Positions 1 to 64,000 of a DNA stretch of 64,000 bases are shown in pieces; the stretch's first letter is position 1, and the number at the start of each line of letters is the position of its first letter. The translations under genes were made by a program, and so were the position numbers. Source of the DNA: Lentilactobacillus kribbianus (GTDB lineage: Bacteria; Bacillota; Bacilli; Lactobacillales; Lactobacillaceae); assembly GCF_013184075.1 (NCBI RefSeq), contig NZ_JABEQQ010000002.1, forward strand, positions 372,001 through 436,000, written 5' to 3'. Under the pieces are notes generated by a model. That model did not search any database. It saw only the letters and a program-made list of their open reading frames with translations, and was not told the origin of the DNA.

Positions 1-4
1 TCAA

Positions 5-844
5 GTGACCGATCAAAATGATCAAAATTATTTTGTTCAAATTGATGGGACAACATATCAGTTAGATAAAACAGAAATTAAAAAACCACTTAAGTTAGGT
101 TCTAACTTTACTGGCTTTACTTACGAAAATGAACAACATAAACTACAAATTACTAGATTTCAACCAGAAATCCAGGTTGATCATTATGGTTTTGCTACAG
201 TAGTTAGTCAACGTCATGGACTGGGAGTCTTTGTTGATATTGGCTTACCTAATAAAGATGTTGTGGTATCACTAGATGAATTACCAACGGTGCGTTCGTT
301 ATGGCCTAAAGAAGGCGATCGTTTACTGATTGATCTTGGTATCGATAAAAAGGGCCGCTTATGGGGGCATTTGGCTGATGAAGAGATTTTTGCTGCCATT
401 GCTCGTCCACCAAAAAAAGATTTAAAAAATAAAGATATTAAAGCTACGGCCTATCGTTTGAAAATGGCGGGAACACGATTGTTAACGGAAGACTATAATT
501 TGGCCTTTTTGCACCCCAGCGAACGAGTTGAAGAACCTCGTTTAGGTGAACAAGTTTCGGCACGAGTAATTGGTTATTTACGTGATGACAGTATTAATTT
601 ATCAACCAAACCACGTGCTTATCAAGCCATTGATGGTGATGCGGCCATGTTGTTAGCTACTTTACAACATGAAATATCACGTTCGTTACCATATACTGAT
701 CATAGTGATCCTGCTGATATCAAAGCTTTTTTTGGTATTAGCAAAGGCGCATTTAAGCGGGCTGTAGGTCATTTACTTAAAGCTAAAATGATTAAGCAAA
801 CGGAAACTGGTATTGAATTAATTGAACAAAATGATGATAAATGA
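5..844 (+). CDS. cvfB: CvfB-family S1-like RNA-binding protein
   Basis: About 280 residues, close to the usual length of CvfB/YitL proteins. The family has several S1-like OB folds followed by a C-terminal winged helix and acts as an RNA-binding regulator in firmicutes. The S1-like part is seen around residues 60-130 (GFATVV...GVFVDIGL, then a second repeat with LLIDLG and GRLWGHL). The last 60 residues (DIKAFFGISKGAFKRAVGHLLKAKMI) fit the winged helix. The frame opens with GTG only 4 bases into the window, so an upstream start cannot be excluded. The end overlaps the start of xerD, which suggests co-translation. Identity comes from recognition of the family pattern; the target RNAs are unknown. 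Confidence 0.82.
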   Translation: MTDQNDQNYFVQIDGTTYQLDKTEIKKPLKLGSNFTGFTYENEQHKLQITRFQPEIQVDHYGFATVVSQRHGLGVFVDIGLPNKDVVVSLDELPTVRSLWPKEGDRLLIDLGIDKKGRLWGHLADEEIFAAIARPPKKDLKNKDIKATAYRLKMAGTRLLTEDYNLAFLHPSERVEEPRLGEQVSARVIGYLRDDSINLSTKPRAYQAIDGDAAMLLATLQHEISRSLPYTDHSDPADIKAFFGISKGAFKRAVGHLLKAKMIKQTETGIELIEQNDDK

Positions 845-1721
845 AATTAATGACTATTTACATTATTTACAAGTAGAACGGGGCCTATCACATAATACTT
901 TAGTTAGTTATCGTCAGGATTTAACTGAAGCACAACGCTATTTTAGTCAACGAGTTGATCGTTGGGGAGCTGTGGATCAATTTTTAATTTTAGATTTTTT
1001 AGATGAATTGTCCGGAGAAAATAAAGCACGTAATACTGTTATTAGAATGGTTTCTTGTTTACGAAAATTCTTTTTGTTTTTGCAACAATTCCAATATATT
1101 AAAACGGATCCAATGGCTAAAATCGACACTCCTAAAAAGGCTAAAACATTGCCAGATGTTTTAACTGTTGATGAAGTCAACGAGCTCTTAGCTACTCCAG
1201 ATATTAAAAAGCCATTAGGATTAAGGGACCGTAGTATTTTAGAAACTATGTATGCAACTGGGTTACGGGTGAGCGAGTTAATCAACCTTAAGTTAGGCGA
1301 TTTACATTTAACAATGCATTTAATTCAAACAATTGGTAAAGGTGATAAAGAACGAATTATCCCTATAAGTGATGTTGCAATTGATTGGTTGAATCAATAT
1401 TTAACTGAGGTTCGTCCTAACTTACAAGCTAAGTCTTCAAATAATGATTATGTTTATTTAAATGCTCGAGGAAATCACTTAACTCGTCAAAGTATTTGGC
1501 AAATGCTTAAAAAATACGTTACTAAGACTAATATTACTAAAGATATTCATCCCCATACTTTAAGACACTCATTTGCCACTCACTTATTAGAAAACGGAGC
1601 AGATTTACGAATTGTCCAAGAAATATTAGGACATTCAGATATTTCTACTACCCAAATTTATACGCACATTTCTCATCAACATTTAACGGAAATGTATAAT
1701 CAATTTCATCCCCGAGCGTAA
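831..1721 (+). CDS. xerD: Tyrosine recombinase XerD
   Basis: Site-specific tyrosine recombinase of 296 residues. It has the SAM-like N-terminal core-binding domain (NDYLHYLQVERGLSHNTL) and a C-terminal catalytic domain. Catalytic residues are visible: Arg in ATGLRVSEL, Lys in GKGDKER, the HxLRH box (HTLRHSFATHLL), His in LGHSDISTTQ and the nucleophilic Tyr in IYTHI. A TTG lies 9 bases further upstream in frame, but the ATG at 831 gives the normal family start and length. It overlaps the end of cvfB by 14 bases. Its place next to ribT-scpA-scpB is the usual firmicute arrangement. The window also encodes XerS near 61 kb, so this XerD-like protein may not be the chromosome dimer resolvase here. 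Confidence 0.93.
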   Translation: MMINEINDYLHYLQVERGLSHNTLVSYRQDLTEAQRYFSQRVDRWGAVDQFLILDFLDELSGENKARNTVIRMVSCLRKFFLFLQQFQYIKTDPMAKIDTPKKAKTLPDVLTVDEVNELLATPDIKKPLGLRDRSILETMYATGLRVSELINLKLGDLHLTMHLIQTIGKGDKERIIPISDVAIDWLNQYLTEVRPNLQAKSSNNDYVYLNARGNHLTRQSIWQMLKKYVTKTNITKDIHPHTLRHSFATHLLENGADLRIVQEILGHSDISTTQIYTHISHQHLTEMYNQFHPRA

Positions 1722-1741
1722 AGTAATAAAGAGGTGTTTAA

Positions 1742-2104
1742 ATGCTTTATCAATATCGTAAAGACTATGAAAAGATTACGATGGGACTCTTATCGTTAGT
1801 AGATAATTTGACTAGCATGGATTTGGTCAATCAAGAAATGCAATGGTATGACGGATCTGAGTCTCGTTACTTGTTTTTATATCGAGATGATAACAATAAT
1901 TGGTCTGGACTGGTTGGATTAGAACAAAAAAACTCACAGTTGGTACTTCATCAATTAGTATGTACCCCCAGTAACAAAGAACAATTGACTTATAATAAAA
2001 TATTGTCTGAATTAAGCCAAAGATTTCCGGAAAGTAAAATTGTCGGTAATTTAGACACTAGAAACATTTGTCAGCGATGGGAAGAGAGTCTGCGTCATGG
2101 TTAG
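1742..2104 (+). CDS. ribT: RibT-like GNAT-fold protein
   Basis: A 120-residue protein resembling RibT, a GNAT-like acyltransferase encoded at the end of the Bacillus rib operon; the N-terminus (YRKDYEKITMGLLSL) is characteristic. In lactobacilli it sits between xerD and scpA, as here, away from any riboflavin biosynthesis genes. A ribosome binding site (AGAGGTG) precedes the ATG. The last 8 bases overlap scpA, so the two are probably translated together. The acetyl-CoA binding loop is weak compared with the Bacillus protein, so enzymatic activity is uncertain. No rib biosynthesis gene is present in the window. Confidence 0.8.
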   Translation: MLYQYRKDYEKITMGLLSLVDNLTSMDLVNQEMQWYDGSESRYLFLYRDDNNNWSGLVGLEQKNSQLVLHQLVCTPSNKEQLTYNKILSELSQRFPESKIVGNLDTRNICQRWEESLRHG

Positions 2105-2831
2105 GTCACTGCCAACGTTACAATTAACCGATTTTAGTGGACCTTTGGAGTTGTTACTACATTTGATTAAAAAAAATCAAATGGATATTTTTAATGTTTC
2201 AATAGTGCAAGTTACTAATCAGTATATTGATTTTATTGAAAACGCCGAAAAATTAAATTTGCCGATTATCGGTGAATATTATGTGATGGCTTCAACATTA
2301 ATGAAACTAAAAGCATATTCATTACTTCCAATAACTGAGCAAAATGCTCAGGATACGGAAGATAATGAAAAAGTTCGGAAAGAATTGAAACAACGATTAT
2401 TAGAGTATCAACGTTATCAACCAATTTTTGAGTATTTAAAAAAGGGGGAACGGCTTGCTAGAAAGCAGTTTACAATTCCCCCTGTTAAATTAGAAAAAAA
2501 GACCACAGTACTGATAATTCCTAGTAAAAAAAATGTTAAAAATTTGGCTAATGCTTATATTTATAGATTAAGACAACAAAATAAGCACCTTTTAGCTGGA
2601 GAAGTAACGGTTCACTGGCAATATTCAATTAAACATCAGAGTGAGCTAATTAGGACCCGTTTAAAAATGGATGATTCATTTTACTTTAAGACGTTACCTC
2701 ACCATGATCGACAAGCTTTAGTAACTAATTTTTTAAGTATTTTAGAAATGAGTCGTAGTGGTGAGGTTCATTTATCACAAACCTTAAATACTGATATTTT
2801 GATTACAAAACGAGGACAATCAGATGAGTAA
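2097..2831 (+). CDS. scpA: Segregation and condensation protein A
   Basis: ScpA is the kleisin subunit of the Smc-ScpA-ScpB condensin, which organises and segregates the chromosome. The 244-residue protein has the family N-terminal motif (FSGPLELLLHLIKKNQMDIFNVSI), which binds the Smc neck. A central helical region follows, then a C-terminal winged helix (ALVTNFLSILEMSRSGEVHLSQ) that contacts the Smc head. It overlaps ribT by 8 bases and scpB by 8 bases, forming a tightly coupled translation unit. The length is normal for the family. Confidence 0.95.
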   Translation: MVRSLPTLQLTDFSGPLELLLHLIKKNQMDIFNVSIVQVTNQYIDFIENAEKLNLPIIGEYYVMASTLMKLKAYSLLPITEQNAQDTEDNEKVRKELKQRLLEYQRYQPIFEYLKKGERLARKQFTIPPVKLEKKTTVLIIPSKKNVKNLANAYIYRLRQQNKHLLAGEVTVHWQYSIKHQSELIRTRLKMDDSFYFKTLPHHDRQALVTNFLSILEMSRSGEVHLSQTLNTDILITKRGQSDE

Positions 2832-3357
2832 TTTAGCAAAACTATCAGCCATAATCTATTCTGTTGGTAGTGACGGAATTAACCTTCGTGATTTGGCAAT
2901 GGCGATGAATATATCAGAAGCGGCTTGTCGACAATTAGTGGAAAAACTAATGACTAAATTTGAGAACGACCCCAATTTAGGTATTGAAGTTACGGTTACT
3001 GATGGAGCGTATCGACTGGCTACTAAGACTCAATTAGCAACGGAAATCAATAATATCATTAGTAACAATCGACCGCATGAATTATCGACTGCAGCGATTG
3101 AGGTTGCAGCGATTGTGGCTTACAATCAACCAATATCTAGAATAGAAATTGATCAAATCAGAGGAGTTAATTCTAGTGGTAGTATTAAACATTTATTAGA
3201 TTTAAACATATTGGTAATTACTGGTATTAAAGAAGAAGTAGGCCATCCTAAGTTATACTCATTGAGTAATTTTGGCTTAAGTTACTTTAATATTTCATCA
3301 CTTGATGATTTACCTAAATTACCGGACACGATTGATCAAAATATTTCGTTGAATTAA
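2824..3357 (+). CDS. scpB: Segregation and condensation protein B
   Basis: ScpB is the dimeric winged-helix partner that wraps the kleisin ScpA in the Smc complex. The 177 residues hold two winged-helix units. The second carries the very conserved segment ELSTAAIEVAAIVAYNQPISR followed by IDQIRGVNSSGSIKHLLD. The ATG lies inside the end of scpA. The gene is followed after 17 bases by rluB, with a clear AGAGAGG ribosome binding site between them. Length is slightly short compared with Bacillus ScpB but typical for lactobacilli. Confidence 0.95.
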   Translation: MSNLAKLSAIIYSVGSDGINLRDLAMAMNISEAACRQLVEKLMTKFENDPNLGIEVTVTDGAYRLATKTQLATEINNIISNNRPHELSTAAIEVAAIVAYNQPISRIEIDQIRGVNSSGSIKHLLDLNILVITGIKEEVGHPKLYSLSNFGLSYFNISSLDDLPKLPDTIDQNISLN

Positions 3358-3374
3358 ACAAGAGAGGAAACATT

Positions 3375-4100
3375 ATGGCTGAAAGATTACAAAAAGTAAT
3401 GGCTCAAGCGGGAGTAGCTTCTCGTAGAAAAGCCGAAAGTATGATAACCGATGGTGAAGTTAAGGTTAATGGTAAGGTAGTAAAGGAATTAGGAACCAAA
3501 GTAACTGACAAAGATACCATTATTGTAAATGGGGTTCCTATTAGTAAAGAAGAACATGTTTATTATTTGTTATACAAACCTCGTGGGGTTGTAACTACTG
3601 TAAAGGACGATAAAAAAAGAAAAACGGTTTTAGATTTTTTTGAGAACGTTTCAGAACGAATTTATCCAGTGGGACGACTTGATTACGATACCTCCGGTTT
3701 ATTATTACTGACTAATGATGGTGAATTAGATAACCGATTGACTCATCCCAAATATGAATTTGAAAAAAACTATGTAGCAAAAGTTAAAGGGATTGTATCC
3801 AATAACGATTTAAAACAATTGCGGGTTGGAGTCATGATTGATGATAAAAAAAGTGCTCCAGCTAAAGTTAAATTAATTAAAACCAATGAAGACGCCAAAA
3901 CTAGTATTGTTTCGTTAACAATTCACGAAGGTAGAAATCATCAAGTTAAAAAAATGATGAGTGCCGTTGGTCATTCAGTAATGAAATTAAGTCGAGAATC
4001 ATATGGCTTTTTAACCCTACAAGGACTCCAACCAGGTGAATGGCGTCGCTTAAAGCCACATGAAGTTGAAGAACTAAAGAAAAAAGTTGGATTAAAATAA
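3375..4100 (+). CDS. rluB: 23S rRNA pseudouridine synthase RluB-type
   Basis: Pseudouridine synthase of the RsuA/RluB/RluE/RluF family, 241 residues. An S4 RNA-binding domain occupies residues 1-60 (RLQKVMAQAGVASRRKAESMI). The catalytic domain carries the family motif GRLDYDTSGLLLLTNDG, whose Asp is the catalytic nucleophile, and the later RNHQVKKMM segment. In firmicutes the gene downstream of scpB is normally annotated rluB and modifies 23S rRNA near the peptidyl transferase region. The exact target position is inferred from family and synteny. Confidence 0.9.
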   Translation: MAERLQKVMAQAGVASRRKAESMITDGEVKVNGKVVKELGTKVTDKDTIIVNGVPISKEEHVYYLLYKPRGVVTTVKDDKKRKTVLDFFENVSERIYPVGRLDYDTSGLLLLTNDGELDNRLTHPKYEFEKNYVAKVKGIVSNNDLKQLRVGVMIDDKKSAPAKVKLIKTNEDAKTSIVSLTIHEGRNHQVKKMMSAVGHSVMKLSRESYGFLTLQGLQPGEWRRLKPHEVEELKKKVGLK

Positions 4101-4101
4101 G

Positions 4102-4129
4102 TTGACAATTATTTTGTCTTTGATATATT
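4102..4129 (+). promoter_or_regulatory. Promoter of the FMN riboswitch-ribU unit
   Basis: Directly after the rluB stop there is TTGACA (4102-4107), a 16-base spacer and TATATT (4124-4129), with TG one base before the -10 (extended -10 form). Transcription from here would enter the FMN aptamer about 20 bases later. Confidence 0.7.
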
Positions 4130-4152
4130 TAGGATAAATAAATAATTGATGT

Positions 4153-4283
4153 ATCTTCAGGGCAGGGTGCAATTCCCGACCGGCGGTAAAGTCCGCGACC
4201 TAGTTATCCTTATGGTGGGTAATCTAGTTGATTCGGTGTAACTCCGAAACCGACAGTAAAGTCTGGTATAAAGAAGGTTCAAT
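4153..4283 (+). ncRNA. FMN riboswitch (RFN element)
   Basis: The conserved RFN aptamer blocks are visible in order: ATCTTC-GGGCAGGGTG, ATTCCCGACCGGCGGTAAAG, a variable hairpin, then CCGACAGTAAAGTCTGG and the closing GAAG. This is the FMN-sensing class described upstream of riboflavin synthesis and transport genes. It is followed by a rho-independent terminator and then ribU. The expected behaviour is therefore premature termination when FMN binds. Flanking strands for an antiterminator were not modelled. Confidence 0.95.
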
Positions 4284-4302
4284 TGAAGTTTGATTGAACA
4301 GA

Positions 4303-4329
4303 GACCCTGTTTTTGGCGGGGTCTTTTTT
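4303..4329 (+). terminator. Riboswitch-controlled terminator before ribU
   Basis: GACCCTG pairs with CGGGGTC (one G-T pair) across a short U-rich loop and is followed by a run of T. It lies between the FMN aptamer and the ribU ribosome binding site, so it is the likely expression platform. Confidence 0.85.
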
Positions 4330-4361
4330 TGAAGATAATCATTGGATAAGGAGTGTTTTCA

Positions 4362-4940
4362 ATGGAAAACCATGGTCATACCAGGTTGGTTACTTCAGAT
4401 ATTGTTCGTTCGGCTGTTTTGGCGGGGTGCTCGTATGTATTAATGTTTTTCTCGTTTCCCATTATTCCCTTAGTTCCATATATGAAGATTGATTTCAGTG
4501 ATTTACCAGTCTTAATTGGAACCGTCTTAATGGGACCAATTGGCGGTGTTATAATTGCCGCCGTTAAGTCATTGCTATATTGGGTTACGACCGGGGCATC
4601 CATAGCTAATTTAATCGGGGTGGGGTCCTCATTTGCCGCTTCCATAATTTTGCTAGAAAGCTATTACTATTTCAGTCGTTGGACTAAAAATCGTTCTAAA
4701 GCTATTCGTTGGACAGTTAATTTATTAGGGATGGCAATTAGCTTAATGATTTTTATGTCAATCTTAAACTGGTTAGTAGTCACGCCACTATACCTTAATT
4801 TAGTTGGGTTAAAACTATCTTTACCTATTGCTAAATTAGTGGTTTACGCCGTTGCCCCCTTTAACTTGATTAAGGGAGTTTTAGTGGGAGGCCTCTTTGA
4901 AATAGTAGTGCAACGGGTTTTACCTAGACTAAAAAGTTAA
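4362..4940 (+). CDS. ribU: Riboflavin ECF transporter S component RibU
   Basis: Integral membrane substrate-binding subunit of an energy-coupling-factor transporter for riboflavin, about 192 residues with six hydrophobic segments. The FSDLPVLIGTVLMGPIGGVIIAAVKSLL region is typical of RibU. It would dock on the shared EcfA/EcfA'/EcfT module, which is not in the window. ATG at 4362 is chosen because AAGGAG at 4347-4352 then has normal spacing; an in-frame GTG at 4353 directly abuts that site and is unlikely. The FMN riboswitch just upstream confirms the substrate. With no riboflavin biosynthesis genes nearby, uptake may be the main supply. Confidence 0.94.
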   Translation: MENHGHTRLVTSDIVRSAVLAGCSYVLMFFSFPIIPLVPYMKIDFSDLPVLIGTVLMGPIGGVIIAAVKSLLYWVTTGASIANLIGVGSSFAASIILLESYYYFSRWTKNRSKAIRWTVNLLGMAISLMIFMSILNWLVVTPLYLNLVGLKLSLPIAKLVVYAVAPFNLIKGVLVGGLFEIVVQRVLPRLKS

Positions 4941-4943
4941 TTA

Positions 4944-4985
4944 ATAGTACGCAACTTCTGTTTGAGAAGTTGGGTACTATTTTTG
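4944..4985 (+). terminator. Terminator after ribU
   Basis: Long imperfect hairpin: ATAGTAC pairs with GTACTAT and the inner AACTTCT with AGAAGTT, followed by five T. It begins 3 bases after the ribU stop. Confidence 0.85.
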
Positions 4986-5038
4986 CAATTAAATGTAGCT
5001 ATTCATTTTATAAAAAATAAATTACCAGGAGAAGAATT

Positions 5039-5500
5039 TTGACTTTTTATACGTATGATTACTTAGTGAGACAAGAACAGCCACTCAATCCAGTTAAAAT
5101 TGCAATAATTATTTTACTAATTGTGGTAATTGCCTTTTTCTCTATCAAGTATCGTCAGAATAAAACTTTAATTAAATATCGTGATTTATCCATTATTTTT
5201 ATTTTTGTGGGTCTATTTTTAACTTTTGTACAATTAAATCAAATTAATGATATTCGTAATCTTCAGGGACAAAGCCAGTCCATGATTAAAATTATGAATA
5301 AAATAGCTCAGCATAATCATAGTGCCACTCATGATTTACAAATTAATTCTGCTACAATTAATACTAATATGATTATCCGAGATACTCATGATAATACTTA
5401 TTATCAAATTTTGATGGATAGCAATCAGCAAGGATATCTAATTGAAAAAATGCAAATAGATACCGTAAATACCAAAATAGAAGTGGTGGGTCAAAAATAA
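5039..5500 (+). CDS. DUF3290-family membrane protein
   Basis: A 153-residue protein with two N-terminal transmembrane helices (about residues 18-38 and 49-66, IAIIILLIVVIAFFSI and LSIIFIFVGLFLTFV) and an extracytoplasmic domain of about 85 residues. It matches the DUF3290 family, which in lactobacilli is regularly encoded just before a DUF421 protein, as here. TTG is the start: AGGAGA at 5027-5032 lies 6 bases upstream and no ATG is available. Its stop overlaps the next start (TAATG). Biochemical function is unknown; the fixed pairing suggests a two-component membrane complex. Confidence 0.8.
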   Translation: MTFYTYDYLVRQEQPLNPVKIAIIILLIVVIAFFSIKYRQNKTLIKYRDLSIIFIFVGLFLTFVQLNQINDIRNLQGQSQSMIKIMNKIAQHNHSATHDLQINSATINTNMIIRDTHDNTYYQILMDSNQQGYLIEKMQIDTVNTKIEVVGQK

Positions 5501-6153
5501 TGTTTAATTATTCTGATATCATTGTAAAATTAATAGTTGGCTTTATTTTTATTGTGATTTTAATTAATCTAACTGGGAAGAGCAATTTAGCTCCGAGTTC
5601 AGCAATGGACCAAATTCAGAATTATGTTTTAGGGGGAATTGTTGGTGGTGTTATTTACAACCCGGCAATTACTCTATTGCAATTTGTAATGGTTTTGGTT
5701 ATCTGGTCACTCCTAATTTTAATTATGCGATATTTAACTATTCATGTGGGGCGCTTTAAAAAATTTGTCACGGGGATACCCATTACCATTATTAAAAACG
5801 GTGAAATTTTAGTTGATAATTGTTTAAAAGCTAATCTGGCGGCAAAAGATATTTATTTAAAATTGCGGATTGCTGGGGTAACAGATATTCAAACAGTTAA
5901 GCGAGCCATTTTAGAAACTAATGGTCAGTTAACCGTCATTTTACAGGGAGAAAATAATACTAATTTCCCTGTTATTACAGATGGAACCGTTGACTTTGAC
6001 ACGCTAGAATCGATGGGAAAAGATTTAAATTGGTTGCGAGATGAATTAACTAAGCGTGGAATTGATAGTGTTTCGCAAGTTTATTTTGCTGAATTTATTA
6101 ATGATCGATTTCAGTTATCGTGTTATCCCACCCCACAAATAAAGCAGCGCTAA
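5500..6153 (+). CDS. DUF421 (YetF-like) membrane protein
   Basis: A 217-residue protein of the DUF421/YetF type. It has three hydrophobic helices in the first 85 residues, followed by a soluble cytoplasmic domain with the family pattern IIKNGEILVDNCLKANLAAKDIYLKLRIAGV. The start codon overlaps the stop of the DUF3290 gene by one base, so the two proteins are made together. YetF-family proteins have been linked to spore and envelope functions in Bacillus, but the role in lactobacilli is not established. Confidence 0.85.
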   Translation: MFNYSDIIVKLIVGFIFIVILINLTGKSNLAPSSAMDQIQNYVLGGIVGGVIYNPAITLLQFVMVLVIWSLLILIMRYLTIHVGRFKKFVTGIPITIIKNGEILVDNCLKANLAAKDIYLKLRIAGVTDIQTVKRAILETNGQLTVILQGENNTNFPVITDGTVDFDTLESMGKDLNWLRDELTKRGIDSVSQVYFAEFINDRFQLSCYPTPQIKQR

Positions 6154-6170
6154 AACTAAAGGAGAAATGT

Positions 6171-7211
6171 GTGAATTCATTTGATCTTATTATTTGGCAC
6201 GGATCAGCGGTTCAATGGCGCCGCCCCAAAGTGATTGAAAATATTTTAGGTGGCAAAAAGACCGTTTCCACCCTTTATTGGGGATTACAATATCAAATTA
6301 TTAATGAAGTGGGACTATTGAGGGGAGAAAAAATATCGTTTGAGTCCGCAATGTTGCTTAAATTAAAACAAGATAACATTGTTGAATTGAACGATCATCA
6401 CGAATTTAGATTAACTACCAAAGGAGCAAACAGAAAAAAACAATTACAAAGTATTCTGCCCTTAGCTCCTATTACTCAACCTATAGATATTGATTTGAAT
6501 CATTTTGGTCAACGGTTGATTTTAGCGATTCAGGTAGCTTCTGAATTTAGTTATCAGAATCGTTCTTATTATCCCAGTCCGACTGGCCTTTTTGATAGTT
6601 TAGTCGTCAAAAACTGGTTTCACAATAATAAGACTAACCAACTAGTCCAAAAAATTAATCAAACTCTCACTAACTTTTTGCAACCGTTGAATTCTAATTT
6701 AGCTAATTTTTTTATTAGTAATTTTCGGGGGCATAATTATTCGGGGTTAACTAATCAGCAATTGGCCGATAAATATGATATAGATCTAACTTTTGTGATC
6801 TTTGTTAAAAACCAGTTAATTTGGTTATTTTTCTTACAAGTAGATGAAGCTGGTTTTTCCTTATGGCAACCGTTGTCGCGAAGCTTAGGTCGACCAGTTA
6901 TCTCTCATAGTGCTAGGCAAACATATGAAATGAGTGAACAACAAAATCTTTCTTTTGCTGATTTAGCACGTTACCGTCAGGTGAAAACATCCACCATAAA
7001 AGAACATTTACTAGAAGTAGCTATCTGGTTACCAGTAGAAAAATTTGATTATCAGCGATTTATTTCAGCAAAAATTGTTACCGAACTACATGATATTGCT
7101 ACGGATGACTTAATTACCATGAGTTATACTCAGTTAAGTAATAAGAACGAAATTGATTTTTTTGAATTTAGGCTTTATCAGATATATAGGAGTAAACGGC
7201 TTGAAACATGA
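6171..7211 (+). CDS. ypbB: YpbB-like helix-turn-helix protein, RecQ partner
   Basis: A 346-residue protein similar to Bacillus YpbB, encoded directly before recQ. No catalytic motif is seen. The C-terminal third carries a helix-turn-helix-like segment (NLSFADLARYRQVKTSTIKEHLLEVAIWL) similar to helicase-associated HTH domains. GTG at 6171 is the start because AAAGGAG at 6158-6164 sits 6 bases upstream; the frame stays open to 6120 inside the preceding gene, but without a ribosome binding site. The gene overlaps recQ by 11 bases, which supports a joint role, probably guiding or modulating the helicase (inference). Confidence 0.8.
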   Translation: MNSFDLIIWHGSAVQWRRPKVIENILGGKKTVSTLYWGLQYQIINEVGLLRGEKISFESAMLLKLKQDNIVELNDHHEFRLTTKGANRKKQLQSILPLAPITQPIDIDLNHFGQRLILAIQVASEFSYQNRSYYPSPTGLFDSLVVKNWFHNNKTNQLVQKINQTLTNFLQPLNSNLANFFISNFRGHNYSGLTNQQLADKYDIDLTFVIFVKNQLIWLFFLQVDEAGFSLWQPLSRSLGRPVISHSARQTYEMSEQQNLSFADLARYRQVKTSTIKEHLLEVAIWLPVEKFDYQRFISAKIVTELHDIATDDLITMSYTQLSNKNEIDFFEFRLYQIYRSKRLET

Positions 7212-8649
7212 AGAGAGAATTACCTTTTTAAAGAATAATTTTTCATTCGACGAATTTCGCCCGGGACAAGAGGAGGTAATTACTGCACTGCAGCGAGGCC
7301 AGGACACGTTGGCAGTTTTGCCGACCGGTAGTGGTAAAACTTTAATTTATCAATACTATGGCTTGTTAACTCGTCAAAAAGTATTAATTGTGTCACCGTT
7401 AATTTCGCTAATGCAAGATCAAGTCAGTCGCCTTCAAGCCATGGGCTCACGTCAGGTGGTAGCAATCACATCAATGTTGTCTTATGGTGAAAAGCAGTTT
7501 ATACTAAGCCATCTAAGTTTATACAATTACATCTACCTTTCACCAGAAATGCTGGCCCAACCAGAGGTCATTAGGGCGTTAAAAACAGCTAAAATCGGCT
7601 TATTGGTTATTGATGAAGCCCATTGTGTGTCAGAATGGGGATCGGATTTTCGTCCAGAATACTTATCTATTAAAGACGTAATTAAAACTTTAAATCATCC
7701 GGTAACTTTAATGCTTTCAGCAACTGCTGATGAAGAAACTCGCACCGATATCTTAGCCAAATTAAATTTACAGATCGATGCGGTTTATCAGGTTGTGGAA
7801 TCAGTTAATCGTTCTAATATTTTTTTAACCGGTCAAAACTTTGAAAACGTGAAAGCCAAAGATCAACAATTAATTAAAATAGTTAAACAATTAAACGGTG
7901 CGGGGATTATTTATTTTAGTAGTAAAAAACAGGCCGAGGTAATCACCGATTTATTGAATAAGAAAACGGATAAAAAAATTTTAGCTTATCATGCCGATTT
8001 AGATGCTGATCAACGATTAACTATTCAACAACAGTTTATGCAAAATCAAGTTGATGTAGTTTGTGCTACTAGTGCATTTGGAATGGGGATTGATAAGGAT
8101 AATATTCGGTATGTAGTGCATTATCATTTACCAGGCAATCTACAAAATTACGTTCAAGAGATTGGTCGTGCAGGACGGGACGGACAACCTAGTTTAGCAA
8201 TATTATTATATGCGCCTGGAGATGAATATATTCAAGTTTCATTAAATAGTCATTCAGTGATTGATAGTAATATCATTGATTATTATTGGCGACATCCCCA
8301 ACCGGATAATGAGTCAGAACAGGCACAACTATTAACTTATTATTGGCGGCATGATTACGAAGTTAAAAAAGTACAACAAATATTTAAGCAACGTGAGTTT
8401 ACTCGACAAAATGAATTACAACAAATGTTAAATTATGTTTTTACTAGAACATGTCGTCGTCAATTTATCTTGAATTATTTTGATGAACAATCAGTAAATA
8501 ATAATATTCAGGACTTTTGTTGTGATAAGGATGAAGGTCAGTTAGCTTGGCAGGAATTTAATAAGCGATGGCTAAAGCCGACTAAAGCAAACACTTCACA
8601 AACTCAGTGGCGAACAATTTTACACCAATTATTTTTAGTGAAAAATTAA
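7201..8649 (+). CDS. recQ: ATP-dependent DNA helicase RecQ
   Basis: Superfamily 2 3'-5' DNA helicase acting in recombination and repair, 482 residues. Visible motifs: the Q/motif 0 segment FRPGQEEVI, Walker A LPTGSGKTL, DEAH box (DEAHCVSEWGSDFRPEY), motif III LSATAD, and motif VI EIGRAGRDG. The C-terminal zinc region is reduced: CRRQF is present, but the following cluster is CCDKD without the last Cys, and no HRDC domain follows. This short form lacks the C-terminal parts of E. coli RecQ. The TTG at 7201 is chosen because TAGGAG lies 8 bases upstream; an ATG at 7153 has no such site. Confidence 0.93.
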   Translation: MKHEERITFLKNNFSFDEFRPGQEEVITALQRGQDTLAVLPTGSGKTLIYQYYGLLTRQKVLIVSPLISLMQDQVSRLQAMGSRQVVAITSMLSYGEKQFILSHLSLYNYIYLSPEMLAQPEVIRALKTAKIGLLVIDEAHCVSEWGSDFRPEYLSIKDVIKTLNHPVTLMLSATADEETRTDILAKLNLQIDAVYQVVESVNRSNIFLTGQNFENVKAKDQQLIKIVKQLNGAGIIYFSSKKQAEVITDLLNKKTDKKILAYHADLDADQRLTIQQQFMQNQVDVVCATSAFGMGIDKDNIRYVVHYHLPGNLQNYVQEIGRAGRDGQPSLAILLYAPGDEYIQVSLNSHSVIDSNIIDYYWRHPQPDNESEQAQLLTYYWRHDYEVKKVQQIFKQREFTRQNELQQMLNYVFTRTCRRQFILNYFDEQSVNNNIQDFCCDKDEGQLAWQEFNKRWLKPTKANTSQTQWRTILHQLFLVKN

Positions 8650-8654
8650 AATTC

Positions 8655-8683
8655 TTGATTGCAAAAGATGGTACACTTAATAA
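8655..8683 (+). promoter_or_regulatory. Possible promoter of the LysM gene
   Basis: TTGATT (8655-8660), 17-base spacer, TAATAA (8678-8683), lying between recQ and the LysM gene. A 9-base inverted repeat (8672-8680 and 8698-8706) overlaps the -10. The hexamers are imperfect, so this is tentative. Confidence 0.4.
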
Positions 8684-8706
8684 TGATTTATATGCTCTTA
8701 AGTGTA
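8672..8706. repeat. 9-base inverted repeat at the LysM gene promoter
   Basis: TACACTTAA at 8672-8680 and TTAAGTGTA at 8698-8706 are perfect inverted copies separated by 17 bases. The repeat ends 17 bases before the LysM start codon. It could be an operator or a leader hairpin; there is no T-run after it, so it is not a standard terminator. Confidence 0.55.
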
Positions 8707-8723
8707 GGGAGGCTATTAATTAA

Positions 8724-9440
8724 ATGGAACCAGATAATAAAAAGGATCAACCATGGAACCAAACTTTTTCCGAAAGTCGGGATGCTAACGGTAACCTTTC
8801 TCGTACTCAAATGAGAAAAGCAAACAAAAGCCATAATTTATTGACTGTCGGATTGATCGCAATTATTGCATTAATTGCAGTGGCTTCCATTGTCTATGGG
8901 TTGTCTAAGCAAAGTGCATTAGGTAAAGAGGAGTCTAAGGCTCAGGCATCTAGTAGTGTGAGAACTAGTAAGCAGGTTAAAGCTACCAGTTCTTCAAAAA
9001 AAAAATCTTCAGAGAAGTCAGCTACAGAATCATCTAAGAAGACAGATTCTACTGATGCAAGTAGTGAGAGTGTAGAGGACAAAACGAGTTCCACTAGTGA
9101 AAGCAGTAATAGCAATAGCAAGACTGATGATAGTAGTCAAAATAATAACTATGGTCAAAATGATGCTTCTAGCCAATCATCTACTACTAGTCAAAATACT
9201 GTTAACAACAGTAATACAGCTAATACTAATAATTCTAGTGCAACAAGTAACAGTGCTAGTTCAGCTACTTCTGCAACTGCCAGTTCTAGTACTGGTACTC
9301 ACTATGCCACTGTTGGTAAAGGACAAGGAATTTATCGAGTTGCGGTCAATAATGGAATGACCGTTTCTGAATTAATGGCGTTGAATGGTTTATCATCAGC
9401 GTCTGAACTTCATCCGGGTCAACAGTTAAAAGTGAAATAG
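8724..9440 (+). CDS. Membrane-anchored LysM-domain protein (YpbE-like)
   Basis: A 238-residue protein anchored by one transmembrane helix at about residues 40-60 (LTVGLIAIIALIAVASIVYGL). A long Ser/Thr/Asn-rich linker (about 70-190) follows, then a C-terminal LysM domain (about 192-237, YATVGKGQGIYRVAVNN...VSELMALNGL...LHPGQQLKVK). LysM binds peptidoglycan glycan strands, so the protein probably links membrane and cell wall. The position between recQ and cmk matches Bacillus ypbE and its lactobacillus counterparts. The repetitive linker produces a meaningless open frame in another register. Confidence 0.88.
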   Translation: MEPDNKKDQPWNQTFSESRDANGNLSRTQMRKANKSHNLLTVGLIAIIALIAVASIVYGLSKQSALGKEESKAQASSSVRTSKQVKATSSSKKKSSEKSATESSKKTDSTDASSESVEDKTSSTSESSNSNSKTDDSSQNNNYGQNDASSQSSTTSQNTVNNSNTANTNNSSATSNSASSATSATASSSTGTHYATVGKGQGIYRVAVNNGMTVSELMALNGLSSASELHPGQQLKVK

Positions 9441-9467
9441 TAATTTTATTTAAGGTAGGAAATGTAA

Positions 9468-10151
9468 ATGCATAAAAATGGACTTCAAGTAGCAATTGAT
9501 GGCCCAGCATCGGCTGGTAAAAGCACAGTAGCAAAGCTAGTAGCTACAAAATTTAACTATATTTACTGTGATACCGGAGCAATGTATCGGGCCATCACTT
9601 ATAAAGTATTACAAAATAAAGTTGATTTAGATGATGAAGCTGCAATTACTAAAATTGTGCAAAATTCAGTGATTTCATTTAAGCCAACTGAAAATGGTCA
9701 AAAAGTATTTATTGACGGTGAAGATATCACTGAGGCTATTCGTTCTGAAAAAGTAACTAATTCTGTTTCGGCAGTTTCGGCTATAGGTTCTGTTAGAAAG
9801 CAATTAAGTGATCAACAACAAGCTCTTGCTGCTAAGGGTGGTATTGTAATGGATGGAAGAGACATCGGTTCAACCGTATTGCCCAATGCTGAGGTTAAAA
9901 TATTTTTAATCGCTAGTGTCGATGAACGGGCAGAACGTCGCTATAAAGAAAACATAGCTAAAGGAATGGATACATCTCTAGAAGTCTTAAAACAAGAAAT
10001 TAGAGATAGAGACTATAAAGATTCTCATCGGGCATTATCACCGTTAGTAAAAGCCAAGGATGCCATTGAAGTTGATACAACTTCAATGACTATTAATGAG
10101 GTTGTTGAAAAAATTTCAACGATCATTGAAAAATATTTAACTAGTAATTAG
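9468..10151 (+). CDS. cmk: Cytidylate kinase
   Basis: Phosphorylates CMP and dCMP with ATP in pyrimidine nucleotide recycling. The 227-residue protein has the P-loop DGPASAGKSTVAK at residues 8-20, the YCDTGAMYRAITY substrate segment and the DGRDIGSTVLPNAEVKIFL region with the conserved GRDIG motif; RDYKDSHRALSPL follows. TAGGAAATG supplies the ribosome binding site before ATG. The cmk-rpsA order is conserved among bacteria. Confidence 0.96.
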   Translation: MHKNGLQVAIDGPASAGKSTVAKLVATKFNYIYCDTGAMYRAITYKVLQNKVDLDDEAAITKIVQNSVISFKPTENGQKVFIDGEDITEAIRSEKVTNSVSAVSAIGSVRKQLSDQQQALAAKGGIVMDGRDIGSTVLPNAEVKIFLIASVDERAERRYKENIAKGMDTSLEVLKQEIRDRDYKDSHRALSPLVKAKDAIEVDTTSMTINEVVEKISTIIEKYLTSN

Positions 10152-10169
10152 GCAATTAACTAGCATTAA

Positions 10170-10196
10170 TTGTCATTTTACGCTAAAATCTATAAT
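10170..10196 (+). promoter_or_regulatory. Promoter of rpsA
   Basis: TTGTCA (10170-10175) and a perfect TATAAT (10191-10196) separated by 15 bases, between cmk and rpsA. The spacer is shorter than ideal. The transcript would start about 20 bases before the ATG, just ahead of the AAGGAGG site. Confidence 0.6.
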
Positions 10197-10223
10197 AGAG
10201 TTGTTTCAAGGAGGAAATGTCGC

Positions 10224-11444
10224 ATGAGTGAACAAGATAGCAGTGAAAACAAAGACTTGCTTGATGCTTTAAATAGTGTGAGTGAGGTTAAGATCGGAGA
10301 CGTAGTTACTGGTGAAGTTTTGGCCATTGATGATAGTCAACAATTAATTGTTGGGATTGAAGGTACTGGTGTTGAAGGTGTTGTTCCACAACGTGAACTT
10401 TCATCTAACCAATCAGTAGATGATTTTAAGGCCGGAGATACATTGAGCCTCGTCGTTACTTCTAAGATTGGTAACGATAAAGAAGGCGGTAGCTATTTGC
10501 TATCTTCACGTCGATTAGAAGCACGCAAAGTTTGGGATGAATTAGCACAAAAAGCTGAAAATAAAGAAACTATCAAAGTACCTGTTACCCAAGTGGTTAA
10601 AGGTGGTTTAGTAGTTGATGCTGGTGTTCGTGGATTTATTCCTGCTTCAATGATTTCAGATCGTTTCGTTGAAGATTTAAATCAATTTAAGGGTCAAGAA
10701 CTCGAAGTTGAAATTATCGAAATTGATCCAGCTTCAAATCGTCTTATTCTTTCACACAAAGCCATTGTGCAAGAAGAAAAGGCAGCTAATAAAGCAAAAT
10801 TAATGGAAACTATTAAAGACGGCGACGTTATGGAAGGTACTGTCGCACGTTTAACTAACTTTGGTGCTTTCGTAGACCTTGGTGGTGTTGATGGATTGGT
10901 TCATGTTTCTGAAATTTCATATGAACGAGTTAACAAACCTTCTGATGTATTGAAAGCGGGACAAAAAGTTACTGTTAAAGTACTTTCAGTTGATTTTGAC
11001 CGTGATCGTATTTCACTTTCAATTAAGCAAACATTGCCAGAACCATGGGATGGTATTGAAGATAAAGCCCCTGCAGGAGCCGTTCTTGAAGGTACTGTAA
11101 AGCGTCTTACTGACTTTGGTGCTTTTGTTGAAGTCTTCCCTGGTGTTGAAGGACTTGTTCATATTTCACAAATTGCCCATGAACATATTGCCACTCCAGC
11201 TGATAAGTTGACCACTGGTGAAAAAGTTCAAGTTAAGGTATTAAGTGTTGATCCAGAACGTCGTCGTTTAGCTCTTTCTATCAAGGCATTGTTACCTGAA
11301 CCAGAAGGTGCCAAGAAACAAGACAACAAGCGAGAATCAGCTCCTGTTTCAGATAATTCAATTCAGAATGCTCCTGAAGAAGAAACTGGTTTTACTTTAG
11401 GCGATATTATTGGAAAAGATCTTAACGATTCTGACCAAAACTAG
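10224..11444 (+). CDS. rpsA: 30S ribosomal protein S1 homologue
   Basis: A 406-residue protein with four S1 OB-fold repeats (about residues 20-90, 105-170, 190-260 and 275-345). The third and fourth show the strong S1 pattern GAFVDLGGVDGLVHVSEIS and GAFVEVFPGVEGLVHISQIA. An acidic tail of about 55 residues follows. Firmicute S1-like proteins are shorter than the six-repeat E. coli S1, and their role in translation initiation is less clear. ATG at 10224 is selected because AAGGAGG at 10208-10214 is well placed; an earlier in-frame codon near 10170 overlaps the promoter. Confidence 0.93.
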   Translation: MSEQDSSENKDLLDALNSVSEVKIGDVVTGEVLAIDDSQQLIVGIEGTGVEGVVPQRELSSNQSVDDFKAGDTLSLVVTSKIGNDKEGGSYLLSSRRLEARKVWDELAQKAENKETIKVPVTQVVKGGLVVDAGVRGFIPASMISDRFVEDLNQFKGQELEVEIIEIDPASNRLILSHKAIVQEEKAANKAKLMETIKDGDVMEGTVARLTNFGAFVDLGGVDGLVHVSEISYERVNKPSDVLKAGQKVTVKVLSVDFDRDRISLSIKQTLPEPWDGIEDKAPAGAVLEGTVKRLTDFGAFVEVFPGVEGLVHISQIAHEHIATPADKLTTGEKVQVKVLSVDPERRRLALSIKALLPEPEGAKKQDNKRESAPVSDNSIQNAPEEETGFTLGDIIGKDLNDSDQN

Positions 11445-11462
11445 GTTAACAAACTTTAAAAG

Positions 11463-11495
11463 AGATTATCCTTGTTGAAGGGATAATCTTTTTTT
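11463..11495 (+). terminator. Terminator after rpsA
   Basis: Perfect 9-base stem AGATTATCC/GGATAATCT around a 9-base loop, followed by seven T. It separates rpsA from der. Confidence 0.88.
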
Positions 11496-11532
11496 CATAA
11501 AAATGAAATGAATTGAAAAGGAAGTGATAATT

Positions 11533-12840
11533 ATGACACTACCAATAGTTGCTATTATCGGTCGTCCTAACGTCGGTAAATCAACGATTTTTAATCGAAT
11601 TGCTGGAGATCGAATTTCTATTGTTGAAGACACTCCTGGTGTAACCAGAGATCGAATTTATGCCCACGGGGAATGGTTGGGTCGTGAATTCGCCATGATT
11701 GATACTGGTGGAATCGAAATTAGTGATGCTCCGTTTGTTGAACAAATTAAGAGTCAAGCCGAAATTGCGATTGATGAAGCTGACGTAATTATTTTTATTG
11801 TTAGTGGTAAAGAAGGCTTAACTAGCGATGACGAACAAGTGGCCAAAATCTTGTATCGTTCTGATAAACCAGTTGTATTAGCGGTGAATAAAGTTGATAA
11901 TCCAGAAAAGCGTGAAGATATTTACGATTTTTATGCATTGGGCTTTGGTGAACCATATCCCATTTCTGGAGTTCACGGATTAGGATTAGGTGATTTACTA
12001 GATCAAGTTATTAGTCATTTCAGTGAAAAAACTGATGATGAAGATGATCAAAGTATTAAATTCAGTTTAATTGGTCGTCCTAACGTCGGTAAATCATCAT
12101 TGGTTAATGCTATTTTAGGGGAGCAACGAGTTATTGTATCAGATATTGCTGGTACTACTCGTGATGCCATTAATACGCACTTTACAACTGACGATACTGA
12201 TTTCACTATGATTGATACTGCCGGTATTCGAAAACGCGGTAAGGTTTATGAAAATACTGAACGTTACAGTGTAATGCGTGCAATGAAGGCAATTGATGAA
12301 AGTGATGTGGTCCTCTTTGTGATTAATGCCGAAGAAGGCTTACGGGAACAAGATAAAAAGGTTGCGGGATACGCCCATGAGGCTGGTCGAGCAATTATCA
12401 TTGTTGTTAATAAATGGGATACCTTGAAAAAGGACAATCATACTCAAAAAGATTTTGAAACTTTAATTAGAAACGAATTTCAGTATTTGAGCTATGCTCC
12501 TATTATCTTTGTATCCGCTAAAACTAAACAACGAATTGAAAAACTACCTGATTTAATTAAACAAGTTAACATTAATCATAAGCGTCGGGTTCAGTCATCG
12601 GCTTTAAATGATGTTATTATGGATGCGGTAGCTATTCATCCGACCCCAACAGTTAGTGGAAAACGACTACGAATTTACTATGCTACTCAAGTAGCAGTTG
12701 GACCACCAACCTTTGTTGTTTTCGTTAATGATCCCGAATTGATGCATTTTTCATATGCTCGCTTTTTGGAAAATCAAATTAGAGATCATTTTGATTTCAG
12801 TGGAACTCCGATTAGATTAATTAAACGAAATAGAAAATAA
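11533..12840 (+). CDS. der: Ribosome biogenesis GTPase Der (EngA)
   Basis: Der has two tandem GTPase domains and a KH-like domain and assists 50S subunit maturation. In the 435 residues the first G domain shows [17 protein letters not shown] and NKVD. The second shows [23 protein letters not shown] and NKWD. The C-terminal KH-like part covers about residues 350-435. ATG at 11533 is chosen because AAGGAAG at 11518-11524 is correctly spaced; the in-frame GTG at 11524 overlaps that site. The two identical 17-base stretches coding for GRPNVGK are coding repeats. Confidence 0.96.
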
Positions 12841-12888
12841 AAATTGGTAAAACTATCAACTAGACAACTATAATTAAGGTAAAAAACA

Positions 12889-12917
12889 TTGCAATGACGC
12901 GGTTCTTGTGCTATCTT
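12889..12917 (+). promoter_or_regulatory. Promoter of hup
   Basis: TTGCAA (12889-12894), exactly 17 bases, TATCTT (12912-12917), with TG one base before the -10 (extended -10). It lies about 100 bases upstream of the start codon, so the hup mRNA has a long untranslated leader. Confidence 0.75.
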
Positions 12918-13017
12918 TGAAAAAGAAAAGGTACTTGATTAGTATTTTTTTCTAAAATTATGGTTTTGTTTAATTCCGTAGTTTTACATACCTATTTGTT
13001 GAGGAGGTGAATTACTC

Positions 13018-13293
13018 ATGGCAAACAAAGCAGAATTAGTTAGTGATGTTGCATCAGCAACTGGTTTGACTAAAAAAGATGCTACTGCTGCCGTTGATGC
13101 TGTATTTGAATCAATCCAAGCTAGCTTAGCTAAGGGTGAAAAAGTACAATTGATCGGTTTCGGTAACTTCGAAGTACGTCAACGTGCCGCTCGTAAGGGT
13201 CGCAACCCACAAACAGGTCAAGAAATTCAAATTCCTGCAAGCAAAGTACCAGCATTTAAGCCTGGTAAAGCTTTGAAGGATGCTGTTAAATAG
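13018..13293 (+). CDS. hup: DNA-binding protein HU
   Basis: HU is the abundant dimeric histone-like protein that bends and compacts DNA. The 91-residue sequence shows the helical N-terminus ([22 protein letters not shown]) and the DNA-binding arm ([24 protein letters not shown]), with the arm-tip Pro. The ribosome binding site GAGGAGGTGA is nearly ideal. The codons are the preferred ones (AAC, GGT, CGT), consistent with very high expression. Monocistronic: own promoter upstream, terminator downstream. Confidence 0.98.
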
Positions 13294-13307
13294 TATTCAT
13301 CTGTTTA

Positions 13308-13339
13308 AGCCAGAACGGCATTTGTCGCCTGGCTTTTTT
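13308..13339 (+). terminator. Terminator after hup
   Basis: AGCCAG (13308-13313) pairs with CTGGCT (13329-13334), followed by six T. It lies 15 bases after the hup stop. Confidence 0.85.
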
Positions 13340-13371
13340 ATTTTGGTTGAACAACACAATGAGGTGATTTT

Positions 13372-14637
13372 ATGAGCTATTCAGAAACAGCACTAGATCA
13401 ATTAGAATCAGGTCAACTAGATGATTTTCAAAAATCTTTTCAGTTAGCATTAAAAAATGATACCGATGATTTATTGTTTTCCTTAGCAGAAGAATTGTAT
13501 TCATTAGGATTTACGGAAAATGCTAAAGAAATCTATCAACAATTATTAGGTAAGTATCCTGATGAAGGAGAAATTAAAATTCATTTGGCCGAACTGGCAA
13601 TTGATGATGAAGACGATGAACTAGCACTGGATTATTTATCTCAAATTAATCGAGATGACCCAGTCTACGTTCAATCACTGTTGGTAGCGGCTGATCTTTA
13701 TCAAACTCAAGAATTATTTGAGATTAGTGAACAAAAATTATTAATGGCTCGTCAATTGGCACCAGATGAAGATATTATTAGTTTTGCTCTAGCCGAATTT
13801 TATTTTTCTACCAGAAACTTTAACAAAGCCGTTAATCTCTATTTAAGCTTGATTAAGCGAGGCAATTTAGCGATGGCTAATGTTAACTTAGTTGATCGTT
13901 TAGGGGTCTCATATGCTGAAACAGGCCACTTTGAACAAGCCTTAGGTTACTTACAACAAATTAAACCAGTGGATTTAACTCCAGATACTCGATTTGAGTT
14001 AGCTTTTACTTATTTCAATCTAAAAGATTACGAAGCAGCAATCAAAGAATTCGAGGAATTACGTGATACTGATCCTCAGTATGCTACTTTATATTCCTAT
14101 TTATCGGATGCTTATGTTCAAAAAAATGAAAACAGTCAAGCTCTTAAAACTATCCAAGAAGGTCTTAGTGTGGATCAGTATAATGAACAACTTTGGCTAA
14201 AGGCTGCCAATATTGCTCAAATGGTGGGTGAAGATGATTTGACTTTAAATTATTTAAAACAAGGACTAGCTGTTGATCCAGATAACTTGGCTATTATTAC
14301 CAGACTGTCAGCCTGGTATATCAAACATGAAGACTTTAGTGATGTAATTGAGTTGCTAGAACCAATGCAAGAAACAGATCAATTTGATGCTATGTTGGCG
14401 TGGAACTTAGCAACAGCCAATAATTCATTAGGGAATGGGAAAGCAGCTAAGCATAATTATGAAATTGCTGAAAGAGAGTTACAAGATAATGCTGATTTTC
14501 TTAAAGAAGCGGGATTGTTTTTCCGGACCACTGGCGATCATGAACAGGCCACACAACTATTTACCAATTACTTAAAACTGGTACCTGGTGATGCAGAAAT
14601 TACTGAACTACTAGATGAAGAACTTTACAATGAATAA
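13372..14637 (+). CDS. Tetratricopeptide repeat protein
   Basis: A 421-residue, largely helical acidic protein made of repeated TPR-like units (for example LAEELYSLGFTENAKEIYQQLLGKYP, LADLYQTQELFEISEQKLLMARQLAP-type pairs, and YLSDAYVQKNENSQALKTIQEGL). It has no signal peptide or membrane helix, so it is probably a cytoplasmic scaffold. The gene after hup in many lactobacilli encodes such a TPR protein. The partner proteins are unknown. GAGGTGATTTT precedes ATG. Confidence 0.88.
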   Translation: MSYSETALDQLESGQLDDFQKSFQLALKNDTDDLLFSLAEELYSLGFTENAKEIYQQLLGKYPDEGEIKIHLAELAIDDEDDELALDYLSQINRDDPVYVQSLLVAADLYQTQELFEISEQKLLMARQLAPDEDIISFALAEFYFSTRNFNKAVNLYLSLIKRGNLAMANVNLVDRLGVSYAETGHFEQALGYLQQIKPVDLTPDTRFELAFTYFNLKDYEAAIKEFEELRDTDPQYATLYSYLSDAYVQKNENSQALKTIQEGLSVDQYNEQLWLKAANIAQMVGEDDLTLNYLKQGLAVDPDNLAIITRLSAWYIKHEDFSDVIELLEPMQETDQFDAMLAWNLATANNSLGNGKAAKHNYEIAERELQDNADFLKEAGLFFRTTGDHEQATQLFTNYLKLVPGDAEITELLDEELYNE

Positions 14638-14643
14638 TTATTA

Positions 14644-14677
14644 AATCTTTGGCAAGTATTTAAGCCAAGGATTTTTT
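14644..14677 (+). terminator. Terminator after the TPR gene
   Basis: AATCTTTGGC pairs with GCCAAGGATT (one G-T pair) around a 10-base loop and is followed by a T-run. It ends the hup-distal unit before cca. Confidence 0.82.
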
Positions 14678-14709
14678 ATTTGTCCTCACAGGGATTATAA
14701 CGACCGCTT

Positions 14710-14736
14710 TTGTCAGTCAATATTATCTGTTATCAT
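14710..14736 (+). promoter_or_regulatory. Promoter of the cca operon
   Basis: TTGTCA (14710-14715) and TATCAT (14731-14736) with a 15-base spacer. TG stands one base before the -10, giving an extended -10 element. The cca start codon follows 35 bases later. Confidence 0.5.
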
Positions 14737-14770
14737 AAATCATAGACACATTTAACGAGGAGGAGAGACC

Positions 14771-15976
14771 ATGAAATTAACGAATTTACCAGAACAATTT
14801 AAACTGGCTCTTCCAATAATTGAAACGATACGAGCCGCTGGTTATGAAGCTTATTTTGTTGGAGGATCAGTGCGCGATACTATTTTGGAAAAACCAATTC
14901 ATGATGTAGACATTGCCTCTAGTGCTTATCCAGCAGAAGTTAAGGAAATTTTTAATCGAACGGTAGATACGGGCATTGAACATGGTACAGTGATGGTATT
15001 AGATCATGGAACTGGCTATGAAGTAACAACTTTTAGAACTGAATCTGGTTATCAAGATTATCGTCGTCCTGATAAAGTAGTTTTTGTCCGCTCGTTAAAA
15101 GATGATTTAAAACGTCGTGATTTTACAATTAATGCTTTGGCAATGGACGATCATGGCGATATTACGGATTTATTTGGCGGATTAACTGATTTAACCAATA
15201 AAGTTATTAAGGCCGTTGGTGATCCTAACGAACGCTTTCATGAAGATGCATTACGTATGATGAGAGCCGTTCGTTTTAGCAGTCAATTAAACTTTTCAAT
15301 TGAAACTAATACCAAATTGGCAATTAAAGATCACGCTCAATTACTAGAAAAAATTGCGTTAGAACGAATCCATGAAGAGTTTATTAAGTTAATGCTAGGT
15401 CAAGCGGCAGCAAATGGTTTGGCTCAGCTAATAGAAACTAATTTATTCCAGTATTTACCAGGGTTATCCGATAGTGCCACTGTGTTATCGCAACTATCTC
15501 AAAATGATATTGCATTAAATAATGAAGCTCAGGTTTGGAGCTTGTTAGCAATTACAATTGGAATTAACGATCAGCAAGTTGCTAAGTGGTTAAGACGGTG
15601 GAAAACTTCTAATAAGATAATTAATGATGTAGAAGTCACGGTTAAATTATTAAATAAAATCCAATCGGCTACGGTTTGGGATATTTATCAAGCGGGTACA
15701 ATCGGAGTAGAAAATGCGATTGCAGTAGCAAATATCACTCAACCCAAGCGAGACTTTGAACAGTTAAGGCAGAAATTACATCAATTACCAATTACTAATA
15801 AGAAAGATTTAGTAGTAACTGGCAAAGATTTGATGGAACAAAAAGTTGTAACTCCTGGACCACAACTTGGTAATTTACTGACCTTTTTAGAACAACAAGT
15901 AGTTAATGGACAAATACCCAATCAACAAGAAGCATTAATTAATGCTAGTAAAGAATATATGGAGATAAATAACTAA
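14771..15976 (+). CDS. cca: CCA-adding tRNA nucleotidyltransferase
   Basis: Class II nucleotidyltransferase that builds or repairs the 3' CCA end of tRNAs, 401 residues. The catalytic head has FVGGSVRDTILEKPIHDVDIA, with the metal-binding DVD pair. The RRDFTINALAM nucleotide-selection motif follows, then the DPNERFHEDALRMMRAVRF neck segment. The C-terminal body and tail are helical as expected. The stop overlaps the ATG of the next gene by one base, so the two form an operon. AACGAGGAGGAGA provides the ribosome binding site. Confidence 0.95.
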   Translation: MKLTNLPEQFKLALPIIETIRAAGYEAYFVGGSVRDTILEKPIHDVDIASSAYPAEVKEIFNRTVDTGIEHGTVMVLDHGTGYEVTTFRTESGYQDYRRPDKVVFVRSLKDDLKRRDFTINALAMDDHGDITDLFGGLTDLTNKVIKAVGDPNERFHEDALRMMRAVRFSSQLNFSIETNTKLAIKDHAQLLEKIALERIHEEFIKLMLGQAAANGLAQLIETNLFQYLPGLSDSATVLSQLSQNDIALNNEAQVWSLLAITIGINDQQVAKWLRRWKTSNKIINDVEVTVKLLNKIQSATVWDIYQAGTIGVENAIAVANITQPKRDFEQLRQKLHQLPITNKKDLVVTGKDLMEQKVVTPGPQLGNLLTFLEQQVVNGQIPNQQEALINASKEYMEINN

Positions 15977-17883
15977 TGCAAACAATGCGAGTAGAAGATC
16001 TTACTAAGACTTATGGTGAAAAAATACTTTTTAACAAGTTAAATTTCATTATTAATGAACAAGATCGAATTGGGTTGATTGGAACCAATGGAACGGGAAA
16101 ATCATCATTGCTTAATGCATTGATGGGTACCGATCATGATTTTACGGGAACAATTACTACTTCAAATTCGTATACAATTGCTTACTTAAAACAAGATCCA
16201 GAATTACCAGCCGATATGACTATCATGGAAGCAGTATTTTCTGGATCCCAAGCAATTTATCAAGTAATTCGAGAGTATGAAAATGCCCTAAATAATTATT
16301 CTAATCGACCAGAAAACGAAAAATGGCAAAAACGGTATGAAAATGCTGAGGCCAAAATGAACGAATTTGATGCATGGAACGTTCAAAATAATGTTAAAAC
16401 TATCCTAACTCAGTTAAAGATTTATGATTATGAACAGAAAATAAAAGACTTATCTGGGGGACAACGTCGGCGAGTCGGGTTAGCCCAAGTGTTAATTCAA
16501 TCACCAGATTTATTATTATTAGATGAACCCACTAACCATTTGGATTTTGATTCTATTGCATGGCTAGAAAAATACTTGGCCGCTTATAAAGGAGCTATTT
16601 TATTAGTAACACATGATCGTTACTTCTTGGACCGAGTCGCTAACCAGATTTGGGAATTATCGTTTGGCAATCTTTATCAGTACCAAGGTAATTATCAAGA
16701 ATATGTTCGTTTAAAGGCTGAACGGGTTGAAGGTGAAGTGGCCGCCGAACACAAACGGCAACAACTATATAAAACAGAATTAGATTGGATGAAAGCTGGA
16801 GCTAAGGCACGTTCCACTAAACAACAAGCACGTATTAATCGATTTAATGAACTAAAAGAAAATGTCAATACCTTGCAAACTGAAGAAACCGTGGATATCA
16901 ATTTAGGGCAACAACGATTAGGTAAACAGGTTTTTGAAATTGAAGATGGTAATTTAACCATTGAAAATAAAGTTATTCTTAAAGATTTTAATACCCTTAT
17001 TCAAGGTGGCGAACGCATCGGTATTAGTGGTGAAAATGGTGCTGGTAAATCTAGTTTATTAAATGTTTTAGCCGAACGTCTAAATTTAGATAGTGGTATT
17101 TTAAAAGTGGGCGAGACGGTTAAAATTGGGTACTACACTCAACAAATTGAACCCATCCCAGAAGATAAACGAGTCATTAATTATTTATCAGAAATAGGAC
17201 AACAAGTAGTTAATAAGGATGGCGAAAAAATTAGCGTTGCCGAACTGTTAGAACAATTCCTGTTTCCAAAATTTATGCACGGTACTTTAATTCGTAAATT
17301 ATCAGGTGGCGAAAAACGACGACTATATTTATTAAAGCTCTTAATGGAGCAGCCCAATGTTTTGTTGCTTGATGAACCAACTAACGACTTAGATATTGCA
17401 ACATTAACCGTTTTAGAAAATTACGTTCAACAATTTCAAGGAACGGTTATTACCGTTTCTCATGATCGTTATTTCTTAGATAAAGTAGCGGATCGTTTAC
17501 TATTCTTTAAAGGAAATGGGGTTATCGAGGAACAACGTGGACTATTTACTGAATTCTTAAATCAATTAAATACGGCAACTAAGCAGGCCAAGGTAAACGA
17601 AAAAAATGCCAATAACCATTCTGTTACTAAGAGCAGTAAAAAAGAACCAGTTGCTAAAAAAATTAAAACGAAGCTAACCTATGCGGAACAAATGGAATGG
17701 GATCATTTAGAAGATGATATCGATAAACTCGAGAATCAAAAAGTCGCTATCGATGATCAAATGTTAGAAAACAGTGCTAATTATGATAAATTAGCTGACT
17801 TGCAAACGCAAAAAGATCAATTAGATCAACAAATCAATCAAAAGATGGAACGCTGGGAATATTTGAGTCAGTACGTAGACTAG
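15976..17883 (+). CDS. ABC-F family ATPase (YfmR/Uup type)
   Basis: A 635-residue soluble protein with two ABC domains in one chain and no membrane segment. It belongs to the ABC-F group that acts on the ribosome (translation factors or resistance proteins). First cassette: GTNGTGKSSLL, LSGGQRRRVGLA, LLLLDEPTNHLDF. Second: GENGAGKSSLL, LSGGEKRRLYLL, VLLLDEPTNDLD. The inter-domain linker contains KARSTKQQARINRF, typical of the P-site tRNA-interacting motif. Residues 560-632 form a charged coiled coil as in Uup and YfmR. This housekeeping subtype is not a recognised antibiotic resistance ABC-F. Confidence 0.9.
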   Translation: MQTMRVEDLTKTYGEKILFNKLNFIINEQDRIGLIGTNGTGKSSLLNALMGTDHDFTGTITTSNSYTIAYLKQDPELPADMTIMEAVFSGSQAIYQVIREYENALNNYSNRPENEKWQKRYENAEAKMNEFDAWNVQNNVKTILTQLKIYDYEQKIKDLSGGQRRRVGLAQVLIQSPDLLLLDEPTNHLDFDSIAWLEKYLAAYKGAILLVTHDRYFLDRVANQIWELSFGNLYQYQGNYQEYVRLKAERVEGEVAAEHKRQQLYKTELDWMKAGAKARSTKQQARINRFNELKENVNTLQTEETVDINLGQQRLGKQVFEIEDGNLTIENKVILKDFNTLIQGGERIGISGENGAGKSSLLNVLAERLNLDSGILKVGETVKIGYYTQQIEPIPEDKRVINYLSEIGQQVVNKDGEKISVAELLEQFLFPKFMHGTLIRKLSGGEKRRLYLLKLLMEQPNVLLLDEPTNDLDIATLTVLENYVQQFQGTVITVSHDRYFLDKVADRLLFFKGNGVIEEQRGLFTEFLNQLNTATKQAKVNEKNANNHSVTKSSKKEPVAKKIKTKLTYAEQMEWDHLEDDIDKLENQKVAIDDQMLENSANYDKLADLQTQKDQLDQQINQKMERWEYLSQYVD

Positions 17884-17901
17884 TGGGAAAGGTAAATTAA
17901 A

Positions 17902-18852
17902 ATGAATGAAATGGAGTATTTAAACCTAGAGCGTTATGTTTTAGATCATGGTCATCAAAAAGGTGATCGAACTAATACAGGAACTCTGAGCACCTTTGGA
18001 TACCAAATGAGATTTGATTTAAACGAAGGATTTCCGATCTTAACTACTAAAAAGGTTCCGTTTGGGTTAATTAAAAGTGAATTACTTTGGTTTTTAAAAG
18101 GTGATACTAATATTAAATTCTTGTTAGAGCATAATAATCATATTTGGGATGAATGGGCTTTTGAAAAATACGTTAATTCTAATGATTATTCAGGTCCAGA
18201 TATGACTGACTTTGCACATCGAGCAGAGGATGATGAAAAATTTAATCAAATTTATCAAACTCAAAAGAAAGCCTTCTGTGATCAGATTCTATCTGATGAC
18301 AATTTCGCTAATAAATATGGTGATTTAGGACTAGTATATGGCAGTCAATGGCGTAAATGGAAAACTTCATCTGGTGAAACAATTGATCAGATTCATGACG
18401 TTATTGAACAAATTAAAAATAATCCTAATTCTCGGAGACTAATTGTATCGGCCTGGAACCCAGAAGATATTCCTAGTATGGCTTTACCACCATGTCATAC
18501 GATGTTTCAATTTTACGTGGCTAATGGTAAGCTAAGTTGCCAACTCTACCAGCGTTCAGCAGATATCTTTTTAGGAGTTCCCTTTAATATTGCTAGTTAT
18601 GCATTATTAACTCATTTGATTGCTAGAGAAACTGGATTAGAGGTGGGAGATTTTGTGCATACTTTAGGAGATGCCCATATTTACTCTAATCATTTAAATC
18701 AAGTTAATGAGCAGTTAACCAGGACTCCTTTAAAGGCACCTACTTTATGGCTTAATCCGGCTAAAACGAAGTTAGCAGATTTTGAGATGAATGATATTAA
18801 GTTAGTTGACTATCATGCTCAATCAGCTATTAAAGCACCAGTAGCAGTTTAG
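17902..18852 (+). CDS. thyA: Thymidylate synthase
   Basis: Methylates dUMP to dTMP using methylenetetrahydrofolate and yields dihydrofolate. Its 316 residues equal the length of the well-studied Lactobacillus casei enzyme, and the nucleophile falls at Cys198 ([11 protein letters not shown]). Other visible sites are [11 protein letters not shown], the [10 protein letters not shown] phosphate-binding segment and [18 protein letters not shown]. The insertion of about 50 residues after [10 protein letters not shown] is the lactobacillus form. folA follows after 11 bases, and the DHFR it encodes regenerates the folate used here. Confidence 0.97.
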
Positions 18853-18863
18853 GGAGGGATAAG

Positions 18864-19355
18864 ATGATTTCCTTTATTTGGGCTCAAGATATTGATGGTG
18901 TCATTGGTCGGGATGGTAAGATACCATGGCATATACCGGTTGATATGAAATATTTTAAGAATACCACCATGGGCCACCCGTTAGTGTCAGGTAAACGGAC
19001 ATTTGATAGTTATAAACGAGTTTTACCAGGAAGAGAAAATATCGTTTTAACTACTCAAATAAATGATCTATCTGATGAAGTTACCAAGGTCACCAGTTTG
19101 ACTAAATTATTGGAATTGATGAGTAAAAATCCCGATAAAGAGTATTTTATTTCTGGCGGGGCCCAAGTTTTTAAACAACTATTACCGTATGTAGATAAAC
19201 TGTATAAAACAACCATACACGGTCATTTTGCTGGCGATACTTTTATGCCAGTAATTGATTATTCCCAGTTTAAATTAGTTAGTTCTCACAATGTCATTGC
19301 TGATGATTATAATTCTTATGCTTGTACTTTTGAGATTTTTGAAAGACAAAAATGA
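18864..19355 (+). CDS. folA: Dihydrofolate reductase
   Basis: NADPH-dependent reduction of dihydrofolate to tetrahydrofolate, 163 residues. Motifs: FIWAQDIDGVIGRDGKIPWHIPVDMKYFK, with the active-site Trp and the Asp that protonates substrate; GHPLVSGKRTFDS; and FISGGAQVFKQLLPYVDKLYKTTI. It is encoded just behind thyA with AGGGAGGG as ribosome binding site. No signature of trimethoprim resistance was assessed. Confidence 0.96.
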   Translation: MISFIWAQDIDGVIGRDGKIPWHIPVDMKYFKNTTMGHPLVSGKRTFDSYKRVLPGRENIVLTTQINDLSDEVTKVTSLTKLLELMSKNPDKEYFISGGAQVFKQLLPYVDKLYKTTIHGHFAGDTFMPVIDYSQFKLVSSHNVIADDYNSYACTFEIFERQK

Positions 19356-19388
19356 GTGTAATTTCACAATGGATATAATTACATTGTC

Positions 19389-19397
19389 TGTTATAAT
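19389..19397 (+). promoter_or_regulatory. Extended -10 promoter of degV
   Basis: TG-T-TATAAT: a perfect -10 hexamer at 19392-19397 with an extended TG. No good -35 is seen at 16-18 bases. It lies 42 bases before the degV start, after the folA stop. Confidence 0.55.
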
Positions 19398-19438
19398 GTG
19401 AGATAGTGTTAGAAATATTAAGGAAACGAGTGGAGTCA

Positions 19439-20293
19439 ATGGCAAACATTAAAATTGTGACTGATTCCTCGGTTGGATTAACCGAAGAAGAAATTAAAAA
19501 ATATAATATAACAATCATTCCATTAACCGTTATGATTGATGACACAATCTATGTAGATCGTGAAAATATTAATAACGATGAATTTGTCGAAAAAATGATG
19601 ACTAGTAAAAGTTTACCTAAAACTAGTCAACCAGCGATTGGCAAGTTTGTAGATACATTTAATGAATTAGGTGCTGATGGTAGTCAAGTGCTATCAATAA
19701 ATATGATGGAATCCATTAGTGGAACTGTTAATTCAGCTAGACAGGCGGCAACTATTAGTGATGCAGATGTGACTGTGTTTGACAGTGGTACAACCGATCG
19801 AGGCTTGGGATATCAAGTATTAGCTGCTGCTAAAAAAGCACAAACTGGCGCCAGTATGACAGAGGTTCTTAATGAAGTTAATTTTGTTAAGGACAATAGT
19901 TATTTATTTCTGGGTGTGATGACCTTAGATAATATTGTCAAGGGTGGGCGAATTCATCCAGTTGCTGGTGCGATTACTAACTTTTTAAATATTAAATTGG
20001 TTCTAGAAGTGACTGATGATGATGGTAAGATTAAAATTCGTTCCAAAGGTCGCGGGGTTAAATCAGTTAAAAAATACTTCAATAACGTCATTGAAAATAT
20101 GAAAAGCCTAAATAATATTCAACAAATTTGTATTTCATACGTTACTGAAACGGATTTAATTTTAGAATTAGCGGAACAACTTAAAACAACGTTCCCAGAT
20201 GTTTCTTTCTTATTTAGGAGAACGACTCCAATTATTGCGACCCATACGGGCGAGGGAGCATTCGCATTGCTTTATTATAATGATCATCGATAA
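19439..20293 (+). CDS. DegV family fatty-acid-binding protein (first copy)
   Basis: A 284-residue DegV protein. Family members (FakB in Staphylococcus) bind a fatty acid and present it to the kinase FakA for phosphorylation. Visible: IKIVTDSSVGL at the N-terminus, the SISGT-type turn in MMESISGTVNSARQAA, and DNIVKGGRIHP. The frame is open 11 codons further upstream, but the ATG at 19439 matches the family N-terminus. A second DegV gene lies at 58.7 kb; paralogues usually differ in the acyl chain they bind. A terminator follows. Confidence 0.9.
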   Translation: MANIKIVTDSSVGLTEEEIKKYNITIIPLTVMIDDTIYVDRENINNDEFVEKMMTSKSLPKTSQPAIGKFVDTFNELGADGSQVLSINMMESISGTVNSARQAATISDADVTVFDSGTTDRGLGYQVLAAAKKAQTGASMTEVLNEVNFVKDNSYLFLGVMTLDNIVKGGRIHPVAGAITNFLNIKLVLEVTDDDGKIKIRSKGRGVKSVKKYFNNVIENMKSLNNIQQICISYVTETDLILELAEQLKTTFPDVSFLFRRTTPIIATHTGEGAFALLYYNDHR

Positions 20294-20296
20294 ATA

Positions 20297-20338
20297 AAAA
20301 GACTGGTCGAGCTCTTTTAAACCAGTCTTTTATTTTTT
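20297..20338 (+). terminator. Terminator after degV
   Basis: AAAAGACTGGT pairs with ACCAGTCTTTT across a 13-base loop, followed by a T-rich tail. Confidence 0.87.
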
Positions 20339-20425
20339 ATAAAAATAACTCTTTAATTGGATTGTTAATCATTAAAATTGCTAAAATGAATTATTCAAAT
20401 AACAAAGTCATTAAAGGTGAACATA

Positions 20426-21331
20426 ATGCCAACTAAATCAACAAGTAAAAAAAAGCGCAATAAAGTTTTTATTTTTTTAATTATCATGCTGTTAGCTATT
20501 GGAGGAGGTATTTTTTATAGTAATAACCAAATACAGCATCAATCTAAACCACATATTCAACTTACAGCAGTCGGTGATTCTTTAACTCAAGGAGTTGGTG
20601 ACGATACTAATAAGGGTGGTTATGTCGGTTTAATTCGCCAAAAAATTAATCGAAGTAATAAGGCTGAAATGGTTACGGATAATTATGGAATTGCTGGTGA
20701 AACCACGGCTCCAATTACACAACGGGTTCAGCATAATAGTAAGGTCCGAAATAGTTTAAAAAAGGCTGATGTTATTACTATTACAACAGGTGGTAATGAT
20801 TTGATTGGATTTTTTAAAAATCATCCCACAGATACTGGCAATCAGTTGTCTCGCAATTTAAATCAAAATAATTTAAAATTTGAACAGCATGAATCACAAC
20901 TACTAGGTGAAATCAGAAAGCTTAATGCTAATGCTCAAATCTATGTGTTTGGTATTTACAACCCACTATATGTTTATTTCCCACAGGTTAAAAACATTTC
21001 CAAGGCTGTTAATCAATTGAATTTAACAAGCGAAAAAGTGGTTAAGCAAACTAAGGATGCTTATTTTATTTCCATTGATAAACAGTTATCTCATGGTCAA
21101 TTTAATAGTCGTGTTGAACAACAAAAATTGGAAAAAGAATCACGAAACATGAATAATGCTAATATGCTCAATTCGAAATCGGTATCAGATATTTTTAGTG
21201 GTTCAGGTAAAGAAATTAATCGCTATATTAGTAATCAAGATCATTTTCATCCCAATAACAAGGGATATCAAATCATGACCAATGATTTGTATCAAGAAAT
21301 GAAACAACATGAAAATTGGTTAAAGGAGTAA
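20426..21331 (+). CDS. ypmR: Membrane-anchored SGNH/GDSL hydrolase (YpmR-like)
   Basis: A 301-residue secreted or anchored hydrolase. One hydrophobic segment follows a Lys-rich start (residues 12-30, FIFLIIMLLAIGGGIFYS). SGNH catalytic blocks are visible: AVGDSLTQGVGD with the nucleophilic Ser, the Gly in NYGIAGETT, TTGGNDLIGFF, and DHFHPNNKGY with the catalytic Asp and His. The substrate (lipid or cell-wall ester) is unknown. ATG at 20426 has AAAGGTG at 20413-20419; the in-frame GTG at 20417 lies inside that site. ypmS follows after 4 bases, as in Bacillus. Confidence 0.88.
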   Translation: MPTKSTSKKKRNKVFIFLIIMLLAIGGGIFYSNNQIQHQSKPHIQLTAVGDSLTQGVGDDTNKGGYVGLIRQKINRSNKAEMVTDNYGIAGETTAPITQRVQHNSKVRNSLKKADVITITTGGNDLIGFFKNHPTDTGNQLSRNLNQNNLKFEQHESQLLGEIRKLNANAQIYVFGIYNPLYVYFPQVKNISKAVNQLNLTSEKVVKQTKDAYFISIDKQLSHGQFNSRVEQQKLEKESRNMNNANMLNSKSVSDIFSGSGKEINRYISNQDHFHPNNKGYQIMTNDLYQEMKQHENWLKE

Positions 21332-21335
21332 TACA

Positions 21336-21935
21336 ATGAGAAATCAAGCCAAAAAACAAATTAATCCCTGGAAATGGGGCTTTATGGGACTAATAATTCT
21401 AATAGTATTAGGATTATTGACTACTATATTCTTAATTAAGAGTAATCCAAAAAAGCCAGTTACTACTGGTGTAAGTAGCACCCAAAATACACCAGTAGCA
21501 GCTACTTTTAATAAAAAACAAATTAACGCGTTGTCTGATTATTATTTAAACAAGCAACAGGCTGGTGAAACTAACCAATACCATTTTAAAATAGAGGATC
21601 AAGCCATTGTTTACGGAACGGTAACTGTATTGGGAAGTCCGGTTAATTATTCACTCTTTTTAACTCCTAATGTAGAGTCCAACGGTAATGTTACGTTAAA
21701 GGCAACTAAATTATCCGTAGGGAAACTCCGATTACCTATTAGTGTGGTGATGGCGTTAGTGCAAAAAAGCTATAAATTACCTGATTGGGTGACAATGAAC
21801 CCGGCTAAAAATGAAATATACTTAGATATCAATCACATCAATAATGATGGTATTAATTATCGGGCTAAGAAAATGGATATGAGTGGCTCTGGTAAATTTG
21901 TATTTGAAATGATTTTACCAAACCAAAATTCTTAA
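21336..21935 (+). CDS. ypmS: YpmS family membrane protein (DUF2140)
   Basis: A 199-residue protein with a single N-terminal transmembrane helix (about residues 15-35) and an extracytoplasmic domain with the YpmS/DUF2140 pattern (FNKKQINALSDYYLN, YGTVTVLGSPVNYSLFLTP, LRLPISVVMALVQKSY). Function is unknown, but the ypmR-ypmS pair is strongly conserved, which suggests a shared envelope task. Encoded 4 bases after ypmR. Confidence 0.87.
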   Translation: MRNQAKKQINPWKWGFMGLIILIVLGLLTTIFLIKSNPKKPVTTGVSSTQNTPVAATFNKKQINALSDYYLNKQQAGETNQYHFKIEDQAIVYGTVTVLGSPVNYSLFLTPNVESNGNVTLKATKLSVGKLRLPISVVMALVQKSYKLPDWVTMNPAKNEIYLDINHINNDGINYRAKKMDMSGSGKFVFEMILPNQNS

Positions 21936-21953
21936 AAAAGATTGGAGTTCACC

Positions 21954-22172
21954 ATGAGACGAACCTTTTATCAATTTTTAATGACCAAACGTAATCCGGA
22001 TAGCACCGAAGCAGTAGCGGAATTTGCAAATAATGCTTTTTATGATCAATCTTTTCCTAAGCAAGCAGATAATTTTGATGATTTATCTAAGTATTTAGAG
22101 GAGAACGCGAGTTATTTACCTAGTATGACTATTTTTGATGAAATATGGTCCGAATATAAAGAAAGCAATTAG
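21954..22172 (+). CDS. yozE: YozE family small protein (UPF0346)
   Basis: A 72-residue cytoplasmic protein starting MRRTFYQFLMTKRNP, the recognised beginning of the UPF0346/YozE family. The remaining sequence (FANNAFYDQSFPKQADNFDDLSKYLEENASYL) fits its small helical domain. ATG at 21954 has TTGGAG at 21942-21947. The frame is open from 21942, but that codon lies in the ribosome binding site. The molecular role is unknown. Confidence 0.9.
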   Translation: MRRTFYQFLMTKRNPDSTEAVAEFANNAFYDQSFPKQADNFDDLSKYLEENASYLPSMTIFDEIWSEYKESN

Positions 22173-22181
22173 GAGGTTACT

Positions 22182-23042
22182 ATGGCAGTTACAATTCAAT
22201 GGTATCCTGGTCACATGGCCAAAGCAATTAGACAGTTCGAAGAAAACGTTTCTCTGGTAGATATTGTATTTGAATTAATCGATGCACGGGCCCCTTATTC
22301 CTCGCTCAATCCAGAAATTGCTCGTATTTCTAAGGGAAAACCCCATCTTTATATCTTAACTAAACGAGACTTAGCTGACGAAAGACTAACACAACAATGG
22401 CTAGAATATTTTCATAAACAAGATAGTGCAGCGATTGCAATTGATGCTAAGGGACGTTTTAGCGTGAATGAGATCATTGCCACTATTATGCCACTAGTGA
22501 AGGATAAATTAGCTCGTGAACAAGAAAAGGGTATGAAGCAACGCCCAATTAGGGCCATCGCAGTAGGTGTGCCTAATGTTGGTAAGTCAACTGTATTGAA
22601 TCGTTTGGTAAAACGAAGAGCAGCTCAAGTTGGTAACCGACCAGGTGTTACTAAAGGACAACAATGGTTAAAAGCTGGAAAAGAATTAGAATTATTGGAT
22701 ACTCCCGGAATCTTATGGCCTAAGTTTCAAAATCAAACCATTGCTGATAAATTAGCGTTAACGGGTGCTGTTAAAGATAGTGTCTTTCATAGTGATGATG
22801 TGGCAATTTTTGGATTAAATTATTTCAAGAAATATTACCCAACTCAATTACAAGAACGTTATCATTTATCTGAGACTGATTTAGAAAATACAACTCCTGA
22901 TTTATTATTAGAAATTACCAAAAAAATTGGTATGCGTGATGATTACGAACGAGCCGCAGTAAGAATTATTCAAGATATTCGCAGCCAAAAAGTTGGTCGC
23001 TATACTTTAGATCGATTGGAAGACGTTGATAACGATGAGTAG
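22182..23042 (+). CDS. rbgA: Ribosome biogenesis GTPase RbgA (YlqF)
   Basis: Circularly permuted GTPase that completes a late step of 50S subunit assembly, 286 residues. G4 comes first (TKRDLAD) and then G1 (GVPNVGKSTVLNRL), G2 (PGVTKGQQW) and G3 (DTPGILWP), which is the permuted order. The N-terminus IQWYPGHMAKAIRQ is diagnostic. The C-terminal helical domain includes GRYTLDRLEDV. It has a strong AGGAGG site and overlaps rnhB by 8 bases. Confidence 0.96.
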   Translation: MAVTIQWYPGHMAKAIRQFEENVSLVDIVFELIDARAPYSSLNPEIARISKGKPHLYILTKRDLADERLTQQWLEYFHKQDSAAIAIDAKGRFSVNEIIATIMPLVKDKLAREQEKGMKQRPIRAIAVGVPNVGKSTVLNRLVKRRAAQVGNRPGVTKGQQWLKAGKELELLDTPGILWPKFQNQTIADKLALTGAVKDSVFHSDDVAIFGLNYFKKYYPTQLQERYHLSETDLENTTPDLLLEITKKIGMRDDYERAAVRIIQDIRSQKVGRYTLDRLEDVDNDE

Positions 23043-23820
23043 TTCAAAACGAATCACTGTGAAAGAAATTAACGATCAATTAAAACAAGTTCATTCACTA
23101 GATGACGAACGATTAAAGAACTGGGTTCAAGATGATCGTAAGGGTGTTCAATTAGCAATCAGTAAAACTATTAAGCGACTCCAAACAGCTGAAAAACAGC
23201 AACAGGCTTTTCGGCAACGGTTTACTTATGAACAAAGTTTTTGGCATAAAGGGATTAACTATGTCGCAGGAATTGACGAAGTTGGTCGCGGACCACTAGC
23301 TGGTCCAGTAGTGTCGGCGGCCGTTATTTTGCCTAGTGATTTTGATCTTATTGCTGTTAATGATTCTAAGCAACTATCTAAAGTTACTAGAGAGCTCTTG
23401 GCACCCCAAATTAAGCAGGAAGCACTGGCATATGGTTTTGGCGTTATTGATAATCAAATAATTGATGAAGTCAATATATATGAAGCAACTAAATTAGCTA
23501 TGCGTGCGGCTGTTAATGATCTTAACATTACTCCGCAACAGTTAATTATTGACGCTATGTCTATTGATATGGCAATACCAGAGCTATCTTTGATTAAAGC
23601 TGACGCCAAAAGCATTAGTGTGTCAGCGGCCAGTATCTTAGCTAAGGTTTACCGAGATCAGATGATGAGTGAATATGATCAACAGTATCCAGAATATGAA
23701 TTTGCTCATAACGATGGCTATGGTACAAAAGCTCATTTAAAGGCCTTAGCTGAGTTTGGGGTAACTCCCATTCATCGAAGATCATTTAAACCGGTTATGG
23801 ACGCATTAAATATTAAATAA
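23035..23820 (+). CDS. rnhB: Ribonuclease HII
   Basis: Removes RNA, including single ribonucleotides, from RNA-DNA hybrids, 261 residues. Catalytic motif YVAGIDEVGRGPLAGPVV contains the DE pair. Further acidic residues are in DSKQLS, in IIDAMSIDM and in the AKVYRDQMM region. The N-terminal extension of about 70 residues before the catalytic core is the usual Bacillus-type substrate-binding domain. The ATG at 23035 overlaps the end of rbgA, which suggests coupled translation; a TTG 9 bases earlier is less likely. Confidence 0.95.
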   Translation: MSSSKRITVKEINDQLKQVHSLDDERLKNWVQDDRKGVQLAISKTIKRLQTAEKQQQAFRQRFTYEQSFWHKGINYVAGIDEVGRGPLAGPVVSAAVILPSDFDLIAVNDSKQLSKVTRELLAPQIKQEALAYGFGVIDNQIIDEVNIYEATKLAMRAAVNDLNITPQQLIIDAMSIDMAIPELSLIKADAKSISVSAASILAKVYRDQMMSEYDQQYPEYEFAHNDGYGTKAHLKALAEFGVTPIHRRSFKPVMDALNIK

Positions 23821-23854
23821 AAGGTTTACGTATTTCTCTTAAAAGGGTGTTAGC

Positions 23855-24721
23855 ATGCTTTTAAGAGATTTTTTATTGCGAATTCATTTGTGTAAGGGAA
23901 TTGGAATTAAAGGAAAAGGATTAATCTACCAATGGGCTCAACAGCAGTCCAAATGGGACGATATTTCAGCTAAAAAATTATGTCAAGTTGGTCATATCAC
24001 TAAATTTCGTCATCAATTTAGTAATTCGTATAATTGGTTAATGCAATCACCGACGACGGTTAATGAATTAGTGATGGGAGAACGTTGGGTATGTATTAGT
24101 GACGACAGTTACCCCTTAAAATTGAAAGAAGGATATGAACCACCACTAATTTTATTTTATCGAGGTAATTGGCAATTAATAAATACACCCAGTCTAGCAA
24201 TAGTTGGTTCTCGAAAGGCCACAAACTATTCATTAAAAGTATTGGAAAAACTTTTAACACCGACAATATGTCAAAAGTTAACCATTGTATCTGGATTAGC
24301 TGACGGGGTAGATAGTTTGGCTCATTATCGATCTATTTATTTACAGGGTAGTACAATTGCTGTTATTGGAACGGGATTAGATATTTTCTATCCTGCTAAA
24401 AATAAAAAATTACAACAAGATATTGCTAACAATCATTTACTTATTAGTGAATATCCAAATGGCACCCGTGGGTACCGAAGCCATTTCCCCGAACGCAATA
24501 GAATTATTGCTGGCATCACAGAAACTCTTTTGGTTACGGAGGCGGCTCAGCACTCAGGTAGCTTAATTACTGCTAATTTGGCCCTACAAAATAACCGCAA
24601 TGTTTTAGCTGTCCCAGGATCTATTTTAAGTCCCATTTCAATAGGAACTAATGAATTAATTGAAGCAGGAGCTAAACCTATTTTACGGCCGGAAGCGATT
24701 TTAGAAGAGTTTGTTAGTTGA
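23855..24721 (+). CDS. dprA: DNA processing protein DprA
   Basis: DprA binds incoming single-stranded DNA during natural transformation and loads RecA. The 288 residues show the Rossmann-like core: LAIVGSRKATNYS, IVSGLADGVDSLAH, AVIGTGLDIFYPAKNKKL, FPERNRIIAGI and VTEAAQHSGSLITANLA. Start at ATG 23855 after AAGGGTG. Placement between rnhB and topA is standard in lactobacilli. Its presence does not prove competence; late com genes are not in the window. Confidence 0.94.
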   Translation: MLLRDFLLRIHLCKGIGIKGKGLIYQWAQQQSKWDDISAKKLCQVGHITKFRHQFSNSYNWLMQSPTTVNELVMGERWVCISDDSYPLKLKEGYEPPLILFYRGNWQLINTPSLAIVGSRKATNYSLKVLEKLLTPTICQKLTIVSGLADGVDSLAHYRSIYLQGSTIAVIGTGLDIFYPAKNKKLQQDIANNHLLISEYPNGTRGYRSHFPERNRIIAGITETLLVTEAAQHSGSLITANLALQNNRNVLAVPGSILSPISIGTNELIEAGAKPILRPEAILEEFVS

Positions 24722-24826
24722 CAGTTTTCTTTTGGTGCAATATTATGTGATAGATTCGTAGTTTTTATTTCTACTATATTATGAAGTAAAAATTAACCTA
24801 GACTGCAGTAAAGGGAGACACGTATT

Positions 24827-26956
24827 TTGACGACAAGTACGACTAAAACTAAAGCAAAACCAAAACCAAAACGTAAAACTAAACGAAAAGCACCTAAAAA
24901 GAATTTAGTAATTGTTGAATCACCAGCCAAGGCTAAAACCATCGAAAAATACCTAGGCCGATCATATAAAGTTATTGCGAGTAAAGGGCATGTTAGAGAT
25001 CTACCTAAAAGTACGATGGGCGTTGATATTGAAAATGATTATGAACCTCACTACATCTCCATTCGTGGTAAGGGAGAAACCATTAAGGAACTCAGATCAG
25101 CAGCTAAAAAAGCTAAGAAAGTATACTTGGCTGCCGATCCGGATCGAGAAGGAGAATCAATTGCCTGGCATTTGTCCCATATTTTAAAGTTAGACCCCAA
25201 TGAAGATAATCGGGTAGTATTTAACGAGATTACTAAAGAGGCGGTTAAGGAGTCTTTTAACCACCCTAGATCAATCGATATGGATTTAGTTGATGCCCAA
25301 CAGGCTCGCCGCATTTTAGATCGATTAGTCGGATACTCAATCTCGCCGCTTCTTTGGCAAAAAGTTAAAAAGGGATTGAGTGCAGGTCGTGTTCAATCCA
25401 TTGCTCTTTGGTTGATCATTCAACGAGAAAATGAAATAAATAATTTTGTTCCTAAAGAATATTGGACGATTGATAGCCAGTTTAAAAAAGGTCGTAGTAA
25501 ATTTAATGCCAGTTTTTACGGAATCAATGGTAAAAAAACAGAGCTAAATGATAATGACGCCGTTCAAGCGGTACTAGAACAACTTGATTTAAAAGGCGAC
25601 TTTGATATTACTAAAGTCACTAAAAAGGAACGTAAACGTCAACCACAACCACCGTTTACCACTAGTACTATGCAACAAGAAGCTAACCGTAAGTTAAACT
25701 TTAGAACACGAAAAACTATGATGGCAGCACAGCAATTATACGAAGGTATTAATCTTGGTAAAGATGGTAATCAAGGATTAATAACGTATATGCGAACTGA
25801 TTCTACTCGAATTTCGACAGTGGCTAAACATGAAGCATCAAAGTTTTTACATGAGGAATATGGTGAAGAGTATGCGGCTACTAAACCCATTAAGGGTAAA
25901 CTCCCAGAAGGGGCCCAAGATGCCCATGAAGGTATTCGGCCAACTTCCGTTTATCGAACACCAGCAAGCATCAAAGAATATCTAAATAAAGATCAATTTA
26001 GATTGTATCAACTAATTTGGTCACGATTCGTGGCGAGTCAAATGACTCCGGCTATTATGGATACCATGGGTGTGACTATTGAACAAAATCAAGTTTCCTT
26101 TAGAGCTAACGGATCTAAGTTGAAATTTGATGGATTCTTAAAAGTTTATGGTGACGGTAAAGAAAAAGATAATCTTTTACCAGATTTGGAAAAAGGCGAT
26201 ACTGTCCAAATGGTTAATAACAAACCAGATCAACATTTCACTCAACCGCCCGCACGTTTTAGCGAAGCAACGTTGATTAAAACTTTGGAAGAGAACGGTG
26301 TAGGACGTCCATCTACTTATTCACCAACTCTAGATACCATTCAGCGACGTTACTATGTCAAATTAGTAGGTCGGCGCTTCGAACCTACTGAATTAGGAGA
26401 GATTGTTAACTCTATCATTGTTGACTATTTCCCGGATGTTGTTAATGTTGATTTCACCGCTAATCTAGAAAATGAATTAGATGAAATTGAAGAAGGACAA
26501 GAGAATTGGGTTCAAGTAATTGACCAATTCTATAAGCCTTTTTCTAAAGAAGTGAAATCAGCTACTGAGAATATGGAAAAAGTTCAAATTAAGGATGATC
26601 CTGCCGGTTTTAACTGTGATATTTGCGGGGCACCAATGGTTGTCAAAATGGGCCGATATGGTAAGTTTCATGCTTGTTCTCGTTTTCCAGATTGTCGTAA
26701 TACTAAAGCCGTTGTTAAAGAAATTGGGGTAACTTGTCCTAAATGTAAAGAAGGTCAAGTTATTGAACGAAAATCAAAGAAAAATCGAGTCTTTTATGGT
26801 TGTTCCCGTTTTCCGGAATGTGACTTTGTTTCCTGGGATAAACCGGTCGGACGTGATTGTCCTAAAGATCACCACTTCTTAGTTGAAAAGAAGATTAAAG
26901 GTGGTACACAAGTTGTTTGTCCTAACGGAGATTATGAAGAAGAACCACAAAAATAA
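24827..26956 (+). CDS. topA: DNA topoisomerase I
   Basis: Type IA topoisomerase that relaxes negative supercoils, 709 residues. After a Lys-rich start, the TOPRIM domain is seen ([31 protein letters not shown]). The catalytic Tyr lies in [14 protein letters not shown], and [14 protein letters not shown] belongs to the gate domain. The C-terminus has two clear four-Cys zinc modules (CDICGAPM...CSRFPDC and CPKCKEG...CSRFPEC) and a third, degenerate one with only two Cys. The start is TTG, with AAGGGAG 9 bases upstream. Confidence 0.96.
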
Positions 26957-26986
26957 AAAGAACCGCCATTATGGCGGTTCTTTTTA
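26957..26986. terminator. Bidirectional terminator between topA and yjeM
   Basis: AAAGAACCGCCAT and ATGGCGGTTCTTT form a near-perfect hairpin directly after the topA stop, with A-runs and T-runs on both sides. It can serve both converging genes; the yjeM stop overlaps its right edge. Confidence 0.9.
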
Positions 26987-28477
26987 TTTATTTCGATTTT
27001 GTTTTCGAGTTTGTACTTCATAAAAGATTAAGGCAACACCACCAAAGAAAATAGGTCCAATTGTTGTCCAAAAGGCACTCATATAATTATGGCTTAAAAT
27101 CGGTTGCGCAATCGTGAAAATAATTCCTAAAGAAATTACTAATAAGATAAAACCAACTACAAAATTAGTAAAAACTGGATTGCGATAAGCTACAAAAGGT
27201 CGATCTAAATCTTTTTTCTTCTTAAAGGCTGGAAAGGCGCCAATTAAGAAGAGATAGGGTACTGATGTTGAAATATTACCCATGTTAGTTAAAATTTGAT
27301 AGAACTTTTGTGCTTCGGAACCGCCAAAGGAAATAAGAACAATGATAACGCAAATCACGGCCGCTTGAATCCACATGGCAAAACCTGGCATACCGTTTTT
27401 ATTTAATTTAGTCATTCTTTTAGGCCAAAGCTCTTTGGGAGATCCCATGATGAATGATTTAAGTGGTGAATAAGTCATAATAAAGAACGAACCACAGTAA
27501 GCTAAAAACATGGCCAAGCCAGTAAAACGGGATAATAATGAACCAATCAACAGAGAAGTAGAATGAGATAAGCCGATACTATTACCAAACGTAATCCCTA
27601 AATTGTTCATTAAAACATAAGTAATATTTCCCAAGGTAACATGACTAGCACCAATGTTTTTCATCCAATTGGCACTGATACCCCAAAGAAAAATGGAAAG
27701 GGAATAAAAGATGGTAATAAAGAAAGTAGCAACCATAATCCCTTTAGGGAAAGTTTTTTCTGGCTTATCTAAATCATCAACAATTCCGCTTAATGATTCC
27801 ATCCCGGCATAAGCAAAGATTGCGTAAACCACGAATGATAATAGGGCAATCGGTGATTGGAAATCAGGGTTAGGCGATTTGATAAAACTGCTCATACCAT
27901 TGATTGGTTGGGCTAGTTGTCCATGATTAGCAATGACAATCACAATGGAAGCAATAAAAAATATTCCCGTCAAAATCATTACAAAAGTTCCACCAACTGA
28001 ACCAACTCGAGCAATAGAGTCCACACCCTTAGCGGTGGAAAATGTGACTAAAATCATCCAGGCGATAGCTAAAACACCCACGGTTTGTAATGGAGCTAAA
28101 CCAAATAAATGCCAAGTTTGAGTTTGATCAGAACCAGCAAACATAGTGGTCAAAGGTACCCAGATCTTGGAAGAGGTAGAAACCATCCAAATAATCCAGC
28201 TAGATAACCAGATAAAAGTACCAATAAAAGCAAATTTTTCACCGACTGAATTAGAAAGCCAAGAATAAAAGCCGCCATGTTCATCCTTGAAAGCCGAACC
28301 ATACTCAGCAAACATCAAACCAGCTGGTAAAAAGAAAATAATTGCTGCAAAAATATACCAAATAATACTAGCATATCCCATTTGAGCAAAGGCAATGGGA
28401 GTATTGGCAAATCCATAAATAGATGAAAAAATCATCAGGATTAGCCCTACCAAAGAAATTTTGGATTTTGTCGTCAT
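26984..28477 (-). CDS. yjeM: APC-superfamily amino acid transporter, YjeM type
   Basis: A 497-residue integral membrane protein with about 12 hydrophobic helices. It belongs to the glutamate/GABA antiporter branch of the amino acid-polyamine-organocation superfamily. It closely resembles E. coli YjeM throughout, for example SLIGLILMIFS-like N-terminus, FSSIYGFANTPIAF, WMVSTSSKIWVPL, NMGNISTSVPYLFLIGAFP. The substrate of YjeM is not firmly known. AAGGAGTG precedes the ATG. The next upstream gene, a C69 dipeptidase, is co-directional with 25 bases between them; an operon for peptide degradation products is plausible (inference). Confidence 0.87.
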   Translation of the reverse strand: MTTKSKISLVGLILMIFSSIYGFANTPIAFAQMGYASIIWYIFAAIIFFLPAGLMFAEYGSAFKDEHGGFYSWLSNSVGEKFAFIGTFIWLSSWIIWMVSTSSKIWVPLTTMFAGSDQTQTWHLFGLAPLQTVGVLAIAWMILVTFSTAKGVDSIARVGSVGGTFVMILTGIFFIASIVIVIANHGQLAQPINGMSSFIKSPNPDFQSPIALLSFVVYAIFAYAGMESLSGIVDDLDKPEKTFPKGIMVATFFITIFYSLSIFLWGISANWMKNIGASHVTLGNITYVLMNNLGITFGNSIGLSHSTSLLIGSLLSRFTGLAMFLAYCGSFFIMTYSPLKSFIMGSPKELWPKRMTKLNKNGMPGFAMWIQAAVICVIIVLISFGGSEAQKFYQILTNMGNISTSVPYLFLIGAFPAFKKKKDLDRPFVAYRNPVFTNFVVGFILLVISLGIIFTIAQPILSHNYMSAFWTTIGPIFFGGVALIFYEVQTRKQNRNK

Positions 28478-28502
28478 TAGTCTAACACTCCTTAATATTT
28501 AG

Positions 28503-29939
28503 TTATAAGTTAACATCGTGATGATAATTTAATAGTGAAAAATCAGTAGCTAGATAGATTAGCTCACTGGTTAGCTCACGATACTTCTTAATTCCCAAGG
28601 CAGCATTAGCAAAATTTACTTTGGTAAGTTCATCAATAATATCTGACTCAGCGTTCATATTGGTTAATTTTTTATCAGTATCTAAAATGGATTTTCTAAA
28701 AGCAATTCGCAATTCAGCCTGAGTATCATTTAGTTTAGCTCCCAATTCTGAATAATGAGCATCTACTAACACTCCTGCTAATTTATAAATCCAATATGCA
28801 TCTTCAGGATTATATTTTTCGTGAGCATTTTGATAACTTTCCGGCGTGCTATTGGCGCCTGTATAGAAAGGTACAAAGACACTTTGAGCACCAACACCCA
28901 TTGATAACCATTGAACGCCGGCCATCAATTTATTATCATTACTGCGTAATTGTAGAATATGGGCTTCTTGAGTTCTAGCTAAACTAATAGGTCTAAATTT
29001 CTTCTTATCATGTTCAGAACCATCACCAAGGGGATCGTACTGCGTACCTTGATAGTGTGAGTTCAAGAAGTTTTGGGCATCTAAGATACTCAATTTTCGA
29101 TTAGCGTGATTAACAAAAGGCATATCGTTGCTGGACGGTTCAAATTCTAATTCTGGAGAAAACATTTTCAAACCATACCAAACACGGGGATAATTATAGT
29201 ATTTATCTTGCAGACTATCAGTACCAAAAATATTTCTAAAATTAAAACTGTTACCTGAAAGATCAGGGTTTAAATGATTATTTTCAACAAATGATTGAAT
29301 ATCTGTAGCCCACATAAAATGTTCGGGATCATTAAAATTAATTTCTTGAATAGCTAATTGATTGGCGATTACTGCATAACCATCATCTGGAATCTGTTGA
29401 GCAACCCATTGATGACCACCAGCTGTTTCCATATACCAAGCTTCATTTTGATCAGCAAATAAAATTCCATTAGTTTCGTTAGTACCATGTTCTTCAACAA
29501 TCTGACCTAAGCGAGCTACACCTTCACGAGCACTTTTAACATATGGAAGGGTAACTGTGACCATAGCTTCTTCACCAATGCCGTTAGGAACCAAAGGATC
29601 GACGCTAAGAACATTTTCATTAGTATATGCACTTTCAGTCGCACTCATTGCTACATTAAATTCGTTGATACCATCTTCTTCGAAAAGACCAAATTTTTCG
29701 GTCCATTCGGGTGTTGCTGAGTATTTATACTTGATTTTAGGGAGTTGCATTTCAAATTGATTATCTTTAGAAACAAATTTTTGTTCATCATTAAATTCTT
29801 CATGGTCATGCATTATGTAATTTTTAGGCCATGAGGCTTTAGAATCTTCGTTTCGGCCAATCATAATTGAGCCATCAACGCTTGCATTCTTGCCGATAAT
29901 AATACTCGTACAAGCCGAATATAATTGTTTTTCAGACAT
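28503..29939 (-). CDS. pepD: C69 family dipeptidase (PepD-like)
   Basis: N-terminal nucleophile hydrolase of peptidase family C69, 478 residues, which cleaves dipeptides inside the cell. The N-terminus SACTSIIIGKNASVDGSIMIGRNED is typical; the Cys at residue 9 is the expected catalytic residue exposed by trimming. WYMETAGGHQWVAQQIPDDGYAV and NQ follow as in other family members. ATG at 29939 is preceded by CGGAG. Ten further open codons upstream lie across that site and are not used. Divergent from glpK. Confidence 0.92.
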   Translation of the reverse strand: MSEKQLYSACTSIIIGKNASVDGSIMIGRNEDSKASWPKNYIMHDHEEFNDEQKFVSKDNQFEMQLPKIKYKYSATPEWTEKFGLFEEDGINEFNVAMSATESAYTNENVLSVDPLVPNGIGEEAMVTVTLPYVKSAREGVARLGQIVEEHGTNETNGILFADQNEAWYMETAGGHQWVAQQIPDDGYAVIANQLAIQEINFNDPEHFMWATDIQSFVENNHLNPDLSGNSFNFRNIFGTDSLQDKYYNYPRVWYGLKMFSPELEFEPSSNDMPFVNHANRKLSILDAQNFLNSHYQGTQYDPLGDGSEHDKKKFRPISLARTQEAHILQLRSNDNKLMAGVQWLSMGVGAQSVFVPFYTGANSTPESYQNAHEKYNPEDAYWIYKLAGVLVDAHYSELGAKLNDTQAELRIAFRKSILDTDKKLTNMNAESDIIDELTKVNFANAALGIKKYRELTSELIYLATDFSLLNYHHDVNL

Positions 29940-31776
<1,837 letters not shown>

Positions 31777-31778
31777 AT

Positions 31779-31815
31779 AAAACCCTCTTTATCAATTTTG
31801 ATAAAGAGGGTTTTA
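31779..31815. terminator. Bidirectional terminator after glpK
   Basis: AAAACCCTCTTTATCA and its inverted copy TGATAAAGAGGGTTTT with a 4-base centre, A-rich on one side and T-rich on the other. It separates glpK from the converging HAD gene. Confidence 0.9.
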
Positions 31816-31819
31816 TATT

Positions 31820-32638
31820 TTAATTTAATTCAAAATAATTAGTTAAAAAATAGGCTACGCCGTTTTCTTGATTATTAAAATCGGTTGTAGCATTTGCTAT
31901 GGATTTGATTTCTGAAATAGCATTTTTCATTGCTACCCCTAAGCCAGCATATTTAATCATTGCATAGTCATTACTTTCGTCACCAAAGGCCATAATATCT
32001 TTTTGAGCAATACCATAATAATCAGCTACTCGTTTAACACCAGTATCTTTTTGAATACCTTTGGCAGCTAATTCCATTACTGGTGAATTACCACCCCAAG
32101 GGGTGATGGTAACATCATCTTTAAAGTGAGTGTTTACGTAATTGGCTAGATTACCAATGGCTTCTGGGTGCATCTGAACGGTAATACTAATCGGATTAGT
32201 TTTTAAATTTTTAGCATCCAAAATTTGATTTGATTTTAAAATAGTCGGAAAAAAGCCCATATCTTTACTGGCACCACGGTTAGCCATGAAAAGTGAGCGT
32301 CCCTCAACGGCCATTAAATTAATGCCTAATTCATTTTGTTTTGAAAGTAATTCGGCCACAATTTCTTTATTAACATTATACTCATATTCTAAAGACCAGG
32401 AATCATGAGGTTGCGTACCCAAATTACCATTGAAATTAATCATCGGTGAGGTCAAATTAAGTTCATCATAAAAATTTTCAGAAAGTCGATTGGGCCTACC
32501 AGTAACAATGCTAACAACGTGACCCGCTGCTACTACTTTTTTAATGGCAGTTTTAGTGATTTCACTTAATTGAGCGTTGTTATCCAATGTAGTTCCGTCT
32601 AAGTCCAGTGCAATCAGCTTTTTATTAATAATAATCAC
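31820..32638 (-). CDS. Cof-type HAD-IIB sugar-phosphate phosphatase
   Basis: HAD hydrolase of the Cof/YidA type, about 272 residues. Motif I is ALDLDGTTLD, motif II sits in VSIVTGRPNR, and motif IV is AFGDESNDYAMI. A cap domain lies between about residues 85 and 185. Substrates of such enzymes are usually sugar phosphates; the specific one is not predictable. The start is unclear: no ATG exists near the N-terminus. The GTG at 32638 lies within the only Shine-Dalgarno-like sequence (GAGGTGAT), so a rare ATT start a few codons later is also possible. Confidence 0.85.
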   Translation of the reverse strand: MIIINKKLIALDLDGTTLDNNAQLSEITKTAIKKVVAAGHVVSIVTGRPNRLSENFYDELNLTSPMINFNGNLGTQPHDSWSLEYEYNVNKEIVAELLSKQNELGINLMAVEGRSLFMANRGASKDMGFFPTILKSNQILDAKNLKTNPISITVQMHPEAIGNLANYVNTHFKDDVTITPWGGNSPVMELAAKGIQKDTGVKRVADYYGIAQKDIMAFGDESNDYAMIKYAGLGVAMKNAISEIKSIANATTDFNNQENGVAYFLTNYFELN

Positions 32639-32659
32639 CTCAAAAAATTTAACGTATCA

Positions 32660-32668
32660 TGTTATAAT
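32660..32668 (+). promoter_or_regulatory. Extended -10 promoter of the RNA methyltransferase gene
   Basis: TG-T-TATAAT with a perfect -10 at 32663-32668, about 44 bases before the start codon, in the gap between divergent genes. No matching -35 was found. Confidence 0.5.
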
Positions 32669-32711
32669 AACCAAATGTTTGTATATAGTCAATTAAAGAG
32701 GAGATAGATGA

Positions 32712-34094
32712 ATGCAATTACCAGCTGATTTCATAACTAAATACACGAAATTGATGGGAGAAGACGAAGCAACTGACTTTTTAACGAGTTTTAATAACGA
32801 AACTAATCATGGATTTCGAGTTAATCCTTTAAAAGGTCACCAACCTATTCAAGAATCGTTGGATTTTCCTGTTGAATACAGTCAATGGGGCTATTATGGT
32901 GAAATCAATGGTAAGACCAGTGACCATAAATCTGGAGCAATTTATAGCCAAGAACCCAGTGCAATGTATGTTGGCGAAGTAGTTCACCCGAAATTAGGAG
33001 AAAAAGTATTAGATTTATGTGCCGCTCCCGGAGGAAAAACAACTCATCTAGGTAGTTTCATGAATAATACTGGTTTATTAATTGCCAACGAAATTGATGG
33101 TGGTCGAGTAAAAATTTTAACAGAAAACGTAGAACGTTTTGGTTTAACCAATACGATTGTCACTAATAGTACTCCAGAAGATATCGCTGGTAAGTTACCA
33201 GATTTTTTTGACCGAATTTTAGTTGATGCACCGTGTTCAGGAGAGGGTATGTTTCGTAAGAATCCGGAAGCGGTAAAATACTGGAATTTAGATTATCCAA
33301 CAGAATGTGCTTTACGTCAGCGCGAAATTTTAACAGAGGCTGTAAAAGTTATTAAGCCCGGTGGAGAATTAATTTATTCTACTTGTACTTTTGCTCCTGA
33401 GGAAGACGAACAAATTGTTGCTTGGTTAGTGGAAAAATATGGCTTTGAAATTTTACCTGTAAAAAAATATGAGGGAATGGTCGCTGGTAAACCAGAATGG
33501 GCCAATGGTAATAAGGATTTAGAAAAATGCGTTCGCCTATTTCCACATAAGTTTAATGGCGAGGGCCACTTTATTGCTAAATTAAAAAAACCAGTTAATT
33601 CTGATGTTTCAACCACATCAACAAAACGGAAAAAGAAAAATCAAATTAAAATTAATGCACAAATTACAGATCCAACTAATGAACAAACTAAATTATGGCA
33701 ACAATTCAAACATGATTATTTAGTTAATATTAACTTTACTAAATTAGTTGTTTACCGAGATAATTTATATTCAGTTCCATTTGAAACGCCTAACTTAACT
33801 GGAGTAAAAATTCATCGTTTAGGATTATGGCTCGGGACTTTTAAAAAGAATCGATTTGAACCAAGTTATGCGTTGGCATTAGCTATTAAAGCTAGTGAAT
33901 GGCGACTATCCTTGAACATTAATGAAATAAATTGGAATCACTATGTGTCTGGAGATACCTTTGCTGTATCCAAAGATTTGAAAAAAGGGTGGTATCTTTT
34001 AGTTCATGATTTTCAAGCAGTAGGATTTGGTAAAGTAGTTAATGGCGTTGTTAAGAATTTCTTTCCTAAGGGACTTCGCTTTAATATTAAGTAA
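32712..34094 (+). CDS. RsmF-type RNA cytosine-C5 methyltransferase
   Basis: A 460-residue SAM-dependent methyltransferase of the NOL1/NOP2/Sun family, which forms 5-methylcytosine in rRNA. SAM binding is seen in VLDLCAAPGGKTTHLG, the catalytic loop in DAPCSGEGMFRKNPEA, and the catalytic Cys in YSTCTFAPEEDE. The C-terminal 160 residues form the RsmF-like PUA/RNA-binding part. GAGGAG lies 7-12 bases before the ATG. Assigning the exact 16S position would need comparison with characterised RsmF and YebU. Confidence 0.9.
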   Translation: MQLPADFITKYTKLMGEDEATDFLTSFNNETNHGFRVNPLKGHQPIQESLDFPVEYSQWGYYGEINGKTSDHKSGAIYSQEPSAMYVGEVVHPKLGEKVLDLCAAPGGKTTHLGSFMNNTGLLIANEIDGGRVKILTENVERFGLTNTIVTNSTPEDIAGKLPDFFDRILVDAPCSGEGMFRKNPEAVKYWNLDYPTECALRQREILTEAVKVIKPGGELIYSTCTFAPEEDEQIVAWLVEKYGFEILPVKKYEGMVAGKPEWANGNKDLEKCVRLFPHKFNGEGHFIAKLKKPVNSDVSTTSTKRKKKNQIKINAQITDPTNEQTKLWQQFKHDYLVNINFTKLVVYRDNLYSVPFETPNLTGVKIHRLGLWLGTFKKNRFEPSYALALAIKASEWRLSLNINEINWNHYVSGDTFAVSKDLKKGWYLLVHDFQAVGFGKVVNGVVKNFFPKGLRFNIK

Positions 34095-34095
34095 T

Positions 34096-34135
34096 AAAAA
34101 ACTTCGGCTATTTTTCAATAGTCGAAGTTTTTTTA
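34096..34135. terminator. Bidirectional terminator after the RNA methyltransferase gene
   Basis: AAAACTTCGGCTATT and AATAGTCGAAGTTTT form a long hairpin around a 4-base loop, flanked by A- and T-runs. It overlaps the end of fni on the other strand. Confidence 0.88.
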
Positions 34136-35170
34136 GTATTTAATGTTTCGCTGTTTAGTATAATTTATTAATTCAGGACTTAATAATAATTTTTGTTTAC
34201 TAAGTTCAGTCCATGATCGCGTATTTTGTAACGCTAAAATAGCGTGAAGACCATATTTCCAATTTTGAATGGTTTCAATGATTGGTTCATTGGTATTATA
34301 TTTAAATAATTGATTTAAGAAAAAGCCAGCCACACCAACTGCAGAAGCTCCTAGTGCCATACTTTTAGCTACACTAGCTGGTGTTTTGATACCGCCAGTA
34401 GCGATGATATTTTTTGTAGGTAATTGGGGGAGTGCTTCTAGTAAAGATTCAACAGTACTTAAGCCCCAATCATTGAAATAATTCATATCTTTATCAGGAC
34501 GGCGAAAATTTTCAATTTGAGCAAAGTCAGTACCGCCACGACCGCCCACATTAATCAATTTAACCCCAACTTGTTGCAGTTCGGTAATCATTTGTCGACT
34601 CATACCAAACCCAACTTCTTTAACGATGACGGGGACATCAATTTGTTTAACTATTTGATCAATATTATCAATAAAAGCAAACGTTCTGTTACCTTCCGGC
34701 ATAATTAATTCTTGGACAGCATTGATATGAATTTCTAAAGCATCTGCTTGAATCATATTCACTACTTTTTTGGCATCCTCTGGACTATGTTCAGCACCGA
34801 TATTAGCAAAAAGAATACCGTTAGGGTTGCTTTCTCTAACTATTTTAAAAGACGATTCTAACTCAGGATGCTTTAATGCAACACTTTGCGAGCCAACCGC
34901 CATTGCTAAATGAGTTTCCTTAGCAATAGTTGCCAAACGTTCATTTAACTGGGCGGTTTGTTGGCTACCGCCAGTCATAGCTTCAATATAAAAAGGTGCT
35001 TGAAGTTTGATCGAACCTATTTGAGTACTAATGTCAACTTCATCAATAGCAGTATGCGCAATTCCTTGAGGTATAAACCGAAGTCGGGAAAAATCATCGT
35101 TGGTTTCAGAATAGAACTTTTGTGCTAATGAAACGTGTTCGTTTTTTCGATGTTCGTGTCCTGATATCAT
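34133..35170 (-). CDS. fni: Type 2 isopentenyl-diphosphate isomerase
   Basis: FMN- and NADPH-dependent enzyme that interconverts isopentenyl and dimethylallyl diphosphate, 345 residues. The N-terminal RKNEHVSLAQKFY, APFYIEAMTGGS, VGSQSVALKHPE, VKEVGFGMSRQ and VGGRGGTDFAQIE stretches are typical of this TIM-barrel family. It is the last gene of the minus-strand mevalonate operon, 9 bases behind mvaK2. Together with the three kinases/decarboxylase it makes the C5 units for undecaprenyl phosphate and other isoprenoids. Confidence 0.95.
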   Translation of the reverse strand: MISGHEHRKNEHVSLAQKFYSETNDDFSRLRFIPQGIAHTAIDEVDISTQIGSIKLQAPFYIEAMTGGSQQTAQLNERLATIAKETHLAMAVGSQSVALKHPELESSFKIVRESNPNGILFANIGAEHSPEDAKKVVNMIQADALEIHINAVQELIMPEGNRTFAFIDNIDQIVKQIDVPVIVKEVGFGMSRQMITELQQVGVKLINVGGRGGTDFAQIENFRRPDKDMNYFNDWGLSTVESLLEALPQLPTKNIIATGGIKTPASVAKSMALGASAVGVAGFFLNQLFKYNTNEPIIETIQNWKYGLHAILALQNTRSWTELSKQKLLLSPELINYTKQRNIKY

Positions 35171-35179
35171 ATTGACCTC

Positions 35180-36259
35180 CTAATTAAGCTTAGTAACCTC
35201 ATAAACTTTAAGCGGTAAAATTTCAACATCATTTTTTTGTAGAGTTTGGATGAGTTTTTCAGCATTAATATTTTTATCTAAAATCATAATGCCGCAATCA
35301 CCACCACCGGCTCCGGATGATTTAGCTGCTGCTCCAAATTGATTAGCAATATCACACATTTTTTTGAGTAGTGGTGTTTCAATATCAACTTGAGTTAATT
35401 GAGACAATTTTTGTAAAATTAAACGATTATGATTGATTCCAGTTTCAATACTTTCCAAATTTTCTGTTTTAAAGCCAGCAATGATTTCTTGGACATATTT
35501 TTTACTATCTTGCAAAAACGCTTGATAGCCATGTTGTTTTTGACCTTTGTTAATAGTAACTTTGTCAACTAGTCGAGAAGTAGAAGCTGGTGATCCAGTC
35601 CAACCGATCAATAGGTTAAGGTTAGCTGGAGGATTTAACTGCTTAATTTTGAGTTGAGGCCAGTTTAATTGAATAAGTTTGTTTAATTCAACCTGATGCC
35701 GACTGCTATTTAACCAATTACGATCAAAGGAACGATAGGCAATCCATCCGCCGTAAACACTAGCAGCAATATCTCCTAAAGAACCATTTCCTTGAACATC
35801 CAAATGGGCGATGGCTGCTAATTTAAATAATCGTTCTTTATCCATCTCGATGCCATAAAGCTGACATAAGGCATTAATAGTAGCAACAGTAACCGCCGCA
35901 GAAGATCCCAAACCGTATTTTTTTCCGTCGGGGCTGTCTAAGTCACTATTCACTTTTAAGTGATAAGTCTCCATAGGTCTTCCTAACGATTGAGCGTATT
36001 CTTCGGTTAACTTAATAGCTGATAAAATATAATTAAAAGTATTATCACGGTTATCAATGATCATACGATCACCTTGACGAGTCCACATAACTGAACCATT
36101 TTGATATTGCTGGGAAACAATACTCCCGAAATTTTCACTTTTTTCAATCGTTACCGTTACAAATTGATTAAGAGCAACAATGATTGCTGGATAACCCGTT
36201 TCGACAACGGCATATTCACCGGCTATATATAATTTACCGGGAGCTTTGGCTGAAATCAC
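35180..36259 (-). CDS. mvaK2: Phosphomevalonate kinase
   Basis: GHMP kinase that converts 5-phosphomevalonate to 5-diphosphomevalonate, 359 residues. SAKAPGKLYIAGEYAVVE opens the protein and KYGLGSSAAVTVATINAL is the phosphate-binding loop. The C-terminal KSSGAGGGDCGIMI is the third GHMP motif. Its length and the GEYAVVE start separate it from mevalonate kinase. It lies third in the operon mvaK1-mvaD-mvaK2-fni. Confidence 0.95.
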   Translation of the reverse strand: MISAKAPGKLYIAGEYAVVETGYPAIIVALNQFVTVTIEKSENFGSIVSQQYQNGSVMWTRQGDRMIIDNRDNTFNYILSAIKLTEEYAQSLGRPMETYHLKVNSDLDSPDGKKYGLGSSAAVTVATINALCQLYGIEMDKERLFKLAAIAHLDVQGNGSLGDIAASVYGGWIAYRSFDRNWLNSSRHQVELNKLIQLNWPQLKIKQLNPPANLNLLIGWTGSPASTSRLVDKVTINKGQKQHGYQAFLQDSKKYVQEIIAGFKTENLESIETGINHNRLILQKLSQLTQVDIETPLLKKMCDIANQFGAAAKSSGAGGGDCGIMILDKNINAEKLIQTLQKNDVEILPLKVYEVTKLN

Positions 36260-36278
36260 GTCTTCATTTCCTTTCGTG

Positions 36279-37262
36279 CTACAAATATTGAATCCCTGAA
36301 CCAGGTTCGGTAGCTATTACGTTTTCTGGACCAATTAATTGACTAAAAACCGTAATTATTTGATTTAAATCCTTCGATTGACAAAGCACTTTTATATTAG
36401 GACCGGCATCAACCGTGGCGTAGCAATTAACATTATTAGCCCGTAATTCTTTTACTTTTTCCAGTAATTCGATAGTTTGCCCATTGAAATAGGTAAAGGC
36501 TGGATCAGAGCTTAGTGTAAGAGCATGCATTCTCATTGCGTTAAGCTCACTTGTAGATCCCAATAAGTCAAAATCATGGGTTCTAATGGCATGAGTGATC
36601 GTTTTTAAATCTTTGGCAACTACCTGACGCCAAACTGGATAGTAGGGTGAAGTTTCTACTGATTCTCTCATTGCCTGAGTACTAGAGTGTTTTTTGCGAC
36701 TTTTTTTAATGATCAGGGCGACCACTTTAATATCCCAATTTTGAGCCGAATCAATTTGTGTTGCAAATGATGTTTCGTTATCATTACCGCTATGCCATTG
36801 AACGAAGCCACCAAAAACTGAACGACTGGCAGAACCAGATCCTTGACGAGCCAGCCTTGATAAATCAGTATCACTCAGATCTAAACCGGCGGCTCTGCTA
36901 GCAGCTGCAGCGAGTGCTGCAAAACCTGAAGCCGAAGAAGCTAGTCCAGCAGCCATTGGTACATGATTAGTGGATGAAACCTTAGCGTAAGTATTAATTT
37001 TAGCTAAATTCCTAACTAAATCCAATACTTTTTGTACTTTTAAGGCTTCCTTATCAAATATAGGTTTATTATCAATTTTAAGGCTATCTGCTGACAGTTG
37101 GTCATCAAAAGCAACGGTTGTATCAGTATAAAAGTCTGCCAAGGTTAAGGAAATACTATCAGTTTGAGGAATGATCAAATTGTCGTCTTTTTTTCCCCAA
37201 TATTTAACTAAAGCAATATTAGTATGCGCTCTAGCCGTAATTTCTTGCTTGTCGGTTGTCAT
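36279..37262 (-). CDS. mvaD: Diphosphomevalonate decarboxylase
   Basis: ATP-dependent decarboxylation of mevalonate 5-diphosphate to isopentenyl diphosphate, 327 residues. Family marks: ARAHTNIALVKYWGKKD near the start, PMAAGLASSASGFAALA as the ATP loop, and GSGSASRSVFGGFVQW. The catalytic Asp is expected in the later VDAGPNIKVL segment. AGGAGACA precedes the ATG. Second gene of the mevalonate operon. Confidence 0.96.
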   Translation of the reverse strand: MTTDKQEITARAHTNIALVKYWGKKDDNLIIPQTDSISLTLADFYTDTTVAFDDQLSADSLKIDNKPIFDKEALKVQKVLDLVRNLAKINTYAKVSSTNHVPMAAGLASSASGFAALAAAASRAAGLDLSDTDLSRLARQGSGSASRSVFGGFVQWHSGNDNETSFATQIDSAQNWDIKVVALIIKKSRKKHSSTQAMRESVETSPYYPVWRQVVAKDLKTITHAIRTHDFDLLGSTSELNAMRMHALTLSSDPAFTYFNGQTIELLEKVKELRANNVNCYATVDAGPNIKVLCQSKDLNQIITVFSQLIGPENVIATEPGSGIQYL

Positions 37263-37283
37263 TTTTTGTCTCCTAATTGATTA

Positions 37284-38228
37284 TTAAAATTGACCTAATG
37301 GCTGAATCCAGGTTTTGGTGGCACCGTGTTTTTCTAGTTGTTTTGCTACAAGTGAGGCATTTTGAGCACTGTCACTTAAAGCAATCAGACAGCCACCTAG
37401 ACCGCTACCCGTTAATTTAGCTCCTTTAGCACCAGCTAAAACAGCGACTCGTTGCAATTTGTCTAATTGTTGGTTACTAACATGTAACTGACGTAAACAA
37501 TTATGATTAGCATTCATTAAATTACCCAGTTCATCAATGTCATTATTTAAAAGAAGTGGGGGGACTGCTGAGGCTATTTGTCCCATTTCCATAATAATAC
37601 TATTGGTCTTATCATAATCTGTTGTCATCTGATCAGAAACATTAGCAACTGCTTCACTGGTTTTACCCTTGATACCACTATCTGCAATTACTAAAAAAGC
37701 GCCCGCGAGGTTCATATCTAACTGCATATTTTCGGCACCTTTAACATACCAAATAGGCCACTTAGAACTAGCAGTGGCTGCATCTAACCCACTGGGATTA
37801 CCATGGGTTATCTGTTCTTCAATGTCCACATATTGCAACAATTGATTACGACTTATATTCTTATCAAATAAATTAAATGTAGCTCTAGCGATTGCAACAG
37901 CAGTAGCCGCTGATGATCCCATACCACGTTCAGACGGGATTTCACTTTCAATCGTTAAAGTAAAAGCTTGGTCGGCTTTATCAAAACGGGATAATATTTT
38001 GATTACCATTTGTTTAATACCGGCTAACTCACGCGGTAACTGTCGCCAAAGACCGTCGTAATACCGGCTATAAATACGACTAGGCTCATTATTTTCATTG
38101 AAACTAATTTGAGCAGATACACTAACAGCACTTAGCGGTAAAGCAATTGCGGGCTGTTCATACACTACGCTATGTTCACCAAACCAAATTATTTTTGCGG
38201 AACTCTTTCCATTGCCATATTTTTTCAA
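37284..38228 (-). CDS. mvaK1: Mevalonate kinase
   Basis: Phosphorylates mevalonate at C5, 314 residues. Substrate-binding start IIWFGEHSVVYEQPAIALP, GHMP loop SERGMGSSAATAVAIARA, the catalytic Asp in GNPSGLDAATA, and KLTGSGLGGCLIAL at the C-terminus. First gene of the operon. The start is TTG at 38228; no ATG or GTG occurs nearby in frame and the upstream GAAAGTGAG is only a weak ribosome binding site, suggesting modest translation. Confidence 0.94.
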   Translation of the reverse strand: MKKYGNGKSSAKIIWFGEHSVVYEQPAIALPLSAVSVSAQISFNENNEPSRIYSRYYDGLWRQLPRELAGIKQMVIKILSRFDKADQAFTLTIESEIPSERGMGSSAATAVAIARATFNLFDKNISRNQLLQYVDIEEQITHGNPSGLDAATASSKWPIWYVKGAENMQLDMNLAGAFLVIADSGIKGKTSEAVANVSDQMTTDYDKTNSIIMEMGQIASAVPPLLLNNDIDELGNLMNANHNCLRQLHVSNQQLDKLQRVAVLAGAKGAKLTGSGLGGCLIALSDSAQNASLVAKQLEKHGATKTWIQPLGQF

Positions 38229-38255
38229 TATAATCGCTCACTTTCAAACGTTTCA

Positions 38256-38264
38256 ATTTTAACA
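38256..38264 (-). promoter_or_regulatory. Extended -10 promoter of the mevalonate operon
   Basis: On the minus strand TG-T-TAAAAT stands 28 bases upstream of the mvaK1 start. A good -35 was not found at the standard distance, so recognition would rest on the extended -10. Confidence 0.45.
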
Positions 38265-38409
38265 TACTACCATTTGAATTCTGAAACGATGGTAATAAAT
38301 TTAATGATTTATAAATTATTCTATAAATATTGAAATTTTCAGCAATCCCTTTGAATATCTTGTAAAATGAAAATAGTGAATTTTATGAAAAGACAGTGTG
38401 GTGAAATTA

Positions 38410-41253
38410 GTGAACAATCAAATTACATACTCTGTAGTTGATATTGAAACAACCGGAACGGACATGAGTACTGATAATCGTATTATTCAATTTAGTTGCT
38501 CAATTGTTAAAGATGGAATAATCGTCGAAACGTATTCAACAGATATTAACCCGGAACGCGATATTCCTAATCGAATTACGCAACTTACTGGTATTGATGC
38601 TGAGCGGGTTAAAAATGCTCCAACATTTGAACAAATTGCTGGCAAACTATATCAATTGTTAAATAACACTATTTTTGTAGCTCATAACGTCAATTTTGAT
38701 TTTCCCTTTTTAAACACCGAATTCGAACGAATCGGTTATCCAGAAATGGAAAATGAAGCTATTGATACTGTTACTTTAAGTCAAATACTATTACCAACAT
38801 TGTCTAGTTATCGATTGCAAGATTTAAGTAGTTATTTTAATATTACTCATGATCAACCACATTCAGCTGATAGTGATGCCTTAGCTACTGCTAAACTATT
38901 AATTGTGCTATTAAATCAATTACATCAACTACCCAGTATTACCCTTAACCAAATTATTCAATTAAATCCAGAACTTCCTAAAGAAACAATTACACTATTT
39001 CGTGACGAACAAGTCATCAGAGAAGATCAGGATGATTATTTAGCCATTCCCAAATACCTTAAGTTAGTACATGGTTTGATTTTACGTAAAAGAGAATCTC
39101 CATTAATATATCAAACCGAGATTACTCGAACTACAAAAGATAAATTCCCTAAAACCACAGTAGCTAAAACCAAATTATTAAAAAATCTAGAAGTTCGAAC
39201 CGAACAAAACAAAATGATGAATCTAATTTATAAAAATTATGCTAATCAAAAAGATCATCAAAGCGAAAATCTAGTGATTGAAGCCCCAACTGGTATTGGA
39301 AAAACTTTGGGTTATTTATTGCCTTTTAGTTACTTAGTAAGTCAAGATAAACCTTTATATATAAGTACCTCGACTACATTTTTACAGGAGCAATTGAAAA
39401 ACCAAGGAATTTCGCTATTAAATCAAGTATTACCATTTGATATTAGAGCGGTTATTTTAAAAGGGAATAATCATTACCTGGACTTAGAAAAATTTAAAGA
39501 GCAGTTAACGGTTTATGATAATTCAGTGCAAACTAAATTCATTAAAAGTCAGATTTTAGTTTGGTTAACTCTCACACAGACCGGTGATTTGGATGAATTG
39601 CATCTCAATATAGAACAAACACCCTTTATAAATGATATTTCGCATAACGGTATTCGTAATCTAGATCCTCATGGAGAATTTTATGAAGAAGATTTTTTGC
39701 GATTTAATTTAGCTCAAGCAAAGAAAGCCGATATGGTAATTATTAACCATGACTATTTGCTAACTAACTGGTCCAAATTTAAAATTAACGATGACAATAA
39801 ACCTTACCTACTGATTGATGAAGCTCAGCAATTTAGTGATCGAGCTAATCGGGTAAATCAAAATCATTTACGCCCATTTACTGGTATTTCAACTATTAAT
39901 AAATTAATTGCCATGTGGAATACACCTCATGGTCCAGCAATCAAAAACCTTCTAGCTGGAAATTTAATAATGATGAGAAATGGTATTAGTTTAGTAAATC
40001 AATTGGAAACCATAAAAAGACAGTTAGAAATACTGTCAACCAATACTTACAATCACTTTATTGCTAAGCGAAAATTACATCGACGCAAAGATGTTTTTGA
40101 GTGGTTAATTCCAGAGCATAATTTTAAAAAATTTGTATCCTCTCAAAAAGATATCGTTGAAATAATTAAACGGGCGACTAACCAATTTAATAAACAAATT
40201 AACGATATATACGCGCACACTTTAGATTTGGAGGACACATTATCCGCTGCTGAAATTGTTCAATTAGATAGTTTTAATCAAAAGTGTCAAAGCCTATTAA
40301 CGTTTTTAGAACAACTATTGTCAGCATTAGATATTGATGATGAATTAGTTCAAAGTCGTGTTTATTGGATTTCGGTTAATGCCGCTAAAGATATTTTAAC
40401 CATGACTTTTAGTTACGGCATGGCTCCCGATGTTAATTTTTTGGCAGATAATGTATATACTTTATTTGAACCAATTACATTTACTGGAGCCACTTTGTTA
40501 CCATCAAAAAAATCTAACTATACGTTTGAAAACCTGCAATTAGATCGCGAAAATACTAAAATTCGACGTATGAAGAGTGACCTATCTAATGCTGATAATG
40601 CTAAAATTTTCCTAATTAATGACTATAAAGGAAACCCTAATGATGAACAATATGCCAGATATTTGGCTAATAGTATTATGCACATTTTTGGTGATTCTAA
40701 AAGACAGACACTGGTGTTGTTTAACTCATTAGAAATGATTAAACAAGTATTTCAAATTATTCATGAAACTGGTTTTACTGCTAATAATTTAGTATTAGCA
40801 CAAGGGATCAATGGTTCTGCCACTAAATTAAGTCGTCAGTTTATTCATAGTGAACCAGCTATTTTATTGGGGGCTAATACTTTTTGGCAAGGTGTTGATT
40901 TTCCTGGTCATCTGCTAGATAATTTGGTGATTGCTCAATTACCTTTTGAATCACCTGACGATCCTTATAATCATGCTAAATATAGTTTCACTAAAAGTGA
41001 AGGACATAATCCGTTTTATAGTATTACACTTCCACGAGCAACGCTAAAATTACGACAGGGAATAGGGCGTCTACTACGTACAAGTAGTGATTTTGGTACT
41101 ATTTTTGTCTTAGATCCTCGTCTGATTACGAAACACTATGGTGAAACCATTTTAGCTAATTTAAGAACTGATATACCTGTTAATGCAGTATCATTAACTC
41201 AGGCCATTATTGAAATGAATCAGTTCTATTCTAATCGTCATGATTTATCATAA
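38410..41253 (+). CDS. dinG: DinG-family helicase with N-terminal exonuclease domain
   Basis: A two-part protein of about 947 residues. Residues 1-165 form a DnaQ-like 3'-5' exonuclease (YSVVDIETTGTD, VAHNVNFDFPFL, HSADSDALATAKLL, with the DEDDh residues). Residues 230-947 form an XPD/DinG-like helicase with EAPTGIGKTLGYLLP, a DEAQ box (LLIDEAQQF), GANTFWQGVDFPG and LRQGIGRLLR. Gram-positive DinG proteins have this fusion; in Staphylococcus the protein works mainly as a nuclease. No four-Cys iron-sulfur cluster is seen. Three in-frame GTG codons compete; GTG 38410 has GGTGA 5 bases upstream, while 38398 would add 4 residues. Confidence 0.9.
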   Translation: MNNQITYSVVDIETTGTDMSTDNRIIQFSCSIVKDGIIVETYSTDINPERDIPNRITQLTGIDAERVKNAPTFEQIAGKLYQLLNNTIFVAHNVNFDFPFLNTEFERIGYPEMENEAIDTVTLSQILLPTLSSYRLQDLSSYFNITHDQPHSADSDALATAKLLIVLLNQLHQLPSITLNQIIQLNPELPKETITLFRDEQVIREDQDDYLAIPKYLKLVHGLILRKRESPLIYQTEITRTTKDKFPKTTVAKTKLLKNLEVRTEQNKMMNLIYKNYANQKDHQSENLVIEAPTGIGKTLGYLLPFSYLVSQDKPLYISTSTTFLQEQLKNQGISLLNQVLPFDIRAVILKGNNHYLDLEKFKEQLTVYDNSVQTKFIKSQILVWLTLTQTGDLDELHLNIEQTPFINDISHNGIRNLDPHGEFYEEDFLRFNLAQAKKADMVIINHDYLLTNWSKFKINDDNKPYLLIDEAQQFSDRANRVNQNHLRPFTGISTINKLIAMWNTPHGPAIKNLLAGNLIMMRNGISLVNQLETIKRQLEILSTNTYNHFIAKRKLHRRKDVFEWLIPEHNFKKFVSSQKDIVEIIKRATNQFNKQINDIYAHTLDLEDTLSAAEIVQLDSFNQKCQSLLTFLEQLLSALDIDDELVQSRVYWISVNAAKDILTMTFSYGMAPDVNFLADNVYTLFEPITFTGATLLPSKKSNYTFENLQLDRENTKIRRMKSDLSNADNAKIFLINDYKGNPNDEQYARYLANSIMHIFGDSKRQTLVLFNSLEMIKQVFQIIHETGFTANNLVLAQGINGSATKLSRQFIHSEPAILLGANTFWQGVDFPGHLLDNLVIAQLPFESPDDPYNHAKYSFTKSEGHNPFYSITLPRATLKLRQGIGRLLRTSSDFGTIFVLDPRLITKHYGETILANLRTDIPVNAVSLTQAIIEMNQFYSNRHDLS

Positions 41254-41270
41254 TAAAAAGGAGTACCTAA

Positions 41271-41774
41271 ATGGAACGTCAACGTCAAACTCGAATGAAA
41301 CGAGAATTTAGTAATTCTTGGATTATCTGGACGGCTCTGCTAGTTTTAGTTTTCAGTATTTTTGTAGTTTTTCACTTAGCATTAAAACCAATGAATAGTG
41401 CTAAAAAACAAACGATTGATATTGCGAAAAAGTACGGCAAGGTAAATAAAATAACGGCCTTTTATTCTACTAATCTTAACAAAACGTACTATAGTGTCGC
41501 CGGGGTCAATCAGGCCAAACAAAAGGTTTATGTTATGGTGGCTAAAAAAGGAGGACATATTACGGTCCTTCAAGCCAACAATGGTGTCACTGAAGATCAA
41601 ATTAAAAATAAAGTGACCGCACTAAAGCCTCAAAAAATCGTTAGTATTGGTTTAACCAAGATAAAAGATAAACCTTATTGGCTGGCAGGATATATTGGCA
41701 AAAATAACAAAATGAATTATGTAACTTATAAATATAGTAATGGTAATCTACAAAAAAATATAAAAAACGTCTAA
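41271..41774 (+). CDS. TseB-like (YpmB) cell-wall elongation regulator
   Basis: A 167-residue membrane protein with one N-terminal transmembrane helix (about residues 16-37) and an external domain in two similar halves (TIDIAKKYGKVNKITAFYSTNLNKTYYSVAG). It resembles Bacillus YpmB, renamed TseB, which influences the elongation penicillin-binding protein PBP2A. The dinG-ypmB order is conserved. AAAAGGAG precedes the ATG. Confidence 0.82.
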   Translation: MERQRQTRMKREFSNSWIIWTALLVLVFSIFVVFHLALKPMNSAKKQTIDIAKKYGKVNKITAFYSTNLNKTYYSVAGVNQAKQKVYVMVAKKGGHITVLQANNGVTEDQIKNKVTALKPQKIVSIGLTKIKDKPYWLAGYIGKNNKMNYVTYKYSNGNLQKNIKNV

Positions 41775-41791
41775 TCTAAGTGGGGTTAATA

Positions 41792-42511
41792 ATGGAATCA
41801 TTTACTCAAAAGTTAATTGCCACTGGGACGACAACCGTTTCAACATTGTTGCTAAAACATTATCGCCAAGTGGGATTAACAGAAAAGGAATTAGTTGTAT
41901 TTTTGTTGATTAAAAGAGAACAGGGTACGGTAGTTCCGTTACCAAATATCAAAACACTATCTAAACAAACACAAATGAATCAACGAACTTTATTTGATTT
42001 ATTTCAACAAATGATCGATAAAAAAATTATGAAAATTGTTTCAATTATTCAAAATGGTCAACGGGTGGACGCGTACGATTTTCAACCAATTTATGATCGT
42101 TTAGAAGGTATCATGAAAAATCAATCTGAATTGCATACTGAATCGATTTCAGTTACTACCAATAGTCAGCCCGTACAACAATTTACTCGTCAAAATTTAT
42201 TTAGTGCTATTGAACAAGAATTTGGCCGAACATTATCGCCGATTGAGATGGAAACCATTAGCCAATGGTTAGATATTGATCATTATTCAGTTGAATTAGT
42301 TAATCTAGCATTAAAAGAAGCTACACTTAGCCAGGTATATAATTTGAAGTACATGGATCGTATTTTGATTAATTGGGAAAAGAAACATTTAACGACGCCG
42401 GCACAAATAGAAGCAGATAAAAAGAAACATAGCGAACGCTATAAAGAAACGGAAGCAACGAGTCAATACAATGGCCCTGAGATTCCATTTGTTAATTTAT
42501 CAGACCAATAA
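41792..42511 (+). CDS. dnaD: DnaD domain replication initiation protein
   Basis: A 239-residue primosomal protein. The N-terminal winged helix (residues 15-100: LTEKELVVFLLIKREQG, LSKQTQMNQRTLFDLFQQMIDKKIM) is followed by a C-terminal DnaD/DnaB2 domain (IEQEFGRTLSPIEMETISQWLD, ALKEATLSQVYNLKYMDRILINWEKK). It helps load the replicative helicase with DnaA, DnaB and DnaI. ATG 41792 is chosen; GTGGGG upstream is the ribosome binding site and contains the alternative GTG. In many lactobacilli an endonuclease III gene (nth) follows, but here a terminator comes directly after the stop. Confidence 0.9.
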   Translation: MESFTQKLIATGTTTVSTLLLKHYRQVGLTEKELVVFLLIKREQGTVVPLPNIKTLSKQTQMNQRTLFDLFQQMIDKKIMKIVSIIQNGQRVDAYDFQPIYDRLEGIMKNQSELHTESISVTTNSQPVQQFTRQNLFSAIEQEFGRTLSPIEMETISQWLDIDHYSVELVNLALKEATLSQVYNLKYMDRILINWEKKHLTTPAQIEADKKKHSERYKETEATSQYNGPEIPFVNLSDQ

Positions 42512-42545
42512 AAAAACACCTTCGAATAATCGAAGGTGTTTTTTA
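42511..42545. terminator. Bidirectional terminator between dnaD and pbp1A
   Basis: AAAAAACACCTTCGA pairs with TCGAAGGTGTTTTTT, a perfect 15-base inverted repeat with a 4-base loop, directly at the dnaD stop. It serves both converging genes. Confidence 0.92.
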
Positions 42546-42566
42546 TGAATTCAAATGGCTAATAAA

Positions 42567-44930
42567 TTAGTTATCGTCAGCTTTATTGGCTTTAGTATTT
42601 GTATCACTGTCGTTATTATTGTCATCATTTTTATCATTATCGGTTGTGTCATTTGACTTAGAATTATTGTCATCAGAGTTATTATCATCATTTGAATCAT
42701 CGTTACTATTATCAGCTGAATTTGTATTAGATTTTGTTGAATTACTAGTAGATGGTTGTTGGGTGACACGAGAAGAGTAGCTACTAACAGTATTGTTTCT
42801 AGTGTTAGAAGTATTAGTGGTAGATTGTGATGAACTGTTATTGTTGTTAGGCTCCGTAGCAGTACTACCAGAACCAGCCGTGGTGGTAGCATTACTTGCT
42901 GCTGTGGCCGAACTATTATCAGTTACTGTAGTTTCATGCCCAGCAACTGCATATTCTGTTTGCCCATTCTTTTTAACAGCGGTAACATCTGCTGGTTGTT
43001 GCCAATCAATGTTGGTTTTAGTTAATGAAACAGTGGCCATTACGTCACGATAATATTGTTGAGCGATCTTAGTTTGTTCTTGGGTAATATAGTGGTTAGC
43101 TTTAAATTGTTGATCATACCCAGTCCAAACTGAAAGGGCATAATGTCTCGTATATCCAGTAAACCATGAATCCATTGCTGAATTTGAAGGTACTTTATTA
43201 ATATAGTTATCAGGATATTGAGTAGTACCAGTTTTACCGGCTTCGTATAAACCGCTAATCTTTGCAGCGGTCCCAGAACCATTACTTGAATCCATAACAC
43301 CTTTAAGCATGTTGGTAATCATAAAGGCGGTTGCTGGAGACATCGCTTGTTTACCTTTGCTGGAGAATTTTTTAGTTTTACCGTTAGTTTCAACAACTTT
43401 GTTAATTAGATAAGGTTCATAATAAGTACCACCGTTAGCAAAGGCAGCGTATGCAGCAGCTTCTTGCTCTGAGGAAATATATAAACCAATTCCGTTTTGA
43501 AGATCCAATGGCTTGCTAAATTTCATTCCTAAACCTTCTAAGAATGTTTGAGCTTGTGACACCCCAACATTTTGCAAAGTTCTGATAGCTGGGATATTTC
43601 GTGATTCGATAAGGGCTTTTCTCATTGTGATGGTCCCCTGATATTGATTATCAAAATCATTTAAACTTTTATCTGTTCCGGGATAAACAAATGGTGTATC
43701 TTTAACCGGCTGATAAGTTGGATAGTTTAAATATTGAATAGCAGGGGCATAGTCCATTAACGGTTTAGCAGTAGAACCGCTGGAACGATCAGTTTGAACA
43801 GCACGGTTTAATCCAAACGAAATTTTATTTTTGCGATTACCTTGCATTGCCACAACTTTACCGTTATTCACGTTAATTAACGTAGCTCCTAGCTGAAATT
43901 TATTACTAGGATAGACGATGGTATCACTGCTATTAGCTGTTTTATACATTTTCTTTTGAGCACTCATTTTAAGGTTAGTATATACCTTTAAACCACTAGT
44001 ATTTTTATAACCTTTTTCATGAAGTTCTGAAATAGTCTCTTTTAAGTAAGAATCAATGTACTTACTTGTCGCCTCACTAGTATTTAACTGTGAATGAGTT
44101 TTGGCTAGTCCAGTTTGAACATTCACTGTTTTAGCCTCATCTGCTTGAGCCTGGGTAATGGCTTTATTTTTAACCATTGCTTGTAACACATTATTACGCC
44201 GTTGAGTAGCATATTGTGGATATTTATAAGGTGAATAGTTGGTTGGTGATTGAGGCATTCCGGCAATCAGTGCTAATTGTGATAGGTTTAGCTTGTCTAA
44301 GGTTTTACCGTAATAATACTCTGCGGCAGTTTGCATACCATATACGCCGTTACCCATATAAACTTTGTTCATATAAAATTCTAGAATTTGATCTTTAGAG
44401 TATTTTCTTTCCACTTGAATGGCTAACCAAGCTTCTTGAGCTTTTCGCTTTAAAGTTTGATCACTAGCAGCAGTGGAAAAGACAGATAATTTAACTAATT
44501 GTTGAGTTAGGGTACTGCCACCTTGTAGTCCCAGCGAGGAACTACCAGTTAAATTGGCGAAGGCAGCTTCAACAATTCGCACTGGATCAACTCCATGATC
44601 CTTATAAAAACGTCGGTCTTCAATAGAAACTACCGCCTTTTTTAAATTATCTGGAATATCACTAGATTTCACGTAATCTCTATTTTGGGCCCCAGTTCTA
44701 GAAATTAAGTTACCCTTAGCATCGTAAAATTTAGTTGAATTATCACTAGTTAATGCACTTTCTGGTAGTGCAGGGGCTGAACTGGCATAGTAAGTAAATA
44801 ATCCGACTCCTGCCAAGCCACCAGCTAATACTATTCCCCCAACCACTAATAAGATCTTTTTTAAGGGTCCTTTACGTTTGGGTACCGAATGACGGCCACT
44901 CCTGGTATTTTTTTTATTATCTTGTGCCAT
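42567..44930 (-). CDS. pbp1A: Class A penicillin-binding protein PBP1A
   Basis: Bifunctional peptidoglycan synthase of 787 residues. A basic cytoplasmic N-terminus is followed by a membrane anchor (about 27-50). The GT51 glycosyltransferase has SIEDRRFYKDHGVDPVRI, GGSTLTQQLVKL and RKAQEAWLAIQVERKYSKDQILEFYMNKVYMG as separate blocks. The transpeptidase has the SxxK nucleophile in SSGSTAKPLMDYA, SRN (LIESRNIPAI) and KTG (EAGKTGTTQYPDN). The last 110 residues are a low-complexity tail rich in Asn, Asp, Ser and Thr. Encoded 18 bases behind recU, the usual pairing. Confidence 0.95.
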   Translation of the reverse strand: MAQDNKKNTRSGRHSVPKRKGPLKKILLVVGGIVLAGGLAGVGLFTYYASSAPALPESALTSDNSTKFYDAKGNLISRTGAQNRDYVKSSDIPDNLKKAVVSIEDRRFYKDHGVDPVRIVEAAFANLTGSSSLGLQGGSTLTQQLVKLSVFSTAASDQTLKRKAQEAWLAIQVERKYSKDQILEFYMNKVYMGNGVYGMQTAAEYYYGKTLDKLNLSQLALIAGMPQSPTNYSPYKYPQYATQRRNNVLQAMVKNKAITQAQADEAKTVNVQTGLAKTHSQLNTSEATSKYIDSYLKETISELHEKGYKNTSGLKVYTNLKMSAQKKMYKTANSSDTIVYPSNKFQLGATLINVNNGKVVAMQGNRKNKISFGLNRAVQTDRSSGSTAKPLMDYAPAIQYLNYPTYQPVKDTPFVYPGTDKSLNDFDNQYQGTITMRKALIESRNIPAIRTLQNVGVSQAQTFLEGLGMKFSKPLDLQNGIGLYISSEQEAAAYAAFANGGTYYEPYLINKVVETNGKTKKFSSKGKQAMSPATAFMITNMLKGVMDSSNGSGTAAKISGLYEAGKTGTTQYPDNYINKVPSNSAMDSWFTGYTRHYALSVWTGYDQQFKANHYITQEQTKIAQQYYRDVMATVSLTKTNIDWQQPADVTAVKKNGQTEYAVAGHETTVTDNSSATAASNATTTAGSGSTATEPNNNNSSSQSTTNTSNTRNNTVSSYSSRVTQQPSTSNSTKSNTNSADNSNDDSNDDNNSDDNNSKSNDTTDNDKNDDNNNDSDTNTKANKADDN

Positions 44931-44948
44931 GTATTTCTCCTTTAATAA

Positions 44949-45545
44949 TTAATTCAAAAAATGATCAACCGCATTTAAATAAGGAATTAATGGATTGATT
45001 TGATAATCTACCTTGATTCCCATAGTTTCAATTTCTGTTCGCGGGATTGATTTACGACCACCATCAAATTGGCAATCCCAAGCATAAATTAAATCTGACG
45101 CTTTTAAAACAAAAATTTGTTGATCAACGACAAATTTAATAATTGCAAAACAAATTCCTTGCTGATTTAAACATTGTCTCATATGTTCAATCTGATGTTT
45201 ATGAAAATTTTGTAATGGAAAAGCGCTTTTATTCTTAGTTTCTTTGGCATCAAAATCAAGATAATGACCTTGATAGACTCCATTATAATCCGTAGTAGAC
45301 GCTTTTTTAAAATAAGCTTCTTTAATTTTAGCGGCGCTTCTTTTAGGATAATCCACAGAAACAATTTGAATGGGAGTGGGCTTTTTATGAACGACTGCAA
45401 TGTTATTAACCAAGTAATATTGATTACTTCGATTGATTTCTTCTTCTAAGGTCATACCACGGTTAGAAAAAGAAATGGGTTTTTTAGATATTTGGTGATG
45501 GTTATCGGTGGCATAAGCCTTTCCATTAGGGTAATTAATTGTCAT
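44949..45545 (-). CDS. recU: Holliday junction resolvase RecU
   Basis: Structure-specific endonuclease that resolves recombination intermediates in firmicutes, 198 residues. N-terminal YPNGKAYATDNHH and FSNRGMTLEEEINRSNQYY are diagnostic. The nuclease core contains TDYNGVYQGHYLDFDAKETK with the catalytic Asp, Glu and Lys, and NFHKHQIEHMRQC follows. It is first in the minus-strand recU-pbp1A operon, linking recombination with cell-wall synthesis as in Bacillus. GAGAGGCGG precedes the ATG. Confidence 0.95.
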   Translation of the reverse strand: MTINYPNGKAYATDNHHQISKKPISFSNRGMTLEEEINRSNQYYLVNNIAVVHKKPTPIQIVSVDYPKRSAAKIKEAYFKKASTTDYNGVYQGHYLDFDAKETKNKSAFPLQNFHKHQIEHMRQCLNQQGICFAIIKFVVDQQIFVLKASDLIYAWDCQFDGGRKSIPRTEIETMGIKVDYQINPLIPYLNAVDHFLN

Positions 45546-45657
45546 TAAAACCGCCTCTCAACTAAGCTTGATTCAATTTCAACGTCTAGCATTAAATTTA
45601 AAAACAATGTTATTATATCAATCATAGGCAATTAAATAAAATAAACGGGTGATTTTT

Positions 45658-46230
45658 TTGAGTCGATTATGGATTACAGGATATCGGAGTTACGAAATTG
45701 GCGCCTTTAATGAACAAGATCCCAAAGTAACTGTAGTTAAAATGACAATTAAATCTGCTTTAGAACAAGCGATTAATGATGGCGTTGATTGGATTATTTC
45801 TGGTGGTCAACTTGGGGTAGAACAATGGAGTCTTCAAGTTGCCGCCGATTTAAAAAAACAATATCCTGATGAATTTAAAACGGCAATGATGTTGCCATTT
45901 CAGAATTTTGGCAACCAGTGGGGTGAAACTAATCAGGCTATATTAACTCACACTAAATTGCAGGTTGATTTTCAAGCAACTGTTAGTAACCAAGAGTATC
46001 AATCACCCAAACAATTAAGAAATTACCAAGAATTTATGTTAAGTCATACCGATGAGGCTATCTTGATATATGATTTAGAAAGTCCTGGTAAACCAAAATA
46101 CGATTACGAAGCAATTTTGGGGTATAATGAAACTCATTCATACCCATATCAATTAATTACTTTTGATGATCTGCAGGAAACTGCTGAGGAATATCAAGAG
46201 ATGCTAAATAATGGTTTGCAAGATAGTTAA
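45658..46230 (+). CDS. ypsA: YpsA family SLOG-domain protein (DUF1273)
   Basis: A 190-residue protein of the YpsA family, SLOG superfamily of nucleotide/ligand-binding Rossmann-like folds. The start [16 protein letters not shown] and [18 protein letters not shown] are typical. In Bacillus and Staphylococcus YpsA influences cell division, and the neighbour downstream is gpsB, as here. TTG at 45658 follows GGGTGA with 5 bases; the open frame begins at GTG 45649, inside that site. The ligand is unknown. Confidence 0.88.
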
Positions 46231-46286
46231 ATTGTGATATTATTTTAGTGATGTGTTGCAAACTAATGACGAGGTGTAATGGATAC

Positions 46287-46649
46287 ATGGAAAATATTAA
46301 TTTTACTCCAAATGATATCCTTCAAAAAGAATTCCGCCAAAAAATGCGCGGTTATGATCCAAATGATGTGGATAGCTTTTTGGATGACATTATTAAGGAT
46401 TACGAAAGCTTCACCAAACAAAATCAAAGTTTGGCTGATGAAAACGAACGCCTTCGCATTCGAGTAGATGAATTGAATAAGCAAGTAGCCATTGGTGGTG
46501 GCAGCGGGCAATCTCCATTAACCCGTAGTTCCGTTTCACAGCCTATGTCAAGCGCAACAAATATGGATATCTTAAAGCGATTGTCCAACCTTGAACGTCG
46601 GGTGTTTGGTTCCCAATTAGATAACGGAAACGATTCACATCGTCTATAA
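46287..46649 (+). CDS. gpsB: Cell division regulator GpsB
   Basis: A 120-residue DivIVA-like protein. The N-terminal domain [33 protein letters not shown] binds membrane and partner proteins. A coiled coil covers about residues 35-75, and the C-terminus [17 protein letters not shown] makes the trimerising helix. GpsB shuttles PBP1 between side wall and septum. ATG 46287 gives the family start; GAGGTG lies 10 bases upstream. An overlapping reading frame from ATG 46279 is not coding. Confidence 0.94.
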
Positions 46650-46659
46650 TTATATATTA

Positions 46660-47046
46660 GTGTAAATTATGAGTAATTGCGGTCGACAACGGTCGGCTGA
46701 GGAAAGTCCATGCTCGCACAAGCTGTGATGCTTGTAGTGTTCGTGCTCGGTGAAAAAATAAGCCGGGGAACCTTTTTTAAGGTTATGGCGGATTCCATGC
46801 TACGGTCTTTGACTATGCTAACGAATCCTTAAGGTGCCACAGTGACGATTCAGATTTGGAAACTTATCTGGTGGAACGCGGTAAACCCCTCGAGCGGGAA
46901 ACCCAAACTTATGGTAGGGGAGCTTCACACACGGGAACTGAACCAAGTGTGGGGGGAAGATGAAAATCTTCGAGATAGATGATTACTACTTAATTAGTTG
47001 TCCTGGAATTAATTAAGCACAAAACATGGCTTACAGTAATTTACAC
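46660..47046 (+). ncRNA. rnpB: RNase P RNA, Bacillus type (B)
   Basis: Catalytic RNA that matures tRNA 5' ends. Conserved blocks are visible: GAGGAAAGTCCATGCTCGCAC near the 5' part, the GGTAAACCCCTCGAGCGGGAAACCCAAA region, TAGGGGAGCTT, and the 3' block GATAGATGATTAC. The ends pair as helix P1 (GTGTAAATTA at 46660 with TAATTTACAC ending at 47046). Total length about 387 bases, normal for type B. Placement after gpsB is conserved in lactobacilli. Confidence 0.96.
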
Positions 47047-47058
47047 TAAACAGGATTG

Positions 47059-47083
47059 GTGGGAGCTTGCTCCCACTTTTTTA
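47059..47083 (+). terminator. Terminator after RNase P RNA
   Basis: GTGGGAGC and GCTCCCAC form a tight GC-rich hairpin followed by seven T, 12 bases after helix P1 of rnpB. Confidence 0.92.
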
Positions 47084-47139
47084 TTACCCAAAATTAAGTT
47101 AGTATGTAATCAATAAAACAAGATATAAGAGGAAAATAA

Positions 47140-48276
47140 ATGAAATTCAATTTAATCGCTACTTGTGCCGCTGGTATCGAATCGCTAGTTGGTAAAGAAC
47201 TAAGAGATTTAGGTTATGCTACCAGTGTGGAAAATGGTCGTGTCAGATTTGAAGGTACTGAAGAAGATATTATCAACGCTAATCTGTGGCTAAGAACTGC
47301 TGATCGAGTTAAAATTATCATGTCTGAGTTTAAGGCTACTGATTTTGAAACACTATACGAAACTACTAAGGCCATTGACTGGCAAACTTATTTACCAATG
47401 GATGCCGCTTTTCCAGTAGAAGGTAAATCTAGAAATTCTAAATTACACAGTGTTCCAGATGTTCAAAGAATCGTTAAAAAAGCTATCGTTGATAAACTCG
47501 CCGAAGAATATCATCGGCGAGGACGATTACCAGAAACAGGGGCTGAATTCCCACTAGAAGTAGCCGTGAATAAGGATCAAGTAATGTTAACTATGGATAC
47601 TACGGGTTCTAGTCTATTCAAACGAGGATATCGAATTGAAAAAGGACCTGCACCATTGAAGGAAAATATGGCAGCAGCCCTTGTCATGTTAACCAATTGG
47701 TACCCCGATATGCCATTTTTAGACCCATTTTGTGGTTCAGGTACTATTCCTATCGAGGCCGCACTAATTGCTAGAAATATCGCTCCTGGGTTCAATCGGG
47801 ATTTTGTTTGTGAAACTTGGGACTGGATTTCAGCTGACATGGTTGAAAAACAACGAGCTTTAGCAGATGATAAGGCAGATTATGATGCTGAACTTCAAAT
47901 CATGGCATCAGATATTGATGGTTCCATGATTGAAATTGCCAAAAAAAATGCCATGGAAGCCGGCGTATTTGCTGATATCACCTTTAAACAAATCGCTGTA
48001 GCTGATTTTAAAACGGATAAAATTAATGGCGTCGTAGTTGGTAATCCGCCATATGGGGAACGTATGGCAGAAAAGCCACAAGTGGAAAAATTATACGCTC
48101 AATTAGGTGATGTTTTCCGTCCGATGACAAGTTGGTCAAAATATTTTCTTACAAGTGATTTAGATTTCGAACATTGTTATGGCCAAACAGCTACCAAAAA
48201 AAGAAAGTTATATAACGGTGCTTTAAGGACCGATTATTATCAATATTGGGGTAAAAAAATCAGAACTCAAGCCTAA
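47140..48276 (+). CDS. THUMP-domain RNA methyltransferase (YpsC, RlmL-like)
   Basis: A 378-residue class I SAM-dependent methyltransferase. An N-terminal ferredoxin-like/THUMP RNA-binding part (residues 1-160) is followed by a methyltransferase domain with FLDPFCGSGTIPIEAALIA and the NPPYGER motif that marks base N-methylation. It corresponds to the C-terminally shortened RlmL/YpsC group that makes m2G in 23S rRNA. AGAGGAAA precedes the ATG. Its 3' end overlaps the converging RNase HI-like gene by 4 bases. Confidence 0.9.
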   Translation: MKFNLIATCAAGIESLVGKELRDLGYATSVENGRVRFEGTEEDIINANLWLRTADRVKIIMSEFKATDFETLYETTKAIDWQTYLPMDAAFPVEGKSRNSKLHSVPDVQRIVKKAIVDKLAEEYHRRGRLPETGAEFPLEVAVNKDQVMLTMDTTGSSLFKRGYRIEKGPAPLKENMAAALVMLTNWYPDMPFLDPFCGSGTIPIEAALIARNIAPGFNRDFVCETWDWISADMVEKQRALADDKADYDAELQIMASDIDGSMIEIAKKNAMEAGVFADITFKQIAVADFKTDKINGVVVGNPPYGERMAEKPQVEKLYAQLGDVFRPMTSWSKYFLTSDLDFEHCYGQTATKKRKLYNGALRTDYYQYWGKKIRTQA

Positions 48277-48656
48277 TTGTTAAGGTGTTGCCAAGCTAGT
48301 TCATGAGCTCCGTGATTTTGTTTGTCAGAAACCCATTCAAGGACTACTAAATCAAATTGGTCATATAATTTTAGTAGTTCGTCAACTTGATCTTGATAGT
48401 GCTTGGCGTAACGTTTTTCCATACTATCAATTACTAACTGACTATCACAATAAAAGAGAACCGGTTCTTTTTGAAGTCCATTTTCTAAAAGCTTTTGAAA
48501 TCCCAACGTGGCTGCAGCAAATTCGGCCGAGTGATTATTATTACTGGTTAATGATTGTCCTAATTGTAACTGCTGACCATTATTAACGATTAAAATTCCG
48601 GCGGCTGCTTTCTTGGTTGAGGGGTTAAAAGCCCCATCTGTATATAGTTTAATCAT
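48273..48656 (-). CDS. RNase HI-like protein (YpeP type)
   Basis: A short RNase H fold of 127 residues. Asp7 (KLYTDGAF), Glu45 (HSAEFAAA) and Asp71 (FYCDSQLVIDS) match the first three catalytic acids. The fourth, usually in NxxADxLA near the C-terminus, appears as NHGAHELA, with His at the Asp position. The basic protrusion of E. coli RNase HI is absent. Activity on RNA-DNA hybrids is therefore plausible but uncertain; RNase HII is encoded at 23 kb. Confidence 0.82.
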   Translation of the reverse strand: MIKLYTDGAFNPSTKKAAAGILIVNNGQQLQLGQSLTSNNNHSAEFAAATLGFQKLLENGLQKEPVLFYCDSQLVIDSMEKRYAKHYQDQVDELLKLYDQFDLVVLEWVSDKQNHGAHELAWQHLNN

Positions 48657-48694
48657 ATTTTCCTCGATATTTTATTAAGATTGGAGTTAATTAA

Positions 48695-49105
48695 ATGATA
48701 ACTCAAAAACGACGCTTTTTATATCAACCTAATCCTTTGGTTAGTGTTATTTGCTGGAGTTGGACGTTAGTGATCTTTTTAATTGGCGTAATTTTTTGGT
48801 TGGAAGTAACACATTTTCAATGGATTACGCTGTTTTTCTTTATTCTATTTGCTTTGGTAGTATGGGCAGAAATCCATTTTAGAACGATTACCATTCATAA
48901 TGGAATTATTACTGTTAGTCGAGTAATCAATCCCAAATCATTAGTTATTAAAACCGATAAAATTAGTGAAGTTAGTACTGATAATCACCAAATTGGTTTT
49001 GTTGCTAACGGCAAAATTTATCATTTTCTGGTTTCTAGAAATTCGGCAATCGAATTGGCTGAATTAATCGGTGAATCAGCTAATCAAGAAAAGAGTGATA
49101 ATTAA
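48695..49105 (+). CDS. ebsA: EbsA family membrane protein
   Basis: A 136-residue protein with two transmembrane helices (about residues 17-37 and 44-62) and a C-terminal soluble PH-like part ([29 protein letters not shown]). It matches the EbsA family, first named from the enterococcal ebs locus and common in lactobacilli. The function is not established; older annotations call it pore-forming. TTGGAG precedes the ATG and its stop overlaps the fhs start by one base. Confidence 0.78.
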
Positions 49106-50772
49106 TGAAAACAGACATTGAAATTTCACAAAGTACCGATATGTTACCCATTACTCAAATTGCTCAAAAACTAGGCTTATCTGATAGTCAATTTGAGCTT
49201 TATGGTAATTACAAGGCTAAAGTTAACACTAATTTTAATAATAACGAAATTAGTTCAGATGCGAAGCTAATTTTGGTAACATCAATTAATCCCACTAGAG
49301 CTGGTGAAGGTAAAACAACAGTCACTGTCGGTTTAGGTGACGCATTGCATCGGTTAAATCAATCGGTAGCCATTGCATTACGCGAACCATCATTAGGACC
49401 TGTGATGGGATTAAAAGGCGGAGCCACTGGTGGTGGTTATGCGCAAGTAGTCCCCATGGAAGATATTAACCTTCACTTTACTGGTGATTTTCATGCAATT
49501 ACAGAAACACATGATACTTTAGCAGCTTTAATTGACAACCATATTCAACACGGGAATCAACTAAATATTGACCCTAGAAGAATTGTTTGGAAACGTGTTT
49601 TAGATGTTAATGATCGTGAGTTACGCCAGACTATAGTAGGGCTAGGGGGAACTACCTCAGGAGAACCTCGTCAAGATGGCTTTGATATCACCGTAGCATC
49701 TGAAATTATGGCCATTTTATGTTTAGCTACTGATTTAGAAAATTTAAAAAATAAAATTAGCCAGATTATCGTGGCTTACACGTACGAAAACCAGCCAGTA
49801 ACCGTAGCCGATTTGGGTGTTCAAGGTGCCTTGGCAGTGTTGATGAAGGATGCCATTAAGCCTAATTTAGTACAAACATTAGAGCATACCCCCGCATTCA
49901 TTCATGGAGGTCCCTTTGCTAACATTGCCCATGGTTGCAATAGTCTGTTAGCCTTAAAAGCTGCAATGGCAACTGCTAAATACACCATTACCGAAGCTGG
50001 CTTTGGTTCAGATCTAGGTGGAGAAAAATTCATGGATATTTTAACACCTAAGTTAAATAAAAAACCTGATGCCGTGGTAGTGGTGGCCACCATTCGAGCT
50101 TTAAAACTAAATGGCGGTGATGATCCCACTAATTTAGCTACCGAAAATTTGGCTAGCTTAATGGCCGGTGCTGTTAATTTAAAACGACACGTTAATAATA
50201 TGAAACAATTTGGTCAACCAGTGGTAGTGGCAATTAATCGTTTTGATACAGATACTTTAGCAGAAATTAATTGGCTCAAACAATATGTTAATGAAACGTT
50301 AAAAACGCCGGTATCCGTTGTTAACTGTTTTGCTGATGGTGGGGCCGGCGCCATTGATTTGGCCCAACAAATCATTGAACTATCACAACAAGATTATCAA
50401 TCAGCAAATATTTATGTAGCAAATGATTCAATTGAGACCAAAATGAATCACATTGTTCAAAAAATTTATGGTGGTAATAAAGTTACCTTGACTGCTTCAG
50501 CTAAAAAGCAAATGAAACGAATTGAGCGACTGGGTTATGGTCAGTTACCAATTTGTATGGCCAAAACTCAATATTCATTTAGCGATAATGCTAAGCTTTT
50601 GGGAGCTCCTACTGATTTCGATATTAATGTCAAAGAACTGCAGTTAAAAGCTGGTGCGGGATTTATCGTGGCCATTACGGGCAATATTTTAACTATGCCT
50701 GGCTTACCAAGTCATCCAGCTGCTTTAGATATGGACATTAATAATCAGGGAACTATCACCGGCTTATTTTAG
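49105..50772 (+). CDS. fhs: Formate-tetrahydrofolate ligase
   Basis: ATP-dependent synthesis of 10-formyltetrahydrofolate from formate and tetrahydrofolate, 555 residues, the full family length. The nucleotide-binding loop is [40 protein letters not shown] is the strongly conserved substrate region; FAHG-like [20 protein letters not shown] and the C-terminal [15 protein letters not shown] are typical. It feeds C1 units into purine synthesis. It uses the cofactor family imported by FolT, encoded 9 kb downstream. Confidence 0.97.
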
Positions 50773-50782
50773 GAGTAATTAA

Positions 50783-51220
50783 ATGATATTATATTTTGTT
50801 TTGATATTAGTCTTAATAGGAATTGATCAGGGAATTAAGATGATGACCGTAGCCAATTTAAGTTTGGGCCAAGTAGTTAACATAATCCCCAATTGGTTCT
50901 CACTAACTAGGCTAAATAATTCTGGAGCAGCTTGGAGCATCTTAGAAGGTCAAAAATGGTTCTTTGTTTTAGTTGGTTTAATTGCAACCGGATTAATTAT
51001 CACCTTTATGTTTCATTACAAAGAAAAGAAAATGTATCTAATATCTTTATCATTAATTCTTGCCGGGACAATTGGCAATTTGATTGATCGAATTCATAAC
51101 GGATACGTGGTAGATATGTTTCAATTAGACTTTGTTAATTTTCCCATTTTTAATGGCGCCGATATCTTTTTAACCATTGGAATTATAATTCTCACAGTCT
51201 TAATTATTAAGGAAAAGTAG
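50783..51220 (+). CDS. lspA: Lipoprotein signal peptidase
   Basis: Aspartic membrane protease (signal peptidase II) that cuts the signal peptide of lipidated prolipoproteins, 145 residues with four membrane helices. Family boxes: IDQGIKMM, LTRLNNSGAAWSIL, AGTIGNLIDRIHNGYVVDMF (containing both catalytic Asp residues) and FPIFNGADIFLTIG. It is encoded immediately before an RluD-type gene, as in most firmicutes. AGGAGTAATT precedes the ATG. Confidence 0.96.
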   Translation: MILYFVLILVLIGIDQGIKMMTVANLSLGQVVNIIPNWFSLTRLNNSGAAWSILEGQKWFFVLVGLIATGLIITFMFHYKEKKMYLISLSLILAGTIGNLIDRIHNGYVVDMFQLDFVNFPIFNGADIFLTIGIIILTVLIIKEK

Positions 51221-52135
51221 GTGAGTTATTTGGCAACTAGGTATATCATAACTGATCAAATTGGGCGGTTAGATAAGGTAATTTCTGAACTAGATTCTAG
51301 CATTTCTAGATCACAGGCCAAAAAAATGATTGAAGACCAAGATATTACTTTAAATGATCAAGTGGTTCAACCCAAACAAAAAGTGAAAGCTAACGATATT
51401 ATCTTAATAGAAGATATTCAACCGGAAACTATTTCTGTGACACCAGAAAATATTTCCTTAGATATTATTTATGAGGACGAGGATGTGATTGTCGTCAACA
51501 AACCTCAAGGCATGGTGGTTCACCCTTCAGCTGGGCATCCCAATCATACCTTAGTGAACGCTTTGCTGTTTCATAGTCCATTATCTACCATTAATGGTAC
51601 GTATCGACCTGGAATTGTTCATCGAATTGATAAAGATACGTCTGGCTTATTAATGGTTGCTAAAAATGATCAAGCTCATCAATCCTTGTCAGCACAATTA
51701 AAGGCTAAGACCAATTTACGGAAATATATTGCTCTTGTTCATGGCCAAATTAAAGAAGATAACGGTACAATTGATGCACCATTAGGAAGATCGCCTAAAG
51801 ATCGAAAAAAACAAGCAGTTATTGCTGGTGGTAGAAATGCAGTAACTCATTTTAAGGTTTTAGAGAGATTTCAAAATTATACTTTAATTGAGTGTCAGTT
51901 AGAAACTGGGCGGACCCATCAAATTAGGGTTCATTTGAAGTATATTGGCCATCCATTAGTGGGCGATCCGTTGTATGGTCCGCGTAAAACCATCAAAGGA
52001 CACGGTCAGTTTTTACATGCAGCCGAATTAGGATTTAAGCACCCTCAATCTGGCAAGGAAATGTACTTTTCTGTGCCTGCACCAGATATTTTTCAAAAAA
52101 CATTGGCTCATTTACGACAAGATAAGCAAGGTTAG
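51221..52135 (+). CDS. rluD: RluD-type large-subunit pseudouridine synthase
   Basis: RluA/C/D family pseudouridine synthase of about 304 residues. The N-terminal S4 domain (RLDKVISELDSSISRSQAKKMI) is followed by the catalytic core with GIVHRIDKDTSGLLMVAKND, whose Asp is catalytic, and LETGRTHQIRVHLKYIGHPLVGDPLYG. The start is uncertain: GTG 51221 has AAGGA 7 bases upstream, while TTG 51230 has AGGTGA 5 bases upstream. The target uridines are probably those of RluD in 23S rRNA, by synteny. Confidence 0.92.
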   Translation: MSYLATRYIITDQIGRLDKVISELDSSISRSQAKKMIEDQDITLNDQVVQPKQKVKANDIILIEDIQPETISVTPENISLDIIYEDEDVIVVNKPQGMVVHPSAGHPNHTLVNALLFHSPLSTINGTYRPGIVHRIDKDTSGLLMVAKNDQAHQSLSAQLKAKTNLRKYIALVHGQIKEDNGTIDAPLGRSPKDRKKQAVIAGGRNAVTHFKVLERFQNYTLIECQLETGRTHQIRVHLKYIGHPLVGDPLYGPRKTIKGHGQFLHAAELGFKHPQSGKEMYFSVPAPDIFQKTLAHLRQDKQG

Positions 52136-52136
52136 C

Positions 52137-52161
52137 TTGACTTATTTTTAACATTTTCATA

Positions 52162-52165
<4 letters not shown>
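52137..52165 (+). promoter_or_regulatory. Promoter of the pyrR locus
   Basis: TTGACT (52137-52142), exactly 17 bases, TATTCT (52160-52165), just after the rluD stop. A perfect 14-base palindrome (52162-52175) covers the -10 and the probable start point. Confidence 0.65.
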
Positions 52166-52773
<608 letters not shown>

Positions 52774-52797
52774 ATTAACACTAACGAGGTATATTTT

Positions 52798-53886
52798 ATG
52801 CCAACAACAAGATATCTTATTTTAGAAGATGGTACTAGCTATACAGGTCAAGCCTTCGGGTCTTTGGCAACTACTACTGGTGAAATAATTACCAATTCAA
52901 CAATGAACGGTTATCAAGAAATCATTACTAATCAAGTACATCACAACCAAATTATTGTTTTTACTCAACCATCTATTGGTAACACTGGCTTAGATCAAAA
53001 TGCATATGAATCAATTTTACCTTCAGCTAAAGGGGTAGTTGTTCGAGAGTATGAAAATCTAGCAACTGATCATTTAAAAAGAATTTCATTAGATCGTTAT
53101 TTAAAACAACATGGTATCCCTGGTATTTATGGTATTGATACGCGACAATTACGACACCATTTACAAAATCAAGGAACTATGAAAGCTAGTATTGTTGATG
53201 TTGATGATGAACATGCTTTTGACCAGCTTAGTGCCACGGTACTAACTAATCAACAAGTTGCCCAGGTGGCAACACCCAAGCCTTATCCTAATCCAGGTGA
53301 AGGTGATAATGTGATTGTCGTTGACTTTGGACTAAAACATGGTATCTTACGTGAATTATCTAAACGTAAATGTAACGTCACGGTTGTTCCTTGGGATACA
53401 TCTAGCGAACAAATTATGGATTTTGATCCAGACGGTGTTGTTTTATCAACTGGCCCAGGTTCTCCTAACAGCTTACCAGAATCGGTGTTACATATGATTA
53501 AAGCTATTGAATCTCAAGTACCATTAATGGCCATCGGACTGGGACATCAATTATTTGGTCTTGCCAATGGTGCCCGTATTTTACCTTTAGACGTAGAACA
53601 TCATGGTAGTAATCATCCTATAAAAGAAATTATCACTAACGAAATATTTTATGCTGATCAAGAACAAGGTTATGAAATTGACAAGAAATCAATTAATCAT
53701 AAGCAGCTATTAATTACTTATCTAGATGTTATGAATGGAACCATTCAGGGATTAAGACATCGTGATTTTCCAGCATTTTCAGTGGAATTTTTACCAGATG
53801 GCGCACCAGGTCCTAAAGATCGGGTCGACTTATTCGATGATTTCATAGAAATGATGGCGGTAAGGAGAAGAAATGACAATGGCTGA
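52798..53886 (+). CDS. CarA-like protein lacking the glutaminase nucleophile
   Basis: A full-length (362 aa) relative of the small subunit of carbamoyl phosphate synthase. The N-terminal CPSase_S domain is present (residues 1-150: YLILEDGTSYTGQAFG, GIPGIYGIDTRQLR). The C-terminal class I glutamine amidotransferase fold is also present (VIVVDFGLKHGILRELSKR, STGPGSP). However, the nucleophile motif C-LGHQ reads G-LGHQ (Gly247). The catalytic His is Leu332 in VEFLPDGAPGP, and the usual Glu is Asp334. It should not release ammonia from glutamine. The frame is intact and overlaps the next gene by 14 bases. It lies 24 bases after pyrR. Family membership is clear; present function is unknown. Confidence 0.88.
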   Translation: MPTTRYLILEDGTSYTGQAFGSLATTTGEIITNSTMNGYQEIITNQVHHNQIIVFTQPSIGNTGLDQNAYESILPSAKGVVVREYENLATDHLKRISLDRYLKQHGIPGIYGIDTRQLRHHLQNQGTMKASIVDVDDEHAFDQLSATVLTNQQVAQVATPKPYPNPGEGDNVIVVDFGLKHGILRELSKRKCNVTVVPWDTSSEQIMDFDPDGVVLSTGPGSPNSLPESVLHMIKAIESQVPLMAIGLGHQLFGLANGARILPLDVEHHGSNHPIKEIITNEIFYADQEQGYEIDKKSINHKQLLITYLDVMNGTIQGLRHRDFPAFSVEFLPDGAPGPKDRVDLFDDFIEMMAVRRRNDNG

Positions 53887-56395
53887 TAACTATAATAAGG
53901 TCTTAATCATTGGTGGCGGTCCCACCACTTTAGGTAGTGAAAATGAATTAGATGCAGCCGCCTTTGAAAAAGTAATCGCTTTTAAAAAAATGGGAACCAA
54001 GGTTCTTTACTTAGACAACAATCCATTTTCAGTTGTTGCTGATGAAATTCAGGCCGCTAATGTTTTTTTTCAAACAATTAACTTAGAAAACATTATTAAC
54101 ATCATTACCAAAGAACATCCTGATGCTATTTTATTTAGTGTGGCTGGATTATTAGGGCAAAAATTAGCATTACAATTATATCAATCTGGTATCTTAGAAA
54201 GTGAACACGTCGCTATTATTGGTAATAGCTTAACTACTTTTCAAACTGTAGCCGATAGTGATAGACTCAGACAATTATTAACTGATTGGAACGAACCAGT
54301 AATAGCATCAAGAACGGTAGCTTCTGATGACGATGCCGTAGAATTTGTTCGTGAAATTGGTTTTCCAGTTATCGTTAAACCTCTTTCAACTGATCACGAT
54401 ACTAGCCGCATTATTTGTTTTAATATGGATGATTTAGAGGCAGCCTTACAGTACAGTTTTGATCAAACTTACATTAAACGTTGTTCAATAGAGCAAAGTA
54501 TTGTTGGTTTTAAAGAAATTGAAATGGTGGGAATTAGAGATGTAGATGGTAATAAAATATTAGTTACTGGTTTGGAAAATATGGATCCAATTGGTATTCA
54601 TTCTGGTGATTCCATTATCTTTGCTCCCACTCAAACACTAATCAATGAAGAGTATCAACGTCTACGAACAGCAACTTTTAAAATCATGGATGCCTTAAAC
54701 ATTACTGGCAGTTGCCATATTCAATTTGCACAAAGTAGAACCGACTCAGATTACTTTGTAACAAAAATTAGTCCATATTTTACACGTAATACAGCATTGG
54801 CTACAAAAGCAACTGCATATCCCATAGCCTATGTGTCCACTTTTCTTGAAGTGGGGCATCCGTTAGCTGAAGTACGATTACCATCAAAATATAGTCATAT
54901 TAAACCTCTGTTGGAACCCACGCTAGATCATATTTTAGTGAAAATACCACTTTGGCCGTTTGAAGACATTCCTGACGCTGATCAGCATTTAGATACCGTG
55001 ATGAAATCAGTGGGGTCAACGATTGGAATCGGTAGAACCGTCGAGGAAGCTATTATTAAAGCCATGCACAGTTCGCAATTTTCACCACGAGATATTTTAC
55101 CCAGTGTTCAAAATATTGATGATGATGATGTAATTAATCAATTAATTCATCCGTTAGCTAGCCGAATTTTAATTCTAATTGAAGCTTTACGGCGTGGCTT
55201 TTCTATCGACGACTTGGCTGAACTAACTAAGATTGATCAGTTTTATTTTTATAAATTGAAACAACTTATTTTTGCACAAACATTTGTCCAAACTAATCCA
55301 CTGACAGCTGAATCTATCAAAATGGGGCATCAATATGGTTTTGGTGATGGTATGTTAGCCGAATTATGGAATACTAGTATTCAAACTGTCGAAAAATTGA
55401 ACCAAGATAATAATGTCCAAGTGACTTATAAAGAAGTAGAATCCAGTGCTGGTGAATTTATTGAGAACACTAATATTTTTTACAGTAGTTACGAACTAGA
55501 AAATGAAAGTCAGCCATTCGAAACCGATTCAGCATTAGTAATTGGGCGCGGTGGTAATCAGTTAGGGCCGAATGCGGCTGCAGACTACTATACGTCCCAA
55601 GTTCTAATACAATTGCATAAATCAGGCTATAAGACCATTGTGTTAAATAACAATCCTAATGCTGTATCTATGAGTCCACAATTAAGTGATAAACAATATA
55701 TTGAACCAATTCAACTTGGTAATATTTTAAATATTATTCGATTGGAGCGGCCTAAAGTAATCGTATTGCCGGGAAACCGTCACTATTTAGCTAAAAATCT
55801 TAAGCAAAGAGATGAACTAAATATCATAGTCCTACCACCAGATCAAAAGGACGCCCAGTTAATACGACCGGAGATTACTAATGCTGTTGACTATTTCATT
55901 GATGGCAATGTAATTCTTCCTATCACGACCATTTCCTATTCAGTAACAAGTTATAAGCGAAATCAACGTTATAATACTAATTACCAGCAACCCATGAACC
56001 AATTCACTCAATATGGACAAAAGCTGATTGCTGAGGGAAGAAAGCAGTTAACTGGTGGTCATTGGCAGGGATTAGTTCAAGTTTTATTTGAAGAGACCAC
56101 ACCAGGCAATTTTAAGTTTGCTGGCATTCGTCCCATTAGAATTACTGAAACCGCATTTTTAACTAAGGCAACTGGAATTAATTGGGTGAGGGTACTAGTC
56201 AAGAAGAATTTAGGTAATTTGGATTTAGTTAGATTAGCTGAATTATTAAGCCATACCGAGCCTAAACGTTTTGCGATTATGAACGGAATTTTTCCATTCG
56301 AAGCACTTCACGCCAGAAACCACCAAGGTTCAAGTAAGCAAGAGGTGGGAGCTAGTTTACAATTTAAAAATATTGATCAACAAAAAAAGGAATGA
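53873..56395 (+). CDS. Degenerate CarB-like protein (840 aa)
   Basis: A relative of the carbamoyl phosphate synthase large subunit, 840 instead of about 1060 residues. Residues 1-400 follow the first synthetase unit (KVLIIGGGPTTLG; GFKEIEMVGIRD; GIHSGDSIIFAPTQTL). The glycine-rich ATP loop is replaced (KPLSTDHDTSR, 169-179), and the metal and ATP ligands Glu, Asn and Arg of IEVNPR become Lys298, Ser300 and Tyr302. The oligomerisation region is kept (400-545). In the second unit only the leading Rossmann-like part (553-655) and a fragment of the ATP-grasp end (745-785) remain. The C-terminal regulatory MGS domain is missing. AAGGAG lies before ATG 53873. Catalysis of carbamoyl phosphate formation is not expected. 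Confidence 0.88.
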   Translation: MTMADNYNKVLIIGGGPTTLGSENELDAAAFEKVIAFKKMGTKVLYLDNNPFSVVADEIQAANVFFQTINLENIINIITKEHPDAILFSVAGLLGQKLALQLYQSGILESEHVAIIGNSLTTFQTVADSDRLRQLLTDWNEPVIASRTVASDDDAVEFVREIGFPVIVKPLSTDHDTSRIICFNMDDLEAALQYSFDQTYIKRCSIEQSIVGFKEIEMVGIRDVDGNKILVTGLENMDPIGIHSGDSIIFAPTQTLINEEYQRLRTATFKIMDALNITGSCHIQFAQSRTDSDYFVTKISPYFTRNTALATKATAYPIAYVSTFLEVGHPLAEVRLPSKYSHIKPLLEPTLDHILVKIPLWPFEDIPDADQHLDTVMKSVGSTIGIGRTVEEAIIKAMHSSQFSPRDILPSVQNIDDDDVINQLIHPLASRILILIEALRRGFSIDDLAELTKIDQFYFYKLKQLIFAQTFVQTNPLTAESIKMGHQYGFGDGMLAELWNTSIQTVEKLNQDNNVQVTYKEVESSAGEFIENTNIFYSSYELENESQPFETDSALVIGRGGNQLGPNAAADYYTSQVLIQLHKSGYKTIVLNNNPNAVSMSPQLSDKQYIEPIQLGNILNIIRLERPKVIVLPGNRHYLAKNLKQRDELNIIVLPPDQKDAQLIRPEITNAVDYFIDGNVILPITTISYSVTSYKRNQRYNTNYQQPMNQFTQYGQKLIAEGRKQLTGGHWQGLVQVLFEETTPGNFKFAGIRPIRITETAFLTKATGINWVRVLVKKNLGNLDLVRLAELLSHTEPKRFAIMNGIFPFEALHARNHQGSSKQEVGASLQFKNIDQQKKE

Positions 56396-56414
56396 TTACA
56401 ATCATTCCTTTTTT
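56382..56414. terminator. Bidirectional terminator between the CarB-like gene and rqcH
   Basis: AAAAAAGGAATGAT and ATCATTCCTTTTTT form a perfect hairpin with a 4-base loop. It overlaps the last codons of both converging genes. Confidence 0.88.
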
Positions 56415-58114
56415 AGTGTTTTGATTACATCAATATCTGGGTCTACTAATATTTGCGACTGTCCTTCATAAATAACAAATCCTGGTTTTGCCCCGTTAGG
56501 CTTTCGAATAGCCTTGACCTTAACATAGTCAACTGGAACTTTAGTACTATCACGTGCTTTAGAAAAATAGGCTGCTAAGATTGCAGCTTCTTGAATAGTT
56601 TGATCACTAGGGTCAAATGAACGAATAATAACATGAGAGCCCGGGATATCTTTCACGTGTAACCATGTATCTCGTTTATCAGCGGTATGCAAGGTCAGCT
56701 GTTCATTTTGTAAGTTATTTTTACCAACTAAAATTTCAGTTCCATCAGTAGCATTAAACATTTCCGGTTTATTAGCCTTATGACGACGCTTAGATTGTTT
56801 TTTATGTTGTTCGTGGTTCTTTAGATATCCTTGTTGTTCTAATTCATAACGGATTTCTTGAATATCCTCTGGGTTAGCCAATTCAATTTGAGCTTGAATA
56901 TTTTCAAAATAATTCACTTCGGTCTTGGTACTAGATATTTGTTCATTTAAATAGGTAATTGCATTTTTTAGTTTTTGATACTTTTTAAAGTATTTTTGCG
57001 CATTTTCGGATGGAGAAATTTGATTTGATAGAGCAATTTTTATCAATTGATTATTCTCATCATAAAAATTTGGTAATTCGATTTCTGTCATACCTCGTTT
57101 AACTTGATTGAGATAAGTGGTTAAAATTTCTCCCTTAATTCTAAAATTATCTGCTTTTTTGGTAGCTTCTAATTCTTTAGTTAACTTATTTAATTTAGTT
57201 TTATTTTTTTTAAGTTGATTTTTAACTACTTTAATTAATACATTGGCCTTTTCTCTTACACGATCCCGTTGCACTTGGTCATGATAGTATTGGTCCAATA
57301 AAACGCTTAAAGACGAATATTCAACGTTATTAAAAGTATCCGGATACGGAAAAGCAGTAAAATTATATTTGCTATTAGCAACTTCGCTAATAGTTGGCTT
57401 AGGATGGTTAAATCCATCAAAAAAAGTTTTATAATGTTGAATTAAATCACCAGGTTCGTGTAATTTAGTTGCTAATGCCAAAGATGTGTCTTTTCCCAAT
57501 CCTTGAATATTATGTTGTAATTCTTTAGCTAAAACATCTACATTAGGAAATTCACGAACTATTTTTGATAAAAAGTCTAAATCATCCGATTTGAATGGAT
57601 CGATAGAATTTTGTTTTGGTGGGTTAATATAAGTGGATCCAGGTAAAATTGTTCGATAACGATTAACATCATTACCTACTCGTTTAATCGAATCTATTAC
57701 TTTATTAGTTGCTTGGTCTACTAAAATAATATTACTATGACGGGCCATAATTTCGATAATTAAGATAAGCTCTTCTTGATCACCAATTTCATTTCTAGCC
57801 GTGAAATGAAATTTGAGTACTCGATCATTAGCCGGTTGGCTAATTTCTTTTAAAATCGAACCACTTAAATGTTTTCTCATAACCATTGTAAAGTTATTTG
57901 GTACGGCCGGATTTTTATATGGAATTTCAGTAATTTGAGTTCTAGCATAAGTGGGATTAGCTGATAAGAGAAGCTGGTGACTTTTACCGTGAGCTCTGAT
58001 TGTTAAAATCAATTCATTTGGGTATGGTTGGTTAATTTTACTAACTCGTCCCGTAGTCAAGGTATCATCTAGTTCGTTTCTGAGAGCATGGAGAAATGAT
58101 CCATCAAATGACAT
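56402..58114 (-). CDS. rqcH: RqcH, ribosome quality control factor (NFACT family)
   Basis: A 570-residue NFACT protein, formerly annotated as fibronectin-binding protein. RqcH recruits alanyl-tRNA to stalled 50S subunits and adds Ala tails. The NFACT-N domain starts SFDGSFLHALRNELDD. A long coiled coil spans about residues 285-420, and the NFACT-R domain lies near the C-terminus (DTWLHVKDIPGSHVIIR, AAYFSKARDSTKVPVDYVKVK). The gene stands alone on the minus strand, facing the CarB-like gene. Confidence 0.92.
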   Translation of the reverse strand: MSFDGSFLHALRNELDDTLTTGRVSKINQPYPNELILTIRAHGKSHQLLLSANPTYARTQITEIPYKNPAVPNNFTMVMRKHLSGSILKEISQPANDRVLKFHFTARNEIGDQEELILIIEIMARHSNIILVDQATNKVIDSIKRVGNDVNRYRTILPGSTYINPPKQNSIDPFKSDDLDFLSKIVREFPNVDVLAKELQHNIQGLGKDTSLALATKLHEPGDLIQHYKTFFDGFNHPKPTISEVANSKYNFTAFPYPDTFNNVEYSSLSVLLDQYYHDQVQRDRVREKANVLIKVVKNQLKKNKTKLNKLTKELEATKKADNFRIKGEILTTYLNQVKRGMTEIELPNFYDENNQLIKIALSNQISPSENAQKYFKKYQKLKNAITYLNEQISSTKTEVNYFENIQAQIELANPEDIQEIRYELEQQGYLKNHEQHKKQSKRRHKANKPEMFNATDGTEILVGKNNLQNEQLTLHTADKRDTWLHVKDIPGSHVIIRSFDPSDQTIQEAAILAAYFSKARDSTKVPVDYVKVKAIRKPNGAKPGFVIYEGQSQILVDPDIDVIKTLKKE

Positions 58115-58217
58115 GGTAACAACTCACTTTCTATGATATATTTTTGCATTTGCATTGTACCTACGATTAACTAGTATAGTCCTTTTGTAAAGGAAAAGCT
58201 AAACTAAAGAGAATTAA

Positions 58218-58246
58218 TTGTAATGTACAAATAATTACGATATACT
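58218..58246 (+). promoter_or_regulatory. Promoter of the marR-degV unit with an overlapping operator-like repeat
   Basis: TTGTAA (58218-58223), exactly 17 bases, TATACT (58241-58246). The -35 is embedded in TTGTA-N3-TACAA (58218-58230), a perfect inverted repeat of the kind MarR-type dimers bind. The first gene, 22 bases downstream, encodes a MarR-family protein, so autorepression is likely (inference). Confidence 0.7.
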
Positions 58247-58268
58247 GTTTTGACGGAGGGGATTTTTA

Positions 58269-58682
58269 ATGAAAGAAGTGTTTCAAGCCCTTACTAGCGC
58301 TGAGAAAAAGTATCAAAAAAACTTATTAAAGTTAACTAAATCAGCTAATCTTACAATCTCGGAGTGGCATCTGCTAGGATACGTGATTGATGGTGCTTCA
58401 ACCCAGGAACGACTGGCAACTGTGTCTATGTTAAAAATTTCCACATTGTCAAGACAGTTAAAAAGTTTAGTCAACAAAAATATGATTTCTAAAGTGGCGG
58501 TAGGAAAAGACCGCCGCCAATTAATGTATCAAGCTAATGAAAGTGGCGTAGAAGCTTATACGTTGGTCAATAAATTGAGCAATGAACTATGCGACCAAAT
58601 TCTTAATCATTGGCCTAGTCAAGAACGACAATTTCTAAAAATCTTGTTAAATAGATTAGATAATAGTATTGCTAGAATATAA
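58269..58682 (+). CDS. MarR family transcriptional regulator
   Basis: A 137-residue winged-helix regulator. Helical dimerisation arms flank the DNA-binding part (LTISEWHLLGYVIDGASTQERLATVSMLKISTLSRQLKSLVNKNMI), and the wing contains VGKDRRQLMYQ, the usual MarR DxRxx pattern. GGAGGGG precedes the ATG. It is encoded 20 bases ahead of a DegV gene. This pairing recalls FabT-like control of fatty acid genes in streptococci, but that is only an analogy. The effector ligand is unknown. Confidence 0.88.
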   Translation: MKEVFQALTSAEKKYQKNLLKLTKSANLTISEWHLLGYVIDGASTQERLATVSMLKISTLSRQLKSLVNKNMISKVAVGKDRRQLMYQANESGVEAYTLVNKLSNELCDQILNHWPSQERQFLKILLNRLDNSIARI

Positions 58683-58702
58683 TTTAAAAGTAGGTGGAAT
58701 AT

Positions 58703-59578
58703 ATGAGCATCGCAGTTGTTACGGATAGTACTGCGTATTTAACTGATGAAGAAGTTAAAAAATATAATATTAAAGTGATTCCCATTCCGGTAGTAATTGA
58801 CGGTCGTAGTTACGATGAAGGTGTCGACATCACTACTGAAGATTTTTACGATAAATTGCGTAATTCAAATTCATTTCCAAGTACCTCACAACCTCCAATC
58901 GGTGAAATGATTAATTTATATAATTCATTGGCCGATGAAGGCTACGACACGGTAATTAGCCTTCACTTAGCTAGTACCATTTCAGGATTTTATAATTCGT
59001 TGGAACAAATTGCTCCATCAATTGAAAAAATTAAAATAGTCCCTTATGATTCTAAAATTACAGTTAAACTACTAGGTTATCTTGCCATCCAAGCAAGTAA
59101 AATGGCCGCTAAGAATTACTCCGTTACTGAAATCATTCAATATCTCGATGATCTTCGTTCCACTATTGATGAGGTATTCATCGTTGACGATTTACAAAAC
59201 TTGGTTCGTGGTGGTCGCTTGTCCAATGCTTCTGCTTTTATTGGCGGTATTTTGAAAATTAAACCATTATTAACTTTTGATGATCAAAGTAATGAAATTG
59301 TGGCTTTTGAAAAAGTACGTTCAAGAAAAAAAGCGTTAGGCAGAGTTGAACAAATTTTTGCCGATGCTAACCAGCAAGCTTCTTATCCGTTGCGAGCTCT
59401 AATTTTAAATGCCAATGATCCAGAGGGTGGCAATGCTTGGACTAAACAAATTGCGCAACAATACCCTAACATGACAATCGAACAAAGTTATTTTGGACCA
59501 GTCATCGGTACTCATTTAGGAGAAAAGGCATTAGCACTAGCATGGCTACGTGATTTTGAAAAGACAGATCAATTTTAA
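58703..59578 (+). CDS. DegV family fatty-acid-binding protein (second copy)
   Basis: A 291-residue DegV/FakB-like protein: SIAVVTDSTAYLTDEEVKKY at the start, FPSTSQPPIGEM, LHLASTISGFYNSL and VDDLQNLVRGGRLSNASAF. It is a paralogue of the protein at 19.4 kb; sequence similarity is concentrated in these motifs. ATG 58703 has TAGGTGG upstream, and the open frame extends only 3 codons further. Co-transcribed with marR. A FakB-like role in handling exogenous fatty acids is inferred from the family. Confidence 0.9.
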   Translation: MSIAVVTDSTAYLTDEEVKKYNIKVIPIPVVIDGRSYDEGVDITTEDFYDKLRNSNSFPSTSQPPIGEMINLYNSLADEGYDTVISLHLASTISGFYNSLEQIAPSIEKIKIVPYDSKITVKLLGYLAIQASKMAAKNYSVTEIIQYLDDLRSTIDEVFIVDDLQNLVRGGRLSNASAFIGGILKIKPLLTFDDQSNEIVAFEKVRSRKKALGRVEQIFADANQQASYPLRALILNANDPEGGNAWTKQIAQQYPNMTIEQSYFGPVIGTHLGEKALALAWLRDFEKTDQF

Positions 59579-59582
59579 TCAT

Positions 59583-59624
59583 AAGACTATCAGCTTATTT
59601 TAAGTAAGTTGATAGTCTTTTTTT
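59583..59624 (+). terminator. Terminator after the second degV gene
   Basis: AAGACTATCAGCTTA pairs with TAAGTTGATAGTCTT (one G-T pair) across a 7-base loop, followed by a T-run. Confidence 0.9.
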
Positions 59625-59632
59625 AATACTTA

Positions 59633-59641
59633 TGCTATACT
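59633..59641 (+). promoter_or_regulatory. Extended -10 promoter of the folT transcript
   Basis: TG-C-TATACT at 59633-59641, right after the preceding terminator and about 23 bases ahead of the THF aptamer. The -35 region would lie within the terminator stem and has no good match. Confidence 0.5.
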
Positions 59642-59663
59642 CTAGAAGTTACAAATAATATAT

Positions 59664-59757
59664 GGGGTAGAGATTAGTGCGTTAAGTGTTGGAGAAACGG
59701 AATGTGAACTCCAAACGAAAAGCAATTATTGCTTGCGATGCTAATTTCGCATTCACC
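59664..59757 (+). ncRNA. Tetrahydrofolate riboswitch (folT class)
   Basis: The hallmark core GTGCGTTAAGTGTT is present. It is followed by a stem GTTGGAG/CTCCAAAC, then ACGAA and a local hairpin AAGCAA/TTGCTT. The closing strand GATGCTAAT...CGCATTCACC pairs back to GATTAG and GTGCG at the beginning. This is the published architecture of the THF riboswitch found upstream of folT and folE in firmicutes. The downstream gene encodes a FolT transporter, which confirms the assignment. Confidence 0.9.
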
Positions 59758-59792
59758 AATAACTTTAACTGAATAAGTCATAGTCTGGTGAG

Positions 59793-59807
59793 CTCCTTTT
59801 TAAGGAG
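59793..59807 (+). promoter_or_regulatory. Ribosome-binding-site-sequestering hairpin of folT
   Basis: CTCCTT (59793-59798) is complementary to AAGGAG (59802-59807), the ribosome binding site of folT, with a 3-base loop. No T-run follows. This fits a riboswitch that acts on translation: with THF bound, the site would be hidden. The alternative pairing that frees it was not modelled. Confidence 0.7.
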
Positions 59808-59816
59808 ATGTTTATC

Positions 59817-60353
59817 ATGAAGTCAATTACGCAATCATTACATTTTCGTAAGTTACGGACTTTAGATATTGTTGTTTTAGGTGTTTTATTGGCGGTAGGC
59901 CTAGTGCTAAACCAATTAACTTTTGGAACCCAATTTATTCAATTTGGTTTCGGTTTTGCGGTTATGGCTTTAACTAGCGCTTGGTATGGACCATGGTGGT
60001 CGGCTGCAATAGCCATGATAGCAGATATCATTGGTACCTTATTAACTGGTGGGGGGTATTCCCCGGGATTCACGTTATCGGCAATTTTATCTGCTATAAT
60101 CTACGGTTTATTTTTATACCAACATCAGGCTACTTGGACCAGGGTTATTTTAAGCCAATTAATTATTTCAACCATTGTCTCAACCATCTTAAATACTTGG
60201 TGGCTAAATATTATGTACAAAACACCATTTATGGCGTTGCTAAGTACAAGAATTATTAAGGAAATAATTACTACACCTATTCAAATTATCGTTTTATACA
60301 TTGTCTTAAACGCACCAGCAATTAAAAAAATATATAAGCAAATCACTAATTAA
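59817..60353 (+). CDS. folT: Folate ECF transporter S component FolT
   Basis: Integral membrane S component of 178 residues with about six hydrophobic helices. LDIVVLGVLLAVGLVLNQL and the PWWSAAIAMIADIIGTLLTGGGYSPGFTLSAILSAIIYG region is typical of the FolT family. It captures folates and works with the common EcfA/EcfA'/EcfT module encoded elsewhere. ATG 59817 is 9 bases behind AAGGAG; the in-frame ATG at 59808 directly abuts that site. Regulation by the THF riboswitch just upstream supports the substrate. It fits functionally with thyA, folA and fhs in the window. Confidence 0.93.
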   Translation: MKSITQSLHFRKLRTLDIVVLGVLLAVGLVLNQLTFGTQFIQFGFGFAVMALTSAWYGPWWSAAIAMIADIIGTLLTGGGYSPGFTLSAILSAIIYGLFLYQHQATWTRVILSQLIISTIVSTILNTWWLNIMYKTPFMALLSTRIIKEIITTPIQIIVLYIVLNAPAIKKIYKQITN

Positions 60354-60366
60354 TTAAATATATAAT

Positions 60367-60400
60367 AAAAAGAAACCGACTAATTTAGCGGTTTCTTTTT
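60367..60400. terminator. Bidirectional terminator between folT and xerS
   Basis: AAAAAGAAACCG and CGGTTTCTTTTT form a perfect 12-base stem around a 10-base loop, serving both converging genes. Confidence 0.9.
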
Positions 60401-60419
60401 ATTTAACAACAATATTCAA

Positions 60420-61484
60420 TTACATTTTCTCTAAGCCATGTCGTTGTTCATCATCAACGATATGAGTGTACAATCCAGTTGCGGTAGTAGAATTTTGACC
60501 TAACTGAGTAGCCACTAATTGTTCATTTTTAGTAGCTAGATAAAGTTTGGATGCAAGCGTGTGTCGTAATTTATGTGGAGTGATTCGTACTTTGAATACC
60601 TCTGAATACTTAGCTACCATCTTTTCAATAGAATTAGCTTGCATTCTAGATGCTTGACCACGATAATTACTCAAAAATAAAGCATGCATATCTGCAGTAA
60701 CCTGATACAATTGTTCTCTATTGTTAACATATTTTTCAATATAGGGTAGTGTCCACGGCGCAATTGGAACTGTATCACGTTGGCCACCTTTTCTAATAAC
60801 ACTAATGGTGCCAGTTCTTAAATTCAAATCTCGTAAATCTGTATTAGCTGCTTCAGACACACGTAGACCACTGCCTAACAAAAGAGCATTAATAGCTAGA
60901 TCGCGCAATTTATCTCGTTTGAAATACTTTAGTTGTGCCGGTGAAAGTTGTTTTTCGTATCGCTCATCAATAAAAGCTAAATAGTCATGATCTGTAGTCC
61001 CCAACATTAATTTGGATTTTAAATTGGCAGCTCTGGTAGAGTAAGTCTCATTAGTACGCACTAGGGAAACTTTACGCATAACATTTCGATCAAAATAAGC
61101 CTCACCATTTTCATCTTCAGTATCTTCAGTTAAGTATTTAAATAATGACGATAATGCGTTTAATGATCGATTAATGGTAGGGTGAGAGCGACTATCTCTG
61201 CTTCCTTTTTGCTTAACTTGATTCAAGAGGGCCGATTTATATAATTCAACGGTTTCTTTTTTTAATTGAGCTAAAACATCTATATTTATATTAATAGGTG
61301 AGGTGGCATTAGTAAAACCTTCAGTAATTAACCAATCAAAAAAACGACGAAATTCAGTTAAATACTGATAAAGGGTTGCTGGTGAAAGGGGAATAACCGC
61401 TTTAGCTTGGTAATATTCTTGTACATACCATGGTAGTAGAGCTAGTTCTTTATCAATTAGTTTTAAATAACGTTGTTTTTCCAT
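60420..61484 (-). CDS. xerS: Tyrosine recombinase XerS
   Basis: A 354-residue tyrosine recombinase matching XerS, the single-protein chromosome dimer resolvase of streptococci and lactococci. The start YLKLIDKELALLPWYVQEYYQAKAVIPLSPATLYQYL is characteristic. Catalytic residues: Arg in LLGSGLRVSEAANTD, Lys in IRKGGQRD, HKLRH box (ITPHKLRHTLASKLY), LGQNSTTATGLYTHI with the Tyr nucleophile. ATG 61484 is chosen because GGAG lies just upstream; the frame stays open 19 codons further without such a site. A dif-like inverted repeat stands 86 bases upstream. Confidence 0.93.
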   Translation of the reverse strand: MEKQRYLKLIDKELALLPWYVQEYYQAKAVIPLSPATLYQYLTEFRRFFDWLITEGFTNATSPININIDVLAQLKKETVELYKSALLNQVKQKGSRDSRSHPTINRSLNALSSLFKYLTEDTEDENGEAYFDRNVMRKVSLVRTNETYSTRAANLKSKLMLGTTDHDYLAFIDERYEKQLSPAQLKYFKRDKLRDLAINALLLGSGLRVSEAANTDLRDLNLRTGTISVIRKGGQRDTVPIAPWTLPYIEKYVNNREQLYQVTADMHALFLSNYRGQASRMQANSIEKMVAKYSEVFKVRITPHKLRHTLASKLYLATKNEQLVATQLGQNSTTATGLYTHIVDDEQRHGLEKM

Positions 61485-61511
61485 TTTGATTCTCCAAACG
61501 TATGTTCTTTT

Positions 61512-61541
61512 ATCTAATTTTATCGTTTTAATTACTGTCAA
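61512..61541 (-). promoter_or_regulatory. Possible promoter of xerS
   Basis: On the minus strand TTGACA (complement of 61536-61541), 18 bases, TTAGAT (complement of 61512-61517), about 30 bases before the xerS start. The -35 is perfect; the -10 is weak. Confidence 0.45.
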
Positions 61542-61569
61542 GCAAGAAAAATAAATATTTTGTTACTGT

Positions 61570-61601
61570 ACTTTCATTAAAATGCTTGTTTTAATGAAAG
61601 T
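61570..61601. other. Candidate dif site (XerS recombination site)
   Basis: A perfect inverted repeat with 13-base arms (61570-61582 and 61589-61601) and a 6-base centre, TGCTTG. The inner arms read TTTCATTAAAA and TTTTAATGAAA. This resembles the TTTC..GAAAA / TTTTC..GAAA arms and central spacing recalled for the difSL site of lactococci and streptococci, which also lies just upstream of xerS. It has no T-run and sits in a gene-free region, so it is not a terminator. The assignment is an inference from position and symmetry. Confidence 0.65.
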
Positions 61602-62150
61602 TGATTATTAATCTAGTTTATTCACTAATATAGACAGTACCCGTAACAAAGAAATAAAAACAATCAAAAATTAACAGTACGCTAATTGGCTACTTTCTAT
61701 ATAAAAACAGCCATGTATTAACAATAACGCTATCGACTTTTGTACAATTTAGTAAGTTAAATCAGTAAAAAAGGTTTCAATAACTTCTAAATAGCTTCAA
61801 GAACTAAATTTCTTTATCTACAATTATAGTTGTTATAGCAAAGTTTTGATGCTTATAAAAGTGGTAATAATACTTCATAAGTATTTAATTCTTTGCCATT
61901 ATATAGAATCTATATAGATATAGAATCCAAAGTAAAAAAAATTTTGTATAAGTAAGCTAAATCCGCCGATGGTTGCTGCAATTAAATATTACGGTACCGG
62001 CTATCAAAAAACCATATTAACACGTGAGTATTATTTTTATTCGATTTAATTAAAAGAGGTGTCATTGGTTATTTTATGAAATCCAATTAAACGCTGGTTC
62101 ATAAATAATTTATTTAATTTCAATCTAGCTAATCATTAGAAATACAGTCA
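61602..62150. other. Gene-free AT-rich stretch beside the dif-like site
   Basis: About 550 bases with no convincing gene on either strand. It holds small AT-rich inverted repeats (for example ATACTT-CAT-AAGTAT at 61870-61884) and a nearby direct repeat of ATATAGAATC around 61901-61926. A 26-codon frame at 61969-62049 has no ribosome binding site. It may be decayed sequence at the terminus or contain an unrecognised RNA. Confidence 0.5.
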
Positions 62151-62155
62151 TAAAA

Positions 62156-62202
62156 ATAAAAAGTCAACCGAACATGAACATGTAATTCATGTAGGGTTGA
62201 CT
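62156..62202 (-). terminator. Terminator of the msrB-yqkB-msrA operon
   Basis: On the minus strand AGTCAACC...GGTTGACT form the outer stem and ACATGAA/TTCATGT the inner stem, followed by a T-rich run (complement of 62150-62161). It lies about 75 bases past the msrA stop. Confidence 0.8.
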
Positions 62203-62278
62203 ATTTTCTTACTAAAATGGTAAATTGATATTTTACTTTACATAATATATATTATACGAAGTTAGTCAATTTACTTTT

Positions 62279-62800
62279 TTAGTCGTTCCAATGTTGTTTA
62301 ATAAAATCAGCTCGACCACCCATTTCTTCAATTTGATATCTAAATGGATTTTTTTTATAAAAATCTTGATGTTCTTCTTCAGCAGCATAAAATGGTTTAA
62401 CATCTTCGATAGTTGTCACAATTGGTTTAGTAAATTTTTCGCTATCAGCTAAACGCTGTTTAGATGCTTCAGCAATTCGGCGTTGTTCTGGACCGTCTAC
62501 AAAAATAACTGGTCGATAACTATCACCACGATCTTGGAATTGACCCATAGCATCAGTTGGATCAGTTTGATGCCAATAAATTTCTACTAACTGTTCATAC
62601 GAAATAATTTCTGGATCAAAAGTAATTTCAATCGCTTCAGTATGACCTGTTGTATGTGATGCTACTTCTTGGTAAGTTGGATTAACGGTATGGCCACCAG
62701 TGTATCCAGAGATTACCTTAATAATTCCAGGCTGTTCCTCAAATGGCTTGACCATACACCAGAAACATCCACCTGCAAAAATGGCTTTTTCAACTGTCAT
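62279..62800 (-). CDS. msrA: Peptide methionine sulfoxide reductase MsrA
   Basis: Reduces the S-form of methionine sulfoxide in proteins, 173 residues. The catalytic motif [13 protein letters not shown] has the nucleophilic Cys12 and a second Cys15. [32 protein letters not shown] and the [12 protein letters not shown] segment are typical. It is the last gene of an operon whose first gene is msrB, so the cell repairs both sulfoxide forms together. Confidence 0.96.
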
Positions 62801-62823
62801 ATTAGCTCAACCGTCCTTTCAAA

Positions 62824-63189
62824 TTAATCATTAACTTTAGTAGTAGTTAAGTCTTTTATTTGAACATTTTCATCAATCATACTGGAATCCCCAGAAAGCT
62901 GTAATTGATGGTTAGTAGCATTCCAATCTAACTTCAGATGATTGTCCAAATATGGCTTAGAATAACCTTTATAAGCTACCGGACCCATAATCGAGTCTAC
63001 TTGTTGATCATAGTCCAGGACCTCGGCATTTTGATCTACTAAAATTACATTAAAAGCCAGATCAAAAGCACAAGTAGCAAATTTGGAAAACGGTCCAACA
63101 CCATCATCTAGGTTTAATAAAATTTTACCGTGATTAATATTAATTTCGTCCAAACGTTGTTTTGCTGCTGCAGTAATTTCTAAATTCAT
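62824..63189 (-). CDS. YqkB-like HesB-fold protein
   Basis: A 121-residue protein with the fold pattern of the HesB/IscA-like 'iron-sulfur cluster biosynthesis' family (MNLEITAAAKQRLDEI, ILLNLDDGVGPFSKFATCAFDLAFNVILVD). True IscA-type proteins bind iron or clusters with three conserved Cys; this one has only Cys40, so a cluster scaffold role is doubtful. It lies between msrA (23 bases) and msrB (37 bases), suggesting a link with oxidative damage repair. Function unknown. Confidence 0.78.
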   Translation of the reverse strand: MNLEITAAAKQRLDEININHGKILLNLDDGVGPFSKFATCAFDLAFNVILVDQNAEVLDYDQQVDSIMGPVAYKGYSKPYLDNHLKLDWNATNHQLQLSGDSSMIDENVQIKDLTTTKVND

Positions 63190-63226
63190 TAAGGGTCTTC
63201 CTTTCTTATCATAATAGAATCAACAG

Positions 63227-63664
63227 TTATTCAAATAATTGAGTATATTGACCATAACCTTGTTCAATTAAATCCTGTTTAGGAATAAATCTTAAAGCCG
63301 CTGAATTAATACAATAACGTAGTCCGCCACGATCTTGAGGTCCATCTGTAAAAACATGACCTAAATGGGAATCGGCATTTCGACTTCTAACTTCAGTGCG
63401 TTCCATACCAAAGGAAGAATCACGTTTTTCTTTAATATCAGCTCTATCAATCGGTTTAGTGAAGGCTGGCCAACCACAACCAGAATCATATTTATCCTTA
63501 GAACTAAATAATGGTTCTCCACTCACAACATCCACGTAAATACCATCTTCAAAAAATTGATCATATTTACCAGTAAACGGACGTTCCGTAGCAGCATGCT
63601 GTGTAACTTCATAAGATTCTTTGGATAGTTTTTGTTTTAAATTCATATCATCATTAGTTGTCAT
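63227..63664 (-). CDS. msrB: Peptide methionine sulfoxide reductase MsrB
   Basis: Reduces the R-form of methionine sulfoxide, 145 residues. [38 protein letters not shown] with the catalytic Cys are present. The two CxxC pairs that bind zinc in many MsrB proteins are absent ([21 protein letters not shown] has none), so this is the zinc-free form. First gene of msrB-yqkB-msrA; AAGGAGGC is the ribosome binding site. Confidence 0.95.
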
Positions 63665-63693
63665 CTAATCTGCCTCCTTTTTAATCTCTATTA

Positions 63694-63722
63694 ATCATAT
63701 TCTTGGTCTAATTATAAATCAA
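63694..63722 (-). promoter_or_regulatory. Promoter of the msrB operon
   Basis: On the minus strand TTGATT (complement of 63717-63722), exactly 17 bases, TATGAT (complement of 63694-63699), about 30 bases before the msrB start. Confidence 0.65.
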
Positions 63723-63740
63723 TAAAAACGCTTATAAAAA

Positions 63741-63776
63741 ATAAGTAGAGGAATTGTAATCAATTCCTCTACTTAT
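63741..63776 (-). terminator. Terminator after ppaC
   Basis: ATAAGTAGAGGAATTG and CAATTCCTCTACTTAT form a perfect 16-base stem with a 4-base loop. On the minus strand a T-run follows (complement of 63736-63741), 14 bases after the ppaC stop. Confidence 0.88.
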
Positions 63777-63790
63777 GTTATTTTTATTTA

Positions 63791-64000
63791 TTAACCTAGC
63801 ACTGCTTGCAATGGTGGAATTACTTGTTTCTTACGAGATACAACTCCCGGTAAGTTAACAAGATTATTTTCAACTTTAGCATTGTAGGCTTCTTCAATAG
63901 CATTAATAGGATCACCTAAAACTAACATTACTGAATCACTAGTTAAAACATTAGTAGCCAATAGTAAGAACATATCATAACCATCAGCGGCCATAATTGT
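63791..64000 (-). CDS. ppaC: Manganese-dependent inorganic pyrophosphatase, C-terminal part
   Basis: The window cuts this gene, leaving about its last 69 codons; the 5' end lies beyond the right edge. The visible part fits the end of the DHHA2 domain of family II pyrophosphatases: MFLLLATNVLTSDSVMLVLGD and the near-terminal PGVVSRKKQVIPPL, which carries the conserved RKKQ substrate-binding signature. The enzyme hydrolyses pyrophosphate to drive biosynthesis. Confidence 0.88.
   Translation of the reverse strand, partial: TIMAADGYDMFLLLATNVLTSDSVMLVLGDPINAIEEAYNAKVENNLVNLPGVVSRKKQVIPPLQAVLG

Follow-up and report, generated by a model that had tools for sequence, protein, structure and literature searches.

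A conserved CarA/CarB-like pair encoded near pyrR in Lactobacillaceae is very probably a pseudoenzyme derived from carbamoyl phosphate synthase

An ancient central enzyme complex, carbamoyl phosphate synthase (CPS), appears to have become, in a family of bacteria from food and gut, a conserved dead pair of proteins, here called CarA* and CarB*. The pair was found in a window of 64,000 nucleotides from Lentilactobacillus kribbianus (RefSeq assembly GCF_013184075.1, contig NZ_JABEQQ010000002.1, positions 372,001 to 436,000). An earlier note, made from the letters of this window alone, had suggested a conserved pseudoenzyme derived from CPS. The suggestion is supported by the occurrence of the shortened CarB* pair in 43 of 79 Lactobacillaceae genomes, spread over 21 genera, and by dN/dS ratios far below 1. 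Judging from these sequence data, it is very probable that the pair is both dead and conserved.

The locus

The pair lies downstream of pyrR, in the following context (window coordinates):

49105..50772, + strand: fhs-like gene, upstream anchor, as also in several related loci
50783..51220, + strand: lspA-like gene, upstream anchor (open reading frame and related loci)
51221..52135, + strand: rluD-like gene, upstream anchor; in 20 of 20 related loci with long flanks
52137..52165, + strand: weak promoter-like site before pyrR (13 such sites in the region against 18.8 expected by chance)
52183..52205, + strand: terminator-like hairpin in the pyrR leader
52237..52773, + strand: pyrR (178 aa); NCBIfam NF003548, 265.9 bits for a cut-off of 218; PRPP loop kept
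52798..53886, + strand: carA* (362 aa), with the CPS small-chain and GATase domains but no catalytic triad
53536..53538, + strand: codon of carA* Gly247, replacing the catalytic Cys269 (alignment)
53873..56395, + strand: carB* (840 aa), a shortened and disabled CarB-like protein
54257..54871, + strand: first ATP-grasp of carB*, disabled, residues 129-333 (PF02786 and residue alignment)
54764..54778, + strand: K298-I-S300-P-Y302 of carB*, replacing E299, N301 and R303 (alignment to E. coli CarB)
55139..55369, + strand: oligomerisation domain of carB*, residues 423-499 (PF02787)
56069..56251, + strand: second ATP-grasp, what remains of its C-terminal lobe, about residues 733-793, limits approximate (alignment, strands and helices)
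56383..56414, + strand: terminator-like hairpin between carB* and the convergent gene
56402..58114, - strand: rqcH/fbpA-like gene, downstream anchor; downstream in 13 of 20 related loci with long flanks

The names lspA-like, rluD-like and rqcH/fbpA-like are our presumed assignments, and we take the fhs-like gene to encode a formate-tetrahydrofolate ligase. The coupling of carB* to the CarA-like gene, already noticed in the earlier note, consists of a 14 bp overlap of the two frames. A search for a PyrR element in the leader of this pyrR found none.

Loss of the catalytic residues

In what follows, the roles and the E. coli numbering of the CarA and CarB catalytic residues are taken as background. 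In alignments, all three members of the glutaminase triad of CarA* are replaced, with Gly247 for Cys269 and Leu and Asp for His353 and Glu355. Moreover, S47 and other positions of the glutamine site are altered, and glutamine is therefore an unlikely ligand. CarA* nevertheless scores above the NCBIfam cut-offs for real CPS (413 for a cut-off of 221; 348.5 for 307.35). Thus, an auxotroph can wrongly pass for a producer of carbamoyl phosphate in automatic annotation and in metabolic models. The corresponding scores of CarB* fall below the cut-offs (539.9 for 1027; 531 for 599).

Pfam finds in CarB* two stretches of the pre-ATP-grasp domain, one CPSase_L_D2 ATP-grasp and the oligomerisation domain, so that the regions thought to survive are indeed present. 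The MGS allosteric domain was not found by the Pfam scan, and the alignment to E. coli CarB stops before it. Alignment also bears out the reading of the first ATP-grasp as having lost its Gly loop and having Lys298, Ser300 and Tyr302 at metal- and ATP-binding positions. Indeed, R129 is replaced by S129, R169 by K169, G175 and G176 by H and D, E299 by K298, N301 by S300 and R303 by Y302, while E215, H243 and Q284 (E. coli Q285) are retained, as had been noticed. The core of the second ATP-grasp, described beforehand as mostly gone, is deleted in the window CarB* and in 50 of 50 aligned relatives: E. coli positions 715, 721, 722, 754 and 761 all fall in a gap in these sequences. In the window protein, E841, N843 and R848 correspond to G, R and T. 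The best PDB match of CarB* in a fold comparison is 1c30_A (TMq 0.86).

Distribution and selection

A dead CarAB pair was assigned in 66 of the 79 genomes surveyed. Forty-three of these are CarB*-like, 8 have a CarB of about 800 aa, 12 are of full length and 3 are shorter. The remaining genomes comprise 10 with an intact pair, one with none and 2 without a class call. CarA* is encoded directly 5' of CarB* in all 50 loci examined. From the overlapping genes and this constant co-occurrence, it is likely that CarA* and CarB* still form one heterodimer. Canonical CarB is also among the matches listed in 30 of the 43 CarB* genomes, and none is listed in the other 13. In one genome (G020), a second, weaker CarB match lies outside the listed matches. 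ATCase/OTC-family matches are missing from 7 of 59 genomes, all 7 of which carry the dead pair or a remnant. Finally, G163 has kept PyrR and has no CarA or CarB match; the pair is therefore dispensable in this genome.

For the comparison of residues, 235 pairs were reduced to 213 distinct ones by dropping duplicate places, and to 212 by excluding the E. coli pair. The CarB* class was defined by length, so that the residue contrast is not built into it; the full-length dead class was chosen by residues, so that counting residues in it gives no independent check. Among the 77 distinct pairs of CarB* length, position E299 carries K in 68 and R in 9, Cys269 is Gly in all and R129 is absent from all. 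In the 109 canonical or other pairs, E299 is always Glu and C269 is Cys in 105. Such a contrast excludes chance or assembly error. First-site residues E215, D246 and S247 are retained in most dead forms, and H243 mostly so.

With dS-saturated pairs omitted, dN/dS is 0.009-0.045 for CarA* (19 pairs) and 0.011-0.054 for CarB* (9 pairs). Loss of catalytic residues thus goes with strong purifying selection across species, as expected of a conserved pseudoenzyme. Decay in one strain only, with relatives keeping the full-length gene, had been named in the earlier note as a finding that would count against its suggestion; it is ruled out, the shortened pair being common to many relatives. More general decay is suggested by the descent of the pair from an operon otherwise lost and by its absence from G163. 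However, frames remain open across 21 genera and dN/dS does not exceed 0.054, which rules out a pseudogene for practical purposes and leaves a decaying pair hardly credible.

Association with PyrR

In 38 of the 43 CarB* genomes pyrR adjoins the pair, and 34 of the 38 have no further PyrR match; in the other 5 (G002, G042, G005, G045 and G177), PyrR is encoded away from the pair. A dead pair without any PyrR match occurs in two genomes, G242 (99% complete) and G017 (87%). PyrR elements are found directly 5' of the pair's operon in G044 and G010. In genus g10 (G009), a PyrR without the PRPP loop still adjoins the dead pair. A search for special residues in the pair-adjoining PyrR proteins gave weak differences and no strongly discriminating ones, so that PyrR looks ordinary.

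Genus g38 has two PyrR proteins, the second of which is encoded beside CarAB*. This resembles Lactobacillus plantarum, where PyrR2 (lp_1782) is reported as a second PyrR besides the PyrR1 of the pyr operon (PMC7911632). Another report links this PyrR2 to inorganic carbon (PMC3582564). In a scan of named contigs, L. plantarum is absent among the matches listed (at least 80 loci). From the two-PyrR pattern and the map position, we infer that lp_1782 may be followed by carA*B* in this species. For the connection with CO2/bicarbonate that has been reported for PyrR2, the pair is a candidate open to experiment.

Origin of the pair

An intact pyr operon occupies the same chromosomal site in 10 of the 79 Lactobacillaceae genomes and in 9 named loci of Bacilli outside the family. 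Because its site is that of the pyr operon in several other Bacilli, the pair is taken to descend from this operon. Trees and the fold match indicate common descent and a common fold with glutamine-dependent CPS. A single origin of all dead pairs is supported, but not settled, by the fullest tree: long rows may attract one another, and L094 and L276 have no firm placement in a smaller tree. Long rows were excluded from three trees, the smaller one among them.

Possible roles

The window genome (99% complete) retains pyrR-carA*-carB* and a uracil permease downstream of a PyrR element, and the window pyrR is its sole PyrR match. A second CarB match, which would have indicated an intact carAB elsewhere, is not found there, nor is any match to aspartate or ornithine carbamoyltransferase (the ATCase/OTC family) or to dihydroorotase. 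Because these enzymes are missing, it is very unlikely that CarA*B* serves carbamoyl phosphate metabolism in this organism. Supply of carbamoyl phosphate to ATCase or OTC is ruled out for this genome, which has no match to either.

The carAB genes of the ancestral Bacilli pyr operon very probably lost catalysis and were retained as a folded CarA/CarB-like pair, a pseudo-CPS. For its function, the leading proposal is PyrR- or pyrimidine-linked regulation, for which the chances seem a little short of even. Here the pair would have no catalytic part but a regulatory one in the supply of pyrimidines: it would bind a small ligand and modulate PyrR or PyrR-controlled uracil uptake. The ligand might be a nucleotide; it might also be bicarbonate, or some other anion, bound at the first site with its Lys substitution. 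This proposal is favored by the adjacency of pyrR, by the PyrR elements preceding the operon in G044 and G010 and the uracil permease of the window genome, by the case of genus g10 and by the retained first-site residues. Against it stand the pairs without PyrR or away from it, the ordinary look of the adjoining PyrR, the absence of the pair from G163 and the lack of a PyrR element in front of the window pyrR. A bolder and rather unlikely extension is that CPS of lactic acid bacteria has a hidden non-catalytic function. Alone of the pyr enzymes, carAB would then have been kept at the old site once catalysis was dispensable and stripped of its activities, perhaps repeatedly. The outcome would be a family-wide sensor of bicarbonate or nucleotide working with PyrR, behind the inorganic-carbon response attributed to PyrR2.

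Alternatively, the dead CPS may hold or stabilise another enzyme or complex independently of PyrR, a possible though doubtful role suggested by analogy with the inactive dihydroorotase of some bacterial ATCases, as described in a review (PMC6022934). The genomes with a pair and no PyrR match, and the 5 where the two are apart, fit such a scaffold. However, ATCase and canonical CPS are excluded as its partners in the window genome, where neither is found, and the adjacency of pyrR in 38 of 43 genomes is left unexplained save as inherited order. It is improbable that the pair is instead a changed or residual enzyme, catalysing another ATP-grasp reaction or one CPS step with ammonia. E215, D246, S247 and mostly H243 are kept in dead forms, and G021 and G058 retain first-site residues. 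Moreover, four full-length CPS outside the dead group (L184, L195, L202 and L214) combine CarA Gly269 with an intact CarB, as expected of ammonia users, and G028, G094 and G177 have ATCase and no canonical CarB listed. Yet the OTC-like match in each of these three genomes could supply carbamoyl phosphate, all 77 CarB* pairs lack R129 and the metal ligand E299, with the second site gone, and no match to the ATCase/OTC family is found in the window genome. The canonical CarB listed in 30 genomes could suggest a regulator or dominant partner of canonical CPS only. This is very improbable and does not hold in general: 13 genomes, including that of the window, list no canonical CarB, and their frames for the pair are intact.

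Comparison with known systems

The pair resembles bacterial glutamine-dependent CPS (CarAB/PyrAA-PyrAB) in fold, in the order of the genes and of the domains in the first half, and in ancestral site, but it lacks the Cys nucleophile, a working first ATP site, the second ATP-grasp core and the MGS domain. In CPS I and ammonia-dependent CPS, the amidotransferase domain has no Cys and both ATP sites are kept. The pair shares this loss of Cys in the GATase domain but differs in that both its ATP sites are disabled. The inactive dihydroorotase mentioned above (PMC6022934) likewise belongs to the pyrimidine pathway and persists, though dead, as the partner of another protein; it is, however, another enzyme, whose partner ATCase is absent from the window genome. 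In line with the view that the system is undescribed, a literature search among freely accessible papers found no description of a dead CarAB pair.

Intact, full-length dead and shortened forms make up a natural series for studying the passage from enzyme to pseudoenzyme. The earlier note understated the extent of the system: dead forms of full length, of about 800 aa and of 577-579 aa, the last present in Streptococcus-like genomes, also exist.

Locus and Disabled Residues

The carbamoyl-phosphate synthase (CPS) pair of the window, catalytically disabled to judge from its residues, is encoded by two genes that overlap by 14 bp:
52798..53886, + strand, carA*, 362 aa
53873..56395, + strand, carB*, 840 aa

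On the + strand, the gene order is fhs-lspA-rluD-pyrR-carA*-carB*, followed by a convergent rqcH/fbpA-like gene. Another frame of the window is named by likeness:
60420..61541, - strand, tyrosine-recombinase-like, TTG start

CPS small-chain and GATase domains are found in CarA*. In CarB*, the first half of CPS is present together with the oligomerisation domain; the second half is represented by its pre-ATP-grasp domain and a remainder of its ATP-grasp. The earlier note had described a first ATP-grasp lacking its Gly loop (residues 173-178), with Lys298, Ser300 and Tyr302 in place of Glu, Asn and Arg, and with Glu215, His243 and Gln284 retained; every residue that it named was borne out by alignment with E. 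coli CarB and re-reading of the letters. Beyond those claims, the catalytic Cys of CarA* is replaced by Gly and its His is lost too. The predicted structure of CarB*, built from 25 sequences (pLDDT 83.9, pTM 0.87), has E. coli CPS as its best structural match (1c30_A, E 1.3e-70, TMq 0.86); the prediction for CarA* is less confident (pLDDT 78.2, pTM 0.54).

Distribution and Conservation in Lactobacillaceae

With the window's CarB* as query, 384 of 397 family genomes gave a match at an E-value of 1e-50 or lower, a count that pools real and dead CarB. In a survey of 79 genomes from 40 genera by CarB* profile, the CarB* type was found in 43 genomes of 21 genera (open frames 823-901) and a type of about 800 aa in 8 genomes of 3 genera; the remaining genomes were classed by reading their lspA-rluD...rqcH region. 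Twelve have full-length pairs (1051-1067 aa) with residues lost (G010, G014, G017, G021, G027, G033, G037, G040, G052, G058, G134, G242), and three a short CarB (G022, 643 aa; G009, 659 aa; G048, at least 497 aa within a 4-kb stretch). An intact pair occupies the site in ten (G011, G012, G025, G030, G031, G049, G050, G059, G062, G068), G163 has no pair there, and the site was not found in this region reading of G029 and G065. The tally is thus 66 dead, 10 intact, 1 without a pair and 2 without a located site. In G021 and G058 (loci L242 and L243), CarB is full-length with first ATP site residues intact and only the second site lost, beside a CarA with Gly269; judged by its residues, this CarB is a half-dead state. 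The CarA of G033 keeps Cys and has lost His. In G029 (L101, 8989-12186), two frames, of 853 and 207 aa, appear to be parts of one split, canonical-type CarB.

Residue-by-residue reading covers part of the 43 and 8 genomes (G069 and G075, among the 8, fall outside it), and the distinct pairs read, 77 CarB* and 6 of about 800 aa, are pooled from several searches. With E. coli numbering, R129, G175, G176, H243, Q285, E299, N301 and R303 are all present in 109/109 canonical or other pairs. Among the 77 CarB* pairs, R129 is present in none, and E299 is replaced by K in 68 and R in 9. D246 and S247 are retained in all 77, H243 in 73, E215 in 69 and Q285 in 63, which argues that the first site is partly under selection although its chemistry is gone. 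With saturated pairs excluded, dN/dS lies between 0.009 and 0.045 in 19 CarA* pairs and between 0.011 and 0.054 in 9 CarB* pairs.

Origin of the Dead Pairs

Elsewhere in the Bacilli, nine named loci, including those of Cytobacillus, Parageobacillus, Shouchella and Halolactibacillus, carry rluD, pyrR, canonical carAB and an rqcH-like gene in that order in one stretch, and an intact pair stands behind rluD-pyrR in ten Lactobacillaceae genomes. CarAB* occupies the same place. In the CarA tree, the CarB* class is a single clade (28 rows, support 100/100). In a tree of CarA plus half of CarB, the full-length dead pair L094 stands beside this class (98/99) and an intact locus copy, L100, branches next (94/64). 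All 26 dead pairs tried group together in a wider tree (100/99). A smaller tree places L094 and the dead pair L276 among intact pairs; there, the AU test rejects neither a grouping of L276 with the intact L278 of its congener (p-AU 0.52) nor one that joins L094 to three rows of the CarB* class (p-AU 0.35).

An order-wide search of 198 genomes (26 listed as Lactobacillaceae) gave no full-profile match outside the family among the matches listed; such a match, if present, would outrank canonical CarB. In genus g43, which PyrB and PyrR mark as Streptococcus-like (84% to named Streptococcus), five genomes have a CarB of 577-579 aa beside a CarA with Gly269. In the Streptococcus-like G399, the operon at L135 (5288-9728) reads pyrR-pyrB-carA (Gly269)-carB of 579 aa, with ATCase intact, and is, by its predicted products, a separate shortened CPS pair outside Lactobacillaceae. 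Gly269 also occurs in the CarA of four full-length CPS with intact CarB (L184, L195, L202, L214), so that Cys loss by itself is no marker of the dead class; these four are possibly ammonia-dependent CPS.

Carbamoyl-Phosphate Metabolism

The window's genome (completeness 99%) has one CarB-like match and no ATCase, OTC or dihydroorotase match. No ATCase/OTC-family match was obtained in 7 of 59 genomes searched (G000, G024, G041, G044, G048, G060, G131), all seven having a dead pair or remnant. Canonical CarB is not among the listed matches in 13/43 CarB* genomes. Of these, 12 were searched for ATCase: nine have none above the cut-off, and the other three (G028, G094, G177) have ATCase together with an OTC-like match that could be a carbamoyl phosphate source.

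Association with PyrR

The pyrR gene lies upstream of the pair in 17/20 long-flank loci and beside it in 38/43 CarB* genomes, where it is the sole PyrR match in 34 of the 38. In L248 (G009), a PyrR without its PRPP-binding loop still adjoins the dead pair, and all three genes thus look non-catalytic. PyrR elements directly precede the pyrR-carA*-carB* operon in G044 and G010, the order in G010 being pyrR-permease-carA*-carB*. Several observations count, however, against a PyrR-linked role: PyrR lies elsewhere in 5/43 CarB* genomes, no PyrR match is found in G242 and G017 despite their dead pair, G163 retains PyrR without the pair, and the PyrR adjoining the pair looks ordinary in sequence.

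Two PyrRs occur in genus g38: one belongs to the pyr operon, the other to the CarAB* locus (65% identity in G332). On the G332 chromosome, the CarAB* locus lies at 0.51, the pyr operon at 0.75 and a third carAB at 0.15. Deletion of pyrR2 reportedly leads to a high-CO2 requirement. The G332 positions roughly parallel, in that order, those implied by the L. plantarum locus numbers lp_1782 (pyrR2), lp_2704 (pyrR1) and lp_0526 (PMC7911632). PyrR2 is cited as inorganic-carbon responsive (accessible part of PMC3582564). The accessible parts of PMC3582564, PMC10609543, PMC9963975, PMC7911632, PMC6022934 and PMC6299155 do not describe the CarA*-CarB* pair. If the link to PyrR2 is true, the dead CPS would be a natural candidate for a carbon sensor.

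PyrR elements also precede permease-like frames in G000, G013, G024, G044, G051 and G332, where permeases, as in G010, are called by likeness and the family is confirmed for G000 only. An element near a nucleoside deoxyribosyltransferase-like frame, named by likeness, is seen at L235 (G051) and L230 (G015). At L223 (2947-4191, G000 contig C1) and L234 (G051), an element precedes the operon of a PhnD-like ABC transporter, which would be a surprising PyrR target.
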